In this document: piece after piece, positions 1-64,000 of the stretch | Layout: each line of letters opens with the position of its first letter | Numbering within the stretch: position 1 is the stretch's first letter | Assembly (NCBI GenBank): GCA_039881145.1 | Contig: JAYKKI010000126.1 | Location: 669,501-733,500 of the forward strand | Reading direction: 5' to 3' | Source: Druceiella hillmani | Taxonomy: Eukaryota; Arthropoda; Insecta; Lepidoptera; Hepialidae | Length of the DNA: 64,000 bases | Notes under the pieces: model-generated | Databases searched by the model: none | What the model saw: the letters and a program-made list of their open reading frames with translations, nothing else | What the model was told of the DNA's origin: nothing | Made by a program: the position numbers and the translations under genes

Positions 1-764
1 TTGCCCACTTGTAAAAGCCCAATTTCAAAAGTAAATTTAGAAAATAAAATTATAATTTAAAAAAAACTAAAATAGCAACACGAATAAAAAAATCCGATTT
101 AAAATTTGATTTAAAATTTTGCATACGCGACAAGAACCAATAATAACACAATAATTTCATAACTAAAAATTTAGAAAATAAAATGATGGTTTTCAAAAAA
201 TTAAAAACATTTATTTTGTCGTAATATGGAGGAAAAATAAAAATAATCTTCAAATGTAAAAATTTTGGTCAAGAACGAAATTTTGTTTCACAACTTAGTA
301 TAAATAATTGTTTTTTGAACAAGCTTAAAACAAAAATAAAGTGATTAAAAAAAATTTAATTTAACGAAAAAACGTATGTTGTTCTCGACTTATATTTACT
401 ACAACTGATATTAAACACCAGTATGTTTTTTAGATTAAGCTCAATTTTTTGTAATCAATTTTTTCTTATTTTAAGCAAATTCAAAAAAAATTATATTTTA
501 CCGAATTGCGAAACATTTCCTTTTCTCGTTGTCGAAATATTTATATTTTAACATTATCTTATATTTTTTACTCCATGTTTTTTAGTCAATTTATTCAAAG
601 GTTTAATGCCAAACTCTGTCGGACAGTTCTATTATAATCAGATTTCTAGTTTTCCCCCTTATGATAGCAAATTTAAAAATATATTGAAATCGAACCTGAC
701 AAGTTTTTAATTGCATAAGTGTTTTTCGCTAAACAAATTCTCCACCATCTGAAAGGGAAATAAA
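1..764. other. AT-rich DNA, no gene seen
   Basis: Both strands are broken by frequent stops and A/T runs dominate. No transposon protein, RNA gene or repeat shared with the rest of the window was recognised. Confidence 0.6.
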
Positions 765-975
765 CCTGGGTAGGATTTCTCTGCCAAGTTGCGCTTAATA
801 CGTAGGTGCGCAGTACGGCGCGGTCCAGAAACGTAATGGCGGCTGGAGTACCAAATAAGCAGGCGGGCGTTACACGAGGCGTGAAAGAATGAAGGAATTA
901 GCTATAAAATAAGCTGAAACCAGACATCACACGCATTTGACTGCTTAGTTATCGCGCACGGGTTCCAAAAATGTG
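765..975 (+). promoter_or_regulatory. GC-richer island with a TATA-like box
   Basis: This roughly 200-bp stretch is clearly richer in G+C and CpG than its surroundings. It holds CTATAAAAT near 901-909, followed about 30 bases later by the ATCACAC region, which is promoter-like spacing. The first ATG after it (971) stops after three codons and no good splice donor follows, so no gene can be attached. It could equally be a fragment of an unidentified repeat or LTR. Confidence 0.18.
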
Positions 976-1715
976 GTTTTAGTGTTATTTTTATGGTAGT
1001 GAACTTTGTATCAAAGGTTTTCTCCTTACAAACTTTACCCAAAAAATTTGGTTGTATAGTGTGAATATTATTAACTGATTAGTTACATTCTGGTTTCAAA
1101 TTATTTTAATTACACATCAATTATTTCATTTTGTATTACACATGCATAAAATGAGTTTTTGCAGGAATATAGAAAACGTAATTGAATTATCTAGCTTTGA
1201 ATAATGTCTCATACGCTCAATACATACTCCTGATGGAATAAAAAACGAAAATAGTTGCGTAAATATTTCGTAAGTATAAGTCAAATTTTTAATAAGAAAA
1301 AAAAATCTTATAAAATATTTAAAAAGCTTATCTTATCTGACGTTAAATTTTCATACTTATTCTTTTTTATATGTGTAGTTGCATTTCAATTATAGAATCA
1401 AAGCAAGGTTATCTCATCGATCATTTCCAATTGTATTTCTAAATTGAAAATGAAAATTATTATTTATAAATTCTGGGGAATTATGTAGCTTTAGTGGAAA
1501 AAGATTTTACCATTTTCAAAATTGCCATACTTAATGAAGGTAATTACATTTAATCTTAAAATAATCTGTTGGATGCATACTTATTCTCTTTTGTGGAAAA
1601 TGTTTTCTTATAAACATTTAAAAATAATACATAAATTAATTGGTAGTTATAATTTCGTGACTCTTTCACATAATTTTTTTTACATTAGTAAAAATAGATA
1701 TTACCCCATCTTACT
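976..1715. other. AT-rich DNA, no gene seen
   Basis: Only short frames with AT-driven composition (Lys, Asn, Ile, Phe) occur. Nothing is recognisable. Confidence 0.55.
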
Positions 1716-1721
1716 TGTAGC

Positions 1722-1960
1722 TTTGTCACCGTCGTGGTGTATTCGGTTGACCACAGGTTTACAATCTTTAACAGAACAGCAGATCATGGGGTTCCGGATT
1801 AAATTCTCGAGTGGAAATAGAGCTGTACTGATGTTTGTAAGCGCGTAGCTAAAATGACCGAAACGAGTGACGAGCAGCAGTATCACCGATAAGAGAAGCT
1901 ATATGCTGCCATCGCCAAACTACCTGCCGGGCGGCTATGATGGGCATTATTTCTAATGAT
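1722..1960 (+). repeat. possible tRNA-derived SINE head and body
   Basis: A GC-richer block contains an A-box-like TGGTGTATTCGG (1735-1746). About 55-61 bases downstream is a B-box-like stretch in GGGTTCCGGATTAAATTC (about 1789-1806). The spacing and the D-arm-like and T-arm-like contexts fit a decayed tRNA-derived pol III head, and the following roughly 150 bases would be the SINE body. The B box is degenerate (GATTAAATTC where GGTTCRANNCC is expected), no cloverleaf closes, and no second copy was seen in this window, so the call is tentative. The two short opposing frames here look like by-products of the higher GC content. Confidence 0.33.
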
Positions 1961-1989
1961 ATGCGGACTGAGAGAGCTCCATTTCGAAC

Positions 1990-3530
1990 AATATACGGAG
2001 ATATTTAATAAGTATTTTAAAAACGTGAACTTTTTTATGGCATATTTAATGATGAGTAAAAATAAATAACATACGGTGTATAACATAAAATTCAACTTAT
2101 GTGACAGTAACTTAATTAAGTCAAACTGCTTCTACAAAAGTATCTTGTGAACTAAATATTACCTCAAACTAAATCTCTAACAGCTTTACGTCATTTTTCT
2201 ATACTTTTATTTTTGAATTGAAAATTATAATGCCCAAACATTTGATTAGTTACGTGGGCGATTAATTTAAAAATTATCGATTCAACAATATATTGTTACA
2301 CACGTTATTAAAACTATCGACTCATGTTTAAATTATTTTGAATTATTTTTTTAAAAGCAATTTTCGCTGTTTTACTTAAAATCAAACTTTTCAATAATTT
2401 TTAACGTAAGTAACATTTATACAGACACAAACGCACGCACACATTGTTACAATGTTTCGTATTATTGTTAGTCGAGAATCCCAAATGAAGGTTGAATATA
2501 ACCACTCAGAAAATAATAATTAAATAAGCTGTATGTAACATATCTTGCGTAGAACTTAACAGAATTTTTTGCAGGAACTTTCCTTACGCCGAAATGTTTA
2601 TCATGGATACATAGAGTATTTTAAAAAATGTTTACTTTTATCCGCCATTTGGTGAAACATTTTTATAAAAATAAAAAACATAATTATTTTTTAAATTTTT
2701 TGGGAAGATTAAATTGACAAATTGTTTCCCTAGCTGAAATTATAACCAGTCTTAAAATTTTTGTCATTATTTTAGTTGGTCATTTTCTAAAAAAAATATT
2801 ATTTTTAAGACTTCTTTTAAGTTATGTATTGCAAAAATAAATTTTAATACTGATATAGATATTCAATAACAATATAGAATCCGTTTTATTTATTTTGTAT
2901 TCATTGGATAGCGATCCAAATAAGACAAAGTAATTAAAACAAATTTTATTTTCTCTACGGCTTAGAATATGTAAAGACAATGTGATGAAAAACGATCTGC
3001 AGTGATTTTATTTTAAAATTTTGTCTTCACAATATTCCCGATTTGTGACTTCTTTGACTTAATATGGTTTACGCCCTATTACAGGATAGAAATATCTCCA
3101 CAAAGTATAAAAAATATCTAAAAGAGCCCCGATATACAAACATTTCATAATTAAAAAAAAAATTACTTTTATTTATAATGTATTTAACCCGTAGTCAGAA
3201 GAAGGAAACGTGAGTGATGAACTTACGCGTATTATTATATTTTCGAGATTGTTTTCAGAGAAGATTTTATAAAATTTGCATCTCTCAGTATCACTGTTAA
3301 ATTAAACATATTTGAACGGCACTTAACAAAAAAAATTGTCTTAGAGCTTTAAATAATTTTGAGATACTTTTAACTATTCATTTATACTTTAATCATAGGA
3401 ATACAAATTACTGGTTTCATAAAAATACAAAATCTCAATTAGCTTTTGAAATCCAACTGAAAGCTATTCTTCCCATAAATTGATCATACAAGGAAGGAGA
3501 TACGAGATTTTTTACCGTCTCTTACAAGAT
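1990..3530. other. AT-rich DNA, no gene seen
   Basis: No protein remnant, tandem array or inverted repeat of note was found. A short ACACAAACGCACGCACACA run near 2426 is the only simple sequence. Confidence 0.55.
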
Positions 3531-3539
3531 TAATCGCCT

Positions 3540-3860
3540 AAAATTTGTCAATATAAGTGAACATTAATTAAATTCCCGTTCGCCTCACGGAGGCAAATTT
3601 TACGGCTCCCTTTTTCCTTTCCTTTTCCTGCTTTACTATTATCTTTTCTTTTTTGATAAAAAAATGAGGCAAATGATGTTGTAAATATTTACACAGCAAT
3701 TGAGTACATTTATAAGGGCATAAGTTTTTATTTTTAAAGAAGTTAGAAGTAATGGGCTTAGTGACGTCGTGGAAGACTTTTCCATGTTCATGTAGATATG
3801 TGTATATCCAAACAACTGGGTGGATTACCATATCTATCAATGATGGACTCTCATTTTATC
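3540..3860 (+). repeat. dispersed repeat, copy 1 (partner at 10.27 kb)
   Basis: This block aligns by eye, with many gaps, to 10,275-10,560. Shared anchors in order are TTAATTAAATTCC plus GTTCGCC, a CTTTCCTTTTCC pyrimidine run, a degraded TTTGATAAA / GTGATCAAA segment, ATATTTACACAG, and TGTTCATGTAG/TGTATGT. Minus-strand translation gives an open frame of about 90 codons (3568-3840) ending in a Lys/Arg-rich tail, but the other copy does not preserve it, so it is more likely a chance frame than a gene. The family is unidentified. Confidence 0.5.
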
Positions 3861-3864
3861 GAAT

Positions 3865-4990
3865 TTCTGAGCATGAAATTTCTATGGAAATTTATTCACA
3901 TGAACATAATTTTCTGTCAATTTTTCATTTAAAATTCGTTCCAAAAATTTACGTAATATATTGCTATCCTAGTCCTAGTCCTGTTATTTTTGCTTCAGGT
4001 GTTTTAAATTTAAGATATAATTATTATAAACCATTAGCAATTAAAATTGGGGATAGCTAAAAATTACACTAATTTAAACATATATAATTATCAAATAAAA
4101 TTTGTAGTAATAAAACCTAAATAAAACTCCATTTTTAAATGTATATGAAGGTATTTATTTGTGACTCTCATGCCAAAAACGATACATGTCTCCAAAATAT
4201 AAAGCATAAATTAAATAATATATTCTATTAAAGCATGTTTTTGAGTATGTTTTTTTGTTTTACTTTCTTTGTTTATTAACTAAAAATAAATATATTATTA
4301 TATAAATTAGGTAACAAACCTTTTATTCTGCAATCTGCGATTCTAAATGCCAAATGCCAAATTCATGTCTTAGCACTCAAATGCCTCCAAATTCCTCTTC
4401 TGGCACTTTTACCTGTATATTAAATACAAAAAACAGGAATAGCATGTTTACCATAAAAAAACCTTTTCAAAAGAGTGTCTAATCTGAATTTTACTGTCAC
4501 TTTCCGAGTTGAGTAAGCAGGAAACAAATATGAGAAGGTGTCTACTTGCATACCGCTGAATTTAAATATCTTATTTTAATTATTATTGTTGAAATAAAAA
4601 GGTCATTTGAGTTAAGTATAAGTGGTCTATAATTAATGATTATTACCCGAAAGTACTGAGGTTTGTCACAGGGAGAATCAGATCAAAATAAGAAATAGGA
4701 AAGAATTTAGAAACACTGCGTTACAATGAACATAGCCATGGCAATATATCACTTCGTCCCTAAACCCCGCGTCTTCTGCGATATTCAGTATTTTATCACC
4801 GATGGTTTCAATTATTTCGTTTTTTAATGATATTGTGACCGATATTCTGACAAAATTTTTTAATGAGCTTTAATATGAGACAAAGAGAAACATGTCTTTT
4901 ATATTTAATTTTTCATTTTTTAGATTCTTCAGATATAGGAGAAAAATTACCAAATTCATTGATCTCAAGAAAATATCAGAAAAGCTATAG
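3865..4990. other. AT-rich DNA, no gene seen
   Basis: A 100-codon plus-strand frame that overlaps the preceding repeat ends at 4060. It has AT-driven composition and no recognisable motif. No terminal inverted repeat for the transposase remnant downstream could be placed here. Confidence 0.5.
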
Positions 4991-4999
4991 ACAAAGTCC

Positions 5000-6575
5000 T
5001 GACTAAAAAATACACGTAAATCACCTCAGACCTACAATGTATCTTCCAAAAGTTTTCAAAGAAGAAGTGACTTTTAGTAGGAGTATACTCAAGAGTCAAA
5101 GTGGTCATCGCACGACCAACAGGGACACCAAATAGAAGTTTGCTGATCGATTGTAACATTTAGCAAGTCATAGATTCGGCATAATTTGAAAAGTTTTTCG
5201 TCAATACGCTTTTGAACTTCGAACGTCAAAACATAAAAATATAATTTTAATCAAAAATCTAGGATGACCGGGGAAGACTGGTTTCATTGATTTATGAAAG
5301 GAAACCCACAATAAGAGACTCAAAAGCCAGTAGGGTTATCAACGGCAAGTTAAGGGAAAAAGTTAGAAATTGTTTTAAAATGTAAGAAAAGGTGATAGAT
5401 GACAATGACTTGAAAGGAAAACGTGAATGCGTACAAAACGTGGACAAAACTGTGGACAAAACTGTGTGACAAAACCAATTAATAACCATCCATCTAATAT
5501 TCTTGCAAAGAAAGGATCAAATGACGTTGTCAGCGTGACGAGTGCACAACGAGGTGGAAACGTAACTGTTTTAGCCTTGATGAATGCTGCAGGACTTAAC
5601 AGATCGCTGTTTGTTCTTTTTGAAGGTATGCGGAAACGAAACGACTTTATGATATATATGCCTTCTGGGATTGAAATTGCAATGATAAAAAAGACTGGAT
5701 CATTAAAGAAGTATTTAACCTATGATTGAAATATAAAAATTTACACCAGACAGAAAATCATTTTTACAAGAAAGTCATTTTAATTTTGGACGGGTATGCG
5801 TCTCATACTAGTTATGCAGTGATAAATTTGTGGGAGTCTTTAGAAATTAAACTTGTATATAGCCAGTGTTTAAAACTATTGGAACATTTCCTCCAAACTC
5901 CAATGCCATACCAGATTACAAGTTCATTGTGTATATTCAGGACCGTGTCAAGTTGTACTTGGTTTACTTTAACTTCATTCGACCAATGCACAAGTTTATG
6001 ATGCATAACCATTACCATCTACAAGTAAACAACAGATTCAGGATACACAGCCACCAATATTTTCACGACCGTTCGACATTAAGCAACATGACAGTATTGG
6101 TGTGAGAAACATTATAAGAGAAATTCTTTCCTCTCCATGAAAGGTTCCAACTATAATAACTTTGCTCTTAATCAAAAAAGCCTACTTGGCATTTTACAAA
6201 ATAAAAACCACATAACACCAGAATATGAGAACAATATTCTTAGAAACGAAACGAAGGAAAATATGAGTTCAAAAACAGCTAAAAATAAAGGGAATATAAA
6301 GGTTAAAGCTTAAGCTAAAAGAATATAAAGGTTACGATTAGAAAAATCTAAAATTCACAGAATATTAAGGTCATGAAAATTAATAAAACTACACCATAAA
6401 TAAGAGTGAAAAACAGGGCTCCGTCAAAAGATTGGTACTGCATTTTTTGTTCAGAAAGATTTGTACACCCTCCAAGAAGACCGGATTTAGTATATTACAT
6501 GCGAACAATGGTGCCACGAAAACTGCATTGACAGAAGAAGTAACAAACGACCATAAATTTGTGACTTATATGCCG
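5000..6575 (+). pseudogene. decayed pogo/Tigger-type (DDE) transposase
   Basis: Frame-shifted fragments follow the order of pogo/Tigger (jerky/CENP-B-related) transposases. Near 5243-5281 NFNQKSRMTGEDW matches the CENP-B-type DNA-binding segment (family pattern FN...MAGKDW), followed by an eroded MKGNPQ...KPVGLS. NVDKTV near 5440 corresponds to the first catalytic Asp block (family NxDETG; the Glu is lost). VTSAQRGGNVTVLALMNAAG (about 5533-5592) is the conserved mid-domain strand. VILILDGYASHT (about 5776-5811) is the second catalytic Asp block. FKTIGTFPPNSNAIPD (about 5866-5913) is the typical 'GxxxTGIxPxNxxxIP' segment. The block that should carry the third Asp, between the last two, is deleted. 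DWYCIFCSERF (6430-6462) and, after a frameshift, CEQWCHENC with ICDL (about 6500-6560) are the C-terminal cysteine/histidine zinc finger. Many stops and frameshifts mean it cannot be active. TIRs were not found. Confidence 0.8.
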
Positions 6576-6579
6576 ATAA

Positions 6580-7205
6580 ATAATTTATATGACATCTGAT
6601 CTCCCAATTAACATGGTTTTTTTTTAAATTTATGTAGGGTTATAAACATGTTATTACGAGATTTTTCTTTTTTATGATTGATAAATATTAAATCCGATTT
6701 AAACCAAGATTTGGGGTGTTTTGGATAATTCTTGACGTTCAGTTTTAAGAAAAGATAAGAAGGTTTAAGCACTGTACAATTTTAAGTTTGCGCTTCGTAA
6801 ATTGGAATAAGGAATAATTATACTTCAACTAATAAATATTTCTTGTTTCTCGTGTTTCTTTGACGCAAGTCGTATTTTCTTAACCTCAAAATAAAATTGA
6901 TCCAAGTTGCCTCAGTCTAACCTATATATTGTCAAAATATCTATAATAATAAAATAATTAATGTAAATATAAATTTTCGTATAAAATATCAAAGTTTAAT
7001 TAGTGCGGTTGATATTTATATTTCCGTAACAATATATTGAACCACATGGTAAGTTGCTCATTTGCTTGGTACCTCTATATCAATAAATACATACGATTTG
7101 ATCAGGTAACTACCCACATATTTAGTGGTAAGTTGATCAATTCATAAAGTTTCTCTCATTTTATATTAAGAAATGGTAAAAATCTAGTCACATCTATTTA
7201 TTCTA
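6580..7205. other. AT-rich DNA with paired TGGTAAGTTG motifs
   Basis: No gene was seen. Two copies of TGGTAAGTTG followed by A/CTCAATT or similar (about 7047-7061 and 7127-7143) lie about 80 bases apart. They might be subterminal repeats of the adjacent pogo-like element, but no inverted partner was found on its other side. Confidence 0.35.
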
Positions 7206-7218
7206 AGCTTTCTGATGT

Positions 7219-7438
7219 ATTTAATATGTTTAGCGTTAATTTTGTAGATATTCATTATTCATAATTAAATGAAACTACGTGATGTAATATTATTTCCACT
7301 TCCTTTAAGTTCTTTACCGCAACCTAGGTTTCGTATAGCCCACTTGAAGATGTTGAAATACAACGAAACCTAGGTCGTGGTAAAGAACTTAAACAAAGTA
7401 GAAATAATATTACATCACGTAGTTTCATTTAATTGTGT
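7219..7438 (+). mobile_element. hammerhead hairpin element, copy 1
   Basis: Copy 1 starts with a roughly 45-bp leader (contains TTAGCGTTAATTTTGTAG). It continues with a left arm (about 7267-7335) that is the reverse complement of much of the right arm (about 7340-7437). The outer ends read AATTAAATGAAACTACGTGA and TCACGTAGTTTCATTTAATT. The 10-bp direct repeat TTTCTGATGT flanks it at 7209-7218 and 7439-7448, a target-site duplication. The left arm is cut short inside the ribozyme-like motif, so only the right arm carries a full motif. TSD length, leader and inverted arms argue against an ordinary TA- or TTAA-type MITE and fit a Penelope-like terminal-repeat derivative (inference). Confidence 0.65.
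7340..7386 (+). ncRNA. hammerhead-ribozyme-like motif (copy 1, core mutated)
   Basis: Stem I CCAC (7340-7343) pairs with GUGG (7377-7380). The first core segment reads UUGAAGA, so the invariant C3 is U. Stem II GUUG/CAAC is present, GAAA follows, stem III is within ACCUAGGU, and the cleavage nucleotide would be C7376. The outer UCUUU strand of stem I is missing because the left part is deleted. The lost C3 predicts an inactive ribozyme. Confidence 0.5.
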
Positions 7439-7448
7439 TTTCTGATGT

Positions 7449-9445
7449 GCTTTTCAAGATGAAGATTATTTTACGTTAACTATGAAAGTAGTTTGAAAAG
7501 ATGGATAATTTAATTAAGATAATTATTTTATTGATTATAAGCTCATCTAGACATATTTACAAATTCTCCAACAATGGAGTGTTATGATTTGAGTTAGCCT
7601 GAATAAGGAATTTTATCGTAGGATTGTTGCACTTTGCGTTCCAATTAGACAGATTCCTTAGTACGAGAAAGAAATATTTTTGAGGCCCTCTGGACACTCT
7701 GGGGCATATTATTAATAAATACATTATTTCTCGCCAAATTTAATACAAAATCACTAGATTATTTTCTAATTGTTTTACTGAGCTGATCAAGAAGACTTGG
7801 CTCAAATTCGACTATAATATGCAGCAATTTTTTACGGAAGATTGTTGCTACCGTACAAGCTAACGTAGATTCGCATTAAAATATAGCTCAATCTGTATCT
7901 GTACTTACGAAACATATGGAGCATATTTTTATTCAATTACAGCAAGCATAATCCTGCACTTCGGGTTCTATTGGAGAGCAAGCGTTGAGATAGTAGCTAT
8001 GCGGTTCTGGGAACCTGGTTAATTGGTAAATTGGTTGAGAGTGAATAGGTATTTAAGTCATTGATAGCATTTGCTAAATGCATTCTAGAAAAATGTGGCT
8101 CTTAAATAGTTTGTTGCGAAAGAAAATCTGAAAGTTTTCTGGCTAGAAGCTTTTGATGGTCGATACAGGATACTATTAGAAGCTTCCTGTCCCACATTTT
8201 GTATGGGTCTAGGGCCCGCTATAATACAAAAGCTCTGAGATGATTCGAGTGACGCCTAAGTAATAGTCGATTAAAATTTTTTTAAATTATATTTTATTCA
8301 TGTTTTTATCAGTTTTCATTTTTATGTTGAATTTATAAAAAAAAATTCTTTCAGAACATTAATTTGTAATTTGAATATATGGAAATAATTATAGTATCTG
8401 TTTAACTATAACATTTGTTTCAAATTCAAAGTATAATAGCACATTATTATCAATATTATAATTATTTAATTGGCACCTGTTGTGAAACGATTTCGAGTGT
8501 TAGGATATAATAAAATTTATCTCAGCAGTTAACAAAGATATCTCAGCTTTTATTAATGTGTCATATTTTTATCAAAATATTAATTAAAATTGTTTAGGTA
8601 GCTGGTCTATGACAAGTGGACACACATATAAAGTTTCGTAATGGAATTAATGAATATGCGATTCAATAAAATAAATTCAAAAATAAATTTCGGATAAAAA
8701 TAAAAGAAAACTAAGGAACTTCAAGAATATCGTTCTATTTTTAAATCGTTTAATAATACAAATAAAATATCTGGCCTGTACGTAAAATCAATGGCCATAC
8801 TTCTGTAACCTAACTCGCGAGAAGACTAAGTTCATGTCCCAAACTACACTATTATCTCCTGCGGAATGCGCTCGCGTGCATTTGAGATAAATGCATTTAC
8901 AAAGAAACACGTTTATAATAAAATGTAAGGTGATATCGTTATAAGCTTGCTTATTGTCTAGATATTGGTGCCATGATTTTGACAACAGGTTACTGGTACT
9001 CCGAGTCTACCGATAAAGATAGGCAGAAACCTAACTGAAATCTCAATATATTCCCTTTAAACTAATTTTAATTACAGATATTTTTGTTCCTTTCACAGTC
9101 AATTTTGCTTGGAAAATAATTATAGCCAATAAAAAAATCCTTCCTAATAATAAATGAAACAATAGACATTAATTAAGGAGGGAAGCAATTTTTGAAATGA
9201 AAGTTTTTGTCTAATGATGAATGTAACTCGGTTTCAACAGATCCACGAAAACTTGTGACGGAAGTAATGCAGTGGAAGTGGGGATAGCATGCCATTTTGC
9301 ATCCAAATATTAGTCGGTAAATATGTCACGTAGCATCTTCCTAGGCGATTAACATTACAATGTATGTTTTTTTTGTCCAAATCATGTAGTGATGTAATAT
9401 TTGGTTTATAGCCACATTTAGAGTACATTACAAAAAAAAAAAAAA
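7449..9445. other. AT-rich DNA, no gene seen
   Basis: Somewhat higher complexity at 7800-8250 and 8780-9000 suggests old unidentified repeats. No protein motif could be read in any frame. The 65-codon minus frame at 8788-8985 has no recognisable features. Confidence 0.45.
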
Positions 9446-9446
9446 G

Positions 9447-9450
<4 letters not shown>

Positions 9451-9497
<47 letters not shown>

Positions 9498-9504
9498 GTA
9501 CATG

Positions 9505-9551
<47 letters not shown>

Positions 9552-9562
9552 GTATATATATA

Positions 9563-9594
<32 letters not shown>
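9451..9594. repeat. (TA)n microsatellite
   Basis: About 144 bp of alternating T and A with scattered G/C interruptions (TACA, TGTA), preceded by an A13 run. Long Tyr-Ile open frames on the minus strand are a product of this repeat. Confidence 0.97.
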
Positions 9595-9599
<5 letters not shown>

Positions 9600-10270
9600 G
9601 TATAAATCTATTACAAAGCAAACAGATACTACTAACAATTGACCCCGAAATAGACTTCCCCTGAAAGTAAAATTAAATTCGAAAATATTTTAATTAAATT
9701 TTATTATCTTACAATAAAAATATAACGCTACCAATTGCTTCCGTAATAAGATTTATGATTCGAAATTTACATAAGTAATTGTTTAATATTTTATTTACAA
9801 AAAAAAGTTTCACGTCAGGTGTCAATCACTCGAAGACGTCAAAGATTTGTTGTTGCTTTCTGATTATGGTACATTAATCGCACCGTATAAAAGGAAACTG
9901 TCAAGTGTAATAAAGATGTAACAGATGAAGTTGGATATATTATTGTTTTTGATGTCATCTAGAAAGTAGATTTTATTAAATTTATATTAAGCTTGATAGA
10001 AAAACTATCTTTCGTATATTTGAACACCATCTCATAACAAGATATTTATTCTCCTGGAATTTACGCAATTTCTAAATATTTCAAAGACTACTTTTTAATT
10101 CACTTATATTTGTTTCATATCTATCGATTAAACATCCTAAATATCCTTTTAGGTGAGTTATAAAATCAAACCGAAAAATTAGAGAACTACATAAAACTTT
10201 CATTAATAAGATCAATCACCGACGAAAATTCAAGATTTCTTATTCAGAGTATCCACCCACAATTTGTAAA
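9600..10270. other. AT-rich DNA, no gene seen
   Basis: No repeat partner or coding signal was found. Confidence 0.5.
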
Positions 10271-10274
10271 TTTT

Positions 10275-10560
10275 GGTATTCACTTAATTAAATTCCGTTT
10301 CGCCCTTGCGATAATAGAATCTTTGACTTTCCGTTTTCATTGCTTTTCCTTTCACTGTTAGTTGCGTGATCAAATGGCGCAGGAAATATTCTAATTATTT
10401 ACACAGACCCTGAACATATGTATGACGGCTTCATGGCATTAATTTTAAACCTAATTGGAGATAATCGACTCAATAATATTATGATCGTTTACTTGTTGGG
10501 ATTACAAAGTTGTTCATGTGTATGTTGATTCGTGCAATTCCAAATGATCGATGCAGGTTA
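10275..10560 (+). repeat. dispersed repeat, copy 2 (partner at 3.54 kb)
   Basis: It matches 3,540-3,860 in the same orientation through the anchors TTAATTAAATTCC, GTTTCGCC, CTTTTCCTTTC, GTGATCAAA, ATTTACACAG and GTTCATGTGTATG. Divergence is high, so the copies are old. The family is unidentified and there is no intact frame. Confidence 0.5.
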
Positions 10561-11079
10561 CCAAGTCAGTTACTAAGTCTCTCGTTATACCGTATAGGTC
10601 TGAATATGACAGTGGAAAGTGGTTTAAAGGACTTTCTATTATTGTATATTACCCAACGCCAACATACACCTTTAAAATTCTCATTAGTCAATAAGCCAGG
10701 TCATTATTCAACAACTTGCGGAAAAAAAATAAGTAAGCAAAATTTCAAAAAATACAAACATTTTAAAATCTTTACATTTTTAACTCCGTAAATTTGGATA
10801 GACAAAACATTAAAAACGTAGTTTAATTACTCCGTTTTAATGGTTTTATTAATGGTGTCGGTGTCATTCAAAATCATTTGTTTTTTTATGTGTATGAAGT
10901 TAATTTTAACTCTTACGTTATATATGTATTTTATATCATAGAAAAAATATCGTATTGCCAACAAAATTACTTTATAGTGTACAATGCCAAACTCAGTACA
11001 GATACTCATGTACAGATACTCGAGCAGATAAACTGACATAAAGACGTATTCGTGTTTACTCTGAAATCCTTGCAAATTT

Positions 11080-11393
11080 ACACACACAAACACACACACA
11101 CACACACAGGCACGCGCGCACACGCGCTCACGCGTGCACACTCGCACAGACAAATTCACACACACACGCGCACACACTCACAAACACACAGATATACATT
11201 CACAGACTAAAACACTCACACACACGCACACGCGCATCCATACACACACACACACACACATTCACTTACACACAGCATAAACACACACGCACGCACATAC
11301 ACACAAACGCGTGCGCGCGCACACACACACACAGACACACGTACACTCACACATAGACATGAACACACAAACACATGTATATACACACACATG
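11080..11393. repeat. (CA)n-rich compound microsatellite
   Basis: About 310 bp of imperfect (CA)n with CACG, CGCG and CATA interruptions. Alternating purine-pyrimidine runs such as GCGTGCGCGCGCACACACAC are Z-DNA-prone by base pattern. Minus-strand Cys-Val-rich frames here are artefacts of the repeat. Confidence 0.95.
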
Positions 11394-12180
11394 GCATATA
11401 AAATAATTTTGGTGACAGGCGGATATATGAGTGACCTTATTAAATTTCCGTTTTTATCCCTTTCAAGGTACGATGTCCTAAAAATTATCGGAAAAAATTT
11501 AATTAATGACAGTTTGAGTTTTATATTCGATAATATCAGGAAATATAATATGGAATATGGAATTTATACTGGTATTTAGGTTTATTTTCCCGAGTAATGT
11601 GAAATAGTTGTAAGTTAAAATATTTAAAACTTTTACTGTATGAAACAGCATTGTCAGCTAGGCAGCTTATTTCAGTATAGAGATGGCGCATTAGATTTCA
11701 CTGGAAGGAAATATAGTTTTCCTGCCTTTGTCCATACACCCGCTTAATATATCAGCAATTATTTTCATTAAACGGAACGGAAATTTTTAATGATAAGCCA
11801 ATTATAAAATAGAAGGATAAATAAATAAGAAGGATCTTTCAGTTCGTACTGAAATTTATTATGAAGCATTTCATTTATATCAAAAGGAAACAAAACTTTT
11901 TCTCTTGATTGTTGCTTACGTCCGAGTGTTTGTTATTGAAATTTCTTTTGAGTTCATGTTTTTACTGTAATATTACATTAATCTTCACAACGATTTCATT
12001 TAAACCATTACTTTAGTTTTTGTCATGTGAACCACTTTCAATAAATACAAAAATATAGATATTCATAGCTTCCCCCATTAACTAACCACATAACTAACCG
12101 CCTTTGTGAATGGCTACACTCACAAAGTTTCAGTGAGTATTTATAAACTAACTTCTTTCTTCAGATAAAATATATTTTAA
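11394..12180. other. AT-rich DNA, no gene seen
   Basis: A short frame at 11391-11579 has no recognisable motif. CTTTGTGA and TCACAAAG form a small hairpin near 12,100-12,130. Confidence 0.45.
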
Positions 12181-12182
12181 AT

Positions 12183-12578
12183 AAACGATTTCAAAAAAGT
12201 GATGCCAAAAAGGAAAAAATAATTAACTCAACATAGATACCTACTTATTTGCAATAGATAACTAAGTTTCTTATTTTTAAAGTCGGTGCCAATTAATTTA
12301 ATTTATAATATATATTTTATAATATATATTCAATTTAATGTAACTTACAATATAGATTTAAAACTTTAATTTCTAATGTACTTACAACACTAAATAGATT
12401 TATAAAGGGCGTGTATATAATATAAAAATATACATTTTTTTTAAGTTGGCCAGCAATGCTGGCACCAACTTCAAAAATAAGTAACTTATCTATTTATTGC
12501 AAATAAGCAGGTACCTTTTTTGAGTTAATTATTTTTTATTTTTTAGTATCTACCTTTTTTGAAGTCGGTTTTTTTAAA
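12183..12578. mobile_element. inverted-repeat (fold-back) element, short form
   Basis: Left arm 12,183-12,290 and right arm about 12,440-12,578 are imperfect inverted repeats more than 100 bp long. Matching landmarks are ATTTCAAAAAAG versus AACCGACTTCAAAAAAGG read on the other strand, AAAAAATAATTAACTCAA, GATACCTACTTATTTGCAAT versus GTACCTGCTTATTTGCAAT, and AAGTCGGTGCCA versus AAGTTGGTGCCA. A second nested palindrome, GCCAGCA-A-TGCTGGC, lies at 12,449-12,463. The central part (TTTAAAACTTTAATTTCTAA onward) recurs at about 52,970-53,070, so both belong to one family. It has no coding capacity and the superfamily is not assigned. Confidence 0.7.
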
Positions 12579-12744
12579 ATTATTTTATTTTAGAATTTTT
12601 AGAGGTTAATATATTAATAACAATTAGTATAATTATTTTCTTTCTCAGAATATTGGATAGTTATTTAAAGTCACAGTAAAAGCTAGCATGTAGATAATTT
12701 CCTCTTTGTTTAAAGAATTTTCGCTGAACACGCATATCAACAGT

Positions 12745-13080
12745 ACATGGAAATGAAGCGATAGTAGCAGCCGCCAACGTTTATCTGTTAGCAGTTGAGG
12801 AGTTCGGTTCTCTATATCCCAAGTTAAATATCAGATTTTGCAAATTAAGAACTATCACTTGAGGAGTTCTATTCTCCAAATCCAGAATCCAAAGTCAGAT
12901 TTTGCAAAGTAATAACTAAAATATGAACTAACCAGTAGCATATATGTTGAACCACGATCGTTTTACTACTATCGGTTAAAGAGTTACATTATTTATTTTC
13001 AGAACTCATCATCACACACTGACCCTGTCGATGGTGCAGTTATTCAAAAATTACCAGTAATAATATCTTGAATTAGCTTT
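12745..13080 (-). repeat. tandem-repeat fragment related to the 52-kb element
   Basis: Two roughly 66-bp direct repeats are visible, each starting GTTGAGGAGTTC or CTTGAGGAGTTC and ending CAGATTTTGCAAA. Further on, GTCGATGGTGCAGTTATT is the reverse complement of the ATAACTGCATCATCGAC-type unit inside the 51.9-53.2 kb element. This piece is therefore a minus-oriented fragment of that family beside the fold-back element. Confidence 0.45.
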
Positions 13081-13148
13081 GATTTATTTCTATGAACAAG
13101 TAAATATAATGGGATATTTCTCCCAAGAATTAGAAACGTGTGTTAATT

Positions 13149-13152
<4 letters not shown>

Positions 13153-13239
<87 letters not shown>

Positions 13240-13247
13240 CATATATC

Positions 13248-13275
<28 letters not shown>
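13153..13275. repeat. (TA)n microsatellite
   Basis: About 123 bp of nearly pure alternating TA, lying just upstream of hairpin-element copy 2. Confidence 0.97.
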
Positions 13276-13279
<4 letters not shown>

Positions 13280-13289
13280 TTATCTAAGA

Positions 13290-13517
13290 ATTGTGTAAGA
13301 AGAAGTTATCTTTTTTTCAACCAAGCTCTATTAATTTTTCACAAGTAACCAAATATATTAGAGATCTTACAGGAGGAGAGAATTCTCCAGGCTTCCAGCA
13401 AAGAATCTTTGCTAACAGCCCACCTGAAGTTGTTGTAATACAACGAAACCTAGGTCGTGGTAAAGAACTTAAAGAAAGTAGAAATAATACTACATCACGT
13501 AGTTTCATTTAATTGTG
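13290..13517 (+). mobile_element. hammerhead hairpin element, copy 2
   Basis: The right arm (13,406-13,517) matches the other copies closely and ends ...CATTTAATTGTG. Upstream of it, instead of an inverted left arm, is about 110 bp of different, non-repetitive sequence (contains CTTACAGGAGGAGAGAATTC). This could be internal sequence of a longer parent element. An open frame crosses the whole unit on both strands (about 63-73 codons), but other copies do not conserve it, so I do not call a gene. No target-site duplication was recognised; the left limit is uncertain. Confidence 0.55.
13406..13466 (+). ncRNA. hammerhead-ribozyme-like motif (copy 2)
   Basis: Outer stem I UCUUU (13,406-13,410) pairs with AAAGA (13,462-13,466). 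Inner stem I CCAC (13,420-13,423) pairs with GUGG (13,457-13,460). The core is CUGAAGU (13,424-13,430), where canonical A9 is U; then stem II GUUGU/ACAAC with an AAU loop, GAAA (13,445-13,448), and short palindromic stem III ACCUAGGU. C13456 would be the cleavage nucleotide. The A9 change probably lowers or abolishes activity. An unpaired U precedes stem II here and in every copy. Confidence 0.55.
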
Positions 13518-13519
13518 TA

Positions 13520-15945
13520 CCATATAACTTTTTTTTCTAAACCTAATTGATGCTGAAAATATCTCACAGTTGCAATTTTCATCGATATAATATTTCTAGG
13601 AATATAATGGAATGCTTTAATACTAGAAATAGTAGCAAGAAGTTAAAGGGAAAAACCACTGCGTAGATTTGAGTTAATATTTATCATTAGGCAGCGTATT
13701 TATTTCCCGTGAACTAGACATTTTATCAATACGGTATATCAAAATTAATCTTTTCAAGTGCTTACCACAAATGTAAAGAACAGATAAGTAGATTTAATAA
13801 TTTTAGAAAAGACTATGGATTCTGTAATTTATTAAGTAATAAAAATCTTAAACAACAGTTAGAGAGTTAATTGATCAAGTTGTTTAAAAGATTAGCATTA
13901 TTTTCTGCCAGATGTATAACCGAATTAGGAGATTTGATATTCTCTTAAGAAAGACGATTCATTTGCGATATGCTTCACTTGCAGATATAAATACAAGATT
14001 ACGTCTTTTTATTACCTGAGATTAGGGGTGGATGGATATAAACTCCTTCAAAAACGGAGACTCATACGCCTTTGACACTAATTATCCCAGTAAATGGTTC
14101 CTCACTCTAAGTGGTTTTAAACTTTATATGAAGTGGTTCATTCTGTAATATTTCTATAATTTATAAATTTTCCACTTGTGTTTATTTTTCTATGTGTTTT
14201 TTGCAAAGCTTAGCAACTTTCTACACAGTTGTTTCTAGTCACTGAGATCTTTTGACAAATTCTGATAATTTTTATAGAGATTCAGTTTTTTAGAATATTT
14301 AATAGTTATTGCCAACTTAGCTGAAACAAATATTGGGCCTTGATTTACAATATTTTCTAGGTAAAAATGCATAGAATCTCTTTCGTTTCTTGTGCGGTCT
14401 ACAATTAAATACTTTTACCTATTTTTTTACTTATTTACTTGAATAGTCAAAACTTTCAAGGCGTGTATATTCAATGCAAATAAAAACTTGTTCTTTTCAG
14501 AGCCATACAGTTTTCACTTAAAAATATTCGTTTTTAGAGATTTATAAACACAGGCAGTCGTTGAATTGCACCTCTTTTTGCAATGTTTCATACTAAAAGT
14601 AACAATGTCCACCTTAGTGATTGATCAGGTTATGATTATTAACATTTTATGGGCTCAATTTACTTTTATGAAAAAATGTGAAAACATTACTATAGGTCAG
14701 CTTGCACTTCATAAGTAGCTAGTACAATATCGTCTCTGCACGAAACTCATTCTTTTTCTCTGGTATTTTCTAATCTCGATAGTTTCCTGCACGCTAGATA
14801 TTCCTTCTTTTGTGCTAATTTATCTATCATCAGTGAATGGTCAAAGGTAACACAATAAGATTATAAGCCTTCTATAGGCTTAGAGAATTATTTATTACAC
14901 TAAGTGTTAAAAAACTTGTGAATATATTGCTAATGCTACATATGCTTTATTTTCTATTTTAGTCGTAAAAGTCATACGTAATTTTAAGGTTTCAATAACC
15001 TCAATGTGATCATGGCCACCATCAACGTACCTTTCTGACAATATGCCACAATTCCAACAAATATCTTAATAAGGTTTTTCACATCTTTTATTAATCATTC
15101 GTTTTATTTATATTCGATTTCTCTCTCTGTTTTTCTCTTCTAAAAAAATACGGGGCTTCCTGAATTTTCTTCTTATTGAATTATAAATTTTATCCAATGT
15201 TGACTTTTAAAAATTCTCATAAACTTGTTTTATCTTATGACTGAAAATTTCAACAATGAGTGAAATGGTTAAGCATACATGTTATTTTTGTAACACGTTT
15301 ATTTCACTGTTACAATCGACAAATCTCAATTCGATTCATATTATAGCATACTTATCTCAAAATCTATTTTTTTGTTCTTTTATCTTGCTTTTAGCTGCAC
15401 GTATATTTAAAAATTCTCTATTTTCACATGCGCCACTGATAACTGAATATTCCATATATTTATTAAATATAAAAAGTGTGTTATTTTTCTTAGAAACTCA
15501 ATGAAACACTACTGTATTGGAGTTCCAAGGTGGTATTTCGGGCGGGCAGACTATGCTGCGTATCTTTCGTCCGCAGTTTGCCTAATTTTCTGCATAATAA
15601 ATATTTGCAAATTAATTTGCCGTGTAAGAAGGTTATCCAGCTAGAATTTGATACAAAGCTCTGTAAAATTTCTCAGCTAACTTCAATGCTAACCATGAAG
15701 TCGCCTTTCAAACATTTAATATATTGAAATGCTGTGATTTTGATATTATTAAATAATCATACTTAAATCCATTACACTCTACGGTCAAGAAAACGCTTGT
15801 TCCAAGACGGTCATAACCTTAATTCATTAAATTCACTTTGTTCACTGGCGTTTTTCTGTATGATCTAGCCGCGTCAAAAAGACGCCAATATATTTCGAAT
15901 TCCGCTTACTTTTAATTATCCTATACAGTAGTAAATATACAGTAG
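13520..15945. other. AT-rich DNA, no gene seen
   Basis: Frames of 65-82 codons at 15,256-15,727 are AT-driven, with no motif, splice context or repeat partner. Nothing else could be supported. Confidence 0.5.
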
Positions 15946-15951
15946 GATAGT

Positions 15952-16081
15952 GTAACGACTAATTACACACACTATTAGATGAATCACAGTGGCTGGCTGC
16001 GGGGGTACGCAGTACAGTCCGCGTACCCGGAATTCCACTATGGAATCCCAACAGGCAAGGGCGGTGCCCGCTAGTCGTTAC
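15952..16081. repeat. GC-rich multi-hairpin island
   Basis: A GC-rich block of about 130 bp in AT-rich DNA is bounded by a perfect 10-bp inverted repeat, GTAACGACTA (15,952-15,961) and TAGTCGTTAC (16,072-16,081). Inside is an 8-bp perfect stem GGGTACGC/GCGTACCC (16,003-16,010 and 16,021-16,028) with a 10-base loop, then GGAATTCCA/TGGAATCCC, then GGGC/GCCC. It could be a small MITE or a structured RNA. No second copy lies in this window. Confidence 0.5.
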
Positions 16082-16089
16082 GCTTTATC

Positions 16090-17600
16090 GAGTTAGTGCG
16101 AGAACTAATACGCTTCACGGACGTAAGAAATACTTGGGATATTTGACATATTAACTGCCTGTAGGGGACATTGTTAAGTCTGGGTTACAGGCTCGACAGA
16201 CTGGTTTAAATTTCTTTGTTAATCACTCATTATTATTTCAAAAGGAAAGAAAAAAGTTGCTTGTTTTTTTTATTTTACAAAAATATTTTTATTCCCCAAG
16301 TAAATTTGTTTTATTGGACGTACAATATTTCAGCATTACAGTAATATTTTAGATAAGGGTAATATTTAGTTACATAATTATGATCGTGGAAATTTCTAAA
16401 GTATCAACAAGGAAGATGTAACAATACAAGAATAGAGATATTATTTTTTGTGTCATTCTTCATGAGGTTAATGTTTTTATCTAAAAATTGTAAATAATAA
16501 AATGTTTAACTGTTAATCAAACAGACCGATTCTGAAACTATAATTTAGTCCCAGTGAGCAAGTTTTTTGCGTAAAATTGAGCCCATATTCTTTTTGATTT
16601 AGGTACGTTCTAGGTCACTAGGCTGTAGACTAAATCACAGTACCGTCAACTGATTAAAATGATTATTATACACTTGACTACTAGTAATTTAAGCAATATT
16701 TAGTAAAATACAAGTGCACATCTAGTCTTTATTTACATTTTTTTATATTTCAGTCTACTTATTCATGCCATGTCACAAGTATGTAATCGAGGTATATATG
16801 CAAATATACCTAATTTTTGAAGACTTTTTCAATTACTGGTATATAAAGTGATCGTGTGGTATCTCTCAAAGTTTAAAAATTTTGTAGAATATGACATTAT
16901 CCATTTTTCTCTCAATTTATAATAATATTTTTTTATAATGGAAACTTGTGAAGTTAAACTTTTTTTCGATTTCGAATTAATATCCAATTAGATCCAAGAT
17001 ACATCGCCAAAATTTTATAAACAAAATATTTTCCCGTCGAAATACATTAGGATCAGGGTCAAATGATATATATTCTTCAAGAGTTTGTTTAAGTTTTGTT
17101 ATTTTTAATTTTTATTAAAGTGCTGATTTTCGTTTTATTCTTATTTTTACGTTTTAATTTTTAACAAGAAAATTAGTCGCCGTGCATCCGTATGCTCCAA
17201 CGTATCGATAAATTAAAAAAAAAATAAATAACAATATGATAATTTTCAATATACCTTGTTTAAACTGAATACACAAAAAATAGACATATACAGAAACTGT
17301 TCGCTTGACAGAGTATTGACAAAAAATATCGGCATTAACCTCTGGTTCTCTAACTTTTCAACCATCTATGTGTAGGTCTGGAAAAATTTAGTGTTACAAT
17401 TTCATTGGAAAACCGTAATAGAATTATATTAGGTACTTTGTTTCAACGATTTTGTATTGACCACTATGTAACCGTACTTTATACCTTTTCGAACACACGC
17501 CTGATAGTTTTTTTAAACTTATTACATTTCATTATTTTAAAAATCCTTCAACCTAATTGACGGAATATTTTTTTTCGTAAAAGAAACATTTTTTTATTCA
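16090..17600. other. AT-rich DNA, no gene seen
   Basis: No coding or repeat signal could be supported. Confidence 0.5.
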
Positions 17601-17624
17601 TAGCGTTTTGTATTTTAGGACAAA

Positions 17625-18265
17625 AAACCAAACCCTGGAGGGGTAATTTTGTTATCCGACCATCTGTATGCCTATGTGTCTGTTTGTCAAATCAAGTATA
17701 TATCAGGAACGGCCAGAGTTACCAAGTTGAAACTAATATTAATTACTGAGGCCTACAACTGCGTTGTTCCGTAAAAAAATCATAAAAATACAGCCTTTCT
17801 CATGTTACACACTTTAAAACGGGCTCATTGATAGGAACTTTTAAGGATATTTTTCGTTAATCTAGAATCTTGAAATTTGTTATGAAAGAAGGTCTCACGG
17901 CCTAAGCAAAGAAAATTATTAATTTATAGTTGTATGTGGATTTAACAAGTGACAAACTATATTTTGTTGCAATGAAGTTTTTATTTGTTTATAAAATAAA
18001 TTAGATACTTTATGATAAAAGCTGTATATGATATGGGACACGGTATCCTCAGGGTGTTATTAGTTGTAATGATAGTGACCCTTATGTAAGCTCTTGTGTG
18101 CGAAGCTTTTAAGACGCGACCACTGAAAATACAATTGGAATATTCTCCTCAAACCCTTTTTCTCTTTTGTTTTATTGTTATGTAGTAAACTGTCAAGATT
18201 GGAACATTTTGGTGTATGCCTTCCGTCGGTCTATCTGCGTGATTATAGTTCTTTCAATAAAGTTA
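17625..18265 (+). repeat. probable widespread arthropod repeat
   Basis: This block has the layout of a non-coding repeat I recall from many insect genomes: an 'ATCCGACCATCTGTATGCC ... GTCTGTTTG' stretch, then AGGAACGGCCAGAGTTACCA, AAGTTGAAACT, ACTGAGGCCTAC, AATACAGCC, TCTAGAATCTTGAAATTTG and GAAAGAAGGTCTCACGGC. A second, weaker CCGTCGGTCTATCTGCGTG block follows near 18,222-18,240, suggesting partial duplication. The assignment rests on remembered pattern, not on a search; the class is not assigned. Confidence 0.35.
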
Positions 18266-18269
18266 CGGT

Positions 18270-20255
18270 ATTTAGTAAGTACTTCAATGTAAAATTATTT
18301 ATATATAATAAAAAATTAACGAGACACTGGTAAACCAAGTTTATTTTCTTCCGAAAACGTACTATAAATCTGTTTGGTTACTAAAAAATTATAATATTAT
18401 TTCTAACAATTTAACCTGTTCATTTCTGTTCATTTTTTCAGGAATTTTCTGTTTATTTCTTTATTACTCTCTTATGTGAGCTTCTGTTCGAATCACTCTA
18501 ATCTGCATGATAAAATGTAATTTAATAAAAAAAATGAACTGAAATGTTGCGAGAGTAACATTCATTATAAATTAATATATAATTCCAACTACGACGCACG
18601 TCAATAAAACCTAATGAAACATTTATAATAAGGAAAATAAGATGGTTCAAGCCATGTGTTCCGATCTAACAAATATTTTAATTATAATAGAAAGGCACAA
18701 ATATAATAAAACGAAAAACTCCTTAGCTGTCAAACTAACTCAATATACTGATCTTTCAACTAAAAAAGCCATATGCATTTTAGACCCTGCCAAAATAAAT
18801 GGTTAAAATGTTTATTCTTTTGTTCATTATCGACAATTATTGACGGGTTCTGAATAATAGCAAAGGGCGTAGTCTAGTGAGAAGACAATTTATATTTTTT
18901 TCTTTTAATACGATATTAAAATAAAAGAAATTTATGTCTACACAAAAAAGCAACGAATTTTTTTGAATTGATACCATCTTGGTCACTAGCATAAAAACTT
19001 TAATATCTGATGTTTGATCTATCTTATTCTTTCATCGAAATAACCAAACAGATATCGCAGTATGCAATACGTAATTTGACGATACGATTTTTGTTTCTTT
19101 CAATGGTACATATAATATGGTACGGATATCATTAAACCGTTCATACGTCGCGAAACTTGTACCACTGGTTTTGCCGGTGCAGAGTAATAAGAAAGGCTTT
19201 GTAGCGACAAAAAGTAAGTGGAATCAGAGGATCCTCATTGAGTCATTTGCCGAAAGTGTCATTTGTCACAACAAAATATTTTATTTATTATTATAAAAGC
19301 GCTACTGGCGTTAAATTTTGGTTAATTCAGAAACATTTAAAGCCTTTGTATTTATATTTGGTAATTCAGAAACATTATAGGCCATGTAACTATGGCCTTA
19401 AAATATTGATGACAAAACTTTGTGAAAGTAAATATGAGAATTACTATAACGTATTATGTATTAAATGGCTTTAGAAAGTACCTTTTACCAAAACTGAATT
19501 TACCGAACTGTTGTTATCTTTAAGCCATTAAATTGGCATTATAAGCAAGAGTTAATATTATAGATTTGTGAAGAAAATTTATTAAATTCAATTGTATTTA
19601 AAAGTATTAAAAATTTCAACTCACTCGAAAATAATATGAATGACGCCAATTCACACTTTAGAATTCTCAGGTTAAATATGGAGAACATAAAGTGGTCAAT
19701 TAAAGGAACAATATTACAATTTTTTGATATTGATTTTCGGAATATATTTATTAAATTCGTAAATAACTATATAAACTGCAAAATATTAAAAATAATATAG
19801 TACACATATTTTATATACCGGAGGATTTGAGAAAAATTTAATCTGTAAAATTGAATACAGACGTAGAGAAAAACAAGCAGTGCGCCTGAAAACCAAAAAA
19901 ATATTGTATTAAATTTTCATTCTGACTATAGTAATAATAGTCTTGTAAATTAAATATTTTAGGTTAAAAAAACTATCAACCATATTTCTGTTGTACTGCT
20001 TAGCTCATTTTTCTTAAGGTTTATTGTTTATACGTAGTAGCGACTATATGAGAAGTAATGTATTTTTGTTCCTCTTAAAATAATTTACTCGCATGGATTT
20101 GGTGTCAAATATAAATTTAATTTTTAAAAATTTTCACAATGAAAAAATCAATATTATGTTTAGGTAGTTGTCGAAAATTACTTTCAGTTTATTTTATTCT
20201 TGCTAGTAGCAATGAAACTAATGATTACTTATGTCGCGTCAATAAATTGTTTACG
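18270..20255. other. AT-rich DNA, no gene seen
   Basis: A frame at 19,238-19,474 contains a short internal duplication (TTAATTCAGAAACATTTAAAG / GGTAATTCAGAAACATTATAG) but no protein motif. Confidence 0.5.
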
Positions 20256-20259
20256 TCGA

Positions 20260-20261
<2 letters not shown>

Positions 20262-20347
<86 letters not shown>
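20262..20347. repeat. (TA)n microsatellite
   Basis: About 86 bp of alternating TA with three TACA/TGTA interruptions, ending in ACGTGTGTG. Confidence 0.95.
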
Positions 20348-20349
20348 CG

Positions 20350-23285
20350 TGTGTGTTTTGCAATTGAATTTAGTCCTATTTGCTTTAGTAGTAAAAAACA
20401 CTAAAAATTTTAATATGCATTGAAAATTGACTTGAATAAAATGATATTCAAAACTATGATGTAATCCATACATATAACCTATAAAGAAAGTTTTTGAAGA
20501 CCTTGGAAAAGAGGACCACTTGCTTGGAGAACAAATTAAAGACTTTTAAATATCGTATAATATTTTTAAATAAAAAAAAATTAATTGGAATATTATTAGA
20601 TAGAAAGCAAATTAATATGTTTATTTTAAGTTCGCTTCAAATGAAAGTAAAACAAATGTTAAAAATCCAAAAAGAAATGTTTTTTTTCCTAAGTCGGATT
20701 TCAGTTTTAAGGTACTGTAGAGAAAAAAGAAAACATAATACTTCGCCACGTTCGGCCGTCTATCTATAACAGCCCCAAATTATTTACAATTTAAGTAAGA
20801 CCTATGTGCGTATGGATCCTTCATGCCATGATTTCAATTAATACAATTTCTGTTAATGTTCATCCCTTTACATATGAAGAAGGAGATTTTTTTTATCACA
20901 CAAGTGAAATATCATTGTTTGTTTTTTAAATTAAAACTAAGATTTCATTTACTTTTATTTTTTATATTTTTAAGCCCCATTTGCGAAACATAGAATTTAA
21001 AGGATATGAGCGATATCCTCCACCCCTAAAATTTTTCAATTAAATATTTTAAAATCCAGTAATTCTAAATAATAATATTTGTTGAGAAACGTCAAATTAC
21101 TTCGGTTAAATAGCTTCAACAATTTTATATGAGAAAGACTATTTTGGTACCCTGTGTTATATATTTTTCGATATCGAGTGCGTATCGGAAAAAATATATT
21201 TTCCTTTTTCTAAATATGCAAAAAAATTATAAATTAATATTTTCGTTATTACCACTTCTTAAAACAAAAAGTTCCAATAATTATATTAAACCCTTATTAT
21301 TAAATAAAAATTAGTTCAATGTCATAGGAAATGATAAACGGATTTCTGAAGTAAAAGTTATGATGGAAAATAAGTAAAGTTAAATGAAATTTTAAAGTAA
21401 TTAATTTCGAAATATCATTTTGCATTAAGATGTCATTATGATGTGCATTACTAAAGACAAAATATTAATATATGTAACTAATAGCCTTACAAAAGCGATT
21501 ACTTCATTCACTTACTATTACAACTTACTTGCACGTGGTTTTACTTCCACCTTAACTTTTTTCGACTTTGTCTCAACATTCGTACATTGTGTATCTTATC
21601 AACGTGATGTGCTTTTTATTACATTAGGGTTAGCGGGATTGCGAAAGCTCTACGGAATGTGATTGGAGAAAGGTATGTGTTGCTCTATGTTAGAATTCGA
21701 TAAGTAATAGCTTACTTTTCAAAAGAGAAACAAATAATGTTTTATAGCTTAGATTTATTTATCTTAAAGCGCTTTCATGATATTAATTTCAGTTTTATTT
21801 TTTAATCGAAATTGAATGCAAACTTACCAATATAGATAATGTATACAGCTAATGAATTAAGCAACATAGTAAAGAGTGGTTTTATAATACAGTCAATAGT
21901 AGTTTCAAATGCACTTACTACATAAGTATTGCCTTTTAATCGGCTATGTCCATTATTATACATCATATTTTGAACGGATAATACAAAATAATATTACTCT
22001 TAGATCAAGAATATTTTTATAAAAATTTCAAGGATATATTTTCGAATCTGTTTGTTTTCTCTTTGAAATTGCTTTCTAAAAACTATAAAATCCTTAACTT
22101 AAAATTTGAAAAGCAAGTAATTATTTGTTTAGAAAAAAGCTCCTTTTTTACGTAAATACTTAATGTACAAAAATTAATTCAACAGATATATGCGTGTAGA
22201 TTTAAACGTATGACAGACTTCTTGACAAATCTATTAATAGGAAAATTTAGGAAGGAAGAAAAACCAATAGAAGAGGCCGTTAATTAATGGTGTAAAGAAT
22301 GACTTACTGTGAATATTCAGAAGGGTTGTTTCTTAAAGTAAATTTGGAGGCATTTGGGAAATTTTAACGCCTCATTCTCTGTGGGCCCCGTAGAGACACG
22401 AAGACTCAATCTTATTTTAAACTACCTATATGTGAACAGAAATTAAAAAAGATTCGTCATTGAACAGAATAGATCACATTGAATAGAATAGAAGCTTCGG
22501 GTTACAAGAAGTCAAATAAAATTTAAATATGTATAAATATTGTTTATGTTTATAACAATGGGTAATAATTTATTTTGAATGCATATTAAACTCTGTACGG
22601 TACTTTGAAATTAATGATGTAAAAAAATAATGGGTAAAGTTATTCCAGATAAGATTGTATTCCTGCTAGCTGGCTTGCCTCTGTGCAGTCGAGATTCAGA
22701 AAGTATTACACTTAACCTAGGATTCATTTTTATATCTAATATTTTACCAGCAAATTCGATTTGCCGCTTTACTGAAACACAATGGTAAAGTAAACCTGCG
22801 AAAATACATGAAGCACCGCTTTAAAGTATTCGTGCATGCGGTAATTAAAAAATAAACTAGGATTTCGTCCTTCCGTATAACACCCGAGATTGTAATGCAC
22901 TGTTCAATCTTGGACTAAAAGATTATTAAATATTTGTTTTTACGTTCCTTTGTAATTGATTTATTAGAAAAAATATATAATAGAAAACAATTCCTGTAGT
23001 AGTTGGAAAGAATTTTTTCCCTACCATATAACATTAAAAAATCTGAAGGGAATAAATAAGAATAGCAACTGCACATCAGTATAAGCCTAGGTATATAAGT
23101 AATTGCAGAAACCAAAACAAATAATCTTGTATAAAAGATATTACCGTTCCGGTAATAACGATATCATAATTTTTATTTCCCTGCCACATTAGGTTCAACC
23201 AGTCATTATGTCAAGAGCTGGATTATCTTTAACCAATACAATTATTCTTGTGGATACTATTTTAACTATAGTATCTTACATTCCG
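20350..23285. other. AT-rich DNA, no gene seen
   Basis: Several 60-90 codon frames here are AT-driven. The 22,240-22,480 stretch is slightly more complex, but no family was recognised. Confidence 0.5.
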
Positions 23286-23291
23286 CCGTGT

Positions 23292-23351
23292 ACTTTCACC
23301 ACCGTGTAACTTTCACCGCAATGTTGTTTATAACTACACGGTGGTGAAAGT
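23292..23351. repeat. 17-bp perfect inverted repeat (hairpin)
   Basis: ACTTTCACCACCGTGTA (23,292-23,308) and TACACGGTGGTGAAAGT (23,335-23,351) are perfect reverse complements around a 26-base loop. The loop itself repeats part of the arm (ACTTTCACCGC). It may be a tiny fold-back element or a remnant of TIRs. Confidence 0.7.
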
Positions 23352-23359
23352 TTTATGAC

Positions 23360-25870
23360 CCAATTTTAAAAAGGAAACAAACGAAACATTTCGCTTCACA
23401 GCTTTAAGCTATTCACACACAATACATCGTGCACGACCAGCTAAAGAGGACCCCGCTATAGTAAAAACGAAAAAGGTAGACTAAGAAATATATGTATCTC
23501 CCATTTTCATTCAGAGGTCGAGTTACTAAAAAGTATTATGGTCGAAAGCAGGTGCTAATTTCTTAGCTCCTATTCAGAAGGTTGCTCGATCATGACTCGC
23601 TGAAATTATATTATTTGAATGTTGAAAGTGACCGAATCGTTTCAAGAATTTATAAAGAATATCGTGGAGCTTAAAAATGTAAATTGCAATTATATTATTT
23701 CATATCTGTGAGTAAAGTGAAAATATTGCACAACACATTTTAACGTGGTATTTTACATTCGATTTCTTGACATAGGTAATGGCATAGGTAATGGCCGCAC
23801 GAATCCTTAAGGCATTTTTTCTTCCTAATAAAAATGCTTTATGTTGATTGTTCACACACTTAACTAATAAATTTCAAGTCTGCCCTTTTCTTGCCTTGTA
23901 ATTTACATTGGTCTGACAAATAGAAAAACATTAAAGGAAATGTTAAAAGAAAGTAAGTAGTGTGAGGAAAAAAAAATATTCTATATGGTTAAATAAGATC
24001 AAGGTTTACTGGAACTTAATCTTTAAAATACGTGATTCAAAGAAACAAAGTTATGTAGGTAAGTCACAATTGGAAAAGTGTCGTATCGTCGTTACTGTAG
24101 ATTTGATTATAAGGGAAGATGGCGATATATTATGCATAGATTGAAATATAATTTGCAAGTGTCTGATATTGTGGAGGGTTACTTGAATACATTACCTTTA
24201 GCAAAACATGTAATTATTATAGCATATTTTCATTGTGACTTAAATGATATGTTAGGGTATTTCTCTTCTTAGACAGGACTAATTTTGATCTTAACCATTC
24301 TATATCTCGAAAAGTATTTGTTTCTTGGTTTTTGTTTGTCAGTATTTGTTTAACTTAGTTACTAACTAATCGATAATTAACATATTTGACATGAATACAG
24401 ATTTAGAAATTATACGGAATAAAAAAAACTGTTACTTCATTTCGACAGACAGCACTATTATATCTTACAATATTTAATACAAATTTTATATTTTCCACTT
24501 CTCTCCTAATGTATTACAAATTATATATTAAACAATCTATTATCTTCATCAATCCATTATTTCATGCACTATTGAAATGGAACACTGTTTTCATGGCACA
24601 TGTTCTAAAATTTATTTAACAAGCCAAAAAATAATTATATCCCTAGAAAATATTTTGTAGATTAGTTATGGTTTTTATTACGCAATTTGATATTGTAAAC
24701 AGGTTAAGCTTTTTTCTTTTTCCTAAACTAAATCAGGATGCTAATAAAAATACACTTTTACATTATTATGATATATTCAATATGCTTCTATATATTTGAT
24801 CGATTTTTATTGTAAATGCTAATTTCCTGCGAACGGAGCCGAAATCTATTTATAGAAAAAGCGTAACTATATAAGCCAATCGTACATATATTTTTCTTTG
24901 TAAATTCGATGCTGAATTTGACAACACATACTATTATTACGAATGCGATCAAACATAAGTGGATTTCACATTGTAACTTCAAACCGCAAGAAAATGAAAT
25001 CTTACTATAACTTATACGGACGTCTGTAGAAATAACCAAATGCCAGTGGCTCAAGCATTAACTTAAGTGGCGGCCTAATTTATTTGTCTTTCTTTTGAAT
25101 GCAAATAAGGTGATCAGTATGAGGTTTAGATTTTCCAATGAATTTTTCTAGTAGCTGTGGGAAGTTTTTCTAGTATTAAATTATCCTCGTGTTTATATTT
25201 ATAGTTGGAAAATTTACTATGAATATTTTTCGGTCAATTAAATATGAATAAATAAATTAATATTAATTACGTTTAAACTTTTTTAACGCTCAAAATAATT
25301 AAGTGTCTTTAAATGTTTTTTTCAGGAACGTGAAGTTTTAAAAATTATACTTAATTTGAAGTCGTATAAAGTATTTTACATATATTTATCAGTAGTTTTC
25401 ATCTATAGTTACATTCAAGGAATCTATGCATATAGGTGCATCCGTATGCATATGTGCTTGTGTTTGCGTTTTTTACGTAAAGGAAAAAGGTAAAAAAAAT
25501 AGTTTCAAATTAGCAATATGTGCAATTATTTTGAATTATATTTGTACATAACTTTAAAAATTTTTATATGACCATAACTGGCTTTATTTACAAACCAATA
25601 TATTTAAAATTTTACATATATTTGATATTTTGTCAAAGTTATCTCATGTACATACATATTTTTACCACCTCTTCTTTTTCATTGAAATCTTGATCCGCGT
25701 GCATTGAAATAATATATTTACTAGCCAGGATTTTTGTAAAGGAAAGATCCACGAACATATGTTACTTTCGTTCGTTTTTCATTTCAATAAATGTAATATA
25801 TGCAATATGTATGCAAGACGTTGTTAACATTATGTTTTGCCGACACTATGCTATTTCAATAACAGACTCA
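23360..25870. other. AT-rich DNA, no gene seen
   Basis: Overlapping frames at 23,962-24,272 and a minus-strand frame at 24,788-25,054 show no recognisable domain. No repeat partner was found. Confidence 0.5.
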
Positions 25871-25875
25871 TGTTG

Positions 25876-26155
25876 AGAATTACGTACATTTTATTAATAA
25901 AAAACTTGCGAAGAAATACCGATTTTGTGATTTTGATATAGTACTGTATTTTGACAAAAAATATACGCGAATTAGTAATTAAAAACTGAATATGGTATGG
26001 TAATGACAATAAATATATGTATTAAGAATTATGTAAATTTTGTTATTAAAAAACTGCTAAAAGAGACCGATTTTGTACCATAGTACTATATTTTTAAACT
26101 AAATATACGCGAATTACTTATTAAAAAACCGAATATATGGTAATGAAAATAAGTT
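25876..26155 (+). repeat. two-copy tandem duplication, period about 150 bp
   Basis: AGAATTACGTACATTTTATT (25,876) restarts as AGAATTATGTAAATTTTGTT (26,026). Both units continue through ACCGATTTTGT, TAGTACT, AATATACGCGAATTA and ATGGTAATGA.AATAA. The units differ by many substitutions, so this is an old local duplication without coding capacity. Confidence 0.8.
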
Positions 26156-26159
26156 TAAA

Positions 26160-27475
26160 GTAGCTAATATGAAATAAGTTATATCATATTTATTATCATT
26201 TGTTTATATTCTTGACTCAACGAGAATATTTTTCTGCCATATGACTAATTCGGAAGCAGACTTGCAAGTTGAAAAGAAATTATTTTTTAATAATACCTCT
26301 CAATATGCAATCGAATAAAGTAAAAATTAGCGACCATTTAATGCAACATTTCGTCTTTTATACAGATATATAACACACATAACTACGTATTTACTCGTTT
26401 ATGAGTTTACTGCCAACAAACCGATATACAGACAAAAATTCGTTAAAGATTTATTCATGTTTAGGTATCCTGCAAAGGACTCAAACAGCCGAGATGCAGG
26501 GCTATATTTCAAAATCGCAGAGAAGCACTTTAATTTCATTCATGTTGACAGATTTGACATTAAAATGAAAGCCTCTTCATTTCTTTATATATCGTTATAT
26601 TATTGTTAAACTATTCTAATTAAATATCCATGCTCATACATATCATCCATACTCATACATACTCATACAATTAAAACTTTTTTTCAGTACTGCATATATT
26701 TAAACGCCATTTATAAAAAAAATTCTTGACCTTAATTATTTCTTTGTTTTTTTTAATCTGAATCATTTCTATCTCATTTTTTTTAATTTGTAATTTTTTA
26801 AACATAAATTTACGTCGATCTGTTTTTATTATTATCAATCAATATATAAATCTATATATCACGACGTGGAAAGAAAATTTTATACGCATTTTTTTAAGTA
26901 TATTGCGCGTACGAAGGAACGTGAACTTGGCATGGTTAAAGTTTATACTGAGGAGTTACAAAACAAATATACGATATGTGTTACAAATACATTAAATTGT
27001 TTAACACAAATACGTTAAAAGAATCATTGTTTACGTTCAACAATAACAAAATTATTATTTAGTTTCACGCTGTCAACGTCAGACAAATAATAGTCTGTGG
27101 TCAAACAGTCGCACAGAGTAAAGATTGTCGCCCAAGAATTTTAAATCGTCAGACTGACGGAGTTTCGAGCTGTGAATTTTATCTGATTTCAAACGTTCCT
27201 TTTTCAATAGAATATCAAGTGTACGTCACGGATAAAAAGCGTTATTTTATATTTTGTGTTTTATATATTAGTGAATTACAGCTTGCTGTTGCAAAATGGA
27301 CGTTTTGTAGCAGCAATGTGACTTGACTTTCCCTCCCTTATCTATTAGTGGTTTTAACAAAGTAAGTAGCTAAATTCATTTTACGGTCGATTTTTGACTA
27401 CCGGGCTTCCGCTAGCAAGTTTAAATTTCTCCCTTTTAAGTAATTGTACCTACTTTAGCATGTATAATATAAAAC
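26160..27475. other. mostly AT-rich; GC-richer 27.06-27.36 kb
   Basis: Around 27,060-27,360 the sequence is more complex (CGTCAGACTGACGGAGTTTCGAG, ATAAAAAGCG). It could be a decayed LTR or UTR, but no paired LTR, primer-binding site or ORF was found. Confidence 0.35.
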
Positions 27476-27479
27476 TAAC

Positions 27480-28168
27480 AGACCCGTTTTCTTTCATTTA
27501 CTACATGAATGAAGTAGCAAGAAAAAATTTAGATTTCTGAACTTGGTTTCGGTCTCCTGTTTCATTGAGATTCCTGTTTCATAGAGACCTCAATTGTAGC
27601 TCATGCTAATTTAAATCAAGCATGATTCCATTTCCTCGATAACTATGGTCTGTGTAAGCAAAATTCACCCACGACATAATCTCTCGCCTTCTAAAACTTC
27701 TTGTTAGAATCGTATCGTCATCGCTGATTTAACGGCGTGCTTTGCATGCTTTTAGTTCGCCGACAACCTGAAACCTCATTAGGCGAGCCTCGTCTAGGGC
27801 GGACGAGTCGTTAGACAAGAAAAAATTACGTAGGATTTTTGCAGCGTAGGTGATACTATTTCACGCAGCTTTTTGTTAAGAAACTGGGTCACATTGTTAT
27901 ACGTACCTATCTATCGATAGTGACAATCCTTAAAACGTATTGTAGATGAGGTAAATTGAGTTTATAAGAGAATATAGTTTATACGAGAAGAAAAAACAGA
28001 AAGAAAAATATTTTTTAAATGTGACAATTTGAAAAACAGAACTAATCCGTTAAAAAAATACACACCCACATTCCGAGATAGGTCAGTTGTTTAATATTTT
28101 ATCATTTTAATATCACAAATAAATTCTTATAAAAAATATTTTTTTTAAACTCATTCTAACTTATTTTG
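27480..28168 (+). repeat. large dispersed repeat, copy C
   Basis: It aligns in the same orientation with 49.6-50.1 kb and in reverse with 46.26-46.65 kb. Shared landmarks are ATCGTATCGTCATCG / GTATCGTTATCGTC, ACGGCGT, TTAGTTCGCC / TTACGTTCGCC, AACCTCATTAGGCG / GACCTCATTAAGCG, GACGAGTCGTTAGAC / GACGAGTTGTTAGAC, GTGATACTATTTCACGC / GTGATAAAATTTCACGC, and GAACTAATCCGTTAA / GAACTAATCTGTATTAAG. A CTCGTC/GACGAG hairpin is present. The right end abuts hairpin-element copy 3. No coding frame survives; the family is unidentified. Confidence 0.7.
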
Positions 28169-28180
28169 GCCAACTTCCTA

Positions 28181-28372
28181 ATATTGAATATATTTGGCGT
28201 TAATTTTGTAGAAATTCATTATTCACAAAGAAATGAAACTACGTGATGTAGTATTATCAATCTTTGCTAATAGAACCACCTGAAGATGCTATAACACAAC
28301 GAAACCTTGGTCGTGGTAAAGAACTTAAAGAAAGTAGAAATAATACTAAATCGCGTAGTTTTGTTTAATTGT
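28181..28372 (+). mobile_element. hammerhead hairpin element, copy 3
   Basis: It is flanked by a perfect 12-bp direct repeat GCCAACTTCCTA (28,169-28,180 and 28,373-28,384), the clearest target-site duplication of the family. It starts with the leader ATATTGAATATATTTGGCGT, keeps only about 25 bp of the left arm (AATGAAACTACGTGATGTAG), then joins directly to the full right arm. Because copies 1, 2 and 3 lose different amounts of the left half while the right arm is constant, the variable side behaves like a 5'-truncated end. That is expected for target-primed reverse transcription rather than cut-and-paste transposition. Confidence 0.75.
28261..28322 (+). ncRNA. hammerhead-ribozyme-like motif (copy 3)
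   Basis: UCUUU (28,261-28,265) pairs with AAAGA (28,318-28,322), and CCAC (28,276-28,279) with GUGG (28,313-28,316). The core is intact: CUGAAGA (28,280-28,286), GAAA (28,301-28,304), stem III within ACCUUGGU, and cleavage nucleotide C28312. Stem II is weakened by two or more substitutions (GCUAU opposite ACAAC). The unpaired U before stem II is present. Confidence 0.55.
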
Positions 28373-28385
28373 GCCAACTTCCTAT

Positions 28386-29735
28386 TTGACATTTAACTCA
28401 AGTACTTAGTCTGATTTAAGTTCACTACAATCATTAATTGTATATCATTGTATAAATTATATATAAATACATATTTAGGAAAGACCGCAACGAAATCAAA
28501 ATAATATCTGCAAAAAAATAGTGGCTTCAATTTTTGAAGAAAAACAACATGCGACCCATTTTTCTCAGAAACCTAAAACGTGAAATTTAGATTAGTTAAT
28601 ATGGTAAAGCATATTAGCTGACATTTTCAATAACTTACACTAAAAAAACACTCACATGAAAATTTTAGGAGAGAAGACAAATCACGTGGTCGAAAAAAAT
28701 GTGTGAAACACCACATAGAGTGTGATGCATCGTTCAGAAGTGCTAATAATTAATATTTTATTTTTTTTATATTTTTTAATTAACTAAATTTTTTTAATAC
28801 TTAAAAGAAATATATACATATTTTTTAATATTTCGTCCATACTACTGATAACTAATACACTTAATATTAAGATAACAATAGATTTTTGAAAAGAAAATTT
28901 GTGGAAAAATTATAGAGATAATTCTAGGTATTCTTGTTTTTGAGAAATTTACGAGAAAATGAGGAGTAGCGAAATATATTGCTAAGCCAATATTATCGAG
29001 AATATTTCAAAAAGGCTACACAAAATAAAATTAAATGATATATGATGAACATTCAAAAGACTCATATTTCAAACTTCGATTTGTATTTCGTAAAGTTCAA
29101 ATTTTAACTTTTAGTTGGAAGGGAAAATTATAAAATTTTTATAAATATATTTTGGTGCAAATATAAAATTTATAGATTTTTTTCATTCCGGAGAAATTTC
29201 CTCTAACAGATCGAAAAAAGTAAAATGTGTTGATCTTTTTTTATGATAACTAAATCGTTATTGAATGACGATTATCCTACTCGTAAGTTAATACACAATA
29301 CAGCAAGACCCAGTGCCGTAAAATGCACAAAAAAGTGAATAAATTTTATAAATAAATTTGTTTTATTCTTTACCAAGTATTTAAAGTATCCAAGTATTCT
29401 AATCCTACTAATCCTTCCTACATAATTACTAAAAAAAGTGGTCCAATTTATCATTATTCGATTTCGATAATTCAATTATTTTTAACGTCATTTTATCAGT
29501 ATTTACATATAGACTTCCAGAATCAAGACCTTTGGATTCTATTTATAGTAGGTTATTATTAAAGTGTATTCTTATTTCACAATAGTAACTATTTAATTAA
29601 TGTAAGTCGTTAAGATAAATCGAATATATTTTTGAACATATAGACGAATACATAAAATTATATAGAATAAATATATTCATCCAACAAGTGATATACTAGA
29701 ATCAAAGACACGATAGAATATGTTCACCAAAAAAA
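28386..29735. other. AT-rich DNA, no gene seen
   Basis: No coding or repeat signal could be supported. Confidence 0.5.
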
Positions 29736-29737
29736 AT

Positions 29738-29764
29738 TATATATAATAATAATAATAATAATAA
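29738..29764. repeat. (TAA)n tail of the minus-strand LINE
   Basis: About eight AAT/TAA trinucleotides directly follow the LINE polyadenylation-like signal when read on the minus strand, so this is the element's 3' tail rather than an unrelated microsatellite. Confidence 0.85.
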
Positions 29765-30530
29765 GATCATTTATTTGCGGATATAAAATACAACAGGTAA
29801 AGTAAGAGACATATACAAAAAATTTCTTAAGGCTAATGACAAAATTCAAGTAAGAAATTAAGTTGCACCCCTTAATCTAACATTTTTCAATATTTTATTC
29901 AAAAAAGATTACTAGCTCGACTTGTGCAGTTATGCTATAAGCAAAACCGACACGGCCGGTTTACAGCTAGCACCTGTTGATATACATACATATACAAACT
30001 TATACATACATACATATACACACACATACACATAGAGTTAACACGCATACACAAATACATATATGCACACATCCACAATATATAATAATATTAATAATTA
30101 TTTTAATACAGGTATTATATACAGACATATAACTATATACACATTATTACCCATAGAGAAAACATAGCACAAAGAAAAGAAGACACTAATAATAAATATA
30201 ATTCAGATGGAATGATTTCGAAGAACCGATATTTTCCGTTTATTCCGTTTGCATTTGCTAGGTTAAAAGCCACATACGGATTGACCTTTTAAAAGTAGTC
30301 ATGGATCCAGCGGTTTTCAGGGGCGAAGGGAGGTCATTCCACATTTTGGTTGCGGCAAATTTGAAACTACTCCGATAACCGGTGCTATGTTCCGGGACTA
30401 AGAGAAGTCGGTCTCTGGCGCACGTCACATGGCGAATAGCACTGCCGAATCAGTTTAATATATAGTAAAGATTTAACACTCTACAAATAATTTCAATTTG
30501 GACTTTCCGCAAAATTTCTCAAAGCAAAGA
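29738..30530 (-). pseudogene. 5'-truncated LINE: RT C-terminal end, 3' UTR and (TTA)n tail
   Basis: On the minus strand from about 30,530 to the stop at 30,258-30,260 a frame reads ...FGSAIRHVTCARDRLLLVP..., then RSSFKFAATKMWNDLP, LKTAGSMTTFKRSIR and MWLLT-stop. This is the 'SF...A..LWN.LP..L....S...FK' pattern that ends the reverse-transcriptase ORF of CR1/Jockey-type non-LTR retrotransposons. At least two upstream stops show decay. About 490 bp of 3' UTR follows, holding (CATA)n-like simple sequence. Near 29,764 an AATAAATGATC polyadenylation-like signal is followed by a (TTA)n tail. Everything 5' of the last roughly 90 codons is missing, the usual 5' truncation of LINE insertions. Confidence 0.8.
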
Positions 30531-30534
30531 AAAG

Positions 30535-31190
30535 TAGGATCGAATGAATACTACGCACACATGAGTTTGTTTATAGGAACCTGTCCTTATCATATATCAC
30601 AAGGAGAAGGGACAAAAACTAACGGTGTTACCCGTATCGTAATGGGGGTAAAGCGAAATAATATTATTTCACTGATAAATAATGTGACGGAAATGGTCTA
30701 AAATATTGAGGCGGTCAACCTTCTATTTCCGACAGAATCTAAACAGCTGATCGGCAGTGGGAAATATTAGAAAGGAGTCTTGTACTAAGTACCGTGCGTT
30801 GAATAACTTATCAGATTTGGTGACCTGTTTTCACGGCATAATACGCGCAAGGAAAAAAAATGTGTGCACCCGTATGTGCATAACCCGTATGTAATAATGT
30901 AAACGCTTTAATAGTACAGACTTGTAAATCTATATCAAAAAAATATAACGTTTTTGGTCTCACGTCCATTTTCGTCGATTTAATCATTTCAGGAAGTTGC
31001 TCTATTATTTAGTTTTTAAAATTGATTTATTGGAACTTTTTTGACCATTTATTTGGAGATAATTAAAAAAACTGTACAACTAACTATAAACTGTTCTAAA
31101 GATTGTAACAAGGTGTCAGTTGAATAATAACTCTGTTGTTGACATCGCTTTTATATGACTATATTCTTGTGACCAGCAGCTATTTTGCGA
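30535..31190. other. no gene assigned
   Basis: A 67-codon plus-strand frame (30,498-30,701) overlaps the end of the LINE fragment and has no recognisable motif. The rest is AT-rich. Confidence 0.4.
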
Positions 31191-31208
31191 CTTCGCATGT
31201 CGCGCTAG

Positions 31209-31284
31209 TAGCGCAACGGATAGTGTACAGACCCGCGCCAGAATTTCATAAATAAAGTGTATAAATCGCATCGGGTTCGAGATC
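31209..31284 (+). promoter_or_regulatory. tRNA-Arg-like A and B boxes at the LINE 5' end
   Basis: TAGCGCAACGG (31,209-31,219) fits the pol III A-box consensus and continues ATAGTG, like the D-arm of tRNA-Arg. GGTTCGAGATC (31,274-31,284) fits the B box. Their starts are 65 bases apart, longer than the roughly 44 of an intronless tRNA. The sequence lies about 60 bases before the ORF1 region. It may be a pol III-type 5' UTR of the LINE or an unrelated SINE head joined to it. Confidence 0.5.
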
Positions 31285-31344
31285 AGGACACTCACACATT
31301 ATCTTTCTTGTTTTTTTTCCTCTTCTTTCTTTTTGGATTGAGTG

Positions 31345-32269
31345 ACTCTGACATTTACGCAATCGTCAATCACGCACTTCAAATACAGAAAGAAAAAGTA
31401 TCAAATATGGAGGGAAAATTTAAAATACTTTTCTACCAAATAAAAATAGAAATGGAAAAACAAATATTATATTTGAAAAAGTGAATAAAAAATTAGAACC
31501 ACTGACAGAAGACGATACAATTATGAAAAATAAAATTTAAATATTGGAAAAGAAGACTGGTCATTTCAAGAAACGATGTTTTATTTTTTGGTTTGAAAGA
31601 GAAAGAGAAATCTTCATTAGAGCTATTTGAGGGAGTTCAGGCAATTTTTAAAACGGACCTGAAAATTACTTTCAATGCAAAAGATGTACCAAAGATTAAC
31701 CGCATTGGTTTCAAAAAAGAAAACAAAATAAGACTTGTTCTTAATGCATTTGCAAATAGTTGGAACGGAACAAATGTATAAAAATATTAAAAATTAGGAG
31801 GAGCCTAAAAGACGTATATGTTAGCGAAGATTTTCTAAAGGAAGTTTTAGAAAAAAGAAGGGTATTGAAACCAAAGCTAATTGAAGAACGTGCGAAAGGA
31901 ATTATCGCATATATAAAACATGATCGATTGATAGTGGAAAAGGGAAGTAAAGACAATGAAAGAAAGAAAAGAGATCAATCAGCTTCGCCGGAAAATCAGA
32001 GACAGACCAAGAATCCTATGAACAAAAATTCAGCAATAAAGGAGATTAAGAGAAATACATTCAAGCTGATGACATCTAAATCAAGCTCACTTTCTAGTAT
32101 CTCAATCCAACCCAAGTGGCAACTAAATAACTGTAACCGAAAACAGGACAACCCAAATCGGGCTGGTCCCCGTGGGATTATCAGACCACCACACCCCACA
32201 AATATATCCTTATACCAAATAAGAAATAATAAAATATACATCGCAACGTTTATATTTTTCAAAATATAA
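31345..32269 (+). pseudogene. LINE ORF1 remnant (coiled-coil RNA-binding-type protein)
   Basis: Reading through stops and frameshifts gives a Lys/Glu-rich coiled-coil-like N-terminus (MEKQIL..., EKKTG...). Next comes a block with SSLELFEGVQAIFKTDLKIT and PKINRIGFKKENKIR..., then SLKDVYVSEDFLKEVLEKRR, LKPKLIEERAKGIIAYIKHD and RLIVEK. This is the layout of ORF1 proteins of insect RTE-like LINEs, with the 'RIGKK...RPILV.F' and 'R..LK...V+VSED...VLEKR+.L.P.L...R..G..A+I+YD+L+V' blocks. The C-terminal basic Ser-rich tail (KRDQSASPENQRQTK) precedes NRAGPRG and the start of the endonuclease (NKIYIATF). It presumably bound element RNA. Stops near 31,482 and 31,780 and frameshifts inactivate it. Confidence 0.7.
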
Positions 32270-32299
32270 AATAATGGTTACAGAACAAATACCTATTCA

Positions 32300-33595
32300 A
32301 GCACAAAGTTCACTATTATCCTGATACATAAAAAAGGAGATAAAAATGAAATAAATAACTACAGACCTCTGTGTCTAATGTCCAATCTATATGACGTGTT
32401 TTCAAAAATAATACATGGCCGAATAAAGAAACAGCTGGAAGAAAACCAACCCAGAGAACAACCCAGAGAACAAGCGGCATTCTACTATCAATCATATTCA
32501 TGTTGCGAAACAGATCACCCAAAAACTCAATGAATGTGGGCAACACTATTATATGGCATTTGTAGATTACAAAAAAGCTTTCGATTCCCTGAGCCATAAC
32601 TATATTTGGAAAACGCTTGAAAATCAAGGCGTATAGAGTAAATACATAAGAATTATAAAAGAAATTTATAAAAATACCACAGAAATGGTCCAACTGGAAC
32701 AACGAGAAGAGGAATTTAATATTCAGCAAGGCGTTAGGCACGGCGATCCATTCTCCCCAAGACTTTTAAAAAAAAATTTTTTGGAAAATATATTCAGAAA
32801 TATAGACTGGGAAGAGATTGCAATAAATTTAAATTGAGTAAATCTAAATCATGTGAGATTCGCAGACGACATTGTGATATTTGCTGAGAAACCAGACACA
32901 CTACAAACTATGTTGCTACAATTAGGTCACGAAAGCAGAAAAATAGGTCTATCTATGAATCCAACAAAGACTAAAGTGATGACAAACACATTAAGGAAAA
33001 ACATGGAAATAGGATAAAAGCTATCGAATATGTAGATGAATACATATATCGAGGATAGCCAATACCAATTAGGGAGCAATACTCTAAATAAATAGACAGA
33101 AGAATAAGAAATACTTGGAAACGATGTCGGTCACTGAAAGAGATATTTAAAAACGAAACAATGTCAGTGAAACACATACGGTGCAACCCATGCATTCTCC
33201 CATGTTTTACGTATTGATGTCAATCTTGCCATGGTACCAGTAAAAACAACCAAAAACTTGCAGTTTGCCAAAGCAACATGGAGCAAATTACGTTAAACAT
33301 AAGGCTCCAAGACATCTTCAAAAATAAGAAAAAGAACAAAGATGAGTAACGTTTTACAAAAATAAAAAAAACTTAAATGGAACTGAACTAGTCACATCAT
33401 GAGAACGAACAGATAAAACGGAAGATATAGGTAATGGAATGGTATCGTAGCAATGGAAAAGGACAAAAAGGACGTCAAATCAAAAGATGGCAGGATGATT
33501 TACCAAACAGATGGAGAAAATTATTTCGGAATAGAGATGAGTCGAAGACAATGGGGGAGGCCTATGTCAAGGGCTGACCAAGAAAATGGCTGCTG
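32300..33595 (+). pseudogene. LINE reverse transcriptase remnant, endonuclease deleted
   Basis: Across three frames the reverse-transcriptase blocks are readable: ILIHKKGDKNEINNYRPLCL (about 32,315-32,375), the catalytic-Asp block YYMAFVDYKKAFDSL (about 32,548-32,592), FNIQQGVRHGDPFSPRL (about 32,716-32,766), and the YXDD-equivalent VRFADDIVIFAEKP (about 32,851-32,893). Next are GLSMNPTKTKVM and a C-terminal domain with IDRRIRNTWKR...LKEIFKNETMSVKHIR. The end (about 33,478-33,580) is KRWQDDLPNRW...MGEAYVKG, the 'RW.DD.....W...EAYV' ending typical of the RTE clade. FADD retains both Asp. A direct duplication of CCCAGAGAACAA near 32,449-32,473 inserts extra PREQ residues. Confidence 0.8.
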
Positions 33596-33699
33596 ACTAA
33601 CATTTTATCTTATAAAATCTGAAATATTACTATTTGTTCTGTGTAGGTTAAAATTACATATTAAAATCAGTGAATAAAGGCTTTATTATATTAAAAAAA

Positions 33700-35390
33700 A
33701 CTGGGCCTCTTAATATATGAAAAAGATTTAGAAAATGTAAATAAAAGTACCCTACTTGAACTTTTTGCCCCGCCTTTCATTTTAACCTCTTCCTCCTAAC
33801 AAAAATTGATTATAGCCCTATTTGGAATAAAAATTACAATATTCCGAAATTTCTTTAATTTGGAATAGCTGTCGAATAACAATTTCTACACTGTGCCCAT
33901 TAAGAGCAATAGACCAAAATCCCATTAAAATATTTGTTTTTATATTGTATGTTCAAAATCCTGAAACAAGTGAATATGTTTTCACTTTTGCTTCCACTTT
34001 TGGATTGTAAGTGTTGGTACCATGGAGAAGCCGTCCAGTGTACAACGACCTTAAAAGTGTAACGACACATATTAAAATATATTTGAATTTCTAATTTACA
34101 CTTTAAAAATAAGTGTATAGAAATACCATTTTGTTTATTACTTTGTTTTTACAGTATATAATATTGTATTAATACAAATAATATATTCTACAAGATAAAT
34201 TTCCACTAACAAATTCCTGAGTGAGACAACAGTATTCTTCAATTGCGCCTGTACTTCTATTTTCTTGAATAATCCTTTTCCTGATTTATAGTTAGTCCTT
34301 AATAATACTATCTTAGATTCAAGATGAAATACCTTAATCCCTAAACTTCAGTACTACCTCAGATAAATTAATTTTGACGAATTATGGCTATCACAATAAT
34401 TGGGCACATTCAATCCTACAGTAAGCAAAAATGTTACCTACAGTTAATAGATTCCAGTTTCCGTTATCTGAGATGATTCGTTCGTTAAAGATAAATCCTT
34501 GAAAGGAATACTTTTGCAATATAGAGTAAACAAAATAAAAACCAAATGCATTGAATTGTCAATGAATTGGGAAATATATTGAAGCAATTACCCCAAAACG
34601 TGTAAAGCAAAATATTAATACTGCATAGAAACTCTTCTTCAGAACGCAAAAAATCAACTCTATAGTCCATGGTCGTGGCGTGAATAGGGCGTCACGTGGC
34701 GTGAATGGGGTTAAAATTGGAAACGAAAATATAATTTTACCTGTATATACCATAAAATATTACCATGAAAACTGTTCTAAGAAACATATTCACACGTCGA
34801 TAGGCACTCTGCGTCGTAAGCCGAGCAACGGACCACAATCGATCAGCCCAATTAACAAGACTTCCCACATTCTCAAGTCTTGCTAACCAGTATAGGTTTA
34901 TACATAGGAACACGGTCGAATCGACAAGCTATTTCGAAGTCGCGGAACATGTAAACACGGAGTTCGGTAAACTTCACTCGGCATAGCCTTCGGTACTGGA
35001 AAGAGCTACCTCGTTTGACACGGATATATTTAAAGACTAGCGAGGTCGCGATGCGCCCATCATATACTTACGATTTCCTATAATTATCTCCTAAGTATTA
35101 TTAAAAAGTAATGCAATATAATGCATACAAGTGGTAATTATCATTTATATTATAAGCAATATTTTTCAATATTAAAAACTTCCAAAAATCTTTCCAACAA
35201 TTATCCTCATAGTAGTTATCAGCTGGCTATTGTGAGAAACCGATTTTAAGTTAATTTTTTTTTCAATAGTTTTTAAACGGTATTCTATTATCAAAATAGT
35301 ATGAGAGATCACGTATACAAAATAAATATTTCGTTGATTGGCGAGAAGTGCAGGGATGAAGTGGAGGGAAAACATTGTTGATACTTTTCA
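33700..35390. other. AT-rich, with GC-richer 34.67-35.06 kb block
   Basis: The block 34,670-35,060 has much higher GC (for example TCGAAGTCGCGGAACATG, GAGGTCGCGATGCGCCCATC) and a direct repeat GTGGCGTGAATRGGG (34,675 and 34,698). A TATA-like GGATATATTTAAAGAC sits near 35,021. LTR, SINE or promoter origin is possible but nothing pairs with it. The 68-codon frame at 34,680-34,886 has no recognised motif. Confidence 0.35.
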
Positions 35391-35394
35391 AAAA

Positions 35395-36012
35395 ATGAGT
35401 GACAATCAAATACCCACATACGAATAAGTAACAAAATATTATAATTTGATAAAGTATAGTCTTAAATTTGACGACAGTTTAAAAAATACCAACAGTTAAC
35501 AAGATTTTGAAATGGTTTAGAGAAAATTGGAAAACAAGTTTTAATTATTAAAAACATATCATACTAAGTGCAACAACCTGATCAAGTCTGCAAATGAACT
35601 GTCAGAAGAATAGGTGCAAGAATTTAGAAAACCTCTGAAAGGTTGTTTCTTTTGATTTCATGCGAGTGTAAAAATTGGATTATGTATTGTTCCAGAGGTT
35701 ACAAGGTTTACAAAGAAGAACGAGCTTTCTTACTCGATAAGAGAATAGAAAGAAAAATAATTATTAGAAATATTGATTTAACGCTATTAGGAGAAAGAAA
35801 AAACTAAATGACAGTAACATGAAAATGAAAACTTATTAAGATTCTTAAAGTTAATTAGTGAGCAAGGTCGTTCTTACAAAAATACCGATATCTTTTTAGA
35901 GTCCGTAAGTAGAAAAATTGAGGCTTTGCCTGGGTGTTCATTGGAATCAACATCAAAAAACAAAAAAGTAGAAAATACAGTCCCTGAAGAATTTATCAAG
36001 TGTTTTGTGTGA
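35395..36012 (+). pseudogene. decayed ORF of an insect-repeat protein type
   Basis: From ATG 35,395 one frame reads MSDNQIPTYE-stop-VTKYYNLIKYSLK...KLENKF..LLKTYHTKCNNLIKSA... through several stops. After a frameshift near 35,650 another reads LISCECKNWIMYCSRGYKV, then KEERAFLLDKRIERKIIIR and NIDLTLLGERK. Alternating N-terminal 'IPTYEEV..YY..IK..L' and 'C.C......C......VP..E..FL.DQR..RKM.IG.ID' blocks match an uncharacterised protein type I remember from insect repeat-associated predictions. It has no known function. Further on, LISEQGRSYKNTDIFLESVS (about 35,854-35,913) may be its C-terminus. At least six in-frame stops make it a pseudogene; recognition is from memory only. Confidence 0.45.
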
Positions 36013-36393
36013 AAATAACGGATACATAATCAATACTGAATCAAACTTCTTGAATTTTTGACTGCTTTGTTTACGTGGTACCTAAATTTTTGTTATGTGG
36101 ATTCGTATTATTACGTGAAAAATAAATTTTATTTCTTTCTCTATAATGATTTTCACAATTGTATTTATTTGTGTACGCATTAATTGTAGTGCTTTTTGGT
36201 AAAAGTTTGCAATATTATCTCGTATTCCTTTCCGCAAACATATCACATCATTATTATCATTTAATATCGATGTATTTCACATAAACCAATTATAAACTAC
36301 TGGTAATTAATAACTACTGGACTTGTAATTAAACACGTTCACAATGAAACAAAGTGTGTCAAAATTTGGGGAATGCGAGGGGGTAGTACTCGG

Positions 36394-36432
36394 TTCTAAT
36401 TGGTTAACGCACAGTGCGTTAACTAATTAGAA
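36394..36432. repeat. 39-bp near-perfect palindrome
   Basis: TTCTAATTGGTTAACGCAC (36,394-36,412), a central A, and GTGCGTTAACTAATTAGAA (36,414-36,432) pair with one mismatch in 19. It holds GTTAAC twice. It lies about 480 bp upstream of the satellite array and has no loop, so as DNA it would extrude a cruciform. Confidence 0.85.
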
Positions 36433-36911
36433 GCGACACATTTTATTGTAATTGGTCAGCGGATGCACCAATCATATAATTATCAAGGCTGTGAAAATAT
36501 TCATTATCTATTATTCGATAGTATTTATTTACCGAGCTACGTAATAATATCGAAAATTATTTTCTGTAATATGTATTTTGTATCTTTAAACTTGGTTTAA
36601 TTAATATTAATTTTAATATACTTAAGGATATTCTCTGTGTACCAAAAATTACCATTTTTCATAATTTATTATTTTTTAAACAACTTTAATATTAAAATAC
36701 CAAAAAATACCAACACTTTTATGAACAACCAAAATGATAAGGATGAGTATAATATCAACTTTTGCTTCTGTTTGGTATAAGTGCCAATTAAAAAAAATTT
36801 TCACATCAAAAATTTGCGTGGACTAAATTTTTCCATTGTACGGGTTAAACTAAATTATACAAACTTAACTATAATTCAAGTAAAAAAATTACCTAATGAA
36901 TAATAAAAAAA

Positions 36912-39900
36912 TACATTTTACTTTCTTACCTTTCTTAAAAAATATAAATTATTTAGTACCTATTACTATAAGTATATTTTACTTTCTTACCTTTCTTAAA
37001 AAAATATAAATTATTTAGTACCTATTACTATAAGTATATTTTACTTTCTTACCTTTCTTAAAAAATATAAATTATTTAGTAACTATTACTATAAGTATAT
37101 TTTAATTTCTTACCTTTCTTAAAAAATATAAATTATTTAGTAACTATTACTATAAGTATATTTTACTTTCTTACCTTTCTTAAAAATATAAATTATTTAG
37201 TAACTATTACTATAAGTATATTTTACTTTCTTACCTTTCTTAAAAAATATAAATTATTTAGTAACTATTACTATAAGTATATTTTACTTTCTTACCTTTC
37301 TTAAAAAATATAAATTATTTAGTACCTATTACTATAAGTATATTTTACTTTCTTACCTTTCTTAAAAAATATAAATTATTTAGTAACTATTACTATAAGT
37401 ATATTTTACTTTCTTACCTTTCTTAAAAATATAAATTATTTAGTAACTATTACTATAAATATATTTTGCTTTCTTACCTTTCTTAAAAAATATAAATTAT
37501 TTAGTACTTATTACTATAAGTATATTTTACTTTCTTACCTTTCTTAAAAAATATAAATTATTTAGTACCTATTACTATAAATATATTTTACTTTCTTACC
37601 TTTCTTAAAAAATATAAATTATTTAGTAACTATTACTATAAGTATATTTTACTTTCTTACCTTTCTTAAAAATATAAATTATTTAGTAACTATTACTATA
37701 AGTACATTTTGCTTTCTTACCTTTCTTAAAAAATATAAATTATTTAGTACTTATTACTATAAGTATATTTTACTTTCTTACCTTTCTTAAAAAATATAAA
37801 TTATTTAGTACCTATTACTATAATTATACTTTAATTTCTTACCTTCCTTAAAAAATAAAAATTATTTAGTAACTATTACTATAAGTATATTTTACTTTCT
37901 TACCTTTCTTAAAAATATAAATTATTTAGTAACTATTACTATAAGTATATTTTACTTTCTTACCTTTCTTAAAAAATATAAATTATTTAGTACCTATTAC
38001 TATAAGTATATTTTACTTTCTTACCTTTCTTAAAAAATATAAATTATTTAGTAACTATTACTATAAGTATATTTTACTTTCTTACCTTTCTTAAAAATAT
38101 AAATTATTTAGTAACTATTACTATAAGTATATTTTGCTTTCTTACCTTTCTTAAAAAATATAAATTATTTAGTACTTATTACTATAAGTATATTTTACTT
38201 TCTTACCTTTCTTAAAAAATATAAATTATTTAGTACCTATTACTATAATTATACTTTAATTTCTTACCTTCCTTAAAAAATAAAAATTATTTATTACATA
38301 TTACTATAAGTATATTTTACTTTCTTACCTTTCTTAAAAAATATAAATTATTTAGTACCTATTACTATAAGTATATTTTACTTTCTTACCTTTCTTAAAA
38401 AAATATAAATTATTTAGTAACTATTACTATAAGTATATTTTACTTTCTTACCTTTCTTAAAAAAAAATAAATTATTTAGTACCTATTACTATAAGTATAT
38501 TTTACTTTCTTACCTTTCTTAAAAAATATAAATTATTTAGTACCTATTACTATAAGTATATTTTACTTTCTTACCTTTCTTAAAAAATATAAATTATTTA
38601 GTAACTATTACTATAAGTATATTTTACTTTCTTACCTTTCTTAAAAATATAAATTATTTAGTAACTATTACTATAAGTATATTTTGCTTTCTTACCTTTC
38701 TTAAAAAATATAAATTATTTAGTACTTATTACTATTAGTATACTTTACTTTCTTACCTTTCTTAAAAAATATAAATTATTTAGTACCTATTACTATAATT
38801 ATACTTTAATTTCTTACCTTCCTTAAAAAATAAAAATTATTTATTACATATTACTATAAGTATATTTTACTTTCTTACCTTTCTTAAAAAATATAAATTA
38901 TTTAGTACCTATTACTATAAGTATATATTACTTTCTTGCCTTTCTTAAAAAATATAAATTATTTCGTACCTATTACTATAAGTATATTTTACTTTCTTGC
39001 CTTTCTTAAAAAATATAAATTATTTAGTACCTATTACTATAAGTATATTTTACTTTCTTACCTTTCTTAAAAAATATAAATTATTTAGTACCTATTACTA
39101 TAAGTATATTTTACTTTCTTACCTTTCTTAAAAAAATATAAATTATTTAGTAACTATTACTATAAGTATATTTTACTTTCTTACCTTTCTTAAAAAAAAA
39201 TAAATTATTTAGTACCTATTACTATAAGTATATTTTACTTTCTTACCTTTCTTAAAAAATATAAATTATTTAGTACCTATTACTATAAGTATATTTTACT
39301 TTCTTACCTTTCTTAAAAAATATAAATTATTTAGTAACTATTACTATAAGTATATTTTACTTTCTTACCTTTCTTAAAAATATAAATTATTTAGTAACTA
39401 TTACTATAAGTATATTTTGCTTTCTTACCTTTCTTAAAAAATATAAATTATTTAGTACTTATTACTATTAGTATACTTTACTTTCTTACCTTTCTTAAAA
39501 AATATAAATTATTTAGTACCTATTACTATAATTATACTTTAATTTCTTACCTTCCTTAAAAAATAAAAATTATTTATTACATATTACTATAAGTATATTT
39601 TACTTTCTTACCTTTCTTAAAAAATATAAATTATTTAGTACCTATTACTATAAGTATATATTACTTTCTTGCCTTTCTTAAAAAATATAAATTATTTCGT
39701 ACCTATTACTATAAGTATATTTTACTTTCTTGCCTTTCTTAAAAAATATAAATTATTTAGTACCTATTACTATAAGTATATTTTACTTTCTTACCTTTCT
39801 TAAAAAATATAAATTATTTAGTACCTATTACTATAAGTATATTTTACTTTCTTACCTTTCTTCAAAAATATAAATTATTTAGTAACTATTACTATAAGTA

Positions 39901-40699
39901 TATTTTACTTTCTTACCTTTCTTAAAAATATAAATTATTTAGTAACTATTACTATAAGTATATTTTGCTTTCTTACCTTTCTTAAAAATATAAATTATTT
40001 AGTACTTATTACTATAAGTATATTTTACTTTCTTACCTTTCTTAAAAAATATAAATTATTTAGTACCTATTACTATAATTATACTTTAATTTCTTACCTT
40101 CCTTAAAAAATAAAAATTATTTATTACATATTACTATAAGTATATTTTACTTTCTTACCTTTCTTAAAAAATATAAATTATTTAGTACCTATTACTATAA
40201 GTATATATTACTTTCTTGCCTTTCTTAAAAAATATAAATTATTTCGTACCTATTACTATAAGTATATTTTACTTTCTTGCCTTTCTTAAAAAATATAAAT
40301 TATTTAGTACCTATTACTATAAGTATATTTTACTTTCTTACCTTTCTTAAAAAATATAAATTATTTAGGACCCATTACTAAAAGTATATTTTACTTTCTT
40401 ACCTTTCTTAAAAAATATAAATTATTTAGTACCTATTACTATAAGTATATATTACTTTCTTACCTTTCTTAAAAAATATAAATTATTTAGTGCCTATTAC
40501 TATAAGTATATTTTACTTTCTTGCCTTTCTTAAAAAATATAAATTATTTAGTACCTATTACTATAAGTATATATTACTTTCTTACCTTTCTTAAAAAATA
40601 TAAATTATTTAGTACCTATTACTATAAGTATATTTTACTTTCTTACCTTTCTTAAAAAATATAAATTATTTAGTACCTAATACTATAATTACATTTTAG
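36912..40699. repeat. 61-bp satellite array, about 62 monomers, with higher-order structure
   Basis: The monomer is 60-62 bp (plus strand TATTACTATAAGTATATTTT, then ACTTTCTTACCTTTCTTAAA, then AAATATAAATTATTTAGTAC plus C). Length varies in the A run. Boundaries are abrupt on both sides. Rare variants recur: the CCTTCCTTAAAAAATAAAAA type near 37,842, 38,267, 38,817, 39,549 and 40,097 (spacings about 425, 550, 732 and 548 bp), and the TTTCGTACC type near 38,962, 39,694 and 40,241. These spacings equal 7, 9, 12 and 9 monomers, so blocks of monomers were amplified as units. Read on the minus strand every monomer carries a near-consensus splice donor (AAAG-GTAAGA). Confidence 0.97.
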
Positions 40700-41905
40700 T
40701 GAATAAATACGTGAGTGCATTTATCTAAAATACGCAATTTAAAATGTATGTGATCGGCACGATGTAAAATAAAAATGTTCTATTATATATCTTTAAATTT
40801 AAATGTACTCTTGGACTCAGTTATTAAAAACATAAACGTTTTTAGTGTTATCCACATTACGGAGTATGTTATCAATGTGTATGCTATATATGGGAACTAT
40901 ATTTTTTTTTAAATGTAGGTGCTATTTACATGTGATCAGTCGTAATCATAGTGTTATGCGATACTAATAAAGAAGGCACACTGTGACATGTGAAAATTAC
41001 ATTATATATGACCTTGGTATATAGTCATATATATCTTGCATCTCTTATTTCTACATTCTTAGAGTGTTCGTGATTTAAATTACGGTAAAATTAAAATTAT
41101 CGTAAAACTGTTCTCACTTGTGAAATTTTATGCCGAATTTCCTATCCTTTATATCGCAATATATTGTTGAAGCTTTAAATTTAATTAAACACATTTAGTT
41201 GCATTAATATTTGAGATAAGTTAAATATATTTAACATATTTTTTTTACACTTCGTTTTGTAACTCTCATTTTTACATATGAAAATCGCGAATATCGTTTC
41301 GCAGTATTGTTATACGGCGATAGGAAAAAGACGTGCCTAAAGATGAATTATTCTGATATCAAGAGGAAATACGGCATGAAATATCCAGTGCTTTTTAAGA
41401 TTCTTGGTTACTTTCAGACGAACACGAACACTCTGAATTAAATTCATTTGATATAATTTTAAATGTTTACTCTGCAAAAACAAACGTCAGAAAATATTTT
41501 AATGCATGCCTACATCGCACAATAAAGCTCGGTAAATGATATCAGTGTGAAAGATGGTCAGCTTGGCTTCAGATAAAAAGCTTTTAATTATTTGTAATAA
41601 AAAGTAGATACGACCCAGAAAATAATTTCATACTGTTTTTTGGTATAAAGTGTTCACCAAATATAAAATATCTTTTGGTATAAAATATCACCGAGATGAT
41701 GAGAGATACCGAAATGATTTTTCGAACCTTTTGATTTATAAATAAATATAACTGCTGACTCCAATGATGAAATTAAAAATCCTCCATTTGAAGATAATTC
41801 CAAATTCATTATTATTAATATAGGTAAAATTAGCTTCAAATCCAATGCGATTGATTCAAAATTAAATATTTTATAATTATATAATGCTATTTGCAATATT
41901 TGTTG
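40700..41905. other. AT-rich DNA, no gene seen
   Basis: Around 41,343-41,540 two short overlapping plus frames (MNYSDIKRKYGMKYPVLFK; LLSDEHEHSELNSFD) look a little protein-like but stop quickly and match nothing I recognise. Confidence 0.45.
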
Positions 41906-41906
41906 A

Positions 41907-41910
<4 letters not shown>

Positions 41911-41965
<55 letters not shown>
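41911..41965. repeat. (TA)n microsatellite
   Basis: 55 bp of pure alternating TA, followed by a GC-richer stretch (GCAAGCTGATACTCGCGAAC) with no identified origin. Confidence 0.97.
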
Positions 41966-41968
<3 letters not shown>

Positions 41969-41969
41969 A

Positions 41970-42955
41970 GCTGATACTCGCGAACTGACCGGGACCTAGT
42001 CGTAGTAGTAGAGAAGTAATATCGTTTCTTCATTTTTTCCGTATCGGCAGGAGTTTTCCAAAATTCTTGCGTATTCTTAACGATCGCTTGTTTATGAAGG
42101 CTATCTCTGTTTTAAATTTCAACCCGATACGTCCCGTGATATAAGCTGTACACTATTCAGTGGCGAAATTTATTTTTAGTAAAAGTATGTTTAATGCATA
42201 TACAGAAGAATATACATTACACTTAACGTATCGACAAATAAATAATAAAAATAAAATAAATATAAATTCGGATAAATTGGAAAAATATGATCTATATATT
42301 TGGTTACAAATTCCACTTTGCAATATACCAATTTTAAGTGTTAAATTTTAATGAGATATTAGGAAGACTATGAAAATATTAAATATAAGCAGACTCGTGT
42401 TACGTTCAGTATTCAACTTTTTTATTATCATTTTTTACAGGCAGGAATAATTTTAATAATTGAAAGTATATACTGAAAATACTTAACGTCGTTTCCAAAG
42501 ACTATTAAATGTTCATGACACAATGAGTCCAGTTATTTAATTTACATAAGGTTAGTTATTTCTAAATGCAACTAATATTTTTTATGTATGGTATTAAAAA
42601 TTTACCACAATTTACTAACATATGATAGTAAAAATGTTGTGAGAATTGCAGTTGGAAAAAATCTTCTTCGTTTATTTTTGCTTACATTAAAGCAGTCATT
42701 GGTAAAATGTTTTGAGCAGATACAGCTATACTTTATGAATATTTAGTTTTCTGATCACCGAGTAGCTTTTATCTAGTTAATTTTTTGGGACCTTTAAATA
42801 ATAAAATCAGTAATATTTAATACATTCAAGTGACAAGCTATTCTCCATTAAAACTACATTTTAAATATAAATGACTTTTATCGTCCCTTTTCCAATTGCA
42901 ATGATTAAACTTTTCAGTATTATTATTAAACTTTTACAGTAAATATACAAAGGTT
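41970..42955. other. no gene seen
   Basis: The GC-richer 41,970-42,150 stretch may be an old repeat. The rest is AT-rich and the frame at 42,160-42,351 is AT-driven. Confidence 0.45.
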
Positions 42956-42958
42956 ACT

Positions 42959-42979
42959 TATATATATATACATATATAT

Positions 42980-43075
<96 letters not shown>

Positions 43076-43076
43076 T

Positions 43077-43136
<60 letters not shown>

Positions 43137-43138
43137 CA
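42959..43138. repeat. (TA)n microsatellite
   Basis: The longest (TA)n tract of the window at about 180 bp, with CACACACA near its left end and several TACA/TAAA interruptions. Confidence 0.97.
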
Positions 43139-43139
43139 T

Positions 43140-44165
43140 TTTTTTTGGCAAGTAATAAGGATATCAATTGATTTACATTTTTCACATTTCGCTTAAAAGA
43201 AATAATTTTTATCGATAAAACATCGGGTTTAGTTCACACCTCACTAATGTCATAAGAAGTACATGTCAGTTTCTGTTACAAATAATTTGTAAATAACGAT
43301 TATTAACGCTGAAATAAAAGATATAATATAAATGTATATACTGAAAAATTAAACGTTATGCCATCTTTTTTTTCATTCGGTGTCTATGACTCCTACACCA
43401 ATCAATTGCATAATTTGGGATTTAATGATACAATACGTTCGTGACTGTAACGTATATGCAAATGACATATTCGGTTTTTCAAAAATAGCGTATACGTCTT
43501 GTCTTAACAACATACAACTAGCGTAGTTGTTCAAGTATAGCACATCCAGTGGTTATTAGGTCTATGTATAAAACTCACTATTCATTATCCACCATAAGAT
43601 TACAAAGCTGCTGTTATGTAAATTAAAATTTTGCACGCACAGATTTATTTTGTGTCGATCTTGAAAAATTAATTCAAGATCTACGTATCTACTTCTCACA
43701 ACTGTCAACTTCTACTAAATGAGACAGATAGCTGTTTCCTTTGTTATAAAATCACCTAAATGGCTTCGAAAATAAACACTTAGAAATGTATCTTCTTATC
43801 TAAAAATTGTTTAAATACATTCAAACCGATTACAGATAATTATATTAAAATAAATAACATGCAAATAGCAACATCTAAAATGATCCCATCGTTCGTTCAA
43901 TAACGTCTTCGAATGTCAAAAGTGAGTTTTGATAAAATGGGGAAAATTCAATTAAAATAACGCTGAATGCGTTGCACGTGGAACCGCGAGAAAGTAGCGA
44001 AATGTCTTTTTCCGCGCAATCGTACCTGCACATATGAGATATATACTATCGATAGGTGTTCATATGGAGGGGGAGGGATAATGGATCCATTGTGTATATA
44101 ATTCCATATCATTTTTAAACGTTGTATCGTAATGGGTTAATTGTTTGTGAGCAGATGTCATCAAG
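43140..44165. other. AT-rich DNA, no gene seen
   Basis: A slightly more complex patch lies at 43,970-44,080 (CGTTGCACGTGGAACCGCGAG, GGAGGGGGAGGGATAATGG) without recognisable content. Confidence 0.45.
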
Positions 44166-44174
44166 TTATCTCCA

Positions 44175-46690
44175 AAAAAACTCAAAAGAAGAAGAGAAAC
44201 TAAGGATCAATAAATTGTGAGCATACATGCATCTATAATTACGAGTTATTTCTATGTTATTTATAAATCCAGCTTCAAATGGTTAGAGCCGAATGCATTA
44301 GAAGGATGTGTCTTTGCTTATGAAGTCTTTATTTTCATTATAATTTGTACTATTTAGTTTGACCTATAATCAATTTAACATAAAGTTAATCATATGTGAT
44401 TTTAAAGTAAATAATTTCCTAGATTTATTACATTACTACCTACTAATAACTAATTTCACTGCAACGAAAAGCTATTTATAGATCTTGAATTCGCTGAGAT
44501 AAACAGACACATCCTAGGAATATAATAAATATTTTACGCAGTTTCGTAAATTATATAAAATATCGCGTAAATACCGTTTGATGCTAATGGCAGAGTAGCG
44601 AAATATTTTTTTCAATACCAAAACGAAATATTAGTGAACTAGGAAAACTCAAGTCTCTGGAGAAAATTGATTCTGATTTTATTTTGTGGTTTATCACAAG
44701 AATAATTAAACATTACCTTATTTTTTCCGATATTACTTTGATTTTGTCTGTACTAATTTTACCGGAGTATTTTCCTGTATCTTTGAAACAATATAATTTT
44801 AGTGATTATTACCTAATTCAATCACTTTAAATTTTTTAATCCTTAAAAAAATGTGGGGAAAGAATGTTTTGAGAAAAAAATAATTGTTTTCAAGAACGAA
44901 TATACCTCGATATTTCTTTGTATAAGTTTCTTCAACTTTAAATATATAATATACTACAATTCCCAATATCGATAAAGTTCAAATAGACAAAAGAAAATAA
45001 AATTATTCTTGCTATACGGGCTTAGTCCAAATATTAATAAACCCATAAAAATTGATGGAAATGACTGTTTAAGGACTGGAAATAAATCTCTAAATAGTTT
45101 AATTTATTGAAAGCTGTTATATTGTACATATATTTTACTGACTTTTTGTTTGAGCTGACCGCTATTCTGAAAGGCTTAATTCTGTTGGAGAAATGCTGCC
45201 CTTCTACGTAATAAAACAATTTGTGGCGGACAAAATTGTTTTTCATATTATTTTTTATGCAAGTCGGTCGCTTAAATCATAAAAATAAGTAACTGAATCA
45301 ACATCAAAGATATACTGTGGTAGAATTAATCGTATAAGAAATGAAAATAAATCTCGTACGAGTTCTGTTTATTGGAAGCTATTATACTGCAGAATCATTT
45401 TACTGGGTTTAACTTGAGTATCATTTCATTATTATTTCGAAAGCCCTAATTCTACTGACGAGACGTTTTTCTATCGGCTTAATAAAACTATTGAGACGGA
45501 TGGATTGTTTTCATATAATTGTACAGGAAATGGGACCGCTGAAATTATGTCTCAATTTTAAAAGCAAATCAAAAGATATTTTTAAAATAAGTAACCCATT
45601 ACATAATGAGATTTGCCAATTTGCAAACTGTTATAAATTGTAGATTATTATTGGGATATAATAATTTTTTACAAAAATATTTGACTGTTTTCTAGTTTTG
45701 AACATGATACTGTAGCAAAATTAAATTTATAAGTTACTGGAATTATATGGAAGTTTAACTTCTTGTTCCAAAAGAAGTGAAAATATCACATTTGTTTACA
45801 GTCGAGAAGCAATTAATACGTATTACCGTATATATATATTATATACTTATATATAAAGTATACCGTGCGTATTTTTTTGAATTCGAAGATCATGTAATTT
45901 TCATATACCAGTTTACATGTAATTCTTATCATCATCACTTTTCAAATTTTTGAAGAAAAATCAAGTCCTAAAATAATTTGCAGCACTCCTTAATAAAAAC
46001 CAACATTTGACCTCATTGTTAAATAGAAAGTTGCCCGACGAAGTAAAGGGTCAGTTTGAAAAAACAAATATTTTTAGTAAACGGGTTAAGTCTAAATAAT
46101 AATATTATCAAATACTGAATAATTAACACATCTTAGCACGCGCGTGTATATTTAACTAGCAATAATTTCCTTATATGCACTGGCTTTAGTATTTAATATA
46201 ATAATATTTCAAAGGCCTTTTCATTTTTTTTTAGATATAATAAATTCTATCCGTCGACTATAACTTTTGAGGAAGGGCGCGGTTAATTGAGAGGCTCGTA
46301 CAGTGTCACATAGTTCCTTAACAAAAACCTACGTGAAATATTATCACCCATGCTTCTCAAGATTCTTACGTATTTTTTTTTTATTTTGACAACTCATTCA
46401 CCCCAGACCGCTTTATGAGGTTTCAACGTGTTGGCGAACGTAAAGTGTACAGATAACGCCGTTATATCGACGATAATGAAACGATTCTACTAATGTTTTT
46501 GAGGACATACGATTATGCTCGATGTGAATTTTACATAAAACAAGTTTTTGAGATGAATAGAGAGGTATCGAAGTTTTCGAGAAAATGAAATAAACATATA
46601 TTGAATTAGTATTAGCTAAATGTAGTTTTATATATTAGAAGAAAACCTAAAATGTTAACTACATATGTTTGAAACCAAATTAGTACTTGT
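44175..46690 (-). repeat. large inverted duplication, arm A
   Basis: The reverse complement of 49.6-51.54 kb matches here along most of its length. Paired anchors (arm A / arm B reverse complement) are GAGAAACTAAGGATCAATAA / AAGAAACTAAAAGACAACAA, TTTAGTTTGACCT / TTTAGTTTGATCT, CAGTTTCGTAAATTATA / CAGTTTCGTAAGTTATA, AATCTCGTACGAG / ATCGTACGAGATT, GAAGATCATGTAATTTTCAT / GAAGATCGAAAAATTTTCAT, TTTACGTTCGCCAAC in opposite sense, and GTATTAGCTAAATGTAG / GTATTAGCTAGATGTAA. About 400 bp near 44,650-45,050 has no counterpart. A shorter third copy lies at 27.5-28.2 kb. Divergence is high; no coding frame survives. Confidence 0.75.
45060..45520 (+). repeat. internal tandem duplication inside arm A
   Basis: Two diverged units of about 170 bp (45,085-45,250 and 45,348-45,513) share AATAAATCTC, GTTTATTGGAAGCTATTATA-type, GAAAGGCTTAATTCTRYTG, TAATAAAACWATTKKKGCGG-type and TTGTTTTCATAT blocks. 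The same two-unit structure occurs inverted at 50.75-51.15 kb, so the duplication predates the spread of the larger repeat. Confidence 0.65.
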
Positions 46691-46694
46691 AAAC

Positions 46695-48255
46695 TTTTTT
46701 ACAAATGAAAGAAAATAAATCTTAAAAGTATGTTCTCGATGCAAAAGTAAACTATTTTTAGCAAGAGAAGGGTTTTCCAGTTCATGACGACATTTGAAAC
46801 GTTTTAATCGATGTGAGAAACTATTTCACCCACTAAAAAACTTTTTGTCATTGGATATAAGAAAGAAGCCCAAAATGTTTTGAGTATTGGGAAAAAAACG
46901 AACGGATGTTGAATGCAAAGAATGAAAGGATTTAAACTACATGAAATATCAAAGAATAATTCTGAACATAGAGGTTTCAATATATTTTACAGTACGAAAC
47001 AATAACATATAGGAGTACAATGAATCATAATTTACTGAGTCCTATTGAAAGAAAATAAACCAAATATATTTTGAAATACTTTCATGCGATATTAGTTTAG
47101 TTAGTTTGATAAGAAAGTAATGATTAAAAGGAAAATGAATCATTTTTAACTTACACTGAAATAAGTATTCACTTCATTTGATTTTCTGATAAATTTGATA
47201 GATGAATAATTTATGACTAGTTCTTTACGTTATAATATTCCATATTATTTTAAATTATTTGATTGCCCCAGACAGAATAAGGTTTGTTTTTATCTGATCC
47301 CGTATAAAGCAATATTATTCAGCCACACCTGACTTAATTTCCAAACGAAAAATTTCCTTAATGTGTCAAGAACATAAAATTCATATAGCTCTTTGGAAAT
47401 AAAGGGTAATAACTCGTTATCTTTCACTGAAAATAAATGGTAATCACTAGAAAAACATTCTCAATAAGTCAAGAACATAAAAAATATATAGCTTTATGGA
47501 AATAAACTCAATAACCATGAAGTTACTGACTTAATATTGACTACTTTGCAATTTGTCGTTGATTCAGCTTTGAAAAATTTTCCATGTTAAAATATATTTG
47601 TATCTACCCACCAGGTGGAAAATGAACCTTTGTTAAGGCTGTATTTTCCAAAGCTTTATAATTTCATAGCTACTATAAATGCCTTAATTGCACTTAAATT
47701 CCCACTATACGTAAATATTTCATAATCATCAAAACAGAGACGAAATTTTTGTTATATGCAGTATTTCATTTTTCCACACATGTGAAAAAATTTTAAACCT
47801 TTTCTACAAAACTCGCTTAAGAAATAATTGCAAACATATCGAAAGACAAAAAAATTCGTTGAGTTATGAAATTAAAAATATATTATATTTTAATTCATAA
47901 AATGTATTAAATTCTTACCAGAAGGTTTTAATACATTACGTTTAGACAAATAAGTAGAATGTTATAAAAAAACAGACGTAATACGTATCTAAAGAAAATT
48001 GTTCATATAAATTTACATAGATAATTATCAAAACATTAAGCACGATACCAGTGCCAGGAAACCCCTATTTACACCTTAAGGAGGTCGGGGTGTTTGCTCA
48101 TATTGTGAAAATATATTTACAACAAGTGTATATGTGTGTTCACTCGGGATTTATTAAAAAAATGAGTACATGATTTATTAGTCTTGTAGTAGATGAATAC
48201 ATGTAAAATTAGGAGTAGTAACAATTCACTCATAAATTAATAAATAAAACGATCT
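46695..48255. other. AT-rich; spacer between duplication arms
   Basis: Near 47,350-47,540 a roughly 105-bp unit is tandemly duplicated: GTCAAGAACATAAAATTCATA, AGCTCTTTGGAAATAAA versus GTCAAGAACATAAAAAATAT, AGCTTTATGGAAATAAA. No gene was seen. Confidence 0.5.
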
Positions 48256-48258
48256 AAT

Positions 48259-48382
48259 TTGTAATTACAACTAAATGAAACTACGTAACGTAGTATTATT
48301 TTTACTTTATTTAATTTCTTAACCACGAGCTAGGTTTTATTGTATGACGACATCTTTAGGAGTGGTAATTTGTAAAGATTGT
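48259..48382 (-). mobile_element. hammerhead hairpin element, copy 4 (half copy, degraded)
   Basis: A single constant arm in minus orientation starts ...TAAATGAAACTACGTAACGT at its outer end and runs to AAAGATTG. On the minus strand the motif reads CCACU, CCUAAAGA, then a broken stem II, UAAAA where CGAAA is expected, and CCUAGC before UCGUGG. Core residues C3/U4 and G12 are altered, so the ribozyme-like fold is lost. It lies inside the spacer of the large inverted duplication. Confidence 0.55.
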
Positions 48383-48423
48383 TTACCTACATAAACTTGG
48401 AAGGGAACTCAGGGATTATTTCT

Positions 48424-48690
48424 TTAGGTTGCGGTTTTATGCACATAAAAACTTTTCAAATTGCCTAAACATTCCTTCACCAAATTTACAGATTTATCAT
48501 GTTTTTTCAAAACACGCATTTCACTTGGTGGAAACTGGCAGGAGAGGACAATATATTCGAGGCAGCAGGACGAGACGCCCATAGCGCCAAGGTTACTGCT
48601 AAGACAATTTCTACCGGTATTAGTAAAAATTACTAAATTTTTAGGCCCAAAATAATTTTCTAGGGCCAAATCGATATTTTTTATTAAGGA
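48424..48690 (-). CDS. unidentified open frame, possibly decayed coding DNA
   Basis: About 85 codons are open on the minus strand, ending at the stop in 48,424-48,426. The frame begins without an ATG (the first in-frame Met is residue 35 or so, in LGAMGVSS). The composition is balanced, unlike the AT-driven chance frames around it: TNTGRNCLSSNLGAMGVSSC, CQFPPSEMRVLKKHDKSVNL and VKECLGNLKSFYVHKTAT. I do not recognise a family. It could be an exon, a fragment of a transposon ORF, or chance; no splice sites or second copy support it. Confidence 0.22.
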   Translation of the reverse strand, partial: SLIKNIDLALENYFGPKNLVIFTNTGRNCLSSNLGAMGVSSCCLEYIVLSCQFPPSEMRVLKKHDKSVNLVKECLGNLKSFYVHKTAT

Positions 48691-49005
48691 AGTTTTAATA
48701 AAAAATTAAATGTATACATTAGTATTGTCAAATTGTTGTGTATATTACAAAATTGTTGTGTACATTATTATGTAAAATTGTTGTCTACATTATTATTGTC
48801 CCTTCGTACCATAGTTTGAATCGATAGCGATAAGTATACTACGATTACATATGTTGAAGTATTGGATAATATGGAACAACGACCTATGTATGTTTTGTAT
48901 TGTTTCTTTATTTTGCTAAACTTATGTTGGAATATTTTTTGGTTTTAAAATAAATATGACATTAAAAACATGAATTTTCATTTTTCGTTTATTTATTTAA
49001 AAAAC

Positions 49006-49013
49006 TATATGTA

Positions 49014-49068
<55 letters not shown>

Positions 49069-49106
49069 GTATACGTATATATATATATATATATATATAT
49101 ATACGC

Positions 49107-49139
<33 letters not shown>
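49006..49139. repeat. (TA)n microsatellite
   Basis: About 134 bp of alternating TA with TACGTATACGTA and TACGCATGTA interruptions, giving self-complementary internal motifs. Confidence 0.96.
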
Positions 49140-49143
<4 letters not shown>

Positions 49144-49585
49144 CAATAATATTTTGTAGTTATATTTGGTAATGCCACCAATACTTTTTATCCTTCTAAA
49201 GATATATCAGAATGGGCTAACGTAAGTTCTTGAAAGTAAAAGTAACTCAGTCATAGTAATGTCATAGTGTTCTGAAGCATGAGTTTTAAAATATTTTTAA
49301 ACTTATTATACAAACTATGAAACAGAATTGAACAAAATTTTAAGTTGAAATATTTAATTAAAAATATAATATGAATAGTAAAAATATTAAACATTAAAAC
49401 AAAAAATGTATTGATCTTGTAAGGTCTTTATTTCACATTATTTTAACATTTGGTTTATTACATTTTAATGGCATTCAGTAATTACTTGTTCATCATATGT
49501 GATGTTTTATGCGGTAAAAATCATTTTAGAATCTTTACTTTTTTTTCTTTAGCACATAAATTTCCTAGCAAAAAAAGGTTTAAAT
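49140..49585. other. AT-rich DNA, no gene seen
   Basis: Only AT-driven short frames are visible, one of which (49,450-49,656) runs into arm B. Confidence 0.45.
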
Positions 49586-49589
49586 TTTC

Positions 49590-51545
49590 TTTCTCTTCAG
49601 ATATAGTAGACGTTTTACGTTTTCTCCTTTTCATAGAGAAAATTACATCTAGCTAATACTACTTTATTATAAGTGTTATTTCCTTTCTACGAAAATTTTG
49701 ATCATTGTATATAAAATTCACGTCGAACATAATCGTGTGCCCCCTAAAACGTCTTAGTAGTAGCGTATCGTTATCGTCTTTATGACGGCGTTCTCTGCAT
49801 ACTTTACGTTCGCCAACAAACCGAGACCTCATTAAGCGGTTCGTGTCTGGGGCAGACGAGTTGTTAGACTGAAAAAAAAATTACGCAAGAATTTTAAGCA
49901 CCATGGGTGATAAAATTTCACGCAAGTTTTTTTGACTGTATTAATACAAGAATATGACTATATTAAATAATAGAACTAATCTGTATTAAGAAAATCATTG
50001 CTAATAAAATATAAACGTACATGCCGAGATATGTTGACTTTTCAATTTTTGATAACACTAACATTTGGAATAAACCTGTTTATTAAAATATTTGCTTTTT
50101 TAAACTTACTCTATACTTCTACAAATTTCTATTTAACAATGGAATTAACAATTGAGTCCGATCCGAAGAGCGCTGCGATTTATTTTTGAGATTAATCTTC
50201 GGGAATTTGTTTTAAAAACCTGATCTTTCTTTCAAAAACTGAAAAAGGATAAAAACTACCTGCAAACTGGTAAATGAAAATTTTTCGATCTTCGAATTCA
50301 CTCATAATATATGTTAAATTACGTTAGTTCAATTAAAAAAATACACACTGTATACTTTGTATAGAAGTTGAGATGGCAATACTCTATCTCAACTTATATA
50401 TAAAGTATACAGTAACAAAAAATATTTCTCCTTCTATCAGGTTCATTTCGTCACAAATTGAATATCAACAAGAAGTTTCCCTTCCATATGATTCAAATGA
50501 AAGCTTTGTTTTACAATATCTCATTTGCAGAAACTTATAAATCCAGTTTCGCTGTTGTGTCATGTTCAAACCTAGAAAACTCTTATTTGTTAAAAAAAAT
50601 TATATTCAAATTACCATCAACACGTATTAGAATTAATATTTCTACATGTGTTAACTATTTTCATGGCTTATTTTCTTAAAATTGTATCTCAAGGATACAA
50701 TTTTAGCAGCCGACTTTCGTAAATAATTGTATGAAAGCAATTAATTCACCTCAAGTTGTTTTATTATGCGGATAGGAAAAAGTCTCGTCAGTAGAATTAA
50801 AGCTTCCAAAATAACAAAGAAATGCTACTCAAGTAAACCCCAGTTAAATAAATGTTCAGCATAACAGCTTTCAATAAATAAATCTCGTACGATATTTATT
50901 TTTGATTCATAATTTTTATTTTTTGCTTTATACGATTCTTTCAACCGCAATATATATTTTATGGGTTCTTCTATGTTTGGTCCGTTAACGTATTTTCATG
51001 CTTATAAACAATCGACATCCTTATAAAATATATGAAAAGTAATCTTTACCCCACAAATTGTTTTATATTGTAGATGGGGTCTCTTAAATAGAATTAAGCC
51101 TTTCAAAATTGCGGTCAATTGATACTCAAATAAAACTCAGCTAATATTTATCTTTAGTTTAGAAAAATATTTCGTAAAACTACTATTATCATGAATAGGT
51201 ATGTACGCGATACTTTGTATAACTTACGAAACTGAATGAAAAATGTTTTTACAATCCTAAGATATGTGCATTAAGCTCAAAATGTCCAAGTCTTAAAAAC
51301 AGTTGTTCATCACAGTGAAGTTTACATTTAGGAAATTAGTGACTTTAAATAACATACACTTAAGGTTATGTTAACTTGACTACAGATCAAACTAAACTAT
51401 TACAATATATATTTATAATTTAAACCTTTTGCTGCTACCATTTAAAGGTAGAGTTATAAATAAGATATAAACAACAATTACATGTGTATGTGTGCATTTA
51501 CTCATAAATTGTTGTCTTTTAGTTTCTTTTATTTTTGTGTTGTTT
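49590..51545 (+). repeat. large inverted duplication, arm B
   Basis: Opposite-orientation partner of 44.18-46.69 kb, with about 2.9 kb between the arms. The left part (49,690-50,110) also matches copy C at 27.5-28.2 kb in the same orientation. It includes the two-unit tandem structure (50,750-50,890 and about 51,060-51,170) and a hairpin at 50,347-50,413. No protein motif could be read in either arm, so the parental element is unknown. Confidence 0.75.
50347..50413. repeat. 28-bp imperfect hairpin with 11-base loop
   Basis: Left arm 50,347-50,374 (starts ACTGTATACTTTGT, ends AAGTTGAGAT) pairs with 50,386-50,413 at 26 of 28 positions around the loop GGCAATACTCT. The equivalent site in arm A (45,825-45,870) keeps only a degraded version, ACCGTATATA.../...AAAGTATACCGT. 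The size is compatible with a microRNA-like stem or a tiny MITE inserted into the repeat. Confidence 0.75.
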
Positions 51546-51858
51546 GACGGTAACTTTCATTTTATAAAAATATAACAATATAGCTAATATAACAATATGG
51601 CTAACACTGCTATTGTAGATACATCACCATATCTTAATACATTCTGAACGTATACAAACAAAATAGATGGTCCATCAATAAGTTGATGGTGGCATAATTA
51701 GCATAGACCGCAGGATAGGTGAAGTTTCACTTTGAGACCTTCATACAACCAACATTCAAGAGTAATTATCAGTGGAATTAAGATTATTCAATACAATATT
51801 TATCTGCTAGTTATGTTAATTATCAAACAAGCAACATGTTGTCTTTTTATTTATTTTT

Positions 51859-53153
51859 AACCGACTTCAAAAAAAGGAGAGTGTATTCTTTTTTATGTAT
51901 GTTCAGCGATATTTCTTTACAGAGTGAATCGATTTCGATGATTCTTGTTTTATTAGAAAGGTGATACTTTAGGGGTAGTCTCATAATATGATGATGATCT
52001 AATGAAGAGGTCTGGAAATGAACGACGGAACTCCTTAACGAATGACAGTATATCAACTATTATTCAAGATATTTCCTACGGGCAGTTGTTACTTTGCGAA
52101 ATAACTACACTACATAACAGATCAATGTTTCGTAGATGAACAATTGAACTCCGATCATGAATTTTGTAGATGAACAATGGATCTCCTCAACGGATTTTAA
52201 GTAATCAACCGTGATTAAAAAGGTTTGCTATTAGTGGTTACTAATTTGCAAAATAACTCCGGGTGGACTGTGTCACACGGTCAGAGTATAGCGACGAGTT
52301 CTGGAGATAAATAACAGAATTCCTTAATGAATGGTCGTAAATTTAATTTAATTCAAAATATTTTCTATCGATCGTTGTTACTTTACAAAATAACTATACC
52401 ATCGACCATATCAGTCTAATGATGCTTTCTGAAAATGACAATGAAACTCTTTATCGAATGATGGTCAATCAAGCGTGCTCCAAGATATTTGCAATTTGTA
52501 GTTGTTACTTTACAAAAAAAATACACAATCGACCATATCAGTTTGACGATACTTTCTGGAAATGACAATGAATCCTTGTCGGATGGTAGTCAATGAACCG
52601 TAATTGAAAATATTTACTGCTGTTAGTTTTTACTTCGCAAAATAACTGCATCATCGACCATGTCAGGATTTCATGATGAGTTCTGAAGATGAATAATACG
52701 ACTCCTTAAGGGGTGTTAATAATTCAATAGTGATGAAATATATTTGTTACTGTTTAGTTGTTACTTTCGTAATTACTTTGTAAAATATAATATTGGATTT
52801 CGAATACGGACAACGGAAGTCCTCAAGTGGTAGTTGTAACTTTTCAAAAGCTAACCACTCTGCAAACCGTTGAGGGTTTCATTATCATGCTTATTTTTGA
52901 AGTAGGTACCAGCACTGTCGACAAACTTAAACAAATTTATAATTTAATTTAATTTATAATGTAAATTTAAAACCTTAACTTCTAATGTACTCACAATACG
53001 AAAATAAATTTGTAAACAGCGTATTTATAATATGAAATTTTACATTTGTTTAAATTAATAAGTAACATACTTATTTATTACGAAAACTTAAATATCAATT
53101 TTGAGGCAATTTTTTTACTTTTGAGTACCTATATTTTTTGAAGTCGGTTTTTT
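51859..53153. mobile_element. TIR-bounded element with internal tandem repeats
   Basis: AACCGACTTCAAAAAAAGG (51,859-51,877) and TTTTTTGAAGTCGGTTTTTT (53,134-53,153) form terminal inverted repeats about 1.29 kb apart. Behind the left end comes GAATCGATTTCGATGATTCT and AGAAAGGTGATACTTTAGGG, a layout I recall from a repeat widespread in insects. From about 52,000 to 52,850 a unit of about 120-150 bp is repeated roughly six to seven times (GTTGTTACTTTRC, AAAATAACTAYACCATCGAC-type, CATATCAGT, GAAATGACAATGAA). The right 250 bp match the centre and right arm of the 12.2-12.6 kb element. There is no coding capacity; I leave the superfamily open. Confidence 0.65.
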
Positions 53154-53159
53154 AAATAT

Positions 53160-55500
53160 ATTTTATTACATTTTTTATTATTTTGTGTTCTACATAAGTC
53201 TTACTTTGGTTTTCTACTGCGTTTTTTTCTGTTTTCATCCTTAAGAAACCCTGTTTGGCTTTTGTTTCATTTGCACGCAATTCAAAAAATGTTTCTCCAA
53301 GATCGTTAACACAAATGACAACTCCCAGATTACTAGAATATCCGTCAAATAACACTCAAATTTTATTATTTGGATTGCCTTATATACAGAACAATATTGA
53401 TATGTACCAGTTTATATAGATATTTAATACCAAAGGGTACGATATTTCCTTTCGTCACTCCTATACTAGCCAACCATAGTTGTAAACAATCGTGCACGCA
53501 CCCTATGATTATATACACGAGATGGCAAGCATCTAATGCAAAACTCTTCAATTTAATACATGAAAGTGTGAAGTACGTAAGGTAATGAGTTATCCATATT
53601 GTATTTGAAATTCCATAAAAATAACTTTTATTGTTCCAGAAACATCTATCTTCAAAAATTATTGAATTTGGGGCTGATTTTCACGCCAATCATCAAAATC
53701 TCTGGCCTATTTCCAGTTCACATAGACTCTTACATATAAAGATGCTTGCTGAAGATGTTGGATTACGCTTATTTCTCTCTTACATGTGACTCAGTTGGAA
53801 CTAACATATGTTGCAAAACAATATTTTAGTGTTTGTCATTTTGATTCACTACTACTCTTGTTCAATACATGCCCTTATTGGCATTTTACATCTCGGTGAT
53901 ATTTCATACTCTTGTAAACTATATGAAGTACAAGCACATCACCGGCAGTCAATCATCGCATTTTGGTATTGAGGTTATATGTGATAATAAATTTTGATGA
54001 CTTTTATCCATATTATTTAAAATTATTATTGATTCCTGAAGAGATTTTCATATACTAGAACTTTAGTATTGGTCAGGATAAATTCTGTGATTTTATCAAT
54101 TCCCATCAACGATTGGTGAAATACCTTTAAAAACATAAACTTAATAAATAGGTCATAGTTCTTTTAATTATTATATCAGCTAAAAAGTAAATGAAATATA
54201 AGAAAAAAATGGTCGTGTGTATGTGCGAAACAGCCACAATGCAGAGTTCAGTGGTTATGATATGACCTAAAATTGTTGAAGTAATTTAACCGAAATAATT
54301 TCATTTAATAATTTTGAACAAGTGTTAGATCGATAATTATTACCACATTTGTCATATTTTTTATTGCACATCAATTTGAGCAACATGTTTTAAAATAGAG
54401 CTTAAAAATGGGAAATGGCAAATGTAACCCGAATTTAATTTTTAAGAATCTAACCAATGATGATCATATCAATTTTATGCGCAACTTTTTTTTATTTCCA
54501 ATTTTGATGTTCCCCATAAACATCAAAATACATTACAAAGATAAACATTAAGGTACATTAAAAAGAAATCACATTTTGCTAAATGTTAATTGAAATCTCC
54601 AGATAAAACCAACAAATAAGTACAAAATTTCATATATTGTAGAAACTACAAGGGTTCAATTTTTGCCACTTGGCTACAAAAACCTAACAATTGTCAAGTT
54701 TTTTTATGCGAAATTAAGATAAAGTTTACATGTAAAAGATGCGCGTTTTTTTCATTTCTTAACATGCTTTGTATATTTGAACATAGTTCCGTCCTGCAAA
54801 GTTGTTGAACATAGAATCTACATTAAGTACTTAAAAATATTTATTTGTTTCTTTTATATTGCCACATTATTCTAATTCTGCCCAAACTAGAAACTTGATA
54901 GTTCTTTGAACTTCAATCCTTTTTTCGGCCGATATAAGTACATAAATATAATTTGCTCCCTTTTCACATTTATACTTTTCGTCGCTACTGTACTAGAACC
55001 ATATACACTCTATGACTACTACCACCATTTTCTTAAGCCAATGGTATATTTCATGGTACATACAATACGTTTGCTAATTGTAAGTAATTTTTAGGAACAA
55101 AGTAAATATTTGCAATATTCCGATAGAAATAGAAAATGTTGAAGAATAAATATTTTCTATTATTTATTCATTTCGTACGGAAAATATTGCAATCGATCCA
55201 GTAATTTTTAAATGAAAATGGAAAAGTTACTGCTTATAACATTAAAACTACATAAAACAAATAATCTCACACATCACTAATTTTAAACTAAATTTGGATA
55301 CATAATATCATCACAAATAAACAGGCTAACACAAGCACACTAAATGCATATATACACAAAACACAGACGTGTTAAATGAACTTTCATATGAAAACTACAA
55401 ACTACTTAAAAGAATTTATCACGATCGAGATAGTTATGGAACGTCATATTACTGAACATACACGGGAAGATTACCAAAAAGAGTTACATTTAACTAACAA
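53160..55500. other. no gene assigned
   Basis: Minus-strand frames at 53,152-53,355 (with LGETFFELRANETKAKQGFL) and 53,366-53,551 have a more balanced composition than most and could be relics of one decayed ORF, but no domain is recognisable. The remainder is AT-rich. Confidence 0.35.
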
Positions 55501-55549
55501 TAAAAAAAATAATCTCTTCTCGAACAGCTGCCCTGCAAAGAAAAATCCT

Positions 55550-55996
55550 GTACGATGCAATGGATGTCTGTGTACGTCAATATAGAGGAAAAAGAGTGCA
55601 CTGATACTCTAGCCAAAGAAACCAGAGACCTTGAACCACCACCACATTTGTGTAACACCATTAAACTTGCAGATGCCGACCAAATGGTAAGATTCAAAAT
55701 TTTAACCCACACCTTTAAGAAACCCCTCATTATTTATCTCAACGGCCCTCGACATATCACGTCTACAATAGCCCCACTAAGAACTAATCACCTTAAAGGC
55801 ATGAAAACCACCCAGAAAATTCCAGACTTATATTCATTGCAAGAAGTATTCCGAAGCCCAGCTCACCTCCAAGTGCATCTTTGAGTGCCCAGCTTTCACA
55901 GCAAACATCCTAAAATTGGGAATATCTCCACTGAGCAATCTGCTGCAAGAAATCTTGTTTAGCAACGAGGCACCGAAACTGGCGGAGGCAGTGTAA
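55550..55996 (+). pseudogene. LINE RNase H / C-terminal tail remnant
   Basis: The frame from about 55,555 reads MSVYVNIEEKECTDTLAKET (RNase H end pattern 'WIPSHVxIxGNExADxLAKE'), then IKLADADQMVRFKILTHTFK, LNGPRHITSTIAPLRTNHLK and GMK. A frameshift near 55,862 leads to LTSKCIFECPAFTANILKLG, then ISPLSNLLQEILFSNEAPKL and AEAV-stop at 55,994-55,996. The 'RLRT.H..GMK...C...CP....L' order is that of the RNase H and zinc-knuckle tail of jockey/I/R1-type non-LTR retrotransposons. The expected zinc-knuckle Cys pair between GMK and LTSK is lost. A short AT-rich 3' UTR with AACAACAACAATAAAATAAA follows. The rest of the element is absent. Confidence 0.75.
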
Positions 55997-55999
55997 AAT

Positions 56000-58900
56000 T
56001 CTTTGACTCAATTTAATACTCTTTTTTTCTCCTTTTACTATTATTGATTTTATTATCTATGTAGAACACGACAACAACAACAATAAAATAAATCTATTAA
56101 TACTTTCCAACCACTACAAGATGAAAAACCGTAATAGTTTAGTAGCCAAAAACACAGAGCTTCCTCGCTAAGTACTAAAAAAGCCTAGAAAATGTAAATC
56201 TGATACTGATCAACTTTGCTTATATTCCAAACAAAAACAAATTAGGTTGGACACTAAAAACCTCATGATTTATGCAATGAACACCAACGGCATAATAAAA
56301 AAATCGGACAATGTGTATTTACGAGTATATGTTGAAACGTACGTTTGGTTTACATAGTTGAATTTTTTGGACGGTAAGTTTCACTTGAGGCTTCGATTAC
56401 TAGAAATAAGGAATTAAAATGGACTGAAGTTATAAAAAGTTCCCATGTATGTCAAACTATAGGGTTACTATCATTTCGTTTCAGTTTAGTTGAAAAGAAA
56501 GAAAAACACTTGCATGATAACGGGAGCCGTTAGCGTACAACGTTTTTTTTCTACAGGTTATTTTTTGGTTTCTATAAAAATTTTAAGAAAAATTGTGATG
56601 TTGAGATTCACACACGTACTTAATTTTCAAAAAAAATTAGAAAAATGGTAATAAATAAAGATGTAATATTTAAACAAAATTGCAGCATTTTTATATAATT
56701 GAAATCATTTTCTTTAGTGTCCATAAAATCACTATTTACGGCATGGTAAAAAAATTTAATATAAAATACTACATTGAAAATAGGAATAGCCATAATTTGA
56801 ATTTATTCACAGATGCAAAATAACATAATAACAATTTATATTTTTAAACCCCATTATAACATTTATAAACTTATAAAGCGACCAAAGATCTATATTGAAA
56901 TAAAAAAATATCAATGAGTCAAGATCGCCTGATTGCAAAATACTGCTCTCGCATCGCGCGCTATCCTCGATGGATCGTTTATGGCTACACGAGCTGAGAA
57001 TTCACGTGTTAGCGCTTGCTTTTAAACGTATATCTTAATAATCATACTACAATTTAGTAGCGAAACCGCTTTATTAGTGATGTTGACAGTCTGCTTAGTC
57101 TTTTTCTTATTATTGCGGCGGATTTTACTAGACATGCAAAATGTATGGCGTATTTGTCCCAAAACCAGCTTATCCGATTGATAGAAAACTTTTCCTGCTG
57201 GATAGTACAAAAGATTATGGTATAACAGGGAATTTAATACTTAGAATAATACCGGCAAGTCTTGATATGTTAGTTGAAATTCTTATAACTTTTGAAATAT
57301 TGGGTAGATGAACGTCATATAATATTGAAATATAAAAAATCGCAGCGCAATGTCACTTGAAATGTTTATATTTTTTATATGTTACTCATTAATGTGTGTA
57401 TTACATTTAGGAACCAATTACCTTGCACATCCCCAAACACTTTGAGCTAATTTAGTTTGTTGGGATGATCACAAGGCTTAAGGCCTTTATTGAGGATGCA
57501 GCTTGATTCCAGTCGATCGTCAAACGGAACTGGACTGATGTAGTTGGCTGTAATGTGCTGCTTTCGTAGTAATAAGTTTGCCATATTTATAAATAATTTC
57601 TGAGCCGAGAGTAAATTATTTAAAAAAAACGAATAAATAGACAGCCATAGGGTTAAGCTCAGAAAGCATTTACATTTTTTCAATATTTCTTTTTGATATT
57701 GCTCTTTGGACTCATTGCGACTCAATGAGCAAGCTAAAGTAATCCAATACTTACTTAAAGGGCATAACTTTCTAATTTAACTTGGATACAATAGTGACTG
57801 TGTTATTTTTACTGATTGCTAATATTAAAATATGTATAAAAGGCTAATATTTCATAATCCTTCAAGAAATTGACTTTGAAATAAGAAAAAGGGAGTTTAA
57901 TGCATAAATATTATTATTTTTATATAAATAATTATATTGAATACTTATGAAATATATCCTCAGGGAAAATTAACTGGTATAATAATTCCATTATAAAAGA
58001 AACCGTGTATGTTCTCGAATGAATGAAGGTTTTGAATAATATTAAACCGTTGTCCCGCGCAAATGTTAATGCATTTTTAAACAAGTGCTATTAGATAAAA
58101 CTTTATGTACTAATATTAAAATTTTTCACGATGCCTTTGTAAAATGATCCTAAAGTTAGTCTTTCGGACTTCGTCTAGTGTAATTTCAAAATTACGTGGC
58201 CTCTTTTGAAATATTAAATATACGCTACATGTTTTTAAATGTAAGGTTGAGTTATTTTTTAAGGAATACTCAATTAAAAATAAAGTGTTTTCATTCAGTT
58301 TTTAAGTTAAGTATATTAGATTTAAAAATTAATTCTGTTTTAAATGCCATTCTATTTGAAACTTATGCACAGAAAGACAAACCGTCCAATTGAAACAAAA
58401 TCTTGTCTTGAAATACCTTACCCGTTATATCTTTAACTAAATCCCTTGATTTCAAAATGTTATACTGAGTCGGCCATTAATTCAATATAAATTGTTATAC
58501 ACATAAACAATCATTAGTAATAATTAAATTTTACTTAATATCTTGTAATCCAAAGCTTATTATATGTGATGTGAATTGTATTTTACCGTTCCTGTTTCCA
58601 TTTCTACTACACAAATACATAGGGTATATTGGGATCGTCATGTATATGTTGGGTACACAGAAAATAAAAATAATTTTCCCACATGCATTGACACTTGTTT
58701 CGAGAAATAACTCTTCCGATTACATTAGTACATTATTTATTACAATATTTATTTAAAGTCTCTTCCATTGATTTTTCTTTCTTCTCGAATTATGTTATAA
58801 TAAAGTGCATTTAGGATTCTGTGACATGTTTCAATCTGTATATATCTGCGGAATTTTTGTTCTTAGGACGGTTATGAAAATCGAAGCTAATTTAAATATA

Positions 58901-59018
58901 TATAATAATCTGTTTTTCAAATTATAATGGTTTTAATAGTTTCTAGAAAGCACCTTCGAACAGATGGCAGATTAGCAAAAACAATTGATGAATTTTAAGT
59001 AAAATATGTTCTTACTAA
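56000..59018. other. no gene assigned
   Basis: The first roughly 95 bp are probably the LINE 3' UTR. A GC-richer patch at 56,935-57,015 (CTCTCGCATCGCGCGCTATC) and a 92-codon minus frame (57,447-57,725, ending ...PCDHPNKLN) show no recognisable family. The rest is AT-rich. Confidence 0.4.
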
Positions 59019-59124
59019 AATAAAAGTTAGATTTTGAATATATTTGGCGTTAATTTTGAAGAAATTAATTATTCACAATTAAATGAAACTACGTGATGCA
59101 GTATTATTTCTACTTTCTTTAAGT

Positions 59125-59185
59125 TCTTTATCACGACCTAGGTTTCGTTGCATTACAACATCTTCAGGTGGGCTGTTAGCAAAGA
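59125..59185 (-). ncRNA. hammerhead-ribozyme-like motif (copy 5, left arm, best core)
   Basis: Read on the minus strand: outer stem I UCUUU (59,185-59,181) with AAAGA (59,129-59,125), and inner stem I CCAC (59,171-59,168) with GUGA (59,134-59,131; three of four pairs). The core CUGAAGA (59,167-59,161) is intact, as is stem II GUUGU/GCAAC with an AAU loop, GAAA (59,146-59,143), and palindromic stem III ACCUAGGU. C17 is the complement of 59,135, so predicted cleavage lies between 59,135 and 59,134. One unpaired U separates A9 from stem II. All invariant core residues are present. Confidence 0.6.
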
Positions 59186-59214
59186 TATAGATAACATATT
59201 TGCTAATAGCCTGC

Positions 59215-59267
59215 CTGAAGATGTTATAATAAAACGAAATCTAGGTAGTAGTAAAGAACTTAAAGAA
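59215..59267 (+). ncRNA. hammerhead-ribozyme-like motif (copy 5, right arm, degraded)
   Basis: CUGAAGA (59,215-59,221) and CGAAA (59,235-59,239) are kept, but stem II has lost pairs. The sequence after stem III reads GGUAGUAG instead of GGUCGUGG, removing the cleavage nucleotide and stem I pairing. It is predicted to be inactive. Confidence 0.45.
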
Positions 59268-59319
59268 AGTAGAAATAATACTACATCACGTAGTTTCATT
59301 TAATTGTGGATAAAAGAGA

Positions 59320-59535
59320 GAGTAAAGTTGCACTTTATTATTCTGTCACTGACGAGATATAGTCAATCAATAATTAAAGAGTCAGTTTTTTTGAAAAAAA
59401 GGTCACTAACTATGTTGGTAACTAACTAAACTCTGTTCTTCATCCATTTTCACATTAAAAATAAAGGTAAAAATTGGCAACATTTGTACCAACAGATAGC
59501 GCCTACAAGAATATTTTTGTCTCTTAAAAAGTAAG
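59320..59535. other. AT-rich DNA, no gene seen
   Basis: A short stretch between the hairpin element and the SINE-like head; nothing recognised. Confidence 0.4.
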
Positions 59536-59537
59536 GA

Positions 59538-59612
59538 AGTTCTTATCGGATTCTAACAAAAAGCAACATTTTATTTACTCCAACCGCATTCCGCTGAGCT
59601 ATCGCAAAGCTT
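59538..59612 (-). repeat. tRNA-derived SINE head (pseudo-tRNA)
   Basis: On the minus strand GCGATAGCTCAGCGGAATGC contains a perfect A box TAGCTCAGCGG (59,601-59,591). Exactly 44 bases after its start is the B-box-like GTTAGAATCCG (59,557-59,547), the spacing of an intronless tRNA. The D-arm resembles Ala/Thr-type tRNAs. The anticodon stem does not form and the acceptor stem is not closed, so this is a SINE head or a pseudo-tRNA rather than a tRNA gene. Confidence 0.5.
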
Positions 59613-59619
59613 ACCCTAA

Positions 59620-60438
59620 TGGAATAAAAAGCACATTATGTTGATAAGTTACACAATGTATTAGCGTCGAGACAAAGTAAACAAGAAGATAAGGTCAAAG
59701 TAAAACTGTATGCAACTAAGTTGTTACAGCACGTAAGGGAAGTAATCCGATTTTTAAGACTCAGGTTCATAAATACATTTATAATCTTTACTAATGTGGG
59801 TCGTTTTATGCGCAAACAAAATAAATCATTGGAATCATTAATTTCAAAAATTCACTGTATTGTACTTATTTTCCATTGAAACTCTCAATTTATCTTTAAA
59901 AATTAACTTAATTTTTTATATTATTAAATTAACTTACAAGTAATACATTAAATTAACGTTATGTTTTGCGAAGGTAGCATTACAAATATTTCATTTTATG
60001 ATTTGTTTTGCATATTTCGTAATAAGAAAAATTGGGCAATTGTGTATTGGAAAACACATAAACTAGAATCCTACAATTATCCTCATAATTTGAAAATTAT
60101 GACGAATTAAATTTAATTAACGTTTATAATAAAATGTTAGCACCTAAATTTATAGAGATTTTGAAATCAATGCTTGAAAAATTTGGGTGGTGAATCCCCC
60201 AACGTACATTTCTTTTAAACCTAGTATTTTGCAAATTGACTTTAAAATTAAAAAAAGAGAAATGGTAAGCAAAATCTTAATTTTAGTTTAAAAGACAACC
60301 AATTACATCTCATTTGAAGAAATGCACTATAGACGCTTCCCCTTCTTCGCATGTAAAGAAACGTACACTAAGAAACATTATAGTATTTGAATCCTATTTT
60401 GAAACATTCACTTGTACACAAGTATTAAATTATAAAAA
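59620..60438. other. AT-rich DNA, no gene seen
   Basis: No coding or repeat signal could be supported. Confidence 0.5.
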
Positions 60439-60440
60439 AA

Positions 60441-60449
60441 TATATGTAG

Positions 60450-60503
<54 letters not shown>
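60441..60503. repeat. (TA)n microsatellite
   Basis: About 63 bp of alternating TA, ending in TGCATGCA. Confidence 0.96.
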
Positions 60504-60506
<3 letters not shown>

Positions 60507-60509
60507 TGC

Positions 60510-61185
60510 AGCATTCACTTACACACTGGTATTAAATTGTAACAATTATAAATAGACTAGAAGAAGGATAGCTCCATCATAGTATTTTATGTCATGATAA
60601 TATGATATTGAATGAAAAAAGCCCTACGATATTTAATGCCTTCAATTTGATCTCCGAGTGAAAATCCTTCTTTTCCAATTATTGATTTCTTTTATAATTA
60701 TTGAGAGAGTTTATGATATTCACAAACGCGTTCAATAATTATATTCAAAACGCTGTTCTGCAGGTAAAATTTAGGTTTTTAGTTGGAGAAGTTGAAATAA
60801 GCAATAATTTCATGATTTCTAGACACTAGCTTTATTAGTGCCTGGAAAATCCCTAGTTATGTCAGGAGAAATTGAACTAAAAACTATTCAAATTGTATTA
60901 AGTGGATATACCCTGCTATAACAATTTTGTTATGTTTAAATTTTGCCGTAAGGAAAAATAAATTTTTAGTCTACATATTAAGCATGGGTGCGAAAAAGTT
61001 AATATTATGGGCTGAATTAATTTTAACTAAATAGTGTACATGAATTATGGAAAAATATGTTTGGATTTACGAATTTCATTCCCCTAATATATAATCTAAG
61101 AGCTCCCCTAAAATATCCCCTAATATATAATCTAATGAGACATTTAGATAAAGAATTTTTGTCTAAATCCATCAAAATAAAAAAA
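60510..61185. other. AT-rich DNA, no gene seen
   Basis: A short direct repeat CCCCTAATATATAATCTAA (61,081-61,099 and 61,117-61,135) is the only structure noted. Confidence 0.5.
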
Positions 61186-61186
61186 A

Positions 61187-61310
<124 letters not shown>

Positions 61311-61774
61311 TAGTCGATTTAATTATTTCATTGACGTAACATAATTAATCATTTATTTCTTTGTTGCTAGCTGGAACGTTCTCTTGAATATAAAAGAAAT
61401 GAACTTCCAAAGTTATAGTTTATACTCATAATAATATTGGTTTTATTGTTAAATTCGTGTAATTTTTTTCATGAATACTTTTTATATTTTATGACAAAAC
61501 CATGCTAGTAAATTATTTATATCAGGAATGGATCATAAACCTCATCGGAAACAATTCAACGTAGAAAAAAACATGTTAATTTTTTTAATTTCGTATATTT
61601 TTTTTAAAAGAGGAAAAGCAATATTAGTTCATTATTTGTATATTGAGACTGACAATTTAATACCATAATTCTTTATTTCCACGTCTGTATTCATTTCATA
61701 GAAGATAACTTTTTACAATTTTGATTGCATTTTACTGAAAACTTTACGATATACAGAAGCTCCAAAGTTAACTT

Positions 61775-61776
<2 letters not shown>

Positions 61777-61822
<46 letters not shown>
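61777..61822. repeat. (TA)n microsatellite
   Basis: About 46 bp of pure alternating TA. Confidence 0.96.
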
Positions 61823-61824
<2 letters not shown>

Positions 61825-64000
61825 CACAAAACACATTTTTCGAAATAATGTACAGCCGCTTACGACCTAAACTCAAGACCACCTAATGACCTAATGAGCT
61901 GAAAACCTGTTGGAAACGTAGGGAATAGGCAACCGGCTGCCGGTATTTAAAATTTCCTCAAGCATATACGAATAAAATATCCTTTCAATTTAATTTCGTA
62001 CGTCCTTATAATTTTATATCTAGTTTGAGCTGATGACTATTAGAAAATGTATTCTTTGTTTATGCATGTAATAAAATTACAAACTCAGAAAACGCTTATC
62101 GCTTGTTCTCTAACACGTATGTGTAACAGAGAACAAATTTTTTTTTTAAATTAGAAACATAAAGAACCAAAAATTTTTTAACCACTAAAAATATTTTTAA
62201 AAAAATTTTGGAGGGTGAAGTAATGGAATTCATCAGGATAATTTTTACGATTGCGTATTTTTTTATGCATGCATTACGTAAAAACTATCCTATCGAGATT
62301 AAAAATAAATCTTAGGACTCATTTTTTATTTTTACTTGTGTTACACTCAATCAAAACGTTTGCAAAGTTATTAATCCCAAAAATGCATTGACGTTGCCTC
62401 AATATAACAAAAAACAAAGATATGCCTGTTTACATAACGTGACGTCCAGTAATTATACAAATATATACCATACCTATGTACTTAAATAGATAGCAATGAA
62501 GTTTCCTCCCGGACATGTAATGGAGTAATGGATATGACTAAATTAATGGAATCGTACAAGAAGGTATTTGTTTGACTAAGCAACTGGAATTGGGGCAGAC
62601 GTCACTGTAGGTCGGTGGTTCATAAAACTTTTCAAAGTTTTTTGTATTCGATATGAGCTTAATTTATTTCACCAATTTGTTTAAAATCTAAAAAGGGTTA
62701 ATATCGAACTGCCTAAATTTGACTGTTTAGAGTATTATGTACAATCTAAAACTATAGAATTTATCTCTATATACTGAAACGATTTACAAAGAAATGATTA
62801 TGAGGAACATAAAAAACTAATAGAATAAAAAATACTGTTCTTATATTATTTGTCTTTTTATCTGTGGGGATGTGTATTTATTCGCACATTATGTAAAACA
62901 TTACGAAAATTAGTGACATTTTTACTCGTGAATACTATTGGACCTGGATTAATATATAGGCAATTTTTATCGCTATCATCCAAATACAAAAAGAGGTTAT
63001 TTGATATTCTAATTGCAAATCCAGAAATTTAAGTTTATAATTCTATTAATATATGTAGGTGTGTGATGTTATATTTTAACTATTAACTTTGCATTCAACT
63101 TAGAAATTTCTGATAGTCCTAAAGAACGAAATCAAGGACACAGCTAATTTTTACGAATTTAATTTGAGATAAATTCAGTCAACAGGCACGTAGGTATAAT
63201 CAGATGAATAAAAATCAAATCTGTTTGAATCAAATCACTGCATCAAATGAATATGACCCCCCTGGGATCAATTCAAATAATAATAAGTAACAAAAAGCTA
63301 TATATCCTAAGCCGCTTAATGCCTTAATTGAATAGTAATCATTCTATAATAGAAATCTGCATTTCATAAGTCCGTTTAATACATAATAAGTCATGGTAAT
63401 CTTCTCACTTCCTTTTACTAATCCTTGTGATCAATATTTTAAGGCCATGTTACTATAAATACCGTAAATGTTTTTGAAATTGAACACCGATGTTGCTTTT
63501 ACAGCAATATATTAAGTCGGAAAGAATGTTCTGAGACACTTCATGATTATTCTAAAACTTTTTTGAATGTTCGGAAAGACGCATTGTTGTATAAGCAGCA
63601 TAAACTCGTAAATTTAATCAGTATATTATAATTATTGATACGGCGAAAAAATAGATCAGTGGATCTATCGATTTTGTAAAGGAAATCTAAAATTTGAAGA
63701 TACTTTACCCTCTGTACATCGACGCTATTTGGATCCCAATAGTGTTTTGCAGATTGACTTTAGTACTAAAAAAGGGCGGTCTTATCATACCTTCCCAAAA
63801 TGCGTAAACCTTTGAATTTTGGATCGTAGATACCGCATGAGTTGAATAAAACACGGAAGGAACTGCGTGTTGATATCTGTATGACTCATTTGACATCACA
63901 CCCTAATTAAGAATGACTGTTTTGACGACTGTTTAACTCAATGAGTGTTTGACGACGAAAAGCGGATATTATTTGTCAACCATTCTCATAAGCAACAGTG
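61825..64000. other. AT-rich DNA, no gene seen
   Basis: Frames at 62,850-63,032 (plus) and 63,705-63,899 (minus) have no recognisable motif. TGTGTAACAGAGAACA near 62,120 echoes GTTCTCTAACACG at 62,104, a weak inverted repeat. Confidence 0.45.

Follow-up and report, generated by a model that had tools for sequence, protein, structure and literature searches.

The question raised by this locus is how a single insertion came to carry hammerhead-like ribozyme motifs in both orientations. The locus lies at 59032-59308 of the window, that is, the whole 64,000-nucleotide stretch of Druceiella hillmani DNA analyzed here, and a first-pass annotation had described it as a palindromic element bearing such motifs on both strands. 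That description was confirmed: a repeat finder identified inverted arms at 59069-59186 and 59196-59313, each of 118 nt and 89% complementary, separated by a 9-nt spacer, and the segment 59032-59308 consists of a 42-nt extension followed by the inverted arm pair. We propose, with a probability of roughly 0.55, that this palindrome and its relatives are old Penelope pLTR insertions formed by two-ended priming and head-to-head joining of the cDNAs. The parts of the locus, referred to as copy 5, are as follows.

59020 to 59031, plus strand: left target-site duplication (TSD) of copy 5 (ATAAAAGTTAGA), 10/12 identical to 59310-59321, a score reached in 172/20000 random pairs
59032 to 59073, minus strand: tail in inverted orientation, 42 nt, common to copies 1 (41 nt) and 3 (43 nt) in alignments
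59074 to 59187, minus strand: left (inverted) pLTR arm of copy 5, from the repeat finder and alignments
59132 to 59170, minus strand: putative minimal type I hammerhead motif with full core, C3 at 59167 and predicted cut at 59135/59134; RF00163 match below gathering
59199 to 59308, plus strand: right (sense) pLTR arm of copy 5, 3' end TTTAATTGTG, from the repeat finder and alignments
59211 to 59251, plus strand: a further hammerhead-like motif with an intact core and C3 at 59215; stem II has 3 pairs, and one stem I pair is compensated
59310 to 59321, plus strand: right TSD of copy 5 (ATAAAAGAGAGA)

A BLAST search of the region against the window returned five copies (7220-7437, 13405-13517, 28181-28373, 48264-48360, and 59031-59313) and no copy longer than these. 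Exact pattern searches of viral and prokaryotic contig collections gave no match, a result that is little informative given the contents of those collections. The other four copies and their flanks are laid out as follows.

7209 to 7218, plus strand: left TSD of copy 1 (TTTCTGATGT), repeated at 7439-7448 (10/10), a score reached in 17/20000 random pairs
7219 to 7437, plus strand: copy 1, with an inverted tail (7219-7259), a truncated left arm (7260-7334), and a right arm (7335-7437), from alignments
13397 to 13517, plus strand: copy 2, one arm with a 17-nt mini-palindrome (13397-13413) at its 5' end, no TSD seen
28170 to 28180, plus strand: left TSD of copy 3 (CCAACTTCCTA), repeated at 28374-28384 (11/11), a score reached in 10/20000 random pairs
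28181 to 28373, plus strand: copy 3, with an inverted tail (28181-28223), a short left arm (28224-28257), and a right arm (28258-28373), from alignments
48264 to 48378, minus strand: copy 4, one decayed arm whose right end has decayed to TTGTA, no TSD seen

Three of the five copies (1, 3, and 5) are inverted pairs, and copies 2 and 4 have a single arm. The extension of 41-43 nt was aligned at the left end of all three palindromes and at the right end of none of the five copies. The right-hand limit of homology is TTTAATTGTG in copies 1, 2, 3, and 5, and the decayed counterpart TTGTA in copy 4. The limits of the left arm differ from one palindrome to the next (7260-7334 in copy 1, 28224-28257 in copy 3, and 59074-59187 in copy 5), and the left arm lacks 28 nt of right-arm sequence in copy 1 and about 82 nt in copy 3. 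The TSDs, whose significance was assessed by comparing the flank match score with 20000 random position pairs, begin on the right 0 or 1 nt past TTGTG in copies 1, 3, and 5; inspection of the flanks of copies 2 and 4 by eye revealed none. Elsewhere in the window, an AT-rich tandem array occupies 36915-40698 (61-bp unit, about 62 copies, 243-bp higher-order period) and is G-poor on the plus strand, with a GC skew of -0.40 over 36001-40000; a further tandem repeat of 2.5 copies of a 127-bp unit lies at 52349-52666.

The hammerhead motif was examined by direct reading, with descriptors, and with Rfam. The left arm of copy 5 reads CAC-CUGAAGA-U-GUUGU-AAU-GCAAC-GAAA-CCUAGGU-C^GUG on the minus strand, giving a stem I of 3 pairs, a stem II of 5 pairs, and a short stem III. 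Reading the sequence bore out the earlier claim that this arm keeps every core residue in type I order, and the register from which cleavage at 59135/59134 had been predicted was re-derived here. Both arms of copy 5 carry one additional U between A9 and stem II. With a strict and a relaxed hammerhead descriptor, both composed after the motif was known, the strict form found the left-arm site of copy 5 alone in the window and nothing in 60 shuffles, and the relaxed form found two window sites, one per arm of copy 5, and five sites in total in 150 dinucleotide shuffles, none of which held two. All residues of the conserved core CUGANGA..GAAA..UH are present in three of the six aligned arms, namely the two of copy 5 and the right one of copy 3; among these, a full stem II is confined to the left arm of copy 5. 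Judged by sequence, each arm of copy 5 can be read as a minimal type I hammerhead, stem II being weak in the right arm. The extra U, the extension of about 42 nt at one end, the target duplications, and the restriction of the full core to half of the arms had been overlooked in the first-pass annotation.

Rfam (4227 families) returned no hammerhead in the whole window, either at gathering level or at E<=5, and none in the full palindrome at E<=10. In searches of single arms at E<=10, RF00163 Hammerhead_1 matched the left arm of copy 5 at 59132-59170 on the minus strand (11.5 bits, E 3.4) and the arm of copy 2 at 13420-13460 on the plus strand (11.3 bits, E 4.3). Hammerhead_1 was the sole family in both of these single-arm searches (2/6 arms), in the predicted register; for one pre-named family this would be expected by chance about once in 1000, though the stretches had been selected and the two arms are homologous. 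The Rfam check proposed earlier thus produced the right family in the right register, but at scores below the Hammerhead_1 gathering threshold of 34 bits. The miRNA-precursor matches that made up nearly all those listed for the full palindrome and the window, all below gathering, were rejected as artefacts of the long hairpin and AT microsatellites.

An outer UCUUU:AAAGA helix, also noted earlier, can form in three of the six arms (copies 2, 3, and the left arm of copy 5) but did not raise stability in the energy model (-4.2 kcal/mol with the helix, -4.8 without). The consensus hammerhead fold reached -4.8 kcal/mol against a minimum free energy of -14.6 kcal/mol. In the same comparison the PAc hammerhead gave -8.6 against -17.6 kcal/mol, and folding energy was set aside as an undiscriminating test because the ribozyme of PAc, which cleaves when its protein is present, shows a similar gap. 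Folding of single arms gave no marked gain over shuffles (z -1.88 to 0.50, 5 arms). The transcript of the whole of copy 5 is predicted to form a hairpin of -156 kcal/mol, within which the ribozyme would probably be hidden.

The individual copies look dead. Across the six arms, 4/66 core cells and 31/498 cells at other positions were changed; since the core changed as often as the rest, there is no signal of selection on individual copies. The compensatory changes sought in the first-pass annotation amounted to one of 12 pairs: in the right arm of copy 5, a stem I C-G pair has become U-A. This lies within chance, as 93 of 500 shuffles reached it. The AUG formed by A9-U-G is present in five of the six arms, copy 2 being without it, and the A9 AUG frame is interrupted by a stop in all six, by TAG in five; these stops reflect decay or a non-coding source RNA. 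The third frame, open in 5/6 arms, was discounted as chance, and the arm of copy 2 gave no Pfam match at E<=0.1.

The five loci are very probably old pLTR-only insertions made by Penelope machinery, a reading preferred because the tail, the inverted arms, the short TSDs, and the hammerhead are all present. Head-to-head pLTRs (3/5 copies), a tail at one end (3/3 palindromes), and short TSDs (3/5) agree with EN+ Penelope-like elements, and an inverted pLTR arrangement is already known for Penelope elements. Penelope parentage is what we infer from these features, and ribozyme activity of the source RNA would follow from the motif as read. The earlier link to Penelope and the type I assignment are therefore supported by the tail, the head-to-head pLTRs, the TSDs, and the PAc-like extra U. 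A Penelope RT or GIY-YIG ORF was not found among the 10 of 164 filtered ORFs (at least 60 aa) that were scanned against Pfam. A weak RVT_1 match at 32270-32530 (E 0.002, below the cut-off) lies within an apparent LINE remnant (31527-32530), and a fragment at 5427-5998 gave a weak DDE_3 match (E 0.097); by eye we take the latter to resemble a pogo-like transposase.

For the formation of copies 1, 3, and 5, we consider the following course. The pLTR would be a stretch that includes, besides a minimal hammerhead ribozyme, the sites on the RNA from which RT starts. An endonuclease would cut both target strands about 10-12 bp apart, and each 3' end of the cut would prime cDNA on pLTR RNA. Synthesis from one primer would begin at the inner of two start sites (..TTTAATTGTG) and from the other at the outer one, some 42 nt beyond, which would leave the tail. 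Joining of the two cDNAs head to head would then yield a palindrome that is tailed on one side and flanked by a target duplication, and the hammerheads in both orientations would be a by-product of that joining. Two-ended target-primed reverse transcription, the central step, stands at close to even odds in our estimate. We suggest somewhat more tentatively that the palindromes record a Penelope RT, perhaps as a dimer, extending both strands of a staggered cut from one start site each.

The evidence on mechanism comes from three palindromes. Two-ended priming predicts arms whose lengths vary independently, start points fixed at both ends, and a TSD; in two of the three palindromes (copies 1 and 3) the arms are non-nested. 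Since the right arms of these two hold an extra 28 and about 82 nt, simple copying of a folded-back left arm is disfavoured. Against two-ended priming, copies 2 and 4 are one-armed and without a TSD, and the mini-palindrome of copy 2 fits self-priming. In addition, the PAc start sites are alike on the top and bottom strands, according to the sections of PMC11167929 drawn on here, so that one tail per palindrome is not predicted. In copy 5, the arms differ from each other at 10/54 positions of the hammerhead half and 1/56 of the outer half (Fisher p 0.004, for a split chosen post hoc), a mosaic divergence that may reflect two template RNAs; both arms of copy 1 carry the private variant ATATTAC, and separate templates are thus not required.

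The alternative that survives best is self-priming, in which an antisense Penelope RNA serves as its own template once its 3' end has folded back, copies 1 and 3 having later undergone a central deletion in the left arm. It is the explanation favoured in print for head-to-head pLTRs, in an account that leaves the question undecided as far as the sections used here go (PMC3846280). ATATTAC in both arms of copy 1 agrees with it, as does the mini-palindrome at the 5' end of copy 2 (AGCAAAGAATCTTTGCT, window 13397-13413), which is possibly a small self-priming scar. A copied arm should nest in its template arm, however, and the right arms of copies 1 and 3 exceed the left; their non-nested look could come from central deletions after insertion, but these separate deletions have to be assumed. 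The tail-less right end also falls at one place in copies 1, 2, 3, and 5 (it is decayed in copy 4), as a start site would have it. On this balance we consider self-priming unlikely.

Distinctly less probable is a reading in line with the first-pass annotation, on which the palindromes are a distinct non-autonomous, SINE-like Penelope derivative that moves as a unit. The AUG-frame TAG common to 5/6 arms and the lack of a longer copy in the window speak for it, but the progeny of a palindromic master should all have one and the same junction, whereas the junction is different in each of the three palindromes, and copies 2 and 4 are single-armed. Because their left-arm limits differ, the palindromes look like separately formed insertion products, and a separate family built of two inverted terminal repeats is unneeded. 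A foldback (MITE-like) DNA transposon with terminal repeats that resemble hammerheads by chance is very improbable, since the inverted repeats, the -156 kcal/mol hairpin, and the Rfam scores under threshold that would suit it are set against asymmetric ends with a tail on one side, the existence of one-armed copies, TSDs of no fixed length (10, 11, and 12 bp), and a hammerhead motif in a PAc-like register.

If true, two-ended priming would account for head-to-head pLTRs and the one-sided Penelope tail without self-priming. The origin of inverted pLTRs is undecided in the sections of PMC3846280 used here, and the later steps of insertion are described in those of PMC11167929 as yet to be validated. 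At the level of titles and abstracts, the published literature contains nothing evident on this sequence family and no evident proposal of two-ended priming for inverted pLTRs, a level that leaves absence in print unestablished. Palindromes made of pLTRs only hold the junction and the TSD, as well as the two ends and the two start sites, within less than 300 bp, and genome-wide counts of them would provide a direct test of two-ended priming against self-priming.

The published systems are compared here through the portions of each source drawn on. In PAc (Poseidon_Ac), a lizard element of the Penelope/Poseidon clade, RT starts at two adjacent internal sites, the stretch between them being an optional tail of 30-40 bp, and the protein cuts and extends both DNA strands in vitro, using start sites that do not differ between the strands (PMC11167929). 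The PAc hammerhead, which overlaps the start of the ORF, requires added protein for cleavage and is dispensable for insertion in vitro (PMC11167929). The printed PAc template RNA reads CUGAGGA-U-G..GAAACGUC (PMC11167929) and satisfies the relaxed descriptor only when the extra U is allowed. The copies described here share with PAc the CUGANGA-U-stem II-GAAA register, with an AUG formed from A9-U-G, and their tail of 41-43 nt resembles the 30-40 nt between its two start sites (PMC11167929). In contrast to PAc, stem III is longer here (ACCUAGGU versus ACGU), the copies are pLTR-only, and the frame from the AUG is open in none of the arms; the ends lie about 88 and 130 nt past the AUG, and the commonest PAc start is at 111-118 (PMC11167929).

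Type I order, a very short stem III, and dispersed copies recall the minimal type I hammerheads of Penelope-like elements (PMC7761336, on Cervera and de la Pena 2014 and Lunse 2017), and a small non-coding element with a type I hammerhead recalls metazoan non-LTR retrozymes (PMC7229834, PMC7761336); a direct tandem of units, the arrangement expected of a retrozyme that moves via circular RNA, was seen in none of the five copies. Penelope elements of rotifers have inverted head-to-head pLTRs, one of which may carry a 31-bp tail, and several insertions are flanked by TSDs of 8-10 bp; others have no TSDs or direct pLTRs only, and solo pLTRs without TSDs are also mentioned (PMC3846280). The pLTRs of Pen2a_Av and Pen2_Av from Adineta vaga flank an RT-EN ORF, whereas the arms here abut with nothing between them, and the short palindrome at the pLTR 5' end of those elements is found here in copy 2 alone (PMC3846280). 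The palindromes of the window otherwise resemble Pen2a_Av and Pen2_Av in their head-to-head pLTRs, in the tail on one of them, and in their TSDs, which are 9 and 10 bp long in the rotifer elements (PMC3846280).
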